Assembly: GCA_025617375.2 (NCBI GenBank)
Contig: JAMYGW020000009.1
Span: 310,001-374,000 of the forward strand
Source: Acarospora socialis
Lineage: Eukaryota > Ascomycota > Lecanoromycetes > Acarosporales > Acarosporaceae
Length of the DNA stretch: 64,000 nt
Direction of reading: 5' to 3'
A program made the position numbers and the translations under genes. Below, piece by piece: positions 1-64,000 of the stretch. The notes below the pieces were generated by a model, which saw nothing but the letters and a program-made list of their open reading frames with translations, did not search any database and had not been told where the DNA came from. Within the stretch, counting starts at the first letter, position 1; each line of letters begins with the position of its first letter.

Positions 1-2855
1 CTGAACCCTACGGAAGGCAAAGACGCTCAAATTTTTGTATACAATAACATCTTCTTTTCATTCGGCGCGGATGGGGTGGGAACGTTCACCACCGAGGGCG
101 GGGACGAAGCTGCACGTGTCGCTGTTGGGAAAGACGTTATGGGGGTCAAGGCTGTCAATCAATTAGATATACCGGGCCTGCACACTCCGGGTACTATCGT
201 GGTTGATTATTTGGGTAAGCGTTTGGTCTGTCAGAGTATCGTGCCTGGCATATTCAAGCAGCGAGAACCTGGCGAAAACCAGATCGATTATGGTGGCGTT
301 GAGGGTAGAGATACGGTTGCGGAGAACGAAGCTTTCGTTCCCGTCTTTCAGAAGCTCTCGAAGGCAATGAGGGTGAAGAAGCATCCGGTATGGGACAAAG
401 AGGAGAAGAGGCACGATCTGGAAGGAAGTGTCGAAACCAAAGGTCTTTTAGGGACCGATGGTAGGAAATATGTATTGGATTTGTACAGATTGACTCCTCT
501 CGATGTTGCTTGGTTGGAAGAACATAGTCCCGAGGCCATTGGAGAAGAGAATGGAGAATCAAACAAGCCCTACCCGCACCGCATGGCCGTGCTCAGGCCA
601 GAATTGATCGAAGCTTACTGGAGGATCAAGTTGGGAGACTACGTCAAAGCAGAGGTCGAAAGGAGAAGAGAATCTCGAAGTCAAGCAACCGACGTCGCTC
701 AGCGATCGGCCCATAAGGAGCAAGCTTCCGGGCCAAATGGACACGCAACAGCGCCCAAAGATGAGCAAATGACAGCACAACCGGACGGAGAGCATAAGGA
801 AAATGCCACAAAAGAGCCAGACCACGGAGCAAATGGACATGCAATAGCGTCGGAAGACGGGGTCCCCAGGGCTCAATCAGATGCCGAACCTAAAGAAGCG
901 ACTACCGAGAATGAAAGGGTTGATATCTCTGGGTTTCAACTTGCAATCAATCCTGATGTATTCTGCGGGCAGGCACCACAGACGGCGGAAGAGAAGGAGG
1001 AGTGGACTAAGGATGAGCAAGAAGTCCGGGCTATCTGCAATCACCTTAAGACTAAGGTGATGCCAGAATTAGTATGTCTCTTGATGATCAAATGAAGATG
1101 TGTCTATTCTGACGATTGTTCTAGGTTCACGATCTTAAAGAGGGCGACGTCGGATTCCCTATGGATGGTGAATCTCTGAGCCGGCTCCTGCACAAGCGCG
1201 GCATCAATATCAGGTATCTTGGGGAAATTGCCAAACTCGCCGAAATGCAAGGTCTTCGATTACAAGCTCTCAATGCGTTAGCGGTCCAGGAAATGGTTGC
1301 TCGCGCTTTCAAACACATTGCCAATCGCGAAATCCGACATCTTCCTCCTACTTTCGTACCCTCTTGTATATCTCATCTTCTCAACTGCCTGCTTGGCTCA
1401 GGCTTCAATCAACATCCTGTTGCGGAACTGGACGATACCTTGAAGGACTTATATCCAGACACCAGTCTGGCATTTGAAACTATCACCCCAGGCTCTCTAC
1501 AATTAGACATGGAGGAGCAGGTCTACTTGCGATATAGATACTCTCTCCATGATGGATGGTGCTCTTCGATCAAACCGCTGCAAATGCTTAGAGAGATTTC
1601 TCTCAAGCTAGGCCTCCAGTTGGAGGCGAAGAACTACATGTTTACACTAGGGTCGAGTATCTCTGACGACAAAGCTACTTCTGTTGTGAATGGTTCGTCG
1701 GCATCAGCCCATGTCAACGGCCATTCTGCAACCTTGGTGAATGGAAAGAAGAAGAAGAAGGCAGGCGATCATACTTCACCCACCTCATCTGTGTCCGGAC
1801 TTTCAACTCCACCCGTTACCTTTAGTCCGGATGACATTCTCAATATCATTCCTATAGTCAAAGAGTCGTCTCCAAGAAGTACGCTCGCAGAGGAAGCGCT
1901 TGAAGCCGGTCGCATCTCAATCATGCAAAATCAGAAAGAGTTGGGCCAAGAGCTACTCCTTGAGTCGCTGTCCCTTCATGAACAGATATACGGCATAATT
2001 CACCCTGAGGTGGCTCGAGTCTACTATCAACTATCGATGCTCTACTACCAGCTGGAAGAAAAGGCTGCGGCTGTTGAGCTCGCTCGAAAGGCAGTCATTG
2101 TTTCGGAGAGAACACTAGGTCTTGATAATGCGGAAACAGTGCTGAGCTACCTCAACCTCGGGTTATTCGAACACGCCGATGGCAACTCAGTTCTTGCCCT
2201 GACCTATGTTCGACACGCCCTGGAGCTGTGGAAACTTATCTATGGAATCAAGCACCCAGATTCCATCACTACCATCAACAACGCAGCCGTCATGCTTCAG
2301 CACCTGAAACTCTACCACGAGTCACGAGTATGGTTCGAGGCTTCGCTAGCCATCAGCGAAGAAGTTTCCGGCAAGCAATCCGTGAACACCGCCACGCTTC
2401 TCTTCCAATTGGCACAAGCGCTGGCCTTGGATCAGGACTCAAAGGGCGCCGTCAACCGGATGCGGGAGGCCTACAACATCTTCCTCGCTAAACTCGGTCC
2501 TGGTGATAGAAATACGAAAGAGGCCGAAAGCTGGCTCGAACAACTTACTCAAAATGCCGTCTCCATCGCCAAACACGCGAAGGATCTCCAAGCGCGGAGG
2601 TTTCACCGCGTGCAACTCACACCACGTGTGACACTTGCCACGCGACCCCAGCGCCAGGTTGGACAGTCGTCCGCTGATGCAGCGAGCGGGATGGACGCAA
2701 GGAGCAACATCGGCCTTGATCCAAGAAGTATCGATGAACTGATGAGGTTCATTGAAGGTGGCGGGGATTCCAATAAACGATCTCCGGCCAAGAAACGAAC
2801 TGCTCGGAATAACCCCAAGCGCAGAGGAGGCGCTGCTATCGGGGCTGCTGCGTGA
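1..2855 (+). CDS. CLU1: Clustered mitochondria protein (CLU1/TIF31), 3' part
   Basis: The gene enters from the left edge already in frame at base 1, so its start lies outside. Exons are <1..1071 and 1125..2855. The 53-nt intron is phase 0 and joins P-E-L to V-H-D-L. The first ~160 residues are typical of the CLU central region. A low-complexity linker rich in Asn, Gly, His and Glu follows, then the eIF3-p135-like segment. Exon 2 carries a Lys-rich stretch and several TPR units (about 1860-2500), and the protein ends in a basic tail. In known fungi this cytosolic protein is needed for normal mitochondrial distribution and binds mRNAs and eIF3. It converges on the LIM gene to the right. The identification is firm; the missing 5' part is an edge effect. 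Confidence 0.93.
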
Positions 2856-3411
2856 CGCAACTCCATCTCGACCTCCATTTTGTGATTCGCTTGCTTACCT
2901 ACATAACTCTATACTTGCCGACCTCTCAGCCAGTCATCTACCCCGAGCCGGCACAATCTCCAAGCTCAACTTTGTGTAGCTCTGTTTCATACATGCGTGC
3001 TCACTTTCGACTGTATTTCTCGCGCCACTTACCCGTCCTTGGACATGTACATATGGGTATTTCTGCATCACCCCTCATCAGTCAAACCTCATCTGTACGA
3101 TATCTATCTGTAAGATACTGCCGTACTGTAAGATAATGCATCCATTCGCATCTATACTAGCTACAAGGCCCGTGCATTGAACCGGGAGGAATGAGGACCT
3201 TTATATCTCCGACATCATGGGAACGATACAGCCTCAACCTGACACTCTACCCTTACCGGCTCTGTAAGGATACACGACGCCCTCCATACGCATGTCCCCG
3301 AACCACCCACTACCGGCCCCAATCTCCCCCAAACCCCATCTTCCCAAACCCGCACACCTCCGCTCGCACGTATCCAAACCCTCAACCACCTCCCCCTCCC
3401 ATCCACCATCC
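2856..3411. other. Intergenic, convergent 3' ends
   Basis: This stretch lies between the stop codons of CLU1 (+) and the LIM gene (-), so it should hold both 3' UTRs. It is C/T-rich on the plus strand, especially from 3270 on. I see no conserved coding sequence or RNA gene. Confidence 0.5.
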
Positions 3412-5179
3412 TTACCCCACAAACCCCAACCCCATCTCACACTCATCCACCTCCTCCCCCCTCCACCCGGCCTCGAACCTGCGTCCGCGCCAACACTTCC
3501 GACAACTAACCACGACCCCTCCCTCGGCGTCGCGCTCGAACCAGCTCGTCCCGCCCTGCAGCACGCGCTCGCACGTCGCGCAGCGCATGCAGGTGACGTG
3601 GAAAACAGTGTTCAGGGGACCGCGGACAGAGGAGTTGGGCTCGGTGGAAGGAGCAGGGTGGAGCGGGAGGCGGCAGCCGGCGCAGCGGGGGTCCGGCAGG
3701 GCCAGACTCGCGTGCGGGACGGGTCGGCGGAGGAGGTGCGTGGCGAATAGGGTGGCGAGCCTTGCGAGGAGGGAAGGAGTGGGTTGGGGGACGGGTGCGG
3801 GCGTGGGCGCGAGGGGCGGATTGTTGGGCGGAACGTCAGCTGGCGCGGGTGTTGCGTCTGGGGATGGAGCGGAGGCGGTGGTGCGGGCTTCCTGAGGGGT
3901 TGGCCCTGCCGGCGAGGAGGGCCGAGAAGGGAGCTGGAGCTGGTCCGGGTGATTGGATGGTGAGGGTGATGTCCGGTCCGGACGTGGCGGCTCCGCGCTT
4001 CTTGGGTGCGCTTGCGTCTTGTCGGACGGGGCGAGGAGGGAATTGGGAGTAGTTGGAGGAGAGGCTGGCGCTGGGCCGTCTGCGCGAGTATCCGTTGGCT
4101 TGGCTCGCGCAGTGTTATTGGCCGTGTCGGCGCGAATGGATCGTCCGAGATCTTCCGAGCATCCCTCGTCGTTGACAAGCTCCCTCTCGTCCTGAACATC
4201 ACCGGCCCGCCAGAGCACATCACCGATCTCGTTCGCTTCTCTCCTCTTCTTTCCCGCAGGGAGAGGGCCAGACTCGACGGTCCTCTTCCGCTTCGGAATC
4301 CCGCTCACGCATGAATCCTCCCTCGTCCCATGTTCGGCGTCCTCTCCGTGTTCGGTGATCCTCCGTAAAGTCCAAGATCCGTTGCTACCAACACTCCTCG
4401 AATCCGTCTCCGCCGCCGCCTGAGCTCGTGCCACTTCCTCGGCTCCGCTATCATCATCACCACCCTCACCCCGAGCCACGACCGTCCCCATCCACCGACC
4501 CTTGACTCCCGCGCACGCGCCCAAGCGCGGCACGCACGCCGCCGACTGGGACGATCGACATCGGCGACAAACCGGCGGCGCCAACAGCTCGACGCCTCGC
4601 TCGTCGTCCGTCCACGGCGGCGTTTTCAACGGCACCTACCATCGAGCCAGCACCGTAAGCTCCTGCCCCTTACCCACTCCCTCTCACCGCCGCACGCAAT
4701 TCTTCCATTCGAACAACCAACACGGCCGCAGAGCAGGAACGGAAAAGGGAAGGGAAACGTACCGAGCAGAACAAGCACGCGAAACAGCCCCAGTGCCAGA
4801 AACACCAGCCGAAGGCGACGCGCTCCTCGCCGCGCACGACCGGCTCGCCGCAGGTCCAGCAGATGCAGATGGAGAAGGCCCAGGTGGAGCAGGGGGCGCA
4901 GAGGATGCGGCCGTCGCCTTCGTAGGGGGTTGAGTTGTGGGCGGATGAGGGAGGGGGGATTGGTGGGAGGTGGTGGGCGGGTGGGGAGAAGGTGGTGTGG
5001 CAGAGAGTGCAGGTATATTTGTACGGCTGGGTTGTGAGAGTCGTCGAGGATTGTGGGATGTCGGTGGGTAAAGGGCGGAGAGAGGGCTGATGCGGGTGCA
5101 GTGGCGAGGGGATGAGGTCTGAGGTTGTTGTCGTTGTTGGGTGGATGGACTTGAGAGGGAGCGCGTAGGGAGCTGCCAT
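3412..5179 (-). CDS. LIM-domain protein
   Basis: Exons on the minus strand are 5179..4763 and 4635..3412; the 127-nt intron (GTACGT..TAG) is phase 0. The predicted protein has 546 aa. The join runs from C-L-F-C-S to V-P-L-K-T and places the intron inside the first LIM zinc-binding region. That region has CxxC pairs, then W-H-W-G-C-F-A-C-L-F-C and, after the join, V-C-R-R-C. A long Ser/Pro/Ala-rich middle follows. A second LIM domain near the C terminus shows CAGC, H-V-T-C-M-R-C-A-T-C and C-R-K-C. I chose the ATG at 5179; the frame stays open upstream without another ATG. Fungal proteins of this kind are often tied to the actin cytoskeleton or polarity, which is inference here. GC content is high, so long shadow frames occur on the other strand. 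Confidence 0.8.
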
Positions 5180-5749
5180 TGATGCTGATGCCGATGCCAG
5201 TGCTGGTGCCGTTGCTTGTGATCTTGGTTGCGATGCTACAGCATAAGAATTATAATAGAACAAGTGAAGGAATGGAGAGTATAACGAGTGTTGGTGGGAG
5301 ACCTGCTCCGTTGTTGGTAAGATGCAAAGAGAAAGCAGTGTGTAGAAGATATGGTGATGTTGCTGATGATGGTTAAGACACGAGGGGGAAGGAGCGACCT
5401 ACAATGATAAACGTTTAGAACTTAGACGCGAAGGTACGTCTCCAAATCCGCCACCACAATTCTACTTTTTAGACAGGTAGGCCGTATACAAGGATCAAAA
5501 TAGTATGACATCTGGCGCTAAAGAAGGATGTAAGACCACGTATCTTAGTCGCCATATCGATAACAAAAAGAAGGACCTCAAGTGAGATGGACTGCTGATG
5601 AGAGGAAATGCTGATACCCAACCCATGTACCATAAGATACATGGCCCACTAGACTTGTAAGTTGGGAGATGACGAAGCAGAACGACGTCCAGAGCGCTCC
5701 ACTGCAGCTAGAAGATTTTGCAGAAATACTAGTAACCAGAAACCCTCCA
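5180..5749. other. Intergenic: LIM gene promoter, arrestin 3' side
   Basis: The two flanking genes lie on the same (minus) strand, so this should contain the LIM gene promoter and the arrestin 3' UTR. A GATGCTGATGCCGATGCC-like imperfect triplet repeat lies at 5179-5205, just upstream of the LIM start. I see no gene here. Confidence 0.4.
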
Positions 5750-8379
5750 TCAGATCCACAGGACCTGTCGCCTCTCCGCCATTTTCTCGGCTTCCTCCAA
5801 GGCGATGTTCCTCCAACCACTGCTACTTCCAAGATCTTGACTCCTCTTATGTGCCTGGGGAAGCTCGCGTTGTATTTGACCATCGGTCCCGAACTTTGTG
5901 TTCCCAGAGGTCTGGAAATCTGACGGATTCCCACTCCTGAGTCTATTGGCTTGTATGCTGGAAGTACTTGTCCGCGGTCCGGTGGGCTTCATCTCTGCGG
6001 ACGACTGCACTCTGCGGTGTTGACGTTCTGAATGACTCCCCATCCCGAGCCCGTCACCCGTGTTACTCATCGTAAGGTACTTCGCCGGATCGCTGGTGCT
6101 ACGCCGTCTGCGAATCTTCTGCGAGCTGGCGCCCAGCTGATGCGCTAGCCTCGGGTTGGGCTTGGGAGACAACGCGTCGGAGGTAAGCTGTGATAACGAC
6201 TGTTTACGTGCAGCGGTAAAGGCGCGTCCTTGACTGAACCGAGTGGTTGACTCTCGAGTCGCCGCACCGTGGCCAGGTGTGTCTTCAATCACGGCCGCAA
6301 CCTGGGCTACTAAATTAGGGATAATATCGACCGAATTCTATTTAGTAAGTTGTCAGCGCTCTCGGAAATTACCCCTCGAAAAGCAGAGGCGAGGCAATAC
6401 CGGATGAATGATCGTAACTGGGAGCTGCACAGTAAGGAGTTTCCTACGAAAACCATCAGCAGGTAGGCTGGTGAGCCGGCGAGAAGACCTACGAAGTTCT
6501 GGAACTGATGTGAACCTTGAGAAAGTAGCACACTTCGAAGTAACGACCTGGGGTGCGTTAGCAACTTAAACGTACCATCTCGTAAGCAGCGCAGATTCTC
6601 CACTCTGACCGACAACGACGGAGGTGATAAGGGTTGGAGATTATTGGGGATGTATACTGGCTATAGTAATGGAAGCTGAGAGAATCCAATTACGTGCCTG
6701 TATGAACCGTGACAAGTCCTCTCGGAACATCCACCTCAACCGTCCGTACCTCGTCGCTCTTTGGGACGACACCTTTCCAGCCACGCTTGCTTTTTTTCAA
6801 AACCCATCTGCTCACTGTTTCATTTTCTTTGCGATCCGGCAAGCGCAGATGTACAGCGTCTTCCGCGAGCGAGGATGCACCACTGTGGTTGTAGAAGAGC
6901 GTGACCTTCTCAAGGTGAACCTCCATCTTTTTCACCGTCCTTTGACTCATGTTGGAGATATGCACATCTACCCATATATTCATGCCGCTGAGCCACGTCT
7001 GACGATGGAGACCTGCTGTAATTTTGATAATCCCGGTCTCTCCAGCTCGAGACACTTCCAACTCATCACAAGCTGTAAGTGGGTCTGAGAGATTGATAAG
7101 GGTCTTCTCCGCTACAAGACGTTAGTATTCCTGCAATGTTTGCTTGCGTTTGAGCATACCTACGATCATGGACCGATAAAATGGAAATGTCTTGAGATTC
7201 TCGTACTTGGAACGTCTCCCCGGCTACCTTGATCAATACGCTCGTACAGAGTATGTAGCGAATCCTCGCAGACTTGGAGTGATACGGGGGTGGACCCATA
7301 TTGACAGGGAGGTTCAAACGGAATGGTAGCCTGGCTGTTGAAGGTACAAGCTCCCAGAATACATCGGCCAACGGCACAGAGGATGCTACCATGACACTGG
7401 GAGGCGGATGGGCCTGGTCTATCAGCTCTGTTGCCAGAGTCCGGAAAATCCACCGCTTTCCACTGGACAGCTCTTCCACTCCTAAAACGTCGACCGATAT
7501 TCGCCCAAGAGAGACGGTCGGTTTAGACTTGCGGCAACCTTGTCCGAGACCACTGTCTACCGCGAGATGCAACTGCCCTTCAACGGTGCCTCCACCCATG
7601 AAGATCGGGGTCGGAGTGCGCATCTCGATCACAACTCGTGCATGATGTATCCGAGGAAATTCCAGGATGTCGGTGGGTCGGACACTTCTTACGAATGTCC
7701 GCGAGGGATTTCCTCTCATCTCCAAATCGATTGGGTCAAGTGTCGCGAGTGCTGCGACGGATGAATGGGAATGCCCGTGCGAGCTGATTGTTTGTCCTGA
7801 GTCCGAGGGCGGGGCAGGGATGAGCGAAGGCCTGTCTCCGGAGAACCCAGGCGCCCTCGAACTGTACGCCTGGAAGAGCCGTCTCGATGACTTTCGCTCC
7901 GGTAGACTTGGAGGAGTCAGAACGCTGTGACCGGTAGGTGCAGCCCTGTTGGGTTCCAGTCTCTGCGAGGAATTGTCGGCCGCTCCGTCTGTCTTGGCTG
8001 GGCCTCTATGTGGTGGGCCTCTATGCGATGGGCCCCCATGTGATGGCCCTCTACGGGATGGGAGACGTTCTGCAAGACTGGCCTCGAAAGCTTCTTGTAT
8101 GCCAGATAGCGGACGAGTTGGGTTGCTGCCGCGCCCATATGCCGAAGCTGGACGTTGGGAAGTGCTGGGCGGACGCGACTGTCGACTGCTAGCCTCTACC
8201 AAGGAGAGGTCGGCGGATGCTGACCGCCTGATCATGTTTGATAATTGTGCTCTCTGGTGATAGCGTGATTGCCTCCTGTCGAGGGATGGGATCATAGGAT
8301 CCGCGCCGACTTTGTTCATCCTCCGAAGCGCGTCGAAGGTGGTACCATCATCCACCTTGGACGACCCATGGGGTCCCAT
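5750..8379 (-). CDS. Alpha-arrestin (arrestin N and C domains)
   Basis: Five exons on the minus strand: 8379..7164, 7111..6698, 6547..6493, 6443..6401, 6337..5750; 771 aa. An in-frame stop sits just upstream of the ATG. The N-terminal ~200 residues are Arg/Ser/Pro-rich with a small in-frame repeat (GPSHGGPSHRGPPHRGP). The arrestin-N fold follows, with a PPPY (PPxY-type) motif at the usual P-P-S-F place. The arrestin-C fold is split over exons 2-4 and includes R-Y-F-E-V and L-P-V-T-I-I-H-P. The tail is Ser/Arg-rich. Intron 2 (6697 down to 6548, 150 nt) appears to start with GC (AG|GCACGT): only this join gives the family sequence T-G-R-Y-F-E-V. Alpha-arrestins recruit Rsp5-type ubiquitin ligases to plasma-membrane transporters for endocytosis. 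The exact orthologue is not assigned. Confidence 0.82.
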
Positions 8380-10079
8380 ATTTCAAGACTCTGCATATGT
8401 TTTGATGGAGATATTCTTTTGACACCGAAATACAACTCGTATCCTTTTCGCACCTTCCGCCTTTCTTGGAGCAGGCCTACTGCTCTTGCCCGAATCTTGG
8501 GCAGCGTGCACAAAATTCTTCATTTTCACAACAATGGAAACAACGACTGTGCTCAAGTAGCCTTATCTGAGCTGTAAAGTTGGATCATGATTCCTGTCCG
8601 CTATAACGACAATCCAAAGGCAACAACGAGTATGAACACAAGTAGGATCAACATGAATAATGAACAGCCTCGAGTACCACTCTACCTTACATTAGGTATG
8701 ATATTAGTTATAGAAAAAGTATGTTAGCTTCGAGGTTGGTAATGTCGTACTCGTGATCTGGAGATAGGGCAGGTCTACAAGGTACGGAGCGTCGAGCACT
8801 CGCACGAGGACAGGGGCAGTCACAGCACTCGCACAGAAAATTGAGTACTCCGTACCTACACATACGAGTTGTTAGGCTTGTCGTTCGTCTGCCAAGACCT
8901 TGGAAGCGACATCCTCTCCTCCACTCACCGCCTCCTCCCCAGGTCGGTCAGTCACTCGACCGCCAAAACATGCTGCATCGGGAATAATGCGGGAACGCTC
9001 CTCGGAGATGCACAGAATTGTTTTCTCTGCCCCCCCGGTAACTTCCCCAGGATGTGACTTGAAGCGGATGTGGAACTTACCGCATGCGAAGCTTTGCAGT
9101 GGTTTCACATCCTCCAATCACGGCACTAAACCTCAAAGAAGTACTGTTTTCCAGCTTCCATCGGGGCGAGGTCCGAGCTTCCAATCACGGTTGAGTTTCC
9201 GCCTGTGCCGAACAAGGGAAACATTATAGTAGCAACGCCAAACGACATCATCACCAGTATCAATTGGCTGTATCAAAACCCCTTACGCATAGCCCAGTGA
9301 TGGCGTCACATCACCGTAAGTTAATTTCATTCAATTTGAGGGGATTCAAGGAATTCGAAGGGTGAAAATGGAAAGTGAAAGAGTGAGGGGAGCAGAGACG
9401 GGGACGGTAAAGGCGGTATCTGGTGGCTCTCAGAGGCTGCCAGGCTGCCCAGCTGCCAGCTGCCACAATCCCCCACCATACCTCATCTCGTCTTGGGCTT
9501 GGCTTGGCCTTTGCCTTTTTGCCTTTTGCCATTGAAATCTCTGCCGTCCTCCTGCTGCTCTTCGCCTTATGATTTGTTGCTTCTCCCCCTCCTACCTACA
9601 TAGTCACAATAGTACCTCATCATCAAGTAGGCCGGACTCAGGACCGGTGATACGGGCAGCTGACCTCCGCAAACTGCCACGAGGTCCCCCAAAAAGGTTT
9701 CCAGTTAATTGGGATTCTTAGCTTCCTAAGGCTGCATCTGTCCACTGACGCCGCCCTCCTCGACTACCTTATCCTCCATTGGCAAACTTCCTCTTACCTT
9801 ATCACCTCACCCATTTCCTGTTTTCATTAGCAATTCCTCTTACCTCACAACAACACCCTTCCTCCCAAAATCCTTAATTCTTCCGTTTGCTTTCTTCGGT
9901 ACGCTCGATTGTCGCAAACCATACCCAGCTAAACGCCTTAGACGCGCGTAGGGCTTCACTCGCCCACCGTCCGTCGCTATTCCGAAGCGCTGGCTCCGTT
10001 TCTGGACTACCCTAGTGGCAGCTGGAACCGTTTCAACGGTGTCGCTGTCACGTCTCGCTCCGAAAGGTCAAACCTTGAG
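8380..10079. other. Divergent intergenic region (arrestin / bZIP)
   Basis: This 1.7-kb stretch separates two genes pointing away from each other, so it should hold both promoters. From about 9530 to 9900 the plus strand is pyrimidine-rich (CCTCCT, CTTACC and CTTCCT runs), as is common in fungal promoters and 5' leaders. Short open frames near 8870-9230 look like chance. No RNA gene was recognised. Confidence 0.5.
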
Positions 10080-11535
10080 ATGTCCGGTGTCGAGGACACC
10101 CCTGCCCTCCCCAAGGCAGAGCACTCGAGAGAGGCTTCCAGCAGCTCAATCGCGTCCACTCCAGAACCGGATGCGGAAACATGCACCCAGGAACATGCTC
10201 AGGTACAAAAGCGGAAGGGCGGTAGGAAACCGGTATGTGGACGACAACCTCCCTTATTCTGTTTCTAACAGAATGTTGACTTTTGCCGGAGATCTATGCC
10301 ACATCCGAAGAGAGGAAGCAGAGGAATCGTCAGGCTCAGGCTGCCTTTCGGGAGCGGCGAACGGAGTATATCAAGCAATTGGAGACGACGATTAAGCACC
10401 ATGAAGACACTTTGCAGACATTGCAGCAAAGTCACCGCAGCGCAGCGGATGAATGTCTTATGCTCCGGTACAAGAACTCATTGCTAGAAAGGATATTGCT
10501 CGAGAAGGGTCGGTCCACCTGCGGCACTTTTACAGCTTGTGATGAGAATCGTATTTCTGACTGACACTCCGTGTGTAGGGATCGATGTACAAGCCGAGCT
10601 GCGTGCCAAAACTGGCAGCCCTCATCTCGGTCCGACGAAGCCACCACCACCAGCGCCAACCAATCAGACATTGCCCATCCAAAGAGCTCTGATGAACAGA
10701 CACCATCAAGCACGGCGATCCGCTGGTGGCATCGCCCCCAAGTTTGACGCTGCAAATCCCGTCTCGGGACATCGGGATGGCGGTTTATCGACCCAGTCGC
10801 CTCAGTTGCAGCCAACTCCTCCCTCTCATACGTCATCTCCGTCGACGACGAAGTCGCCCGGGTTTGTAGCGCAAGGTGGGATGACTCCACCTGCGTCGGA
10901 TCTTCAAGCTCAGCAACAGCCACAGCCTCAGCTACACCACCAGCACCCGCACCAGCAGCCAAGGCCGCACCAGCCGCCTAAGACCCATAACCGCACCCGA
11001 ACCCAGCCCCACCCGGGCATCCGAATTCCAACGACGGACGCTGTTGGTTCCCACTTAGCCCCACAGACAGCTCGGAGCGCAGGCAGCGGGCCGGCTAGTA
11101 CATCGACATTCTACCCGTCTCCATTCCAGAGTCATATAGAGCAACTCGGCAAGCTGACCCACCCCCTTCTTTCCCTTTTCATATGAAAGAACTCTGTTCG
11201 TCCTAGATTGATTCGGTGAATTAGAGCAGGAGTATGACGCCCAAGCGGACATGATTGACGACCAAGATCCCAGCGATCACTCGGCCGGTCCTGGACCGTA
11301 CCCGCAACCCTTCCATCAGCAGCCGCTACCGCCGATGACGCAACCTCCCCCTGGTCTACAAGGCCACCCTCCAATGCAGCCAATACCGCTTCCTGAACAT
11401 ACGCCTGGTTTCGGCGCGCCAAACCAGATATTTGATCCGTTTGATCCCATGTTGGATGCGGACCCTTTCGGCCTCTCTGCGAGCATGCATTTTCCCACAC
11501 AATTCTCATTCCAAGAAAGTTCAATGAGGCAGTGA
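10080..11535 (+). CDS. bZIP transcription factor, Yap/AP-1-like
   Basis: Exons 10080..10232, 10292..10508, 10579..11148 and 11225..11535 give 416 aa. The first intron has a TCTAAC branch-like site. Exon 2 carries the basic region, with R-N-R-Q-A-Q-A-A-F-R-E-R-R of the fungal Yap type, followed directly by a leucine-zipper-like helix. After the zipper the protein is low-complexity and rich in Pro, Gln, Ser and His, as in activation regions, and it ends with acidic and aromatic segments near the C terminus. Intron 3 (11149..11224) is predicted as GC-AG and gives I-E-Q-L-E-Q-E-Y-D-A-Q. A poorer GTCATA donor a few codons upstream is the alternative. It should act in the nucleus; target genes cannot be read from sequence. 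Confidence 0.82.
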
Positions 11536-12204
11536 AGCTCTCCAAGTGCTGTTGCTCTCTTGGCGATTAAATTTGTATTTCATATCTTCGCGAACTCCGA
11601 AAATGTCTCGTAGGTTTGGAATGTGGCAATCTGCAGGAACTTTAGCGTCTTAGCATCTTGGAATTTACTCCATCTATGAGCGAGGCGTTTGGCACGTTTG
11701 CAATGCAGAATGGACCTTGTTTATATGAGCTGTAGGGGTTGCGCAGACTGTTCATGTACATAGGGAGATTGTCGACAAACATATATCTTAGGACTGGTAG
11801 GTTTACTTGCTTACAGAATACTATCTGATATCGAACGAACTACCTAAGACACAAACTGCACACTTACCTTCAATCTTCGACCTAAATATCCCGCTTCTCC
11901 CTTTCTGAATCATACCTGGCTTGTCTCCACGACCCTGTCCAGAAGACCTTGAGCTACGGGTTCAAACCCTAGCGCGCTAATCACCCGCGTATGTCAAACT
12001 TAAGCGAAAATTCTGCCACACGAGATTTCGTCAACCAAGCCTAAGACAGAGGCCACTAATCTCGCGCCCTACAAGCTCCCCCTTTCGAGAGACCGGATCC
12101 TATACTGATAGGATCTCGTCGCTCTCGACTCACATACCAGATTCCTACAGTGTTGCGGTAGCACGGTAGGCCTTCGCGGGAAGGCGATTAGAGAGGTTGA
12201 CATC
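11536..12204. other. Intergenic: bZIP 3' side and Stm1-like promoter
   Basis: Tandem same-strand genes flank this stretch. It contains a telobox-like AAACCCTAG at about 11975-11983, roughly 220 bp before the next start codon. A GGTTCAAACCC box nearby resembles a tRNA B box but has no tRNA fold around it. A GGATCCTATactgATAGGATC inverted repeat lies near 12095-12116. Confidence 0.4.
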
Positions 12205-13656
12205 ATGGCGGACGTCAAGTCGAAGGTGTGCCACAACACCAATCCCAATAGCGAATTCCAATTGGGAATCTCAGTTTGACTCTTACCAAGGATTCATGTG
12301 ACTAACACCTCTCGTCTTAGAACCTCTACGAGCTCCTCGGTAATCACTTGTCCAAGTGATATGATTCGCCAAGCCCAGGTCTAACACCTCATCTTATAGG
12401 TAACGACCATGACGAGGACTCGGACAAGGAACCCGAAACACCAGTCAAAGTCATGGACAAGCCTGTCGCTCGTACGACCAAGCGCAACGCCCCCGACACG
12501 GCACCAGCCGAGCCACGTGGTGGACTTGGCGGCGACCGAGGCGGCCGTGGTGGACGACGGGGAGGTTTTACTGGAAGCGAAGATGGTACGTTTATATATG
12601 TGACGCATCGTGTTGTCTACGTGTGTCGATTCAAGATATAGTGGATCTTGAGAATAATTTTCCGCGAAGTTTATGACTGATGGAGGGGATCACTTCTAGC
12701 TTTCCGTGACCGCAATGCCGGCAGTACGAACAATCGTGGTAAGCCTACCGAGGATGGTCTTCGTCAAGACCGTCACCCAGACCGCCTAGGTGGAGGAGCT
12801 CGACAAGGAAACTATGAAGGGCGTGGTGGACGTGCTGGTCGAAGTGGTCGTGGCGGCGCACGAGGTGGCCGTGATGACAGGCACTCTCGTGGATTTCCCC
12901 AGTACGTGAGCTCTGATCCATGACTCGTTAGCACTACAACCACCTAACCTCTCGCTTACGTGTTCCTGCAGTGACCACGCCAAACAAGCCGACCAGAGCT
13001 GGGGTGCGCCGACTGGCGGCAGTGAATGGGACGACGAAAAGGCCGGCGAAGCGATAGCGAAAGCCGAAGAGAAGGCCGAGGGATTCGATGCAGTTGTCGA
13101 GCCACCTGTAGACGCAGAAGGCAACAAACTAACGACTACTGAAGAGGCTGTGCCGCTAGCAGCACTGATCACGGAGCCGGAACCTGAAGACAACAGCAAG
13201 TCCTACGCCGACTATCTGGCTGAACAAGCAGAGAAGAAATTACAGCTCGGTACTGGTGTTCTGGAGGCCAGGAAGCCAAATGAAGGTAGTAAACAAGATA
13301 AGAAATGGGCCCAGGCCAAGCCATTGAAGAAGGATGAGGAGGAAGACGCTTACATTGCTGGAAAGGGTGAAAAGGCGAAGAGGGAGAGACAGAAGAAGGA
13401 GAAGAACGTTGTTGATGTCGATCTACGGTACGTGGAGCCGCAGAGAGGGGGCAGTGACCGCGGACGCGGAGGCAGAGGAAGAGGTGAAGGCAGAGGGGAC
13501 TACCGAGGTGGTGACCGCGGTCGAGGTGGACGAGGTCGCGGAGATGGCTACAGAGGGCGGGGAGACGGAGGATATCGCGGCGGAAGAGGCGGTCGGGATG
13601 ACCACGCCGTCAACCCCTCGGATACTAACGCTTTCCCAAGTCTCGGCGGATCATAA
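12205..13656 (+). CDS. Stm1/HABP4-type RGG RNA-binding protein
   Basis: Five exons: 12205..12225, 12321..12339, 12400..12585, 12700..12901, 12972..13656; 370 aa. The first two coding exons are only 21 and 19 nt. The N terminus reads M-A-D-V-K-S-K-N-L-Y-E-L-L-G-N-D, as in fungal Stm1 relatives. A first Arg/Gly-rich block follows, then an acidic/Lys-rich middle with the S-Y-A-D-Y-L-A-E-Q segment typical of HABP4/PAI-RBP1 proteins. A long C-terminal RGG block (13440-13600) precedes the end F-P-S-L-G-G-S. Yeast Stm1 binds 80S ribosomes and preserves them in starvation; a similar cytosolic role is inferred. Each intron has good GT/AG ends and every join keeps phase. Confidence 0.85.
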
Positions 13657-14475
13657 GCCATACCTCTCGCACCACTCCCGAACGAAAACACAGGATGACT
13701 ACTTTTTGACGAACGAAGTTATTGCAGAATTCAGACTCAGGAGCTTTACCCCACGTACGCGATTCTGTTCCGCGAGGATTTGTGCTACCGTACCAGTCGG
13801 AGAGATGTGTGTCAATTAGGAGATGAACTATCACGGCGAGCGCAGCAATGCGACCTTTTCAGTGTATATGTAACAATCAAATGAAACGCTGTTGCAGAGC
13901 ATGTCTATCGAACTGCTTGAACGAGCCCCACTACTTCTACCACTTCACCTGTGAATGCGCACAAACTTCAGGTGCTCTTCTCGTAGATATCCAGAGATGA
14001 ATATTATGGTACTCTTACCATCGCAGGGCTTAGAGCTATTTACTCTTGACGCTAAGTTAAGATAATATAAACATGGTAGAGAATTGTAGCCGTGGAAAGT
14101 TACAGATACTGCATCGACACCGTTTCGTCAAGAATTCAGACATCAGGGTCCATCTCAAGACATGGCTGTGATACCCCTCACTACTTGCACGATGCCGCGA
14201 AGGCGCCATCGGTCTCTCTTCCACCGACTCGCGATACCCACAGAATCTCTTCGACTAGAGCAAGTGATCCCATCTTTTCCCCGCAGAAATGGCTAGGATA
14301 GCTCTTTTGTCTGCTCGGCTTGAATAAGGACGTCATGGCTGGTCCACTATTCAAAGTATGCGTACAAGTACTGAAGCATAGCTTCGCTGTTCAGAGCTTG
14401 TCCCTATACTTGATGTATCTGTAGTGAACTTACTATTCAATATCTGTTTCGGTTCCATAACCGGTGGCCATTACC
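13657..14475. other. Intergenic: Stm1-like 3' side and glycosidase promoter
   Basis: About 0.8 kb between two plus-strand genes. Short open frames here lack family features. Nothing else is recognised. Confidence 0.4.
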
Positions 14476-17266
14476 ATGGCAAGCCTTGCGCTGAAGCTGT
14501 GGTTGTTGAGTTGCCTTGCTCTTGCGATCCCACAACCACAACAGAATGACAGTCTCCAAGCTTGTGGGACTGCGCGCTATCACCCTTCAAAGGTCGGTAC
14601 AATTGTCACCAGCAAAGTCCTTCATGTTGACAGGAGAATAGTACACATGCTATGAGTCGAACTTCCTCTGTCCGGTTATCAACGGTGAACCAACCCTAAA
14701 ATGCGGGAACGACTGCTATCGACCGGAGATGTACTCGTATGTCAATCCAAACGTGAGGCACCAGCGTTGATCTAAACAATGATATAGATGCGCCAATGGC
14801 CACCTGGTGTATCCCGCGACGTCGACAGCGGCCAAACCAAGCTCTGCAGGAAACGTGTCATCCACCTCGTCCAGCGCCCCTACATGCTCCAGTAGCGCAA
14901 CTTCCCTACACCTCAGTGATCCGCCCTACGAGAATTACTTCTACTCTGATTGTCACGTGCAAGCCCAAGTTGTGGTGACAAGCCCACAGCCGACGGATAA
15001 TCTCACCATCATCGGGCCCAGGTTGATTGTAGCATGGCCTGCTGGGAACAGCGGTGTATGTGCGTTCTTTGCTCCGCAAAACGGCAGAAATGGATCCCTT
15101 GGCATCGAATTGGTCAACTCCACTGCCGGACACGCACTGGAGCCGGTGTATAAGACCGCGAACGCAAGCTCGAGATATCCCAGTATGGGTGTCAGCGGCA
15201 TCATACGGCTGAACTCCTCTGCAGCCTTGACGGTGCCCATCCTGGGTAGTATACGAACGATCCGAGACTTCACCGAAGGGCCCAGCATCCTGATACCGCA
15301 GATCCAGAATGCTATCAAGTTCAATGCCATTCAAGGTGGCGGAGCGAGCTTGACGAGACTTTGGTTGGACAATGTGACTACGACCGAGCTGAAATTTGTT
15401 CCAATGTCCGGTGAGGGGTCTGGAGTGACCATCGACAACAGGACATTGAAGTTTGAAGCTGGCAATTATATGTTTTACGCAGACTACAACTATCCGCAGA
15501 TGACCCAGCTTGCGCCAAAGCAAGTCCTGAACCCCAGGTCTCAAGGCCTCATCGCCCAGCAACCGGATCAGACCACTTCTCTATCATTTCTGTCGTATAC
15601 AGACAAGCTTCTTGCCGGAGCTTGGCGTTTTCTCACGTACTTTGGAAGAGATTCCATGATTGCGGCGCTACTGCTGAATCCCGTGCTAAGTGAAGGCCAG
15701 AATTCGGCGATGGAGGCTGTGATCGGTGCGGTGCTTGAGCGGATCAACCGGACCGATGGAACTGTGGCACATGAAGAGACGATTGGGTGTGTTTTGACTT
15801 CTATTTCGACTAGGAGATTTGCTCACGAGAGTTCAGGGACTATGCAACATATCTGAACGAAAAGAACAACATGACCAGCACGGCCCCACAGTTTGACTAC
15901 AAGATGGTAATTATCGTGACGGATGGTATTATCTCATCTCTAACAGCTTCTAGATTGACTCGGACTATTATCTTCCTGTATTGATGGAGCAGTACTTCTT
16001 AAAGGACGTGAACGGCACTGATCGCGCGAGTGCGTTGCTCAGGTATACTGTACCATCTTTCTGCTTCGAAATCAGTAACTGATGGGTTTCAGCACTTCCG
16101 CTGGCATGACAGATCCAGCCAACAAAGGCCTAACGTACGCCGATCTGGCTCTGAAAAACGCTCAGAAAATCATGAGCATTGCCGCTCCTTTTGCCGCATC
16201 TGGAAACCAGACAATTGAGAATCTAGCCCACCTGAAGGAGAGCGAAATCGTGGGCGAATGGCGTGACTCGACATACGGTGGGTGATTCTTTCCCTAGCAA
16301 TGCCAGCGGCCCCTGAATGAACATATGGCAGGTATCGGCGGCGGCCGAATCCCTTACGACGTAAACACTGCCCTCGTACCCGCCGCCCTCCGCAGCATCG
16401 CGGCCCTCTCCCGAGCCGGCATCTACGCCAACCACAGCAACTGGGGCACGCTAGCCGACACCTACGCGCAAGTATGGGAAGACTCGACCCTGCAATTCTT
16501 CCGCGTCAGCGTGCCCGCCAGGGAAGCGCGGGCCCGCGTCGCCACCTACGTCTCACGCAGCGGCTTCGCAGGCCCCAACTCCACCAACACCATCGACAGC
16601 GACGTCGTCTTCCACTCGCTCGCCCTCAACGGCAACAACAACTTGTCCCAAGTCCAAGTCATGAACACGGACGACTGCTTCCGCCTCTTCTTCCTCAACA
16701 CCACGAACCAGCCCCAACTCACCGCCTTCCTCAACCAGACCGCCTCCAATATTCGCCGCCCCTTCCCCGCCGGCCTGCTGACGTCTGTTGGCGTCCTCGT
16801 CGCCAACCCGGCTTACGGCATCCAGCCTGTCTACGCCGCCAACTGGACCACGTCCGCCTACCACGGCACCGTCGTTTGGTCCTGGCAGCTAGCCATGCTG
16901 GCGCGAGGCCTGGAGCTCCAGCTCGATCGCTGCAATCGTCCGCAGGCACCGGGTTTCTGCAGAGATACGAGCGTCCATTCGAACGTCCGGATGGCGTACA
17001 ACACGCTCTGGGATACTATCGAGGCGAATGCCCAGCACCTGTCGAACGAGGTCTGGTCCTGGCAATATATGGATGGTGGATTCCAGTTCACGCCATTGGG
17101 CGCACTGCCGCCGCCGCCGGGGAGTAGCGCAACTGGTGAGCTTCCTCTTCTTTTCAGGTGTCTATTAAGGAGCGGAGAATGCTAATGTAAGGATGTAGAA
17201 TCGGATATCCGGCAGTTGTGGTCGTTGACGTTCTTGGCTGTTACGAGGAATGCGGCGTTTAAGTGA
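14476..17266 (+). CDS. Secreted six-hairpin glycosidase-like protein with CBM52
   Basis: Eight exons: 14476..14592, 14642..14736, 14788..15786, 15837..15906, 15954..16042, 16093..16277, 16332..17135, 17199..17266; 808 aa with phase kept at all seven joins. The ATG at 14476 opens a signal peptide (hydrophobic L-W-L-L-S-C-L-A-L-A core). A Cys-rich module follows at about residues 28-75 (C-G-T-A-R-Y, Y-T-C-Y, L-C-P, G-E-P-T-L-K-C-G, M-Y-S-C) that fits CBM52, known from fungal endo-beta-1,3-glucanases. The rest resembles secreted six-hairpin glycosidase-like fungal proteins, with many N-glycosylation sites, L-T-Y-F-G-R-D-S and G-E-W-R-D-S. It is probably extracellular or cell-wall bound and acts on glucan-type polymers. 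The substrate is inferred from the CBM only; catalytic acids were not assigned. Confidence 0.78.
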
Positions 17267-18495
17267 CAAGAGAGCATCGAATGAACGACTAAATATGGGC
17301 AGAGGGGTGGGTAGATGGACCGGAGAGGGGGTGATGGAGTTCAATGGAAGTAATGGTCATAAAATACGGAGCTACGTGTGGAACAACGCGACGCACATGC
17401 GACTGTAATGAGACAGCGGGCAAGAAGGGTGGAGGGGGGGTGAGGGTTTGTATATACCATACCATAGTATAGCGTGATGACTTAGCGGATTACTCCCGTC
17501 CGCCGCTGTATACATACTGACTGATCTGATGAAAGTGAATCACAACTTCGATATGAACGGAGAGCGGCGTGGTCGATGTCTCAGTTGCATCTATATCGCC
17601 ATAGCGCCAATAATCTGTATACAGCTGACTAAGCGAAAAGGTCACAGAATTTGTAAAGCAGCAACGTCTCTTAGATCAGCGACATAGCGAGGTCCCTCTC
17701 CAGTCTGCCAACAGTTATTCTGTTGATCCCTTGAACGAAACCTCGGCTGGTAGTCGGGTTGCCGTTAATCTTTTGGACCTTCTGCAGGTGAGTTTTGTTC
17801 CTTACATACCTGGACCATTTCTCTGTCCCCAGGCTTCGTTAATCTGAACCTATCTTATCATTCTGGCTTCAGACGCGCGTATCTGGGGTTGCATTCTTGT
17901 CCTTCCGCGGCATGGTGAACTATCGTTGCAGCCAGCGTAAAAGCAGACTTGTTTGGACTGAGGTCGGGTTGGTCGTCCTGGTGGAAATCGATGGCGCTGG
18001 TGGGTAGGGCTGGTGTATCTGGTAGGGCCGATGGGACTGATAACATTGGACAAGGGCACATTACTTCAGACACTGTCGACCTGAGGAACCTTCCCATCCA
18101 TTTTATAGAGGTTCACATATCTTCAGTTCTCAAGCATACTGTGCTGTCGTCTCCCTACAGCACAGAATTCCGTCTCTTGCTGCTGCGCAGTCCAAATACA
18201 AGCTCATGAACAGGCATAGATTAAGGACAGTTCGCATATCATGGAATGGGTGTATCATCTGGTAGTTTCAACTATTTGTTTCTCCTTGCGATGACAGGGT
18301 ACTTCAGAGTAGTGAGCCTTGCACTATAAATCTGCTAAGCTTGGTGGAGCTGGTCAGAATGAGAAGTTTGGAGAGCCGGTCTTACTCAGATGCCATGGGT
18401 GTGACTGTGGTGATAATTCTTGTACCTAGTGGAGGGATACACTTGGGAATCTTTCTCCACAACCTTCTTGGCCACAGTTCCATCTGGTAGGATGG
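17267..18495. other. Gene-poor flank left of the retrotransposon island
   Basis: About 1.2 kb of normal base composition between the glycosidase stop and the target-site duplication of the Copia element. It shows no spill-over of the AT-rich mutation pattern. It holds a weak minus-strand coding remnant, listed separately. Confidence 0.5.
17671..18097 (-). pseudogene. Possible minus-strand coding remnant, unknown family
   Basis: Two minus-strand stretches read like protein rather than noise. One is about 79 codons from an ATG at 18097, including A-I-D-F-H-Q-D-D-Q-P-D-L-S-P-N. The other is a 37-codon piece ending in L-E-R-D-L-A-M-S-L-I before a stop at 17671, preceded by a CTGCAG acceptor-like site. 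I could not link them with clean splice sites and phase, so they may be a decayed gene or chance. No family is recognised. Confidence 0.28.
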
Positions 18496-18500
18496 TCTAT
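18496..18500. repeat. Target-site duplication TCTAT, left copy (Copia element)
   Basis: TCTAT lies directly before the 5' LTR and matches 29938-29942 directly after the 3' LTR. A perfect 5-bp duplication fits LTR-retrotransposon integration. Confidence 0.9.
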
Positions 18501-18675
18501 TGTCAGAAATCCAGGCCTTATCCGATAGGGATTCTCATAGAGTTTTAGGTCACGTTCTTCAGTAGCCTATTTGAACTTAGTGACACACATCACATATTGT
18601 GTAAATTAATTCTAGATACTCTAGATAATAATGACAACTAATACTATTCACATGCTTTGATCTTCAAGTCTGACA
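18501..18675 (+). repeat. 5' LTR of the Copia element (175 bp)
   Basis: Starts TGTCAGA and ends TCTGACA, giving 7-bp terminal inverted repeats. It aligns without gaps to the 3' LTR, with about 22 differences, all transitions. The left (outer) ~75 bp keep C and G; the right (inner) part does not. Confidence 0.92.
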
Positions 18676-20271
18676 GATTATGAGTTTAACTTGCATGTAG
18701 AATGCTTAAACAGTGAAGAAAGATCTCATTGTTGCTGACATACAGAATTGTCATCAATATTTTAAGAGAAAGTGCAGACTCAACATAAAGATGAATACTC
18801 AGCTGTTCAAAAGTGTTATGAACACTCATGCAACATTTACACAGATAAAAATTGAAATAATAATCTCATGAATGTCAAAATCACATTTAAAACTGAAAAG
18901 ATTTGTCTGAAAACACAACAGTTTTCAATTTTGATGATATCATCATACAAATTGAACATAATGTCATCTACAGATCTGTTCTTTTCACAAATTGTGAAGC
19001 TGAAAGACTCAGCAGACTATTCAGCATGAAAAATATCAATTAAATACATCTTAATAAGCTTCAAATTATGAAATATAGTTAAAAGAACAGATTTAAAATC
19101 AGATTTAACAACAACAATCATGATATCAACAGTCTCATCATCAGACAGTATAACAGCTGCAGTAATGCAAATCACAGATTTTAATTCAGTTCATGATGAC
19201 TGAATCAATAAAAATAACAAGATTATGATCATCATCATTTTTAATGTCATCTCTGAAGTGACAGTCATTATAGATGACATGAGAACTGCAAAAGAAATGT
19301 GAAAGTATCTGCATTCAGTTTATATTTCTTATAAATTTAATCTTCAATATATTCTCTTCATCAATTTCTATGATCTTCATCTGAATCAATTTGCATCAAT
19401 CAACAATTATGTTCTCAAATATAAGAGACTTCTAATTGAAATTGCAACATTTAGTCTCATTATTAATGAAATTTTGAAGATCATTTTCTTTCTCATCAAT
19501 TAAAAATTCTTCTACAATCAATGAATAACAGCAAAATGTTTTACTGTTTAAATCATACTTTCTTCACTCAACAGTTTAATTGCAGAGTTCATCAACAAAA
19601 AACAATTTAAAGAAGAAAACAAGAATCTGACTTTAATAAAGAAGTTCAAAGAAAAAAATAGAAATAAGAACAGAAAAAAGAATAAAAGATCAAAGAACAA
19701 GAAGAAGAACACTGAAAAGAACAAAGAAAAGAATGAAAAGTGCATGCATTATAATAAAGAAGTTCATACAGAACAGAACTGCTGACACAAATACTTTGAC
19801 AAGATGTCAAATAAAATTAAAAAGAAACAGAAAGTCAATAAAAAGAAAGATTTAAATAAAGAACATTGTTTCAATGAAGACTTGTTCATTCTGATGACAA
19901 TCATCATCATTTTTGTCATCAACAAATTGTCATGACTAACTGATTTCACAGTCACACAGCATATATGCTGTGATCATTTCACATTTTCAACAATCAAGAT
20001 GCTCAAAGACAGACTTACAATATAAAAAGTGACTAAATCAATAAATGTTCACAGTATCAGAATCATCAAACTACAACTGAAATGCAAAAATGACAGTGAA
20101 TTTCATCAAATCATCTTGATAGATGTTTATTTCATGTCAAATATCAATCTCAATCTCTTTTTGATAGAAACAGCTGAATTGAAAGACATATTTGTCAAAA
20201 TTCACAAAGAAATACTACAACTAAAGAACAAGATGAGAGAAACAGTTGAATATGCATCTAAATTAAACAAA

Positions 20272-20276
20272 CTGTA
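20272..20276. repeat. Target-site duplication CTGTA, left copy (Gypsy element)
   Basis: CTGTA directly precedes the Gypsy 5' LTR and is repeated at 26469-26473 directly after its 3' LTR. Confidence 0.9.
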
Positions 20277-20637
20277 TGTTACAACCACATTCAAAAAGAA
20301 AAAAACTCACAGATCTAAGATCAGAAGTTTGTTCAGAGTGTGTACAGAAGAAACTGCTAGACAACAGTTATGTAATGATGTGATAACTCAATGATGAGTA
20401 AACAAGCTGAAAGCTCAATCTCTTGACATCAAGACATCAAAACATCAAAAGTGCTCAATACAGAGATGTTAAGCACATTCTATATAGTAGAATCATTTCT
20501 TTTATGAAAATGATCATGTTCAACTTAAATAACTATCTAAGAATTAAAGTTCAGAATCATTTCAGATCAGTTGTTATATCAATAAGTACAAACTCTTAGT
20601 TCTACATATCTGAGAAATCTCAGATTAAAATGTTACA
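20277..20637 (+). repeat. 5' LTR of the Gypsy element (361 bp)
   Basis: Begins TGTTAC and ends TGTTACA. It aligns without gaps to 26108-26468. The differences I see are all C/T or G/A, often with TG in one copy facing CA in the other, as expected from former CpG sites. Confidence 0.9.
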
Positions 20638-23600
20638 CTTTGAATATTCTTACAATATAACAAATATGATGTCTGACACACAGAAGAATGTCTCAATCTT
20701 GTTTTTAAGACAGACTCAAGCAAATTTATCTTTATCATCTACTTCAGATAAAATGACAGCACAATCAGTGATGTCAGCTCAGATGATACAACTATCTGTG
20801 AATGCATCAAAGATTTAGATACTCAATATCTTTGATGAAGAATAAGAAAAGCTGTGAGTCTTTATGATTAAGTTCAATCTGTATATTGAATTCAATCAAT
20901 TAAAGTTTCAGATCAATCAAGAGAAAACATTGTTTGTGATAATCTATCTAGTAGATGCAGTCTTTGACTGAGTCAATTTTAAGTTACACAAATTTCTAGA
21001 AAAGAGTTATGACAAATGCAACATCAATGTGAAGTTCATGTTCAACAACTTCAGCAAGTTTAAAGAGAAACTTAAGAAAGTCTTCAAAATAATTGATGAA
21101 AAGAGAGCAGCAAAGAAACAGATTTATATTTTGTGACAAAGTGAATTGACAACAGTATACATCACAGAGTTTCAGTGATTAGCAATACTTATCAGATAAA
21201 ATAATGAAGCACTTATTTATCAGTATTATTGTGAGTTAAGAAAGTTCATCAAAAACAAGATAGTTTAAGCAGAACAATCAGACAATCTTCAGAAAATGAT
21301 TGATCTGAGCATCAACATTGATAGTTGTCAGTAAAAATGATAGATGAAACAAAAAAAATATTGAATGTCATCTATGATAGAAGATCAAGAAGAAAGCTCT
21401 TAACTGTGAATGAAGTGATACATTTTATCAATAAGACATAGAGAAACAGACTCTATGAATCTTAATATAATTAAGAAACATCATTAGAAGTCATGAAAGA
21501 CTAAATGAACAGAGTATAAATGTTAGTCAGAGTGATTCACTAAGTCTCAGATGACACTGCAAAATGAAATGCAAATGTATTACAACTATGAAAAATCTGA
21601 ACATCTTGTTCAAGAATGCAACAGATCTCAGATGAAAAGAAAGAATATTGCAGCAGTAATGATCAAAATGAAGACAAAGAAATCAAGTGTAGTGCATGAC
21701 ATTCTGAGTTGAACAATCTGTTATAACAATATGTGCTGAGCACATATGAGTGCAAAAGACAGAGTCAGATAATATTCTCAGAAATTATACAAAGATGTGA
21801 AGAAAAGATATGACACAATGAGTCAATCAATTTACAAGAAAAAATTAACTACTCTTATCAAGAAAAGAGTTCTTGATGTCAAGAAAGAAGATAATGCTCT
21901 TAAAGATGACATTGAGAAGATTGATGATCATGAATTTCAGATTGATGAATCTTGAATATTTTTCAATAGTGATACATTCACAGAAGAAAGTTTGAACAAT
22001 GCTGAGACAGAATTCTCAAGAAAGTATTAAGCAAAGATTGAAAGAGATTTAAATGCTCAAAAAAGAATGACATCAAATTACAATACAATACAGAAGAAAA
22101 AGCAAAAGATTTGAAATCAGAAAGCAGAGATATGCAAAGAATTTGATGATCTAATGAGAGATGTATGAACAGTTATGAGAGAACTGATGTCAAAATTTCT
22201 TGTGTAAAAAATCAAGAGTCACAAAATTGAAATATACTTATCTGAAGAATATATTACACAGAATGAAGACAGATGAATTTTCAGTGAAAAATATATGTTA
22301 CTCAAATTTTTACAAAAAGTAAAAGTCTTTGAGAGTCAGTTGCAGATGAAGTACAATCAGTATAAATTTTAACTACACTCAGAAAAATGCATTGAGCAGT
22401 ACAGTCTAAAGTATGTGAATCTTATGATCAAAAGAAAATTAAAATGATTTCAAGAACTTTAAAGATGAGTTGAACAATCAGATGAGTCAAAAAATAAAGA
22501 GCTTTCTTAATGAAACTAAAGAATAAAAAGCTAGCAGTGTCTCAAAGACAGAATGATGATCATAGAATATAAATCAAAATCATGATTAATGAACATCAGA
22601 TCAACACATTGATGAATTTTGAAGTAGATGAAAATATCATGAATCAATAAATAACTGATATGTTAAAATTAGTGACACAGTGAGTGCACTGTTCATTCAA
22701 TATACAAATGATCAATGAAATCATTGAAAGAATTGATGAGAAAATCTGTGTGAAAGTCTCAATTCTTGAAAACTCACAAGAAATAATGTTTGATGTTATG
22801 AAATCAATTGAATATGATGCAGTGCTAGAGATGTTCTGATTGTGTGAAAAAAATTTAAGAATTAATTGAATTACAAAAGAAATATGCACAATCAAGAATG
22901 CATACAAGATTCTCAAACAATCAGAGATGAGCTTATCAGAGCATAAGTCATGAAATTATGAGATACTGCTATTGAATGAAAAGCAATTTAAGTGAATATT
23001 GTTATACTCAATGAGCAAAGATCAACTCAAGAAAGTTAGAACATATCTTGACAAGAATTTAAAGAGAAAATTCATCAAATCATTAAAGTCATCAGCAGAA
23101 TATTCAATTCTGTTTGTATCAAAGAAAGATGACAAAAAATGATTATGTGTCAACTACAGACAACTCAACAAGATAATACATTGAGATAATTATTTTCTAT
23201 CATTGATAGAAGAGTTGCAAGATCAATTGAACAAGACTAAGTAATTCACAAATTTAGATCTTAAAGATGTCTATTATCAAGTTAGAATGAAAGAAGATAA
23301 AGAGTGAAAAACAGCATTCTGAACAAGATATAAACACTATAAATATATTGTTATGTCATTTGAGCTGAAGAATGTCTCAGTCATCTTTCAAAGATTGATC
23401 AATGACATGTTGAGAGAATATCTCAATAATTTTGTGATCACATATCTCAATGATATTCTGATATATTTGGAAAATCTTGAAGAGCACTGTGAACATATGT
23501 AAAAGATATTGACAAAGCTTAACAAGAAAGTCTTGTACATGAAAAAGTCAAAAAGCAGATTCAAGATCAAGAAAGTTAAATTTTTAGACTATGTAATTCA

Positions 23601-26107
23601 ATCTAAACAAATTAAAAAGAATTTAAAGAAGATAGAAGCAGTCAGAAACTGATTAACATTAAAAAGAATCAAGAAAGTACAGATCTTTCTGAGATTGATG
23701 AACTATTATTGAAAGTTTGTATTGAATTATGCAAGAATTGTGAAATCACTGACACATTTAACATGCAAAAGTGAAGAATAACATTGAAATAAGAAGCAGA
23801 AGAATGCATTTCACATATTAAAGAAAAGTTTTAGCAGAATGACACATCTGAAAATACTCAATTCAGCATGCAAGAAGATACTGAAAATCAATGCTTCAAA
23901 TTTTGCAGTAAAAGCATATTTATATCAGATCAAGAAAGAACAACAGAGACTCATTATGTATTAATTTAGAAAACTATCAGAATCTGAGAAAAGATATGAG
24001 ATTCATGACAAGAAACTTCTTGCAATAGTGAAAGCACTGCAAAACTGAAGATCTTATCTTGCAGAAACAAGCAAGCTAATTTAAATCTATACAGATCACA
24101 AGAATCTGAGAAACTTTGCAATGACAAAACAACTCAATTAATGATAAGTTTGTTGAACAGAGCAGTTGACAGACTATGAATTTCAAATTCATTACAAAAA
24201 AAATAATGAGAATAACAAAGCAGATGTCTTGAGTAGATGATCTGATCATGAAGATGTACAAACAGTACACACTGAAATTCTGAGTAAAGACAACAACAAA
24301 ATTCTCATGAAGAACTTAGCAGCAATGCACAAGATAGAGCAAGCTTTTTTAACAAACAAAAAACTCATTAAAATATGTCACTACAGCAGAATCAGAGAAT
24401 ATTTAAAAGTTAAATACACTGAAAATCTAGTGTGAAGAAGACACAATGTTAACAATTTTAGAAATCAAATCATCAAAATGATCACTGTATACAATTCATG
24501 TTAAAGAAACAGAATAAGCTAAGACAAACAATATGATGAAGTAATGTGACTAGATGCATCAAATGTGTCATGAAAGTCAGTTACAATAAACTTCATTATA
24601 AAGCTATCATTGTCAAAAGACTCAGCATGAGAAATGAAATTCAACAGTATATTGACTATAGTGAACAGATTGATCAAGTACACAATGTTTATTTTATTCA
24701 AAGAAACTGTGACAGCATCAGTATTGACATATATCATACTGCAAGAATTGATTAGCAATCATGAATTATCAAAGAAATTTATTATCAATAAAGACAAACT
24801 GTTTACAAACAAGTTTTGAAAAACACTTACAGCAGAACTCAGAATAAAACATAAGATGTTGATGATATATCACTTATAAATAAACAGACAAAGTAAATAA
24901 ATGAATCAGACAGTAAAAACATACTTAAAACACTATGTCAACAAGAATCAGAACAACTGAGTATGACTGTTGTTAACAATACAGTTTGCATACAACAATG
25001 CAAGAAACAAAATCATGAAAGAAACATCTTTCTATATGAATTACAGTTACAATTCAGAGATATGACAAGATCTCAAAGAACATGAATTACAGAGTCAAAA
25101 AGTAATTCTGAATATTGCACAGATGAAAAATCTGCATTAAGATCTAACAAAGTAAATCAAACAGCAGACAGAATGAACAACAGAGACAAAATTATTTGAA
25201 GAAGAAGAAAAAGTATATTTAAGAATAAACAACATACAAACAAAAGAGAGAAGCAAGAAACTAAAGAACAAGAGTATTGAATCATTTAAGATCATATGAA
25301 ACATCAAAGAATTAAGCTATGAGCTAGACTTACTCAAAGAAATGAGAATACACTCAATATTTCATGTGTTCATGTTACAGCATTGCAATCAGTTCATATC
25401 ACTTCAAATCAGTAAAACATCTGTCAAATTCAATAAAGAATATGAAGTCAAGAACATTTTAAAGAAGAGAATGATTAATGAGAAAGTTCATTATCTCATA
25501 AAATGAAAAGATTACAATATCTCAGAAAACATCTGAAAACTCAGAGAGAATCTTAAGAACTGTGTGAGAACACTTTAATATTTTGAGAAAGAAAGTTGAT
25601 ATTAGTTCAGAAGAATGACAACATCAAGTCAATAAGTTATGACACTGTTTGAAAATCTTCATTCTCAGTTTTATCATTATCACTATTAAGTTCAGCAACA
25701 AGACAGTTGATCTTCTGTGCAGCACAACAATTTGTTTGATTTAAAGTTTTTTGAAAATGCATCATCTTGATGACAAGAGCATCAAGAATTGCATTTACAT
25801 CACTTATTTTCTTTCAGAGCAAAAAACAGATTCTGTCAAGAGATTCTTACAAAACTGCAATGTATGAACAATTGTGACAAGTACACTTATTATGTTTCAG
25901 TCTTTCATCAGTCATGACAAAGCAATCAAGATCACAAGCAGTACAAAATTCACAAGAAAACATGACAAGACTATCACTGAGTTGAATTTTCTTTGTGATT
26001 CTTAGATGATTGAAATTTTTAGAAAGCATTGTCATTAATGATGAATGATGTGAATACTCTCACTTATATAGATTCTAGAGAACTAGTGTCTGAGAAGAAA
26101 AAAATGA

Positions 26108-26468
26108 TGTTATGATCACACTCAAAAAGAAAAGAATCTGTAAGTCTGAAATCAGAAGTTTGCTTGAAGTGCATACAGAAGAAACTGCTAGACAGCAGTC
26201 ACATGATGATACAACAGCTCAATGATGAGTAGATGAGCTGAGAACTCAATTTCTCAACATTGAGATGTTGAAACATCAAGAATGCTCAACACAGAAATGT
26301 TAAGCACATTCTATATAATAGAGTCATTTCTTTTACAGAAACAATCATGTTCAACTTAAGTAACTATTTAAAAGTTAAAGTTCAGAATCATTTCAGATCA
26401 GCTGTTATATCAATAAGCACAAACTCTTAGTTCTACATATCTGAGAAATCTCAGATTAAAATGTTACA
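26108..26468 (+). repeat. 3' LTR of the Gypsy element (361 bp)
   Basis: Exactly the same length as the 5' copy and preceded by a purine-rich tract (GAGAAGAAAAAAATGA) that fits a plus-strand priming site. Confidence 0.9.
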
Positions 26469-26473
26469 CTGTA
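26469..26473. repeat. Target-site duplication CTGTA, right copy (Gypsy element)
   Basis: Perfect match to 20272-20276. Copia sequence resumes directly after it. Confidence 0.9.
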
Positions 26474-27644
26474 CTATTTACAGATTCTGACAGATAAGCA
26501 TATTTTTTTTGAGCAAGAGACATTGTCAATCATTGATAATAACAAGATATTATGAATTACATAACATCAATACTTTGAACATCTAGAAGACTCAAATCTC
26601 AAATGTATGTTTAAAAATTTAGATATCAATGACATCAATCTACACAGATTTGCAGATAAGTCACTTTATTTATGCAATATCTGTCTGATGACAAATCAGA
26701 AATAATAGTTATTCAAGCTTTTTCAATGATAAATTATCAAAGTGATCAAACTTGTTCATATTGATGTCATCAGTTTCATTACATCAAAAGTATTTGACAG
26801 ATCAGCATAATATATAGTCTTTATAAATGACTATTCTTGCTGACAATACATTTACAACATAAAGATCAAAGATCAGATCAAAGATAAAATTGCACACTTT
26901 GTTAACATAATCTATACACAGATGCATAAAATCATCAAACATATACAAATTAACAACAGCAAGAAGTTCAGAGATTAAGCTCTTATTGATTGACTATAAA
27001 ACAATGATATAAGTTATGAAACTATCATTCTTTATGAACTAAAACAAAATAATGTCATTAAGCAAAGCAATGATCTACTGACTGAAAAGATTAAAGTCAT
27101 GATAATTGACAGTGAAGTATTACATAATTTGTGACTGAAGACAGTCAAGACTGTCTATTATTTACTGAATTAATTATCAATTTCAGCAATAAAAAACAAC
27201 AAAGTTTCACTTCAGCTACTTTATGAATCACTCAATAACAATGATATGATCAATCTGATCAATCTCAGACATGTATGATTTTTTGAATACATCACATATA
27301 TGCATATTTTTAAAGAGAAATAACATCAAAATGTCAAATTTGAGACATAAAGCAACAAGAACATACTGATAGACTATAAAAAATGCAATCAATATAAAAT
27401 CTGATTGCTGAAGAAAGAAAAAGAAAGTAAAGTGATTAAAATTTAAAATGTTTAATTTGATGAAGAACTCAGAATTTATAACTTGAATATGAATCTCAAA
27501 CTACTCAATACTTTCAACTCTGAATTCTCTGAGACACAGATTAATGATTTAAACTCTAAAATTTCAATAAATAATGCAACAAGTACAGAGCAAGAAAATA
27601 TAAGCAATAATACTTTACATTCATTCTGTGCACATCATTCTCTT

Positions 27645-27715
27645 ATGCATCAATTGCAAACTTTTTATCTTGTGCATCAATTGCAAACTTCTCATCTTGT
27701 GCATCAGATGCAAAT
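27645..27715 (+). repeat. Short tandem repeat inside the Copia interior
   Basis: About three copies of a ~27-bp unit containing CTTGTGCATCAATTGCAAAC, in a low-complexity part of the element between its integrase and reverse-transcriptase regions. Confidence 0.6.
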
Positions 27716-29762
27716 ATTATTGATATTGATGCATTTATTTTTTATGTCTGACATGAAAAGTCTCTCATCTTCATACAAATCATCATACATATCTTTAAAC
27801 AAGACATCTCAATCAAAAAAGTACAATAAGAAGTTCAACAATGAGATGAAGAACAAGAAAAAGAACATAATGAAACAATAATTGTCAATTAATGTGTCAA
27901 TACTGTCAAAATACTCAGACAGAGAATAAAAAAAGTTCTTAAGATTCAGTCTTGAGATTATTGTTGTCTTACTCACTGTTCATGATGTGTTTCTTGATGC
28001 TGTCATCATCAACATTATGAAAGAGCATGAACTTAAAGTTCAGTCAGACAGTGAATTCAGCATTTATTATGAGACTGTTGTGAGCTTCAGTTTTAAGCAC
28101 TGAAAATAGATTATGAATGACAAAATTAAGTTTTTGAAAGTTAATTTGACATGAAATTTAGTAATACTATTTCTGAATTGTTACACTCTACATGAAAAAT
28201 GAGTCTATCATTATAAACATAATTTTGACAACACAATCATACAGTATAAAGCACAGTGAGTTGTCAAAGACTTTGAGCAACATTTTAACATCAATTACAA
28301 CAAAATATTTGCTGTCATCATCAAGTTCATGATTTACAAAATTATCTTTGTCATTGTTGCATATTATAACTATGAGTTGAAACAAATGAATATTAAGACA
28401 GTGTTCTTGCATGATGATTTGAAAGAGATAATATACATGATACAACTCACTGAATACAAAAAGAAAAAAAAAGTTATGCAGACTGAAGAAAGTCTTATAT
28501 GAGTTAAAACAGTTTTTTCATTTATGATATGAAATAATACACAAGTTTCTTGCTGACAACAGTTATATATGTCTTCACATAAATAATAACATGTTTTTAA
28601 TCAGCAATCTCATCATCACTATTTATATTGACAACATCTTAATGTGCAGATCAAGCAAGAAAGCAATTTACAATTTAAAGATCAAATTGAGCAGTCAGTT
28701 CAAAATGATGAACTGTGAGACATATAAGTACTACTTAAATATGCAGATAATACACAATAAAATTCATTAAATTCTCATTCTGTCACAGAGAATTTATCTT
28801 AAAAGAGTGTTTATCAAATTCAGTCTCAGTAACACAAAATCAGTTCTGATTTTTATGAATTTTGATACACATTTGATACAGATTAAGAAACTCTCTATTT
28901 TACAGTTAATACAGTGATATCAATGTGTTATAAACTTTCTTATATACACAATGACTCAGATGTATTTTGACATTGTCTTTGCAGTATTAATACTCAGTCA
29001 GTTTTTGCACAATCTCAATGAGATGCATTGAAAGATTTTGAAATAAATGTTTCACTATATATGTAACATTCTCAACATCATCATCAAATACAAATTGAGC
29101 TCAAATCATCTTCAACTTTTAAAATATTTGAACTCAAACTAAGACAGAGATCTCAAAACAAGAAGATCTACAACAAGTTACATGTTTCAGTTAACAAATG
29201 AGTCAGTTTTCTGATGTTTCAAACATCAAAAAACAGTCACTCTGTTTTTTACAGAAACAGAATACATGACTGCAACAGAAACAACAAAGAAAGCTGTCTG
29301 AATGTATGAACTATTACAAAAAATAAGATTTAAAAAATTCAATACAGTATCTATTCAAATAAATAATACAGAAATTATGATCTTGATCAAGAATTCTGAG
29401 TTTCATATTCATACAAAACATATCAATATACATCATCATTACATACAGAAAATCAAATTGCAGAGTCTTATTCATCTTGATTACATTCTTATCAGCAACA
29501 TAATCATTAACAAATTTATTAAGTCACTTTTTATCATCAAATTCACACACTTTATTGATCTTATTAATCTTATCTGTCACTAAAGATTCTGTGATTTATA
29601 TGAGAGAATATTGAGTCATTGTTTAATAAACTTCAATAAAGTATGTTTGAATTGTGTCAGAATCAATTGAATCTTTGCAGTAAACTGAGTGATTTATCAT
29701 AAAGATTCATTTTTTTTTTCTTTTTATTCATCTCACTGTCATCAAAACAGTCTGAGAAGATG

Positions 29763-29937
29763 TGTCAGAAATTCAGATTTTATTCAATAGAAATTCTCAT
29801 AGAGTTTTAGATCACATTCTTCAGTAGTTTATTTGAATTTAGTGGTGCACATCACATATTGTGTAAATTAATTTTAGATACTCTAGATAATAATGACAAC
29901 TAATACTACTTGCATGCTTTGACCTCCAAGTCTGACA
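29763..29937 (+). repeat. 3' LTR of the Copia element (175 bp)
   Basis: Matches the 5' LTR in length and ends. A short purine-rich tract (CTGAGAAGATG) lies directly before it at 29752-29762. The last ~30 bp (outer edge) keep C-rich sequence that the 5' copy has lost; the first part (inner) has lost C and G that the 5' copy keeps. Confidence 0.92.
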
Positions 29938-29942
29938 TCTAT
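29938..29942. repeat. Target-site duplication TCTAT, right copy (Copia element)
   Basis: Perfect match to 18496-18500. Normal-composition host DNA follows at once. Confidence 0.9.
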
Positions 29943-30184
29943 GACCAGGAACTAGACTCCCAGAGAGCTTCATTTTCCATTCAGCTCTCACTGTTAGTGG
30001 GCACTATGCTCACCTTCTTGAAAAATACCATCGCTCCTGTTGCCTTCCATCTTCTACTCATCAACCTCGTCAGCAATGTTGTAGTATTCGCTCCTGTCCA
30101 TCTCTATGCTTGGCGCGTTTGCCAAGTCAAGGCTTGGTCTGCGTCTTTCAGGAGGATCACACAGTCACTGGCATTTCCCCATTT

Positions 30185-30960
30185 CTATTCGACAATGTAC
30201 CGTCCCCACCGTCTTCTAGCTTTTGCCAGATCTATTATCAAGAGCTTGCAACCTTCTAGGTAGCTGTTCGACAGTCTCCTGATCTTCTCATAAAAGTCAA
30301 TCTGGTACAGTCTGAAACCAAAGTTGAGAGTGTGTAACAGCGGTGTGATTAAATATCATCTTACAGTCTGTGGCTCTGAAGGGATTTCCGCCTCTTTCAA
30401 AGCAAAGTCATATTCCGCAGAGCTGCCATCAAAATCAATTCTCAAGTCCTCTGCAGCCTGCAAAGGACTTTCAAGATCCGTGGCTGCTCGTGTCTAAGAA
30501 CATCAGTTTAAATTGCACATCAGTAGGAAGGAACAGGGTGGGAATGTGAGGTATAGCTCTTACAGATATCTTGACTCTTTTATGCAGCGGTTGAGAGCAT
30601 GTTTCGCAGAGAGCCTTAAGTCGCTCCAGTAGGGAGTCAAAACCGCGTCGCTGCACAGTGGCCCATTCTTGATGCATAGTAGACTCCTGCAGTCGATCGT
30701 CCAAAGTTCTCAGAAGCATCAATGACCAGTCACAGATCTCAATACGCTGACTGACTGATGATCCAACATTCAGTTCAAAGTTAGTGCTGATCTCAGCATC
30801 GACAGAAAGACAATTTTGAAGTGATGACTTTGGGTAAAGTCCGAAATCAAATGCAGGTGAATAACTCCATTAGATTGAGATAGTGCTGATGATATGCATC
30901 TGAGACATCGCAGTAACTCAGAAGTACGAAATGTACCATAATTGTGTTTGAGCCAGGACC
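30185..30960 (-). pseudogene. Hypothetical gene, C-terminal exons, probably decayed
   Basis: Three minus-strand exons keep phase with good splice sites: about 30864..30564, 30493..30365 and 30301..30185 (stop). They give ~180 residues that look like real protein: I-E-I-C-D-W-S-L-M-L-L-R-T-L-D-D, then E-Y-D-F-A-L-K-E-A-E, then a final helix-rich exon with D-F-Y-E-K-I-R-R-L and A-K-A-R-R-R-W-G-R-Y. Upstream, at about 30960-30850, another protein-like stretch (V-F-D-S-G-P-G-S-N-T) runs into the first exon in a different frame with no intron between, which suggests a 1-nt frameshift. I do not recognise the family. The stop lies about 240 bp from the Copia insertion, so the transposon did not cut the gene itself. 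Confidence 0.45.
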
Positions 30961-31107
30961 AGAGTCAAAAACATGATAGTGGAGAGATGGGTGAGCTTTC
31001 CGAAGTCATCACAAAGTTCTCAAACTCCTCTCAGTGGAGAGCTCCTCCCTCAGTCATAGCTTTGGTTTGTTAGGCACAGTGAGATTGCGCTGCTCGTACG
31101 GTGCGAT

Positions 31108-32300
31108 TCAGAGTGTCTCTGTCATTGAAATGGGATAGGAACCATATTGTGTCTGGTAACACACTTGACCTGAGTTCATCATTGTAGATGAAAAGTCTGG
31201 ACTTTCCTCTGTTTCGATCTTTGGTGCTGGTAACAATGCATGCTCGCAATTCAATGCGGGCCTTAGGGCACCGCCGTTGCGTAACTCACTGAAGTAAACG
31301 ACCTTCTTTTGTGCCACATTGTAGGGGTGGCAGAGCTTGTTCTCTGGCTCAATGAGCACATATAACTTGAAATCTTCCCCCGGATCTTGACCGGAGATTG
31401 GATTGACGAGATGTAGAGCAGGTTTGTCGTCACTTGGTCCTGCACAATGGTTTGAGAAGGTATTCAAGCCGCAGTGTTTTCTTTGTCCCAAAGATTCTCC
31501 GCGCTTGGCCCCATCTGCCCAGCCCTCATCCGTTCCTACCAGCCATTCAGACATGTTACTGCCTCTTCTCCTGCCTCAATGACAGCTTGCTCTCTGGCCT
31601 TAGTGGCTTCATCTTTCTGAATCCTTTGGATAGAGCTGTATAGCTCTCAAATCACCAGTTGCTTTACCACATCTGGTTTCGTCTCTGCCTCCTTCACACT
31701 CTGCTGGTGTGACATTGAGTCTCTCGCTGTGTTGACAGCATTCTTGAGGGTGTCTACTTTGACTCGATCAAAGTGTTTGTCACACAGTAGACTCGCTGTA
31801 TGTAGATCCTTTAGATTAACCTGCAGTTCTCTCAGTGCACTTCCCTTTGGCGATGTCAGTGTCTCCGTCCGTTCCAGTGTCATGTCTGTCCTTATTCCTG
31901 TGTCGGTTGTAGTCTCTGCGTTTGTCTCAGGTGTACTTACTCGCCGTTTCTTTCTAGCAGAGTTCCTGAGCTGCTGTTTCTTTTGCCCCGAGTCAAGTAT
32001 ATTTGTTGACGAAAGTCTCCTGGATAGTAGTGTGACCAAACACCGATTCATATAGTGGCCTTCCTTTAGAGCTCACTGCCTCACGTTTAGCCCTAGAAGT
32101 TGTAGATGTCATACCGCTAAAGGTGACCAGAGACAGTGGCTTAGCAAGTTCTTGGCGCTATTCCTCAAGCTTGTCGGAGATTTTTCTGGCATCTTTTGCA
32201 AGCTCGACCAACGTACGTTCCTCCTCCTGTTCCAAACCCTTCACTCTCTAATGTTCACGATATGTATCTCCCCGTTCCAGGATGTTGAGTATTATCAAAC
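31108..32300 (-). pseudogene. Minus-strand coding remnants, unknown family
   Basis: Two long minus-strand open stretches (31554-31108 and 32051-31647) and a coiled-coil-like stretch near 32260-32170 (V-K-G-L-E-Q-E-E-E-R-T-L-V-E-L-A) read like protein. The last is interrupted by a stop. They may be upstream exons of the gene at 30185-30960, now broken, or a separate decayed gene. A segment S-V-K-E-A-E-T here resembles R-V-K-E-A-E-T in the remnant near 35.9 kb, hinting at related copies. No domain is named with confidence. Confidence 0.32.
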
Positions 32301-35300
32301 AAGATTATGTTCTCTGTCGTAATGGTGTTGCTTTGGGCCATTCATTATATCGGATGCCTGTATATCTTACTTAGCAAGAGTCTACCTTCGTAGTTGAAAA
32401 TGACTACCTGAACGGTCTGATATGTTTGACGCTGTACATTAATCTCTGGGGCACACAAAGTTGCACACTACCTCGGTAGTTGCTGAGCGTTGCATGCGGA
32501 CTGGACGGCCAAGAGAAACTTTCAAATTGGGTGTTGTTGAAGAAGGCGCAGCGCAAGTTTCACAACGTGTATGTATTCGTTGAGAACGAGAACGAAGAAA
32601 GAGTAACAACATCATAGCGTAGCTGACAACATCGTTGTTTCACACAAATATGATGTTCCAGCACAAATGTTTAGGCTTATGTTATGCCTGAGCTTGATGG
32701 CAAGTGCGGTGAGTTGAAAGCTAAGCTTGAAGCTCATCTATTATCTTGCTAGAGCAGCAGGTCAAACAAACAAACAATCAATCAATCTAGAAAGAGAATT
32801 CGGAGAGTGAAGAGAGGTCTCAACAATGAGTGATGCAAGTGATTGTAGTGTTTTGTATAGCTGTAAGTGAAGTAACAGTCTGAAGCGTGAGCATAACCCC
32901 TTAAGCGTCATCCACATCCTTGTCCGATAGTCGACCAGGCTTGCCGGACTGGAGATTTTGAAGCTACAACTTATATGTATATCATACTTATTCAGTTGAG
33001 CAAGACTGTTGATTGAAAAGTTCTGCGAAAGATGTCTGTTGGGATCAGACCGATCCACAAGTACTTCTATACATCAAGCTCTGTTCTTTTCACTTTGAAT
33101 TGAAGCTGACTTTGATTGTATGACACGGATGACATACAGAAGTTGAACTCACGGTATGCCGAGATCTTTGCTTTGGTGATTCTGGCCTTATACTTTTCAC
33201 AAGGTTGAGTGTGACTCATGAGTATGTTCTTCTTTTTTTGAAAGATGATAGACTTCTCAGACACACGTGGCATGGTTGCATGTGTGTGATAGATCAGTCC
33301 AAGTTATACATTTGATAAATCAGTAATGACCCTTTATTTTTGAATAATCTCCACCATAACCGACCCATTGCTCATATGTTAGCATTTCGGTACCAAAGCG
33401 CAGGACCAAATCCATCTGTCCTCACCAATACTTGCCTGAATCATTTAGTCAGACGGTCTTGCTTCAGGAAGCCTCGGTATTTTAAACACTGGATTTTCTG
33501 TCTGTGCTCAAGGTGTCCAGAAGGAGACGTCCAGCATCCAAGTTTCAGGGTAGTAAGTCGTTTTCAGAAACGATCTAAATAGTTGAATACCGTATACATC
33601 AGTTCAATCCTAGAGTTCCGTTGAGAGTAGAGTCCTTATCACTTCTTCATGTGCCCCATGCTTCGAGCCCTGTCATGTCAAGGGGCGAAACAAGCGCAAG
33701 GCGTAGACTCAATATCCTTTGGCGATTGAGCAACAGACGGCTCTTTTATCAGAGCGCTCAGTGGAGCCTGGACGTCGACTAGCACACACGAGAGAAAGGA
33801 ACCAGTGCCACCGGAAGAGTTCGTCAGCATTGCGGCCGAAAATATTTTCAAAATATTTTATCGGCAGAAAAGGCTCTCAAAATAGTGGGCCGCTTCTGAT
33901 TTGCACTACCGGCCGAAGGTGCTTCTATCTTGTTCGTTTCCAGATTCAAATCGTCTGTGGCCGCCAAGTTTCGGAATCTTGTTTTGAACGGGCTGGAGAG
34001 GCAGAGATATAAGACAGCCTTGCGTCGCGTGAGCCTTTAATTGAGGATTTCTCGTCTCGTTATTCACCAGATACCCGTGAAACGCGTCTACTCAACCGTT
34101 TCTTTGGCCGCAAGCCTGCTTGCTATCACCGATCATTCTAGAAATTCTTGTTTCACCCAAAGACTGGCATATGCTTTGCAATCAGGTAAGCGCTTCAGGT
34201 GCTGAGTACAGCCCGAGACTCAGTGTTCTCTTGAGCATGACTGTGGGTTGTATGTCCTAGCTAGCCTCATCTTCTAGGAAGGATTGAAGAGGATTGGTGG
34301 TTTTCAAGGCGGAGGTGCAGTGACTAGGACGTGCTGGAGTTTCCACTCTATTACTGAGCGGTCGAACGGACGCACCTCAATTTGCCGGACGTAGAGGTAA
34401 CGGCAACAGCTCTCTTATCTGTGCGGAGTCGGTTCAGGCAGGGCTCCAGGCGCACGAGTCTCCGTGTTTGCGACGTCGGCTGCAACCAGTTCGTATTGCT
34501 TTGCCCTACCCGTAGATGACTTTGCCACTTACCCGGTTATCTCATCCAACTCTTTCCATCAAGGAGAAGAATGACCAGATGTAAGGAATAATGATTGGAC
34601 ACATGTTCGGGTTGAGCTATTGTCAAGATAGTCAATTGCAGCTCTCCTGAACGGTAGGTTTGGCATTGTCTTCAGTTTAAAGTTCCCTTGTAACATCAAA
34701 GCAAATGTGAAAATCCACATCCTGTTGGGGATTATAGCGGCACAGCCTTCAGAGAGCACTGTGGTTTAGAGGCAGAAGGTTTAACGCGGATACGATTGCC
34801 GTCGTTTTTTTCCACAATCCCGTAGGAAACTGAGTACAGATCAGTCTTTGATACCAATGAAAATATCATCGATGAATCTGAAGACCAAGAGCAGGCGCAG
34901 ACTGTCTTGAAGGGTAAGATAGGAGGACAGTAAGTGGAAGGGGACGGCCTTCCACAGATCTGGGCGGTTTCGCCCTTGTACTGTCATAGCTGTGATTTGA
35001 TCTTCAAGCGATGAACGTTATCTTTCGCTCTATAACAACCTCTTCTGCGAGCAGCTTTGCTCTTTTTCTTCCTTCCTTAGCCTCGTTCATCGAAAACGGT
35101 GGCTGCCATCTCTCCCTTCGAAAATGCTTTCTGCCATCCACGCAAATTGTCTTAACCTGATTCGGACTGACCTAAAGCACCCGCGCTGCCGCCGGGCTAA
35201 TTGTTGTGTATATAACGTTATATATAAGCTCACAGTGAGAGACATGGCATTCTTCTCCACCTAGGATTGTATGCGCAGGGCACAAATAGTGCCTTCTTTT

Positions 35301-35703
35301 ACAGTCTTCGAAGAGAGTGTTCCGGTGGTCTTCCATGGCTATGACCCCTCATCTTCCGTACTCGACCGAACCATATAAATGATAACTCCCTCATCTTCGC
35401 CGCCTCCCTGTCTGCCAAACTTGTGACGATGTCTCTTTGCATCTGTCTTTGCCTCTTTATCTGCTATGATCGCTGACACGTCCAACATCGTGTCGTGAGC
35501 GATCTCAACGCTGGTGGTGCACCAAACATGGGAGAAATTGCTACAAACATGCGCAAGTTACAGTCTGATAAGTTTATGATTGAGCTGTTTGCCGTAGGCG
35601 CGAATCAGGTAACAAAAGAGTCGGGTCCAGAGCGCCGACCCTTGAGCAAAGATGTCCGAGGGCAAGATAAAGACGTTACAACCCTAGGTCACGTCGTCCT
35701 CAC
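32301..35703. other. Gene-poor stretch in the accessory zone
   Basis: About 3.4 kb of near-normal composition with only short, unconvincing open frames. It contains an imperfect 31-bp inverted repeat at 33835-33865 (GCCGA..TCGGC arms around AAAATATTTT) and a perfect 16-bp palindrome TATATAACGTTATATA at 35209-35224. No transposon ends or RNA genes were recognised. Confidence 0.4.
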
Positions 35704-36525
35704 CTTGGGAGGTGAGCAAGAGCTTTCGTATGCCATGTGGGCACAAGCCAGACTGACTGCCGGTGCGGCAGCGATCCAACACGCTCCGGACCGCCGCACA
35801 GAGCCGCTCGAGGTCCGGCTCGTTTCCAGCCCCGCCGGGCAGGATGGTGTTCTCGACCTAAACAACTTCTCCTTATCTGCTTTGTAATATTGCAAATTGT
35901 TCAATTTGTGCAGCTGTTTCTGCTTCTTTCACTCTTTCTGCAAAAGTCTCTTGGCTTGGTTCTGTGTCTTCCGGTGAGAATCTGCATCTTCGTTCTTGTC
36001 TTCCATCTTCAAATCCTTTTCAAAATCATCAGTCCCCTTATTTGGCGGGTGCGAGGGTGGCGGAGAAGACGGTGGCGGAGAAGACGGTGGCGGCAACGGG
36101 ATTGGAGACAGTGGAGGCGGCGGCGACAGCGGCAGTGGTGACAACAGCTTTGTTCTATCTGAAGTTAGCATAACCCAGGGAGCCAAATACAACGTGAGCC
36201 TACTTACTTTGGGGATTTCATCGGGACGATCGGCCGTCTTCTTGGTCCGTACTGCAAGCGGCTGGAGTTGGAGAATATTGGTGGCCGAAGATATGGTGAG
36301 CCACTTGACATCTTGCGTCAACAGTTCACCGGTCTTGCTCTGCCCAAATTCGTTTTAGTTCAGTGTCAGACGGGTTGGTGTGTGTTTGCGAGTGATAACT
36401 GAGAAAATGCTGCCACCTAAGCTTGGTATGCCCTGTAGCTTGTTTGTGACTGGTCTGATCTCAGACTGTTCCGTATTTCTATAAGACACGACCACAGAGT
36501 AAGGAGCGAGTGGGCACTATGCCCA
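35704..36525 (-). pseudogene. Minus-strand coding remnant, unknown family
   Basis: Several stretches look coding on the minus strand. One at about 36517-36230 contains Y-S-V-V-V-S-Y-R-N-T-E-Q and K-W-L-T-I-S-S-A-T-N and has one in-frame stop. A Pro/Ser-rich block lies at 36170-36030 and a coiled coil at 35980-35880. A clean exon at 35857-35704 (acceptor TTTAG, donor GTGAGG) contains D-L-E-R-L-C-A-A-V-R-S-V-L-D-R-C. Frames do not chain without breaks, so decay is likely. A competing 130-codon plus-strand frame (35495-35887) overlaps this exon and is probably a shadow. Function unknown. Confidence 0.35.
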
Positions 36526-38784
36526 CTCTGTCAGACCTAAGTCTCAGATCAGTCAAATTAGTGATTGGATTGGTGATGACCAGCGAATACCCGCTGCGGT
36601 ATGTTTTGTTTTCTCAGCTAGGTCCTAGGTGCTCCCAAAGCAAGTCTCTTGGATTTGACACCAACCGCCATGTAGGAAAGAACAAGCACACGTGGCCCAT
36701 CTAGTCATGCAATCGTTCTATATTCGTCAACTGAGCAGTCCCAATCTGTGCCGCCCTTTATAACAATGCCTCCTTTTTGCTGTGACTTCTAGATGGCGCG
36801 GCGAGACGGTAGAGGGGTGGTTGACCCTTTGTGGGCCATCTTCTGGGCTTGGTATCTCTGACCTGAACGCTTCCTCCGTGGTGAAAGTCCTGTACAGGAC
36901 GCTCTATTCAAGAACATTCTCGACCATATAATGTATATTTGTGTATGCGCTGCTCCGACCAAGCCCCCTGAGTGATATAGGAACTTCTCCTCAGGTACAT
37001 CAAGAGAAGAGAAGAGGAAACACCAGCAAAACGCAATCGAAACACCACATATTTCGAGGCTAGTTCATCTCCATCCTTTCCTCCTCATCAACCTCACCCT
37101 CATCATCTTACTCCGCAGAAGTAGGTGCAGCCAGAGGTGTGGGCGAGTCCTGCGGGATTGGCTTGCAAGACTACAAGGGCTTGCGACCGAGAGTCGTTCT
37201 CCTCCATATGCGAATTGACATGAGCAATTTTTCTCCTGATATCAATGTCACCGGTAAGTGAGGTTATAAGCGTCGTCGAAGCGGCTTTCGAACTCCGAGA
37301 GCACGTCATTGATTCGTTATCGGGCTCACCAGGCTGATTCGGGAGACACCAGAAGTGGGATATCCTCATCTCTACTCTTTAAGAATTTTGGAGAAAGTAG
37401 TTGAGGTAGGGACCTTTACATCTCATTCAGACACAACAACATGACGGTATCAAACAATGGTCAGAGGCAATGATGGTCATAGAAGCGTAAACTGATCATT
37501 TCAGATATGTCGAAAGGTAAGCCATCAATAAGATGATTCTGATAATACTTTTGGAAAGTCCTGAGAATAATACGCTAGTGAGGTGTTCACAAAGCTATCC
37601 AGCTCCCAGATACTGTGTATAGACAGCGTAAAATACAAGAAAAGGTAGGGAGTTGAGCGACATGGCCGCTGCTCATCATAAGGATTGAGGTGTAAGAAAA
37701 AGAATGTTGTTGCCATACGATGCGTTGTTTGAGGAGTGGAAGTCTCCAGGACTAGTAGTTGGGAGATGTACAACAGATTGCGAGATAATAGTTAGGCAGC
37801 ATGACCTCGTATGAGTGGCATTGCATTGCTCGTTGATCTAATTGTGGTGGTTGAAGATGGTATGTAATGTCAGAAGGGTGAATGGAGAGATGAATGAATG
37901 GATGAAAGGGAAGGACGAGGGAGACGGCAAGGGCGAGAGTAAGGGAGAGGGAGAGAGGATAGGCTGAAAGACAAGTTCCTTACAGATAATGTCCTGTGCC
38001 TCGGTCAACAGAGCTGATACCATAGTACGGAGGGAGAAGAGATGAACGAGGAGGAGGAGAAAGAGAAGAAGAAGAAAGACAAAGAAGAAGAAGAAAACGA
38101 AGAGTTGAAGAAGAAGGAGGAAAAGAAGGGGTTGAACGTAATAGAAATGGAATTAAACAGAGAGAGAGCGAAGAGAAGAAGTGGCACAAGGGAAAATGAA
38201 TGAAAGAGATGATATATACATGAATGGAATGACGACGGTGTATATGTACAATGTATGTAAGAGAGAAGACCAATGCCAACAGAGGAACGAAAGGAAGAAG
38301 GACTAAATCAAATTCTAGACCGTGAACAAATGCCAAATCTCCTGCCACAAAGCACTTAATTGCCTTGGTATAAGACGAACAGAACGTCGACGTGAGACTG
38401 AATTATGGATATTATGGTGGGCATTTAACAGTATGTATTTGAATCAAATATTGTATCAACATCTAAGCAAAATCTCGGGGTCCCTCATATCGGTATTACT
38501 TCAAGTGATGTGCGACAATGCCAATCACATACAACGTGAAGCCGTAGCGAGGTTGCTGATGGCCAAGCTGTGGATCTTTTCTGCTCTGTTCCCCTTCGTC
38601 CTGTACTTGGTACGGTCAATCTTGGGTTGCCTGGCTTGCTTGCTTGGCTTGAATGAGAGGGTTGAGAATTGTGAACATGGTGTTATACGGGTAGATCAGA
38701 AATTCTGTTTAGACATATCAACTGGTTGATATTTTCTCAGATGTGCTGCGATGATTGGACAGTTCGACTACAGTATGCCATAGC
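36526..38784. other. Intergenic, downstream of the kinase gene
   Basis: About 2.2 kb without a convincing gene. A weak minus-strand open stretch at 37103-37369 may be an exon remnant, since a neighbouring frame has an acidic end, D-D-E-G-E-V-D-E-E-E-R. A long polypurine tract lies at about 37880-38210. Confidence 0.4.
37880..38210 (+). repeat. Polypurine (GA-rich) low-complexity tract
   Basis: About 330 bp with long G/A runs on the plus strand (GGGAGAGGGAGAGAGG, GAAGAAGAAGAAAACG and similar) and few pyrimidine interruptions. It lies downstream of the kinase gene and could form triplex or slipped structures; no gene is seen in it. Confidence 0.6.
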
Positions 38785-41700
38785 CTACACGTCCTTTACC
38801 CGCAACCCCCCAACAGTCCCGATTCCGGTCCCAGTCCCAGTACCACTGCCATCAATCTCCGTCTCTACCATCTCCAAGCCCGAAAGACTCGGGTACCGTT
38901 TACTGAAGTTAGCCTCCCAATCCTCGGGTTTTCCATGCTGAAGCTCCATGCCGGGCTGCGACGGCAGTTTGGTACTCTGGTTCGGAAGGTCGGTAGACGA
39001 TGCTAGGGGTGAATCGGACTGACCGCCACCGGTCCGGAGACTTACCGGTTTAGGAGGGGCGGTGGGTCGGAGTTGAGTCCGCTGGGGTAGGATTGTCGCT
39101 GTTGGTTGGTTGCCAATAACACTGGGTTCTTGGTGCCTGGTCTTTTCGACTATTATGTCGGTTGCGGGAGGCAGTCGCGCTTGTGGTATCGGCGCTATGG
39201 CATCCGGGAAAGGCTTCCTTGGCATGCTTGTCGGGCCATGCGAGCTAGGCCTCTGCTCTTGAAAGCGTCGTGGCTGTGATGCCAGCTCCGAGTTGGTAAA
39301 AGGTGCAGACCTGTCGCCAGTCTTAGTTGGCGAGGTTCTGTTGCTCTCCTTCAGGAGTGACTGGACTTTGTTCTGAATCGAAGCTGCACGATTGCTTTCA
39401 CCGCTGCCGTCACCACCAACTGTGTCTCTATCGGCTAGCCTCTTTCGATATTCCGCTGCAGCTGTTGCCACGCGCCTTTCTTCCTGAGACAACCGTCGAC
39501 GTTCCAGCTCACGCCGCACTTCTGGAGATACGTCTTCAGTCTCCTCAAGGACATTTCCGTCATCACTTCTCCCTTCGGTTGCCTCGGACCCTGCAATGGG
39601 TGTAAGACCATTCCGACCTCTATCAGGCGAAGCGCTCGCATTTCCTTGTTCTGGATTACTAGCGTTCGTTTCGAACCGCCGAAAAGCATCGCCGAACTTG
39701 CCTGCCAGCAACGTCTTCGTTCCTGAAAGAGATATAGAGGGCATGCTGGCGCGCTTCACGTGCTTAGAACCACTGCTGCTACGCTTATCTTTCTTTTTCA
39801 ACGCCTCCTCTTCTTCCATTGCGCGCAGAAAATCAACATCCGAAGCTATATTTGTATCTTCTTGGGCTTCACCGGAGCTGCCGGTAATGGTTGAACTAGG
39901 TGTAAGACCCTCCAGAGGCGATATACCTGAATTGCCTTTGCTACGGACCGCCTCACGGTCTCGAAGATAATCTAGATTCGATTCTAAATAGGCACTAGAT
40001 GGTCTTGGCCGTGTGTTCACTGACTTAGAGCGACTAAGTGTGTTATCGAGGTCGAGAGACGACGGCCGCTGACCTTCCAATGAGGGACGGGAAGAGGATG
40101 GAGATTTCGGAACGGTAACCGTGATGATTTGTGATTTCGACCGGTGATCCAGAAAAGCGGGCCTCTTTGGAGCCGAAGAGTCAGGCCACAATGATGTAGC
40201 TCCCATCCTTGCGGTGGGGTAAGCTCTCGGCTGGCTTGACGATCGGTGCTCGGTAGAAGGAGGATAACGGTGATGAAACGAGGATGCCATAGACGTCTTG
40301 GTTTCAGCAGGAGACGGCGACGGCGAAGTCATAGTCCCCGTGGATACCATGACTGGTTGCGGAGGTGCAGGTTGGTGTAAAAGAGAGGATTGCTGGGGTA
40401 GGTCTCTTCGTCCATCTACGGACCTTTGTATGCCGGTTATGTCAACTTTCGAAGCTGTTGAAGCAGCTTTGACATGCGTAGATAGTGATGGTTTGCTCTT
40501 TGGGGGAATGGCGAATGCTTCATCTGCTAACGCTTCCGTGACCCTCTGCGAGATGTTTTTGTTCTGTGACATATTGCCAATTGAGGTATGGTCAAACTCA
40601 AACTTGCTACCGGAATCGTGCAGTAAAGAGAATTGATCTAGAGTTGGAAATCGACCGGAGAGCTCATCCGCCGAGGGAGCAGCTTCTGTAGACAATCTTG
40701 CGGTATCGAGTGCAGCAAATGGATCGCTTGCGGCGCCTCTCAAAGGAGACGGGCTTGGCTTGGTGGCGATATGTTCTGTGTGCGGCTTGGTAGGCCGACC
40801 CCGTCTCATTGGGACAATATCCGGTAGGGCTTGTTGTACTTGCACGGGCGGTGCCGTGAAAGCTCCAACCATAGGTGGAGAGGCCATTGTTAAGTCAGGT
40901 GAGGGTAGCTGTTGACTTGCCCGGTTTTCTGACCTTGATCTTCCGGTATAGATCTGTGAAACGTAAGTTAAGACTCTATCGAAGACAACGGAGACTGACA
41001 TCTTTGATTGGTACTTCGGTGCCACGCATGAGACACACTTCACGCACAACTTGGTAGATATTTGGTCGAAGCTGCGGGTTTTCTCGTAGCATAGATGCTG
41101 CCTAGGTCAGTCTCGAGGATAGAATAGATTGATATCAAACCGAAACCAACCTATTAGCTTCTTTACTCGGTCCGAAAACGCTGGGTAGTTGGGGAATTTG
41201 AAGCTTGCGTTAAGGATTGCCATCTGGCCGAGCTCTTCAAATGGAGTGGTATAGTAGCAGAGCTTGTAGAGCAACACCCCCAGAGCCCAAATATCACTTT
41301 TCTCATCAATCGGCTGCTTTCGATACACGTCGATCATTTCCGGACTTCGGTATTGTAGAGTTGTGTGCCTTTGTACGTCATCTTCGATGAGCCTGCCTTC
41401 TGCAGCCGTCGTTGCCGCAGGCCGTGGAGGCGCAGTGGATCCGAAGTCGCAAAGCTTGTATCTTCTACCTGACCCTGATGCCGATATAAGAACGTTCTCT
41501 ACCTTGAGATCCCGATGCAGTAACGGCGGCTTGAGGTAGTGCATACAGGCAACTCCTTCGGCAACGTCGGAAAAGATCTTCATGATCTCGGGTTCCGTGA
41601 GACGGTTCTGCAACCGGGTGTTCATGAAATCAATCAAACCGCCGCCGGCACAATACTCCATCAGCAAAAATACCTCGTAGCCTCCGCCTTTCAGCTGCGA

Positions 41701-42051
41701 AGCATGTGAGTCGATATAGGTGACGATGTGCCGGTGCCCCTTCAATTTCTTCATAGTCTCCACCTCCGTCCTCATCTCCGCCAGAGCATCCTTATCCGCT
41801 ACTGCAACCCTCTTGAGAACGGCACGATCTTCCCCATTGATCGGCTTTGGCAGCCTGACCAGGTAGACATGAGCGAAACCCCCTTCGGACAGATACTTCT
41901 CAATTACCACCCTCTGTTTGCCAACCTGAACCTTTGTACCCGGAGCAAACGTTCCTGCCGGGACTGCTGCTACCACGACTGGTGCCTTGAACGTGACAGG
42001 TCGAGGCGGTATTACAGACGCCGCGATGGGAACGTTGAGAGCTGAAGCCAT
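38785..42051 (-). CDS. Ark1/Prk1-family serine/threonine kinase
   Basis: Exons on the minus strand are 42051..41151, 41097..41000 and 40953..38785; 1055 aa. The kinase domain covers about residues 40-330. It has a Gly-rich loop S-E-G-G-F-A-H-V-Y, A-V-L-K as the lysine motif, H-R-D-L-K-V-E-N, D-F-G-S and S-P-E in the activation segment. This set fits the Ark1/Prk1/Akl1 (NAK) family. The first intron ends the domain inside K-K-L-I-A-S-M-L-R. A ~720-residue Ser/Pro-rich tail follows, with a short conserved end (D-W-E-A-N-F, R-Y-P-S-L) near the stop. In yeast these kinases phosphorylate coat proteins at cortical actin patches and end endocytic assembly. The second intron is only 46 nt. Confidence 0.9.
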
Positions 42052-43556
42052 GCCCCGTGATCGACGTGTAGCCGTGATCCAGCACCGGAGCAATGCCTCA
42101 CCAGAGCTATCGTGCGTGCATACAGAGACTGACAGAAGGTATTGGGCCACGAGTTAATCCCATATGTCTTTGGAAGTTGGTAAAAAACAGATATGGGGCG
42201 TTGAATGTTATTGGACCTACGGACCACAGTTCGGCTTTCTCCCTGTCATTGGCCCGTGCAGTAGTGCAGTACCGCATCGATGTGGCGCAGTCAGGAACCT
42301 TCGAAGACAAATCTATAATCGAAACTTCTGGACGCAAGTCGAGTCGTCTTACTATAAATATTTCAACTGACTTGTCTTGAAATAATATCAACTACCTAAA
42401 GATACTGTCAATGAAGCATTTGGCTAAGGTATGAGACACTGATAGTCTCTAGCATGTGGTTACGGAAGTATGACTTCTACTCCATACGTCCGCTGAACCG
42501 GTGAGACGATAATTGGCTTAGATTTTCTGCACTGCCAACGTTCAAAGCTCGGTCAGATGGCTGACATTCTCCTTGCGAGTACTATGGTATTCCGTTGACA
42601 TTATCGCCCTTGGTGGGATTGAACAGATAGCACAGTGCTCGAGTATGTTGAGTCACAAGCTGTCCTTTAGGCAGCATCAAAGCAGTTCGACTATAATTCA
42701 GCGTGGGTCATTCGGACAGCGGAGAATGTACAACACCTGGTTTCCCCGAAAGCCATGTCAAGAGTTGGAGGAGTCAAGTAAACGCCTCAAACCATCTACT
42801 CTACAGAGCAAAACATCGGTCTATAGTCACTAAATACAAGCAATGTTTTTCTAGCCATGCTTTTCAAGTTACTGCCCTAATCTGCTTATTGCTTACTTAT
42901 AGGAATATCATACGAGTATACGTATACGTGTCTTGGTATGGTACACGATGAGTTCAAAGCCGTCGTGAAAAGAGGAGTATTGCGGTAACGGCGTTAATCT
43001 GCAGTTGTGGAATGACTCCTCAGTTGATGCGATCAAGTCAGCCCCCAACTCTCCATCCGTACGCTCTGATGAGAAGTAGAGGTTGAGTTGAGGTTCAGGC
43101 AACCTTTTCCCCATGCAAAGCACTGTGGTCCAGAACCCTGAACCCTGAAGGCGCGCTTTGCCGCATGCGTGATAGCAAACGAGCCTATCGCAACGTAGCC
43201 GTGAATCGATTAGCTGTCCTCCTTTCCAGGGCTGGCGTGACTTTTTACTTAAGACCAGCCAGCTGCCGCCGCCGCCGCCTTTCTGATGCTGTTTGCTGCT
43301 TGCTGCCTGCGCATCCTCTTTCCCCCCTCGCGACTTCTTACTTTACTAGACTCAGATTCATTATCACGTGCAACGGACTACAACAACACCCGTCGACCTT
43401 TCCTAATCTGATTGATGAATGTCAAAGAAGCAGCAATGTCACTCATTTATTATGTATTTCGCTATCTCTCGCGGTCCTGAAGATGGTGATTTTTGCTATC
43501 GCTCCTAAGTCCAGCAAATTTTTACACGCGCGCAAATCAATCCACTATCGCAAAAG
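42052..43556. other. Divergent intergenic region (kinase / MOT1)
   Basis: 1.5 kb between two genes pointing away from each other, so both promoters should lie here. Repeats of AACCCTGA (about 43132-43149) and a TATACGTATACG run (about 42917-42928) are seen. No gene is recognised. Confidence 0.5.
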
Positions 43557-46500
43557 ATGACTTCCAGGTGGGCGAACTTGTCCCACCCACTCGCTCTCAC
43601 TCCCTGCAGCTGGTCCGCCGCTAACGTCACGTGCTAGACTTGATCGCTTAGTCACGTATGAAACCTGAAACCCGAAACCCTTGCTTACACGAGAGGGCGT
43701 ATTTGGATGCAGGTGCCATTGCCGCCTTACTGACACTTTGTACCAGACTTCTCGAGACCGGCAGTACACAACTGATCCGAAATACCGCCGCTCAGCAACT
43801 GGCGGATGTTCAGAAGCAGCATCCTGACGAGCTCTTCAACCTTCTCACACGAGTAGTCCCTTATCTGAGATCCAGATCATGGGACACTCGGATAACAGCC
43901 GCCAAAGCGATAGGCGGCATCGTCGAAAACGCAGATCGATTCGATCCCAACGGGGACGATCCATCCGTGAAGCCTATCTCTGACGATGAGTTGACGACTC
44001 TAGAGACGTTGAAATTAGAGCAGGGTGCTCCTAGTTCACACTCGGATGACCAGTTACAGCTTAGAACCCTTGACATTGCCGCAATATTGACGCATGGCAA
44101 GAAACTACTCGGTAGTGCCGGGAAGGAGTATGACTATTCGTTGGCGTCTCTGGATCCGACTGCGAGGCTTGCGCTGCAGAAGAAGAGCTTGACCGCAAGG
44201 CTGGGGCTGGGAGGGGAGTATATGGAAGATGATCTGGTCACTGAGAAGGACTTCGCGCCGCACGGCATCTCCCACACTCCAGGATTGCCAAGGGTCGACA
44301 CTTCGATGACCTTTCCCTCTCGCACCAACAGCATCACATCACCCTCGCCATACTCGGCTGTGTCACCTTATGAATTCATGTCTCAGACTCCAACAGAAGA
44401 TTCAGGTCTCAGTAAGAGGCAGTTGAATCAACTGAAGAGGAAGAACAAAATGAACGCCAAGAACCAGGCGAACAAGGTCAGGGTTGTCGATTTGTCAGTA
44501 CGCCGTGCAAGCGTGGATATCCCTCAAACTCCATCCGTCTCAGAGCCATATCCCATCAAAACCGAGATTAAAAGTGAGCATGTTGTGGATGATCCATCCG
44601 GATATTTCTCCACGGATCGGTTGAATGGCGACGACAACTCCAAAATTGTTTCGGAGTTCAAGGGCCAGACTGTACCGGAAAGGTCCGCCATCCAGGCTGA
44701 GTCTGACGAGGAAGGGTTTGAGTGGCCCTTTGAACGACTGTGCGAGTTTCTGACCGTCGATCTGTTTGACCACAATTGGGAAATACGTCACGGGGCCGCG
44801 ATGGGGCTGCGAGAAGTCATCCGAGTTCATGGTGCTGGTGCCGGTCGTCAACGGGGCAAAACCCAACTCGAAAACGCGGTGCTAAACCTACGATGGCTCG
44901 ATGACCTGGCTTGCCGCCTCTGCTGTGTGTTTATGCTGGATCGCTTCGGAGATTACATCTCCGACAATGTGGTCGCACCAATCAGAGAAACTGTGGGCCA
45001 AACATTAGGCGCTCTTCTACTACATCTTCCAGAATCTACGGTGTACGCGGTATACCACGTTCTATACCGGTTGGTTATGCAAAGCGATATAGGTGTCAAG
45101 ATGCCCATCTGGGAGGTCTGCCATGGTGGGATGATTGGCTTGAGATACCTGGTTGCTGTCCGCAAAGACCTCCTTTTGAAGGACAACAACATTCTGGATG
45201 GCGTTGGCCAAGCGGTGATGAAGGGTTTGGAGGATATGGATGACGACGTCCGAGCAGTGAGCGCGGCAACGTTGATACCCATCGCGCAGGATTTTGTCAC
45301 TTTTCGACCAGAAGCGTTGAACAAACTGATAAACATTGTCTGGAACTGTCTATCCAACCTAAGAGATGACTTAAGTGCCAGTACTGGCTCGGTCATGGAC
45401 CTGCTTGCGAAGCTGTGCAATTTCCCAGAGGTTCTGGAGGCGATGAAGAAGAACGCTTCAGTTAACCCAGACCAGTCCTTTGCTTTGCTCGTACCAAGGC
45501 TGTATCCGTTTCTACGCCATACCATTACGAGCGTTCGCTCAGCTGTCCTTCGAGCGTTTCTGACATTCTTAGAGATTGAAGGAGACGGCACGAAAAGCTG
45601 GGTGGATGGTAAAATATTGCGTCTCACATTCCAGAATCTACTGGTAGAGCGTAATGAAGGCGTCCTCGAGCTTTCTCTACAAGTCTGGACCGCCTTGTCA
45701 GACGTTCTAGCGGACCGTAGTCCAGATCGGTTCGCTTCGGAATTTCTACCGCACTTAGATCCCTTAATCACGCTCTCGCTTCATCCGATTGGGGTTTCGA
45801 GGTCCCCTCTTCCTATGGATCCATCACTATTCATTCGTCCATCCGGACAAACCTACACCATCCCTGGCCCATTGCCGATCCGGCCATCACCAGCCAGCAC
45901 CTGCGATACACAGACTCGACGTCGACGCAAGTCGGAGAAGAAGGAAGAGCCACCACCGTCGACGCACAATGTGGACGGCCATATGATACAAGGGGACGTC
46001 GACTTAGTTGGAGCTGATGTACTGCTCAGATCCAAGGTGTATGCCGCCAAAGCACTGAGTAAAGCAATGAGCTTGTGGCCCAAGGATGCAAGCATAGGAA
46101 TATTCGGTGCTCGGCTGGTCCCGTATCTGCGGTCTCTATATGCATCAACTCAAGTAATCACAGCTATGGTCATGGAAGAGTATGCCCGGGCGTCACAGGA
46201 GTTTACAGTTTTAGCTCAGGCATTCGCCGGTGCTCTGCACCCAGTGGTCGAGGAGGAGCGGCCTTCCAGCTACGCAGATATTGTCAGCTACTTGCAGATT
46301 GTCCGTGCGCAATGCCACTCCTTGCTGAACGCATTTCGAGACCACGGCCACGCCCCATCGTCGAAGATACCAGTCATTGCGGTCGTGGTTCAAGGGGAGG
46401 CTGAAGCAGGGCCCAACGCATTTTCGATCGCGGATGCCGACAAGATCGTGGAGCAGGACTTCGAGCGCCTAAAGAGGTTGCTGACGCCTGCTCAGCGTAT

Positions 46501-49489
46501 CACTTCAATTCAAGTTCTCAACGATTCTAAGACTCTTGCCGTCACCGCCATTGAGGAAGCAAAGTACGTCAAAGAGCAGAGAGACGTGCGCATACGGGCT
46601 GCTGCGGCTGCGGCAATGGTGGCTTTGGGAGAGATCCCAAGAAAACCTAGCCATATCATCAAGGCGATGATGGACAGTATCAAGAAGGAAGAAAACTTCG
46701 AAGTCCAAAAACGATCTGCCGCTGGCATAGCCTCACTCATCGAGCACTACACCAAACCTGGTTCACGTGGCCCCGTAGATAAGATCATCTCGAACCTGGT
46801 AAAGTTCTGCTGTGTTGATACCTCGGAAACTCCTGAATTCCATACAAATGCCGACCTGGTCGATTCGATTCTGTCACTGCGGAAGGAAGAAGATCGGAGA
46901 GACCATCCTGATGCAGCCAAGTTTGAGCAAGAAGCCAAGAATGCCAGAACCATGAGGAGGGGTGCGAAAGAGGCCCTGGAACGGCTGGCTATTATCTTTG
47001 GTGGCGAGCTACTAGATAAAATATCAACACTGAAGTCTCTTCTCATAGAGCCGCTTGAGCAGGCTTTTGACGGAGATTTCCCTTCGAACCTCAAAGATCC
47101 TAGCATCACTCTCGGGCAGGAGGTAGTTGACGGATTATCAACAATCAGAGCCTTGATGCCAAAACTACACGCCGGGATCCACCCAGTCATTCTCAGGATC
47201 CTGCCATTGGTAGCGAAAGCTCTACGGTCACCGTTATCCGTTTTGCGATACGCCGCAGCGAAGTGTTTTGCCACTATCTGCAGCGTTCTAACCATTGAAG
47301 GTATGACGATGCTGGTGGAGCAGGTGTTGTCTACCATCACGAACCCGCTGGACATGCACTGTCGTCAGGGTGCCATCGAATGTGTCTACCATCTCATACA
47401 CGTCATGGAAGATGGCATTCTGCCTTATGTGGTTTTCCTGATTGTGCCTGTTCTTGGTCGTATGAGTGACTCGGATAATGATATTAGGCTCCTCGCGACA
47501 ACAAGCTTTGCAACACTAGTAAAACTTGTGCCGTTAGAAGCCGGTATACCAGATCCCCCCGGCCTATCACCAGAGCTCTTGAAAGGAAGGGACCGGGAAC
47601 GCAAGTTTATAGCTCAGATGCTCGACGTGCACAAGGTCGAACCTTTCGAGATACCGGTCGCTATCAAGGCAGAACTGCGGTCGTACCAGCAGGAAGGTGT
47701 CAACTGGTTAGCCTTTCTCAATCGCTACCATCTACATGGTGTGCTCTGCGATGATATGGGACTGGGCAAGACCCTTCAGACTTTGTGTATTGTCGCCAGC
47801 GACCATCACATGAGAGCGGAAGAATATGCCAAAACGCAAGCTCCTGACGTTCGTCGACTACCGTCGTTAATAGTCTGTCCGCCAACATTGTCCGGTCACT
47901 GGCAACAGGAGATCAAGACATATGCACCCTTCCTAACCTCGCTAGCATACGTCGGTCCACCTTCGGACCGTTCTAGGCTGAGGTCGCAGTTGGGTAAGAC
48001 AGATATCGTTATCACCTCATACGATATCTGTAGGAACGACGCCGACGTTCTTGCTCCGCTAAGCTGGAATTATTGTGTCCTGGATGAAGGCCATCTTATC
48101 AAGAATCCCAGGGCCAAGACTACAATAGCAGTGAAACGTCTCATCAGCAATCACCGGTTAATCCTGTCTGGAACGCCAATACAAAACAACGTACTGGAAC
48201 TCTGGTCGTTGTTTGATTTCCTGATGCCCGGATTCCTCGGCACGGAGAAGGTCTTCTTAGATCGATTTGCGAAGCCAATTGCCGCTAGCCGTTTCAGCAA
48301 GTCCTCCTCCAAGGAGCAGGAAGCTGGAGCTCTCGCCATCGAAGCTCTACACAAACAGGTTTTACCGTTTTTGCTGCGAAGACTCAAAGAAGAGGTTCTC
48401 AACGATCTCCCGCCAAAAATTCTGCAGAACTATTATTGCGACCTTAGTGAACTACAGAAGAAGCTGTTCGAAGACTTCACGAAGAAGGAGCGCAAGACAC
48501 TTGCGGATAGCGCAGGTAGCAGCGATAAGGAAGCGAAACAGCACATCTTCCAAGCTTTACAATACATGCGCAAGCTTTGCAACTCGCCAGCATTGGTAGT
48601 CAAAGGAGGCCATAAGCAGTATGACTCGATACAACGACAGCTGGCGAACCAACACTCGAGCATCCGTGATTTGGCTCATGCCCCTAAGCTGACCGCTCTT
48701 CGAGACCTGCTGGTCGACTGCGGCATCGGTACCGAGACGTCGACGGAAGGAGAGCTGAGTACCGAGACGAACTACGTTAGCCAGCACCGCGCGCTTATCT
48801 TCTGTCAGATGAAGGAGATGCTTGACATGGTGCAGAATGATGTCCTCAGAAAATTGCTTCCCTCAGTCCAGTTCTTGCGACTTGACGGGAGCGTGGAGGC
48901 AAACAAGAGACAGAATATCGTCAACCAGTTCAATACCGATCCGAGCTACGACGTGTTGCTCCTCACTACGAGCGTTGGTGGACTCGGTCTTAATCTGACA
49001 GGGGCCGACACGGTGATTTTCGTCGAGCATGATTGGAACCCACAGAAAGATCTCCAAGCTATGGATCGAGCGCATCGAATTGGGCAAAAGAAGGTAGTGA
49101 ACGTTTATCGGTTGATCACAAGAGGCACTCTAGAGGAAAAGATTATGAAGTAGGTTCAGTTGCCTCCAATAGATATGGTGTCATTGCTAACAATGTATAG
49201 TCTGCAACGTTTCAAGATCGACGTTGCATCCACAGTAGTCAATCAGCAAAACGCCGGTCTTGGGACAATGGAAACGGACCAGATCCTCGATCTCTTCAAC
49301 CTCGGAGAGACCGCTGATGGAATCGATAAACCGGTCGAAGGTAACGAGGAAGAGATGGTAGACATCAACGGTGAGGTCAAGGAAAAGGGCAAGAAGGGAT
49401 GGTTGGATGATCTAGGAGAGCTGTGGGACGACAAACAGTACGAGGAAGAGTATAATTTGGATTCTTTCTTGGCGACTATGAAGGCTTAG
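43557..49489 (+). CDS. MOT1: TBP-associated SNF2 ATPase MOT1
   Basis: Exons 43557..43567 (11 nt), 43638..43655 (18 nt), 43747..49149 and 49201..49489; 1906 aa. The two micro-exons are needed to give the family start M-T-S-R-L-D-R-L-V-T-L-L-E-T-G-S-T-Q. The N-terminal two thirds are HEAT repeats that in yeast and human grip TBP. The SNF2 ATPase follows, with D-D-M-G-L-G-K-T-L-Q (about residue 1345), D-E-G-H, S-G-T-P-I-Q-N-N (about 1484) and D-R-A-H-R-I-G-Q (about 1783). The last intron splits N in I-M-N-L-Q-R-F-K, and a conserved C-terminal bridge ends the protein. MOT1 removes TBP from DNA using ATP and redistributes it between promoters, in the nucleus. Length and motifs match full-length fungal MOT1. 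Confidence 0.95.
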
Positions 49490-50029
49490 CCGACGCAGGC
49501 GTCACGCTATGAGCATCACGAGCAGCATGTTGTTGTGCATCTTCAGCGATTTGGCGTACTTGAAGCCTCGTGTTGGCATCATTCTCGGTATTGCATTTCA
49601 GCGAGGGGCATTGCGTGATTTCACTTGGCCATTAGCCAGTGGTTGGTTGTAAGAGTACACATGGAGCATCGTACTGATACAATCCACAGCCAATACTTTC
49701 TTTCACTTATCTACTCTCCCAGTCGGCAGTTGTCGACTGGCCAAGGTCCAGCGGCAGTGATCAATTAGTCTTGCAGCTGACAGGTAACAGAGCTTCAGCT
49801 TCATGTGGGGTTCGAGCCAAACTCTAATTTACCCCACACGTTCAGAGCTGCTCCGGACTATCATTTTCCGACAAACCCGAGCAGTGATGTGCTATTGACA
49901 ATTGTCATATAGGACACTGGATCTGTCTATCTGTCCTGCCTATCATCAATCCAGTATACAAGCACACGTTCTTTGCTCCGAGTAAATCAAGATCCTCCAA
50001 GACACTTATCACAGATAGAATTAGCAGTC
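49490..50029. other. Intergenic: MOT1 3' side and next promoter
   Basis: About 540 bp between two plus-strand genes. A GGGGTTCGAGCC box at 49806-49817 recalls a tRNA B box, but no tRNA can be folded around it. Nothing else is recognised. Confidence 0.4.
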
Positions 50030-51206
50030 ATGGCAGCTCCCGCCCGGATCTTCTACGAGAAAGACGCAACCCTCGACGCACTCTCCGGCAAGACCATCGT
50101 CTTCGTAGGCTACGGAAACCAAGGTCGAGCCCAAGGTAACCACCACCTCCACAACCCCCTTCCCTTCCTTCTACCCGATCTCAACTCCCTCAAGCCCTTA
50201 ATCCCGCAAACCCCAGCGGCAGAACCGAAAAGCAAACTAACCTCCCCCCACCCCAGCCCTCAACCTCCGCGACACGCTCAACGCCCACCGCCTCCCCACC
50301 CCGCCCCAGATCCTCATCGCCAACCCCTCCGACAGCTACAGCGCGCGCGCCACCTCAGACACCTTCGCCTCGACCACCGACTTCGCCCACGCCGCCTCCG
50401 TCGCCGACATCCTCTTCCTGCTCGTCCCGGATCAGATCCAACCCCAACTCTTCAACGCCCACCTCGCGCCGACCCTCAAGCCCTCGTGCGCCGTCGTCGT
50501 CGCCTCCGGCTACAACGTCTTCTACAAGACGCTGCACATCCCCGCCTCCGCCGACATCGTGATGCTCGCGCCCCGCATGATCGGCGACGCCGTGCGCAGC
50601 CGCTACGTCTCCGGTAAGGGCTTTCCGTGCTTCGTGTCCGTCGAGCAGGACGCCACGGGCGGCGCGTGGGACGTGACGTTGGCGTTGGCGAAAGCGATCG
50701 GGGCGCTGCAGTCTGGCGGCGCGATCGAGTCGAGCGTGCGTGAGGAGACGCTGATGGATCTGTTTGCCGAGCAGGCGATTTGGCCGCAGGTCATTGCGGT
50801 TTTTAGAGAGGCGTACAGTGTTTTGAAGGCAAGGGGGTGTAGTGATGAGGCGCTGTGTCATGAGCTGTGGATGAGTGGGGAGCCGGCGGAGGTGTTTGAG
50901 AAGATGGCGGCGATGGGGTTCGTGCGGCAGCTGGTGTTGCATAGTAGTGTTAGTCAGTATGGGCAGTTGAAGGGGAGTGGGGAGGTGGAGGTGCAGGGGA
51001 TGAGGAGGGAGTTTGAGAGGGTGGCGGATCGAAGGATCTTGGGGGGCGAGTTTGCGAAGGAGTTTGGGGGATTGAGTGAGGGGGATGGCGGGGATGGGAA
51101 GGGGGTGCAGAGGCGGTTGGAGGAGTTGTACAAGCTTGCGGCAGAGAGTGAGTTGGCGATTGGGGAGAGGAGGGTTAGGGAGAGGATGGGCATGAAGACG
51201 GATTAG
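50030..51206 (+). CDS. Ketol-acid reductoisomerase-like protein
   Basis: Exons 50030..50135 and 50257..51206; 351 aa. The intron is 121 nt. The N-terminal Rossmann fold has G-Y-G-N-Q-G-R-A-Q-A-L-N-L-R-D, the first turn of the KARI NADPH site. The C-terminal knotted domain keeps the metal-binding D-L-F-A-E-Q and C-H-E-L motifs. The catalytic His of true KARI (H-G-F-N) is replaced: the segment reads V-A-S-G-Y-N-V-F. There is no mitochondrial targeting sequence, unlike fungal Ilv5. It is therefore a cytosolic paralogue that may have another substrate or a changed reaction, rather than the enzyme of branched-chain amino-acid synthesis. The DNA is very GC-rich, and G-rich towards the 3' end. Confidence 0.8.
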
Positions 51207-51644
51207 GGTTGTGGTGTTTGTCGGTGGATTGTTGAGCGCGTGGGGGGTTTGGTTTGTTGCTGCTTTGCTGATTTTGAACTGTTTGCTATCTGTATCTGTA
51301 TGGAGGCCGAGTACCCTATCTAGCTAATACACACAATAAACACAAGGTGGCAGGATCTGGGTTGCACCGCAAGCAAAGACAAGCAAATACTCTTAAGCAA
51401 AGAAGGAGAAGAGAAAGACTTTCAGCCACGTACAAGAACTGTACAGAAGAAACAGTGTTCGGCTATGTCCACATACTTCGTCCCCAGTCCAAAGAGGTCG
51501 TTCTCTCATATCCAGTAGTGGTTCCAATGCGCCATGTCTCATAATCCACGAACCTCACTTACCATTTTGTGCGGCATCATCCTCAATTTTACAACACGAG
51601 CACCGCCAAGCAAAGCGTCGATCGTACTCCAGGCTGCTGCGTGC
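51207..51644. other. Intergenic, convergent 3' ends
   Basis: About 440 bp between the stops of the KARI-like gene (+) and the basic protein gene (-). Both 3' UTRs should lie here; no other signal is seen. Confidence 0.4.
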
Positions 51645-53737
51645 TCAACGTCTCTCCTTAGGTCTCGCAAGCATGTTCAAACGACTCAGACTCAAGATCC
51701 CTCTCCCTTTTCCTTTGACTCCACCACCAGGTCTGGGAATCTTGCTGCTGCTTGCCATACCGGTCATTCTCCTCTTAAAGGGGCTCTTTTGCTCATCGTT
51801 GCTTGCTTGCTTCGCTCCTTCGCTTCCGCCTTTCATCCTCTTGCATCTCGGTTCAGAATCCTCACCATCCTGAACGTTTTTGTTCTCGACATTCTCGTCA
51901 TCAGAGTCTTCTCGTCTCCGCTTCTTGTTCGCCATGCCGTGTGGTACAACTGGTAGATTTTCAAAGGGTGCCATGGTCGTATTGGCGACATCACTCGGTC
52001 GGATGTGGCGGATGGTTGTGCCCTTGTTACCGTTCGTGGCAGGACCAAACTCGATGGTCTTTGTAGCCTCGAACGTGAAGTGTCCAGGACCAGTCTGCTT
52101 TACAGGACTTGGACTTGGTGCAGTCGACTGCGGTAGAGAAGGGTAGTGGACAGTCGGCTCTAAGGACTCGAATTTAGTGACAGTATGTGGTGCTGGGATT
52201 TTGGATGGGGATGGAGATGCAGCCGCTAGCTCGTATCGAGATTTGGTGCTTGGCGTAAAGTCGACACGCTTGAGTGTTGAAGAACGCTGAAGATCGCCGG
52301 AAGGAGTACCGGGAAGACTTGGGAGAGCTTTGTCGAAGTCACTCTTGCCTTGCGGTATTGGTAGATGTGTGCCGGCTGCCACTTTAACCGGATCATCCGA
52401 GAAGAGAGGGCGGGATCGGTGAAGGATGGATTTCATGCTTCCGAACCTGGACAACGATGAGAAGTACTTGTTGCTTCCTTCTGTTCTCGGTGCCGCAGGA
52501 CTCTTTGGTGTCTTGGTGGAGCTCGAGCGGGCAAGAGAGGGAATCATAGATGTCTTTGAATGTTTGACGCTCGATGCGCGCGCCAATGAAGCTTTCGTTG
52601 GGGTCGTGATTACAGCTGGAAGATCGAGCTTCGTTGTGAAGAGCGTTGCAACAGACTGATTGCTGTCGCCTTCGTGACGGCCGTCTCGAGATTCGGGACG
52701 TGCATTTGATGTATCTTCATGGTGTAATTGTCTTGCACGCTTGCTCGGAGCAGCATTCTCAAGACGATCGTCGCCTTTCGAAGATGTGGTAGCATGAAGA
52801 TTCTTCGTCCGCGATGGTTCGCTATCACGATCATCCAATCCAGCCTTGGATTTGGTTCGCTTCAAAGACGCCTGGACCGGCTGAGATCGTCCCGGCTGAG
52901 CCTTCCAGGCAGATGCATGTCCCGCAATCGAATCCATCTTCTTGAATTCTTGCATATGCACGTCGCTGTACCTCCCAGCCTTGCCCTTGGGTTTGGCTAT
53001 CTTGCGACCACCGACTCCAAACAAGGTCTCCGCTTCACTATCCTTACGATTTTGTTCGTTGCGCTGGGCCAACATCTCTGCTTTTATTTTCGCCGCTTCC
53101 TCGCGCACGTTCTCCATGATCTTCTGTGCTTCTACGCTGAGGTCCGAGTCTGGCCGGGTGAACTTGAACTCAAAGCCTGGAGAGGACATCAACGTGCCCT
53201 TTGACTTGGTGGGCGTTTCGTGGGTGAAAGTCATGGTCTTTCTCTTCTGGGTCGGTTCTGTCTTGGATGCCATATCTGTAAAACCCAAGCGAAGGCCGGA
53301 GTCCGGTTGCTTAGTGGTACTCGGATGAACTTTACTAGGATGCATTTCCTCTAAGCTAGGGTACAATCGGCCGCCGGTGCTGGGCGTTTGTATGTTGGAC
53401 GATACAAAGTGTGTTGTGTGTTGTGTTACGGCGGTGTTAGGTGGAGCAGTTGGAGAAGACACGATGGTGTCTAGGTTGGATTGAGCCCCAATGGTTGGTG
53501 TTTCATCTCGCTCGAGGAGAGATGATAGCTTGATGGCTGTGAGTGGTGTATTTCTCTGAGACTGTTGTGGATTGTCAATGCAAGCTCTGGGAATCGAAAA
53601 TGTACTTGTGGGTTCTGTGTTAAAAGGCTGCTCGGCGAGTGAAGGCGCGGTAAACACCCAAGAAAGGTTTGTTTACTACTTACCTCAGGTGTACCACTGC
53701 CCCTCAAACGGGCGGATCGACGCCGTGGTTGGGACAT
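51645..53737 (-). CDS. Basic Ser/Pro-rich protein, probably nuclear or cytoskeletal
   Basis: Exons on the minus strand are 53737..53684 (54 nt) and 53627..51645; 678 aa; the intron is 56 nt and phase 0. The start M-S-Q-P-R-R-R-S-A-R-L-R is strongly basic. The protein is rich in Ser, Pro, Thr and Lys throughout. A helical segment contains E-A-Q-K-I-M-E-N-V-R-E-E-A-A-K-I-K-A. Short conserved-looking pieces are L-K-R-V-D-F-T-P-S-T-K and F-T-F-E-A-T-K-T-I-E-F-G. Basic clusters (K-K-R-R-R-E-D, C-K-R-M-K) near the end resemble nuclear localisation signals. I do not recognise a named family; nuclear or microtubule-linked function is a guess from composition. Confidence 0.72.
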
Positions 53738-54164
53738 CGTGAAGTTGTCGCTTGATAGTGAGCGACAATCTGTAGAGATGATAATGTGAAGCACAGCTTA
53801 GCTTTCTTGAACACAAGATGGACAGGATTGGTTGCTAGGGATCGACGTGTGATAAGAAGGGATGTTGATGTTTACTCGCTTAATGGTGCAGGGCAAGGAG
53901 CTAAAGCTGCGCTAATCTATACTTAGCCAGTCAAAGTACCTTCGTACCTTGCGGAGGAGCTTAAGTCCGAAGGCGAGCACATACTCGAATGCTTTGAAAT
54001 CCTTCCTTAGGTCAACAACGATACGGAGTTACTCCGTATTCAAATGAAAGCATGGGTACTAAAGGAGCAGTTACCCCGACCCCTCAAGAACATCTATGCT
54101 CATGCTATCTTCGCAGTTTACAACTCTCTACCCTTTACAAGATCCTAATCATTAACCTTCAGTC
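53738..54164. other. Divergent promoter region
   Basis: About 430 bp between the basic protein gene (-) and the NmrA-like gene (+), likely shared promoter DNA. It contains a GGAGTTACTCC palindrome near 54024-54034. No gene is seen. Confidence 0.45.
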
Positions 54165-55148
54165 ATGGCAATTCTCCTAACGGGGGGCACCGGCAAGACC
54201 TCCATACCCCTTGCAAGCTTCTTGCGAGATGCAGAGATCCCATTTCTCTTGGCCTCTCGTAGGGCTGAAGATGAAGCTCCCTTCGGTATGGCAGCGACAA
54301 AGTTCGACTGGCTCGAACCCTCGACCTTCGAGATTCCCTTTCAACATAAATCCCTTGGCGAAGGGCGCATTTCCGCAGTCTACCTTGTTGCCCCTGGAGT
54401 GCCTGATCCTGTACCATCAATGAACGCCTTCATCGACCACGCAGTCAGTAAGCATGGTGTCAAGAGATTCGTCCTACTGGCCGGTACCTCGACGGAGAAA
54501 GGCGGACATCACGTCGGGAAAGTGTGGCAGCACTTGGTTGACATTGGTGTCGAGTATTGTGTGCTCCGTCCAACCTGGTTCATGGGTGCGCATAACCTCA
54601 CCCTCCGGACTTTGTTGGAATGTCTTCCAGCTAATGGGAAGCGAGTAGAGAACTTCACAGAGCAGCAGCATCGTGGCACAATCAAAGAGGAGGGCAAGAT
54701 CTATACGGCATGTGGTGATGGTAAGATTCCGTTCATCAGCGCCACGGATATCGCAGCTGTCGCATTCCGCGCACTTGTCGATGAGAAACCACACAATACC
54801 GACCATACGATCCTGGGACCTGAGCTCTTAACCCATGACGAGGTATGGCCCTTTTTGGCTCAACGCCTGACGCATATGATGCTGACACTCTCGGTGCAGA
54901 TTGCGGCAAAACTTAGCAATGGTCTGAGTGACAACGTGGTGCATGTCAAACTCTCTGAGGAACAAGCCGTCCAGCGGTACATGAACTTGGGCCTGCCGGA
55001 ATTCTACGCAAAGTTTCTTGCCTCCCTTGAAGTCGCAAGCGCCAATGGGGCGGAAGAGAGGATGAATAATGCCTCTGAGGAAGTGACAGGACGACCTCCA
55101 CAAAAGTTTGATGCATGGGTGCAACAGAATAAGAGCGCATGGCAGTAA
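54165..55148 (+). CDS. NmrA-like NAD(P)-binding oxidoreductase, ergot-alkaloid dehydrogenase (EasG/FgaFS) type
   Basis: Predicted exons are 54165..54842 and 54900..55148; 308 aa. The N terminus is a Rossmann motif of NmrA type, G-G-T-G-K-T, followed by a basic A-S-R-R after beta-2 that suggests NADP(H). R-P-T-W-F-M fits the agroclavine/festuclavine dehydrogenase group. The 57-nt segment 54843..54899 (GTATGG..GTGCAG, with a GCTGAC branch-like site) is a multiple of three and has no stop, so the frame stays open through it. Family sequence favours splicing, joining L-T-H-D-E to I-A-A-K-L-S. No other ergot-alkaloid genes are in view, so the true substrate is unknown; it may act in a different pathway. 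Confidence 0.78.
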   Translation: MAILLTGGTGKTSIPLASFLRDAEIPFLLASRRAEDEAPFGMAATKFDWLEPSTFEIPFQHKSLGEGRISAVYLVAPGVPDPVPSMNAFIDHAVSKHGVKRFVLLAGTSTEKGGHHVGKVWQHLVDIGVEYCVLRPTWFMGAHNLTLRTLLECLPANGKRVENFTEQQHRGTIKEEGKIYTACGDGKIPFISATDIAAVAFRALVDEKPHNTDHTILGPELLTHDEVWPFLAQRLTHMMLTLSVQIAAKLSNGLSDNVVHVKLSEEQAVQRYMNLGLPEFYAKFLASLEVASANGAEERMNNASEEVTGRPPQKFDAWVQQNKSAWQ

Positions 55149-55467
55149 ATGATCTGAAAGCATCTTGACTAGGGCGACGAATAGCTGATGTTGAGACGAT
55201 TTCCAATATGTGACATTGCTTGCAGTCTCTTGAATCTGTATAATGTTGACTCCACACTCCAACAAGTGATGTTCTATGAGCGGAGCGACTGAATTTGAGG
55301 TCACAGTAAGCAGGCAATAGGGCTAAGGTAGGGACGAGGGCCCTACAGGAACAGGCAGACTGGGTACACTGTGTAGTGGGGAGGGACTCTAACATCTTCG
55401 AGCAAGACCGCAGAAAGCATAGCGATGGGCTGCCAATGTCTTGGCATTAACCACGGGTAAATGAAGC
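55149..55467. other. Intergenic, convergent 3' ends
   Basis: About 320 bp between the stops of the NmrA-like gene and the NACHT gene. No features are recognised. Confidence 0.4.
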
Positions 55468-58301
55468 TCATCGCCAGATCATCCGGGCCACCAACCTGGA
55501 GAGGAAGGGCTTTGTTCTTGCCCGAGCTTTGCTGAGTAGCTTTCTGGCTTGATCCTCTCCGAAGAGCTCGCTGATTATCGCCTGCGCAGGCATGTAGACT
55601 GGAACTTCCGAATTCTTGTACAAATCAGCTGCCCGTCCGGTCGGGCGCATCGATCTCGTCTTATATCCAGCAAGTACGCGTTCATGTGGATCCGCGCCAT
55701 GGCAAAGAAGGATTTCAATGATCGGTAGCAAAGTCGTATCATGATATACTTGATCTATGCTGCTTTGTCGGACCGATGCAATGAATTGGCTCCATACTGT
55801 CGAGCCTGTGTAGTTTCGATTAGGCGAAGCACCATGTTCGAGCAGCATCTCTATCATCTTTGGGTCCAACTTTCCGGTTTTGTATTTCGTTTTTTGTGGA
55901 TGCAGGGCAGAACACAGAAGTGGTTTCCCGCCGAAGCGCACCAGCTGCGGATCTCTTGTGAGTCTCTCTGCGACGTAAAGAAAGAGCCCTCTCTGCACTA
56001 GGAAGCCTAGAAATTCAGGTTTGGATCTTTTCCACTTCGTGCGAGTTCCTTGCTTGGAGTAAAGTTTCTCTACCTCATCCAGGAGAGCCGCTTGAGGGAC
56101 GCCAGTTTCGAGTTCAAGCCTATGAGCGTAGAATGTCATGTCCTCTAGGAGATCTTCAAACAGCTGATCGCAACCCTCGACCGCACGGTAGTCTAGCGCC
56201 TTTATCTGCGCAACAAATGCGTTGCACAAGCACGAATTTGGGTCGAAATTATGCTTGAGGTTCCTGGCAAGCATGTTCTGCATGTCCTTGGTGATCAGAA
56301 AGTCGCGAACGGTACGATGCAGAAAGTCCACTCTGGGTTCGAGAAACATTTGGGTCAATGAGCCATCCCCGCCTCTGCCCACTTCCAGCAACCCTTTGCA
56401 ACGACCGTTCAAACGTCTTCGCATGTCATCCTTTCTAGACAAGACATCTTTGGCCGTCAAAGCTTGGCTTGGCCGAGTCATGGCGAGGTCAATGTCTTCT
56501 TCATCAAGAAATGAGTATGTCATCAAGGAGAGCGGTTCCACTGCCTCCAGGGCGAACTTGAACGCTTGAGCGGTTTGCTCGTGATATATATCTTCAACTG
56601 AAGCGAGCATATGGTGGAAGAAACCCTCGAGTGTCGGTGGAAAGCTACGAAGCCTCTTTTGCAAGTCCGAGATCCGGTCTGCATTTGTAAGGCCGGTGAG
56701 AAGTGACGTAACTACTAGGAAAACCCAAAGGAAGACGCCCCGAGCTTTTTCAACAATCTCCTGCACGAGATCCTGAGTACGATCATCTCTTGCCTTCAGC
56801 GCCTTGAATCGTGAATTCTCCTCTAAAGTATCCCGAACATAGAGCTTGATGTCTTCTCGAGTCAGGTCTTCGAGAGCCAACTGTGGATCCGATGGTCGTC
56901 CAAAAGCGTCTATGAATTCATTCCAAGGTCGACTTGAGATGCAGAGCTTGATCTCTGACCAGCTGCGAAAACTCTCAAGGACGTCCACAATATTCGTGGG
57001 GTCGCCATTGTATTCGTCGAGGCCGTCAATGAAAAAGCAAAACCGGGCTCCGACCCCGCTTTGGTATTTGAGCTGGCTTATTGCTTGCCAAAGTTCTGGC
57101 TGGGTCCAAGGTTCGGGTTCTCTGGTGAAAGGTCTAAATGTTTCAAGTTTGGAGGCGCAAACAGTCTGATTCAAACCTGGACACTGTCGCAATACCTCAT
57201 ACAAGAGCGACCGAAACAACCCAGTTTGCGACTTTTGCATATCATTTCCAGCGTTCCAAAAGAAGAACTTTGCCATTACAAGCTTGTCGGTACCCGCCCA
57301 TGAATTCAATGATCCCTTCGTCTGCTGATGGTCGAGTAAAAACTTCATCAGTGTTGATTTACCGGAGCCGGCTTTGCCCATGACCCAGTATATTCCGGAT
57401 TGAGACCCTAGCCAGTGCTCGAACTTTGTCGGTGAAGAGCGATCAAACACCCACTTGAATGTCTCCTCATGTGCAGGTGCAACATTTGTGTGCCGCTCCG
57501 TCATGGACTTGAACCAGAGGCTGTTGAGCAGCATCTGCTCCGACGCCATTGACTCGCTCTCTTTGGCCAAACTTGACAGCTTGTTGTATAGTTCTCTCAT
57601 GTTCTCAGATGACTGTGTCGTTACAGCAGCATCAACAGAAGGCAAGTTCTGCGTTGTTTTGGGAACGTCCTGCACAGAAGTATCGACGGTTCTCGCTTCA
57701 GGCTTCAATTGAGAGATTGCACGAAGAACATCCTCTATCAGACCTTGTAGCTGTTGTTCTCGATTCAGATCCAGCCTTTTGTTCTCATCGATGAGATTAA
57801 CCAGTATAGTTCGGATTTCGGACTGTTGCCCGCTATATGCAAATTAGAGCTTGCGACATTAAGACCGGGAACCACACACCTCATCATAATCTGCAAGCCA
57901 AAGTGCATCTCGTTCCGCAGCCTCTCCATACTTCGGACAAGCTCCTCGATTTCTTCTTTCAACCAGACACTTCGTAAGGCTTGTACGAAGCTCTTCCATT
58001 TCTTGTGCGGCCCCTTAACTTTGAGCTTGTCCAATACGTCAAGGAGTTCCCTAGCAACGTCCTTACATTGGCTGGCGAGGCTTCTCATTGAATCAGGAAT
58101 TGCTCCTGGTGCAGAAGGGGCTGTCAATTTGGCGTTGAGAAGGTCAAGATCGGCAGCGATCTTTTCGATGACGACATTACCTGCCGACGTTCCATGGGCA
58201 GAATTGTATAAGGCTTTGCTCTCAGATAGTAATCTGTGAGAGAAGTCCACGAATTGAACGATATTCGCCGGGAGGCCAAGAGCAGCGAGGGGATCGGCCA
58301 T
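55468..58301 (-). CDS. NACHT-domain STAND protein (fungal NLR-like)
   Basis: Exons on the minus strand are 58301..57880 and 57832..55468; 928 aa; the intron is 47 nt. The N-terminal ~180 residues form a helical domain typical of fungal STAND proteins (G-L-P-A-N-I-V-Q-F-V-D-F-S, then a Leu/Lys-rich helix pair). The NACHT domain has Walker A G-K-A-G-S-G-K-S-T (about residues 293-301) and a Walker B region F-C-F-F-I-D-G-L-D-E (about 405-414). The C-terminal part has two degenerate ankyrin-like units, each with an H-G-A-S/D-P signature, and no WD40 or long repeat array. Such proteins act in fungal non-self recognition and regulated cell death; that role is inferred. It is divergent from the MAPEG gene. 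Confidence 0.85.
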
Positions 58302-58992
58302 CCTTTGCCCATTGAACCAGTCTGAGGCTCTGAAAGCGGAATTTCGGAACCGTGCTCAGGCAAAAACGATACTCGTATGGAGAGTTGAAGATATCTATCA
58401 AAGCGAAACTATTGCGTGTTGATTCTCACTACTCGCAATGACTGTTGTTTCGAATCTTCATCATGACGGGTACGCTTCCAGGCAAAAAGAGATACTTCCA
58501 CATTATCCATCAGGCTGAGGACTCCGCAATCGCCACAAGGTTCGCGTGTAACCACCCCATGTCCGAGACTGGGGGCCAGAACAGCCTTAACCCTCCCAGA
58601 GCCTCGTTGTGACATTGTTGCTTTGATCTATACCACTATAGCAAGTGTGGTGATGGATAAAGCCGAGACGACTTGCGCGGCAAAAGATGAGGTTGCTGAT
58701 ACTTGAGTCAATATATTCATTGCATCAACCCTAAATGAGATTCTGTGCGCTAGGAGGACGGTTAAGGGATTGAATATAATGCTTAGTCACCAGCTGCCTA
58801 CCTTACAGCGTAAGGTAGCGCCAAACAAATCTCGGTGCAACGGCACATGACATCAACTTCCCCGCAAGGACGCTAAACACCGAGCTTTTGTCGACAGTGA
58901 CCCGGTTATCCATCCTTTCACCAATAACCATCTCAATTCGCCTCGACCATCTACATCCTTTCCTGTAATTACTAAACAACTCAATCGCAACA
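58302..58992. other. Divergent promoter region (NACHT / MAPEG)
   Basis: About 690 bp shared by two genes pointing apart. An ACCTTACAGCGTAAGGT inverted repeat lies at about 58800-58816, closer to the MAPEG start. Nothing coding is recognised. Confidence 0.45.
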
Positions 58993-59514
58993 ATGAGCAC
59001 CACAGTCGTCCTGGGCGTCCCCGTCCCCAAAATGCTGCGTATGCAACCCTCCCCAACCCCATCACTCGCCCACCACTCAAACTAACCCCTCCTCTCTCCC
59101 TTAGCCGTAACCGGCACATGGACGCTTCCCTTCGCCGCCTACCTCATGCTCCTCAGCAACCGAGTGGTCATGCACCGCGTCAACACGAAGAAATACATGG
59201 GCGAGGCGCTCGAGACGCCCTCGGACTCGGACCCGCTCTACCTCGACAAGCGCGCGCACGAGAACTTCCTCGAGAACGTGCCGCTGGCCTTCATCATCGC
59301 CGCCGTGGCCGAGCTGAACGGCGGGAACCGGAAGGTTCTGAACATCGCGATGGGCGTCTTGTTGGCGCTGCGGGTGGCGCATGTCGAACTGGGCCTGAAG
59401 GGGAAGGATACGGTGGGCGCGGGCAGGCCGCTGGGTTACTTTGGGACCCAAGCGTTTATTGGCGGGTTGGCGGCTTATGGCGCGTACCTTGTTAAGGGGT
59501 ACTGGGGCTTGTAA
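58993..59514 (+). CDS. MAPEG-family membrane protein (microsomal glutathione S-transferase-like)
   Basis: Exons 58993..59038 and 59105..59514; 151 aa, the usual MAPEG size. The join gives M-L-P-V-T-G-T-W-T-L-P. The family core is clear: A-H-E-N-F-L-E-N-V-P-L-A, with the E-N motif that contacts glutathione, and R-V-A-H-V-E-L in the third helix. Four hydrophobic helices are expected. MAPEG proteins sit in the ER or other membranes and conjugate or reduce lipophilic substrates with glutathione. Very GC-rich coding sequence produces long open frames on the opposite strand. Confidence 0.88.
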
Positions 59515-59905
59515 GTTGGGGTCGATGGAGGGTGGTGGCGGAGGAATAAACATTTGAGGGGGTGTGTTTTGCCGATTGCTGCTAGAGCTGTATAGTTTAC
59601 TTCGGCCTTTTGCACAATACCTGAAGAAGTACTCCACTCTCACACAGCTTGCCGAAACACGCTTCTTTTCTACGTTTGTGAACTGTGTCAAGCTACCTAT
59701 ACTAAAACACTTCATTGCAATATTTACGACGATCGGACGGTTTCACATGGGCGTCGGATATGTGCCATAAGGAGAGTGCCAGATCAACATGCTCATGATG
59801 CGAAGGTTGCCCCACGGCTATCTGGACATGACGGAAGTTCCTCGTGAATACACTAATATGGATAGTAGATTGATGATATCTATCTCCCTAGCTCATTCAA
59901 GAACT
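59515..59905. other. MAPEG 3' side
   Basis: About 390 bp downstream of the MAPEG stop. The far end runs into the decayed hydrolase remnant. No other signal is seen. Confidence 0.35.
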
Positions 59906-60300
59906 TCAAACATTGGCCAGCTGCTCCGGACATTCTTCTACCAACTGATGTTCAAACTTCAATTTCTCATACTGATCAGTCTCTGCTACCTTGACTCTCA
60001 ACTTTCCGTTGAAAGCTCCACTGCCTAGCGCAAGAACAGGCAACTTCAGCTTCGTTTTGGCGACTTCACGATTCTACTTCACATTGGCCTCTGTTGCTCG
60101 ATCTGCAACCGGTAAGTCGGAGACTAGAATTGGTAATAGAGTGAGGAGAGACTTACATATATCGAACATACTACGGAGACCACCCGGTTGAGGGAACTTG
60201 CTGACGTAGTCATCGATGGCGTCGTCGTTGATGTTGGTCGGGTCATAAGCTTCGCTCTTTAGGAACCTGACTCTGAAATCAATCGGAATCAGGTTGTACT
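59906..60300 (-). pseudogene. Decayed alpha/beta hydrolase (epoxide-hydrolase-like), C-terminal part
   Basis: On the minus strand, 60297-60157 reads as hydrolase cap-region sequence (A-I-D-D-Y-V, Q-P-G-G-L-R-S-M-F). A well-formed intron follows at 60156-60103 (GTAAGT..TTGCAG). Then 60102-59906 reads N-R-E-V-A-K-T-K-L-K-L-P-V-L-A-L-G and ends E-E-C-P-E-Q-L-A-N-V before a stop. The family order (PGG, AKTKL, PVLALGG, E-E-P-E-L) is that of fungal epoxide-hydrolase-like enzymes. An in-frame TAG sits just before N-R-E-V, and the usual G-C-G-H-W segment with the catalytic His is not there. The N-terminal catalytic half is missing. I read it as a dead fragment of a host gene. Confidence 0.68.
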
Positions 60301-60415
60301 AAGCGTTGGTTGTCTGTTTACCAAGTGAGATATCCTCCTTCTCGACCTGTTATCAGCGGCTCAGGGACATCTCGCACATAATAAAAGCTAATCTGTTTTT
60401 CAAGTCATCCCCACG

Positions 60416-61450
60416 ATGATCCGCCTTCTCACAGTTGCCTTCCTCCCCGAATATCCGCGGTGGCTCATTACGGCAGGCCGTCGTGCCGAAGCGGTCAAGG
60501 ACCTTGCCAAGATCCACGGTGATCTCCCTTTTGATCATCCAACTCTAGCCGCGGAGCTCGAACACGGGACGCGGTCATCACGGCATAAGTGGTATCAGTT
60601 ACTTTTTGGGTTATTCTGGCAAGCTTCACCTGGGAAGAAGAGTGGCTCATGCGATTGGGATCATGATGATGATAATAATGGACGGGCATTCTTGCGATCA
60701 CCGTGTACGCAAAAACGCTCTCCCAGCTGGCCGGTTTCAGCGCCAGCAAAGTCGCGTGGCTTTCCCGGCTTTGCACTATCCTTTGTCATTGTCGGCACAG
60801 CAGCCAGTGTATTGACCGTCGACCGTTTCGGGCCTCAGATACCCTTATAATTCGTGTTGTTCGTCCAAGATGCCATGCTCTTGATCTCAGCCGGCTTGTC
60901 ACGCTTGGTTAACTTCATCCGGACAGTGCAGGCGCTTACGGCACAGGTGCGGTGGCCATGGTCTTCAATAGCACCTTCTTCTTCGCCTAGACCCTTTTGA
61001 TGATTGCATTCATCTACCCGACCGAGATCTCGCCACAGGAGATTCGGGCGTTCGGAAGCAGTTACGGCGTCTTTGGCTGGGCAGTTGGATGTGGTGTTAC
61101 CGTACGTATTCCCCGCTATCTCAGTGGTCATAATCACTAAGATGCTTTGCTGTTTCAGACCTTGGTCATCCCTTCCATACTCGCTGCCCTCGGTGGAAGA
61201 TACTTACCGTCTTCGGTTCCTTCAACTTCGCGTCGCTACCGCTGTTTCACCTCTTCTTTCCCGAGACGACCGGACGGACACTGGAAGAAGTCAATTTGCT
61301 CTTTCGCGGCACACAGCCCCTGTTGTGTCGGCCAATGAAATGGGTTCCACAGAATGCTGGATGCAGCCGGTGACAACGTTGCCGTGGCGGAACGTCGGCT
61401 TGTGGAGGTGTTGGATGAGCTAGCAGGTGAGAAAAGGATGGGCCCCGAGA
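60416..61450 (+). pseudogene. Decayed MFS sugar transporter, C-terminal half
   Basis: The plus strand carries sugar-porter landmarks in the right order but in changing frames: P-E-Y-P-R-W-L-I and G-R-R-A-E-A-V (60445-60500); T-V-D-R-F-G (about 60815); Y-P-T-E-I-S-P-Q-E-I-R-A (61015-61050), followed by G-W-A-V-G-C-G-V; an intron-like GTACGT..TTTCAG (about 61100-61158); then P-E-T-T-G-R-T-L-E-E-V (about 61260-61295). At least three frame changes and several stops lie between them. The N-terminal helices are missing. A former host transporter of the sugar-porter group is a secure reading; which sugar it carried is not. Confidence 0.75.
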
Positions 61451-62024
61451 AGGGTATTATTCCGAGAACAAGCTGTCACATTAAGCACGTTGGGTTGGAA
61501 TTTCTGTCTTTAGTCATAATGACCAGTGAATTGCTTGTACGTTGTCGTAGGCCTGAAATGTCACTGGTCAGATGAGCTCACAAATCCTAATATATATCTC
61601 TATAGTCCCAGTCACAAATGAGTGCAATACTTCAGTTTTGAAGCACTCATCACATCATGAAGACCAACCACCCTAGATATGATACATATTGGAAGGATCC
61701 TTCTTTGTAAACAACATACTGTCTTAAAGCCCTTCAACAGTACTGAAATATATCGTATTAATGTCCATTCAATACATGTAGAGTAGCTCCAAGACCACGG
61801 CCCAGAATTACAATTTCCATAAATAAAATTATACATGATAATATTTCATACGCGGACTACCGAGAAGCTCTAGGGTTAAGGTTAGGGTCAGCGCGACGTT
61901 CGACGACAAACTCCCCAAAACCTCCATTCAGGCCTAAGCGCACTAACCGAATCCAGCCTAACAACACCCGCACCTCCACCCCAGTCCAAAGTAACAGAAG
62001 CCTCTCTCCCTCGAAGTCCGGCCA
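61451..62024. other. Intergenic: MED10 promoter side
   Basis: About 570 bp. AT-rich from 61580 to 61850, then C-rich towards the MED10 start. It contains a telomere-like motif, listed separately. No gene is seen. Confidence 0.45.
61870..61888 (+). repeat. Short telomere-like motif (TTAGGG-type)
   Basis: CTAGGGTTAAGGTTAGGGT holds about three units of the TTAGGG telomere repeat with one irregular spacing, about 140 bp upstream of the MED10 ATG. It could be a binding site for a Tbf1/Teb1-type Myb factor or a trace of telomere repair DNA. It is too short to decide. Confidence 0.5.
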
Positions 62025-62679
62025 ATGGCGCCAGCAACCCTCGATGCCGTCGAAGGCAAGTATCGCATACAATCTCCGACTTCCAGGTTACCAGAGCTAA
62101 CTGATCCGCGCCCCTCGCAGACCGCCTGAAAACCGTCATCCAAACCCTCTTCGAGATCCAATCCGCCGTGCACGGCTACCTCGGCCCAGAAACGCAGCAG
62201 GAGCTCGTGCGGAATATGTACCTTCCCCCTTTCACCCTCTCCTCTCTCCACCGTTCCCCCCTCTACTCCAGGACACTCCCCCTTGCGCATTCACCATCTA
62301 ACCACCCCACCAACACAGCAAACTCCTAACAACCCACCTCACCCACCTCACCACCACCTCCTCCTCCCTCCCCGTCCAGATCCCGCCCGAAATAATCGCC
62401 TACGTGGAAGACGGGCGCAACCCGGACATCTACACGCGCGAATTCGTCGAGCTGGTCCAGAAAGGCAACCAGTATCTGAAGGGCAAGGCAGAGGCGTTTG
62501 CGAGTTTTCGGGATGTGTTGGCGAGAGAGATGGAGGGGGCGATGCCGGAGGTGAGCGGGGAGGTGAGGAGGGTGGTGGAGGCGACGGGCGGGGGGAGGGG
62601 GATGGAGATGACGGGCGGCAAGATTGGGGTGGAGAGCGGGTTGGTGGAGATGAGGAATGGGGAGGGGGCGTTGGGTTAG
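62025..62679 (+). CDS. MED10: Mediator complex subunit 10
   Basis: Exons 62025..62055, 62121..62217 and 62319..62679; 162 aa, normal for MED10/Nut2. The core reads L-F-E-I-Q-S-A-V-H-G-Y, then I-P-P-E-I-I-A-Y-V-E-D-G-R-N-P-D-I-Y-T-R-E-F. The latter is the hallmark MED10 segment. The first intron (62056..62120) begins GCAAGT after GAAG and ends GCAG: a model GC-AG intron, since no GT donor gives A-V-E-D-R-L-K. The C-terminal tail is Gly/Glu/Met-rich. MED10 is a middle-module Mediator subunit that links activators to RNA polymerase II in the nucleus. Confidence 0.9.
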
Positions 62680-63406
62680 GTTAGCCGTGGTGGGAGCAGC
62701 TTGGAAGGGGGAGGAGAGGGAGAGGCAGAGTGGAGTTTTGGGTTGGGGTTACGAGTACGGGTGGAGTTAGGAGATAGGGATACCCCGGGGCGTTTGTTGG
62801 TTTTTGGGCCGCTTAGCGGCTGAGTTGTGACTTAGTAAGAGAAGTTGAGAACGAGACACTCTGCCAACGTTGAAAGAGCAGTAAAGGACCGGGAATACTT
62901 GCTCAGTGTCTTCGGTAACGCCTTCCAATGCGAATGTTGAGTATGTATCGCCCGCCTGCTGCAGCTGGTTTGACCGTCAGCCTGTTCGTGGTCCATGTTA
63001 CGCGGACTGGGGATAGAATGGTTTTGCTTTGCATATGGGAAGTCATAGCGGGCTTGTTAGGACAGTGTAGCGGTGGTGCTTGTACTGTGAGCTACGTGTG
63101 GCCTGCTGAAGATGCGTGAAGAGATGAGGGAAAGGGGGAGTGCGCTGTTCAATCATGATGAACCGGAAGAAAGTCGGGGGCAGGTGAGCTGGTCAAGGAA
63201 GGTGGGGGTTATACGTGAGGTTGTGGGTCTAGCTGTCAAAGACGAGAGTTCTTCTATACTGAAGCCCAACAAGAACATTGATCAAACCTGATATCGAGTG
63301 GAAGCCTCGACAGCAGTGTGCAATCAGGCCTTGCCCAACAAAACAATGCATTGGGCTGAGGCGTTCTTCATTTATGTGTTGTATCGGTAATGAGCTACGT
63401 TGGTAG
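62680..63406. other. Intergenic, convergent 3' ends
   Basis: About 730 bp between the stop of MED10 and the stop of the partial gene at the right edge. Short open frames look like chance. No other signal is recognised. Confidence 0.4.
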
Positions 63407-64000
63407 TCAGCCATGACCTGTAACCATTTGGTTGCGTCTGCGTGCGAATGGTAATGGGGTGGCGAAGACGGCTGCGGGGACGTATGGAATAGGCTTCCAT
63501 CTCTCAGCACTCCGTTTTGCTGGTGGGTTATCAATCTCATCGACAAACTTGGCGACTTCTTTGAGTATAGTCGACCGCAGCTGGTTGAGAGTGCGGATTC
63601 CTCGATCTCGTCTGCATCTTTCCATAATATCGAGCCATTTCCATTCGAATTCGATTCTCAGACGACCTATACGACTATCTTTCGAATGTTCTTCGTCGTG
63701 GACAGATCGTTTCACTGTGTAGAAGATATATCTATCAGTATCGATGAGCGATACTTCTAGGCTAAGGTAGCATTTAGATATCACCTCGAGGACAAGCTTC
63801 CCCAACCTTGTGCTTGTGAAGCGCGCAGGTCCAATCGTGAAACGGCTCTCCCGAGTAAATGATCTCTTTTGCCTGATGAACGAAGGCTTCCATTATATCG
63901 GTGCTAAGTTCGTCGCAGCTCGCGAAGATGGCGCCGTAATACTCGGGCACCACGACATGGAGTAATGAAGCGCTGCAGGCTAAGCTGGCAGCACACTTTC
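63407..64000 (-). CDS. Hypothetical protein, 3' part (runs off the right edge)
   Basis: Two exons on the minus strand: >64000..63785 and 63714..63407. The 70-nt intron (GTGATA..CTACACAG, with a GATACTGAT branch-like site) keeps phase and joins A-C-P-R to V-K-R-S-V-H-D-E-E. The visible protein, about 170 residues, includes V-V-V-P-E-Y-Y-G-A-I-F-A and a charged helical C-terminal part with E-F-E-W-K-W-L-D-I-M-E-R-C-R-R. An alternative unspliced frame covers 63805-63407 but has no good start. I do not recognise a family. The 5' end is outside the window. Confidence 0.5.

Follow-up and report, generated by a model that had tools for sequence, protein, structure and literature searches.

In a 64,000-nucleotide window of the Acarospora socialis genome (contig JAMYGW020000009.1, positions 310,001 to 374,000; the coordinates below are those of the window) a pair of nested retrotransposons has lost practically every CC, CG and GG dinucleotide. 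The evidence makes it probable that a RIP-like, repeat-directed mutator that targets C before G or C is responsible, with a RID/Masc1-like methyltransferase gene as its putative enzyme. Comparison of genomic copies shows that the mutation spectrum of the old, saturated copies recurs in a few young copies that have been hit lightly.

Structure and composition of the damaged elements

Two retroelements make up the affected stretch: a Ty1/Copia LTR retrotransposon (18501-29937) and, inserted in it, a Ty3/Gypsy element (20277-26468), both on the plus strand. The outer element is bounded by an identical 5-mer at both ends, the target-site duplication TCTAT (18496-18500 on the left, 29938-29942 on the right), and its LTRs (18501-18675 and 29763-29937) form a 175-bp direct repeat that is 87% identical and has TGTCAGA...TCTGACA ends. 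Its internal region is split by the insertion. The damaged 5' part (18676-20271) has 17 genome matches including the window, and in 7 of 8 fetched copies the matched portion is free of CpS (CC, GG and CG taken together, that is, C then G or C). The 3' part (26474-29762) has 20 matches, counting the window and short pieces, and holds reverse transcriptase remnants: RVT_2 in 28260-28499 (E 7e-11) and a second match in 28528-28767 (E 6e-7) just below the cut-off. The inner element, damaged throughout, lies between matching 5-mers CTGTA (20272-20276 and 26469-26473). Its 5' LTR (20277-20637) is recognised by TGTTACA at both ends and by the direct repeat, while the start of its 3' LTR (26108-26468) is deduced from the repeat offset. 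RVT_1 is found in 23323-23499 (E 5e-7), and a Tf2-1 SH3 match in 25300-25503 (E 2e-5) falls below the Pfam cut-off. For this element the genome contains 360 candidate places, 40 of which were scored.

Between 18567 and 29843 we count no CG, one CC and one GG, against 222 CC, 222 CG and 223 GG expected from base content. Chance was rejected as the cause: the lowest sum in 200 shuffles is 612, compared to 2 observed. The surviving CC (20285) is located 9 bp inside the edge of the inner element's 5' LTR. The first-pass annotation had described about 11 kb (18676-29760) nearly devoid of these dinucleotides and rich in CA and TG, and dinucleotide counts against the flanks bear this out. Within that interval CG is absent, CC and GG occur once each (20285 and 23469), and the observed counts (observed/expected ratios in brackets) are 1079 for CA (1.64), 737 for TG (1.59), 474 for CT (1.03) and 819 for TA (0.59). 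The flanks hold CC, CG and GG at 0.88-0.99 times the expected number, and the longest gap free of them elsewhere in the window is 82 bp. The borders are slightly wider than first drawn and reach into both outer LTRs: the first 66 bp of the 5' LTR are undamaged and the remainder damaged (last CC, CG or GG at 18566), and the outer 94 bp of the 3' LTR are undamaged, with the first CpS past the damage at 29844. Within the window the damage is thus confined to repeated sequence, with normal flanks and borders inside LTRs.

Both RIP indices are shifted opposite to classical RIP, so that the standard indices are negative for this DNA. TpA/ApT is 0.60 in 18676-29760 (flanks 0.72 and 0.70), and (CpA+TpG)/(ApC+GpT) is 1.71 (flanks 1.16 and 1.22).

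Context of C-to-T changes in genomic copies

We took as reference a relative of the inner element that is almost free of damage (L094, GC 47%); its 2216-bp stretch has an ordinary composition with 87 CG, 106 CC and 147 GG. Against it we compared 30 damaged copies of the inner element, including the one in the window. C-to-T changes amount to 5383/7287 at CpC, 2545/4959 per strand at CpG, 2715/8335 at CpT and 2507/9577 at CpA. Background rates are 8.6% for A-to-G and 7.1% for T-to-C, which places CpA and CpT (26% and 33%) somewhat above background (7-9%). Of the relative's dinucleotides, CG is retained in 0 of 2474 cases in the damaged copies, CC in 1.7% and GG in 0.5%, but CT in 64%. We also looked for depletion of CpA as strong as that of CpG and CpC, which would have contradicted the proposed target, and found that CpA is in excess in the stretch and 66% kept in the damaged copies. 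Pairwise, the inner copies differ by 1.1% transversions versus 15.5% transitions.

LTR pairs point in the same direction. Between the LTRs of the same insertions the C-to-T changes are 97/112 at CpC, 8/14 at CpG, 32/237 at CpT and 24/234 at CpA, the latter being the least mutated context here as well as in the comparison with L094. A young element family shows the bias too. Three young copies differ at 19 variable sites, all of them C/T transitions and 17 at CpC or CpG; by context the target sites are hit in 16/190 (CpC), 1/12 (CpG), 2/642 (CpA) and 0/493 cases (CpT), with 0 transversions (Fisher, 8e-13). Copies L096 and L104 show 47 differences, again with 0 transversions, distributed as 29/63 at CpC, 4/8 at CpG, 7/146 at CpT and 7/205 at CpA (Fisher, 1e-18). 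In all three sets (inner copies, LTR pairs and young family) the C:G to T:A transitions are found on both strands. Tabulated by 3' neighbour, the changes thus support the first-pass proposal that C before C or G is the target.

Hits are independent between inner copies: concordance of the CpG outcome (TG or CA) is 0.614, with 0.628 expected, and along a single copy the strand hit at successive CpG sites does not fall into long runs. The edges of the outer elements are informative on timing. In 9 of 13 elements the damage stops inside the LTR (the outer part of the 5' LTR being kept, by the cut-off used), and therefore the damage came after insertion. Sparing of the outer ends is not universal: in three of the 13 the damage reaches the edge of both LTRs or comes close to it, and in a fourth it does so in the 3' LTR. 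Unpaired LTRs vary as well: setting aside a fifth, partial one (s5), the four full ones range from 22 CpS sites kept (s3) over 14 (s2) and 3 (s4) to full damage (s1). Three further inner copies end in damaged flanks and give little edge information; they keep a few CC near their 3' ends.

Candidate enzymes and competing explanations

Candidate RID/DIM-2-type methyltransferase genes, which the first-pass annotation had suggested looking for, are present in the genome. One RID/Masc1-like C5-methyltransferase gene was found (L010, at C2:1420 kb). Its PF00145 domain is divided over two exons; the catalytic motifs SPPCQ, ENT, QARKRL and QIGNAVPP and a GT-AG intron at about 1995-2047 were identified by eye, and the gene reads as intact. 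The methyltransferase domain is C-terminal and the reading frame ends shortly past motif X, without a long tail; a profile search gave no BAH match at E 0.001. According to the literature excerpts used here, most members of the RID/Masc1 family have no BAH domain, and the tail is missing from the Aspergillus and Coccidioides proteins, among others (PMC2432034, PMC7862722). A PDB search with L010 returned bacterial methyltransferases and DNMT1 and DNMT2 chains, none labelled RID. In addition there is a DIM-2-like gene (L009; PF00145 at E 1e-37, BAH at E 6e-7, scoring 29.9 bits where the cut-off is 30.8) and a DNMT5-like one (DNMT5/Rad8; L011 and L093) with PF00145, then PF00176 (SNF2 helicase) in the adjoining stretch, and a RING identified by eye only. 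L010 is the likeliest candidate for the agent of the damage, though the presence of the other two genes tells against this assignment.

The proposed process would be a RIP-like genome defence that converts C to T in repeated DNA on both strands, with a strong need for the target C to be followed by G or C and weak activity at CpT and CpA. L010, with an altered target preference, would attack duplicated DNA, presumably ahead of meiosis. The expected end state has nearly every C before A or T, because a CpG would turn into TpG or CpA once and then be a poor target. The first-pass annotation had offered either an enzyme with a different preference or a second process after deamination of methylated C. 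We favour the former, in view of the tabulated changes and the methyltransferase genes. The latter is unneeded for CpC, but a separate process may account for some of the CpG loss, because the young family, while still carrying CC and GG, has few CpG left already.

One could attribute the CpG loss to methylation by the DNMT5-like or DIM-2-like enzyme with slow deamination, leaving CpC and GpG to a RIP-like process. Both genes exist, and copies L095-L097 (3753 bp) of the young family have 6-7 CG but 184-192 CC+GG (L095: 7 CG, 82 CC, 102 GG; L096: 6 CG, 81 CC, 109 GG). Also, at one site of the outer LTRs that was once a CpG (TATTGTG/TATCATG) both LTRs are alike in 11 of 13 pairs, and this CpG was therefore lost before insertion. 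However, the per-strand rates between L096 and L104 are about equal for CpG and CpC, and one enzyme could clear CpG first because two strands are at risk. Given also the independence of CpG outcomes between inner copies, we regard this division of labour as unlikely.

That methylated cytosines in silenced transposons simply decayed over a long time, without a repeat-directed mutator, is very improbable and we reject it. C-to-T at CpG is the usual mark of such decay, the genome has three DNMT-type genes, and transversions show that the old inner copies have also changed in other ways. Nonetheless CpC and CpG are hit equally hard, the damage ends inside the LTR in most outer elements, and slow decay would hardly have left the young copies examined without background substitutions. 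Still poorer, and likewise rejected, is the case for an APOBEC-like deaminase editing retroelement cDNA before insertion, even though APOBEC3G edits CC and all targets examined are retroelements: both strands are hit without long strand runs per copy, and the spared outer LTR ends place the damage after insertion. APOBEC_N has no match in the genome, but 14 control genomes are silent too, which makes this weak evidence. Finally, a native composition of the elements is refuted: among places fetched with damaged queries 36 of 58 are wholly without CpS (maximum in any, 10), a sample biased towards damaged copies because of those queries, whereas our search for undamaged copies of the same composition led instead to L094 with its normal CC, CG and GG, and LTR ends of the same insertions still carry CC and GG.

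Relation to known RIP systems

The favoured RIP-like process resembles the RID-dependent RIP of Neurospora crassa and most Pezizomycotina in its repeat-directed, two-strand C-to-T change and strong GC loss, in sparing unique flanks (here, in the window) and in the presence of a RID/Masc1-type gene. It differs in that RIP there targets CpA, whereas here CpC and CpG are hit, TpA is not raised and the standard indices are negative. Surveying 1,239 fungi, a 2025 study concludes that a CpA preference is common to RIP-like defences (PMC12543289), and the signatures named in the cited portion of Amselem et al. are CpA, CpT and CpG (PMC4352252). The same portion reports RIP at CpT beside CpA for Botrytis, Sclerotinia and Magnaporthe and ties the context to a motif in RID (PMC4352252); these are likewise species-specific contexts, with T as the extra 3' base there and G or C here. 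Hypermutation in Microbotryum (TpCpG), Tuber and Aspergillus has CpG as a main target, as in our case, but the sections cited do not report CpC as being targeted on a par with CpG, as it is here (PMC2621366, PMC4352252).

A parallel comes from Coccidioides (Onygenales), where, according to a statement in a 2022 review, CpG and CpC in repeats are hit in particular (PMC9409882). The study behind it appears to be Neafsey et al. 2010. The lineage here would be a different one if the ITS beside one of two 5.8S matches in the genome, which tentatively resembles Dothideomycetes, is read correctly. Raised CA and TG are described, in the excerpt used, for the related Uncinocarpus reesii (PMC7862722). 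Our literature search found no repeat-targeted CpC case besides Coccidioides.

As far as the cited parts of the literature go, RIP is treated as aimed at CpA (with CpT or CpG in some species) and is screened by CpA/TpA indices. It is conceivable, though we put it forward tentatively, that there are at least two RIP target classes (C before A or T, and C before G or C), the second under-reported because CpA and TpA underlie the indices and surveys in use; the present case would be RID-type, in an ascomycete outside the Onygenales, with no CpG and almost no CpC left in its retrotransposons. CpA/TpA indices call this saturated case unmutated, and maps of RIP distribution may therefore miss a class. 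Saturated, lightly hit and near-intact copies occur together in this one genome, which offers natural material on what sets the 3' base of the target, be it RID or a partner.

Composition of the damaged stretch

Dinucleotide counts in 18676-29760 show that CG is absent (0) and that CC and GG occur once each, against 1079 CA, 737 TG, 474 CT, 822 AG and 819 TA; in both flanks CC, CG and GG are about as frequent as expected. The first-pass annotation had described a near-absence of CpG, CpC and GpG with CpA and TpG kept, and the counts bear this out. Its view that the direction is unlike classical RIP also holds for both indices: TpA/ApT is 0.60 and (CpA+TpG)/(ApC+GpT) is 1.71, and the flanks lie nearer the classical direction. 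The exact stretch free of CC, CG and GG (together CpS) runs from 18567 to 29843, except for a single CC at 20285 and a single GG at 23469; CpS-free gaps in the rest of the window measure at most 82 bp. Base content predicts 222 CC, 222 CG and 223 GG here, and their sum never fell below 612 in 200 shuffles.

Two nested retrotransposons occupy this region. The outer element (18501-29937) has LTRs of 175 bp (18501-18675 and 29763-29937; ends TGTCAGA...TCTGACA) and a 5 bp target duplication, TCTAT. It is of Ty1/Copia type because RVT_2 is matched by open fragments 28260-28499 and 28528-28767, the latter slightly below the cut-off. The inner element (20277-26468; target duplication CTGTA; LTRs of about 361 bp) is of Ty3/Gypsy type, since one fragment matches RVT_1 and another, below the cut-off, the SH3 domain of Tf2-1.

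We searched the genome (31.1 Mb, 38 contigs; the window is G000:C9:310001-374000) for copies of both elements. Its ITS, read in L092, may be closer to those of Dothideomycetes than to those of Onygenales. Two probes gave 17 and 20 matches to the outer element, window counted, and its LTR gave 33 (13 pairs, 5 unpaired of which 1 partial, and 2 small pieces); for the inner element 40 of 360 candidate places were scored and 30 fetched. Across 58 places (71,860 bases; the window accounts for 3 of them) we counted 0 CG, 31 CC and 36 GG versus 11,688 CA+TG, with CpS absent altogether in 36 places and at most 10 per place, a count that tilts to damaged copies because the queries are themselves damaged. 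Among the unpaired LTRs (L087-L091), two of the four full ones (s2 and s3) retain many CpS, the pattern expected were short repeats to escape; the other two are damaged.

Neighbour preference of the mutations

The top match of a reverse transcriptase search (150 of 435 candidates scored) was L094, a near-undamaged relative of the inner element at C14:277-281 kb, with a GC content of 47.6% across the locus and 70% identity to window 22857-25072. With L094 itself as query (40 of 369 candidates scored) no near copy was found: the next-best match reaches 82% and the others listed at most 79%. Its aligned part, 2216 bp with 87 CG, 106 CC and 147 GG, served as the C-to-T reference for 30 damaged copies of the inner element, that of the window included. 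Changes amount to 5383/7287 at CpC and 2545/4959 at CpG (per strand), 2715/8335 at CpT and 2507/9577 at CpA, which agrees with the earlier proposal that C before C or G is the target. CpT and CpA are also mutated, though weakly, since C-to-T there exceeds A-to-G (8.6%) and T-to-C (7.1%). Survival is 0/2474 cells for CG, 1.7% for CC and 0.5% for GG, against 66% for CA, 63% for TG and 64% for CT. CpG (n=2485) turns mainly into CA (1138) or TG (814), and into TA in 225 cases, so a single mutation makes it a weak target. Compared with each other, the inner copies show 15.5% transitions and 1.1% transversions.

For a younger retroelement family (33 of 57 candidates scored) 45 matches are listed, of which 32, query counted, are full-length with 95-100% identity; four of its copies were read, one of these incompletely. 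Among three of them (L095-L097) there are 19 variable sites, every one a C/T transition: 16 CpC, 1 CpG, 2 CpA and 0 CpT, with 190, 12, 642 and 493 such targets available (Fisher p 8e-13). The more diverged L104 differs from L096 over 1195 columns at 29 of 63 CpC, 4 of 8 CpG, 7 of 146 CpT and 7 of 205 CpA (Fisher p 1e-18), with 0 transversions; these differences are unpolarised, and L096 has the C or G in 38/47. The CpC-biased transitions show the same preference already before saturation, and in the young copies compared the mutator is faster than background substitution.

In L095-L097 CpG is scarce (6-7 in 3753 bp) while CC and GG are common and the copies nearly identical; CpG loss may partly be a separate process, or the earliest to occur. 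On 12 contigs of G000 the family has one cluster or site per contig (C1:2.65-2.80, C2:1.47, C4:1.99-2.00, C5:1.53-1.60, C6:0.68-0.69, C7:1.32-1.36, C8:0.20-0.24, C9:1.25-1.26, C10:0.18-0.27, C11:0.93, C12:0.15 and C14:0.01-0.09 Mb), and the copies read are lightly mutated. Such a pattern might resemble that of a centromere element.

Timing, borders and strands

Both LTRs of one insertion are expected to be identical at its origin. In 9/13 outer elements at least 4 CpS survive in the outer part of the 5' LTR and 0 or 1 at the corresponding positions of the 3' LTR (e10, e12 and e13, with 0 kept, and e11, with 3, were set aside); likewise, 9/13 retain at least 3 in the outer part of the 3' LTR and 0 to 2 in the 5' LTR (e07, e10, e12 and e13, with 0 kept, set aside). 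As one LTR keeps CpS that its partner has lost, the damage is later than insertion. Pooled pairs of the elements used gave 97/112 for CpC, 8/14 for CpG, 32/237 for CpT and 24/234 for CpA, with 32/993 transitions and 25/993 transversions at A or T cells.

Damage to the window's outer element leaves its leftmost 66 bp, its rightmost 94 bp and the flanks untouched, and the position of the borders differs between outer elements. In many of them the onset of damage in the 5' LTR and its endpoint in the 3' LTR lie near LTR column 70; because the two share this coordinate, the damaged interval may follow the ends of a transcript, not spared repeat edges.

At the left edge, 11/13 pairs have lost the bottom-strand GG of LTR column 73, and 11/13 that of column 82, while top-strand CC at column 90, deeper inside, survives in 7/13; at the right edge 5/13 retain GG at 14 or 48, while 13/13 have lost CC at 59 and 66. 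On these few sites in 13 pairs of outer LTRs, the strands seem to end differently at the borders. The asymmetry would fit an enzyme travelling 5' to 3' on the mutated strand, or might reflect sequence context.

At the 67 CpG sites with both TG and CA among inner copies, pairwise agreement is 0.614 versus 0.628 by chance. Between sites of one copy this choice has a correlation of 0.135 at distances up to 10 bp (SD of shuffles 0.067); past 25 bp its absolute value is at most 0.014 (no more than about 2 SD). The inner copies are mutated separately, on both strands and without long one-strand runs.

Relation to RIP and candidate enzymes

The damage process behaves like RIP in the general features examined, but differs from classical RIP in the CpA test. 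We class it as a RIP-like variant directed at C before G or C, its agent being probably RID-like. RIP in ascomycetes was reportedly surveyed by Clutterbuck in 2011. Three papers describe CpA as the target of RIP in most ascomycetes, CpT as an additional one in Botrytis, Sclerotinia and Magnaporthe, and CpG as involved in Aspergillus, Tuber and Microbotryum (PMC2621366; PMC4352252; PMC4981457). According to a survey of 1,239 fungi, CpA preference is common to RIP-like defences (PMC12543289); an Ascomycota survey took a sliding-window approach to RIP (PMC7882544). A Rhizoctonia solani table lists more CpC than CpG changes, in genes and repeats alike (PMC4014442). The one repeat-targeted CpC precedent in the literature searched comes from a review on Coccidioides, one sentence of which names CpG and CpC as particularly affected (PMC9409882); most subscription papers lie outside this search and a wider precedent is possible.

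The first-pass annotation had pointed to RID- or DIM-2-type methyltransferases, and genes resembling both are present. A profile search of the genome with PF00145 gave four matches in three genes. L009 is DIM-2-like (methyltransferase, with BAH slightly below the cut-off), and L011 with the adjoining L093 is DNMT5-like (methyltransferase plus SNF2). L010 has a RID/Masc1-like architecture, with a methyltransferase over two exons, catalytic motifs intact by eye and no BAH match in the profile search. This RID-like candidate is probably the mutating agent. In Neurospora it is the repeats themselves that the RID pathway targets (PMC12543289), in keeping with the tight damage borders here.
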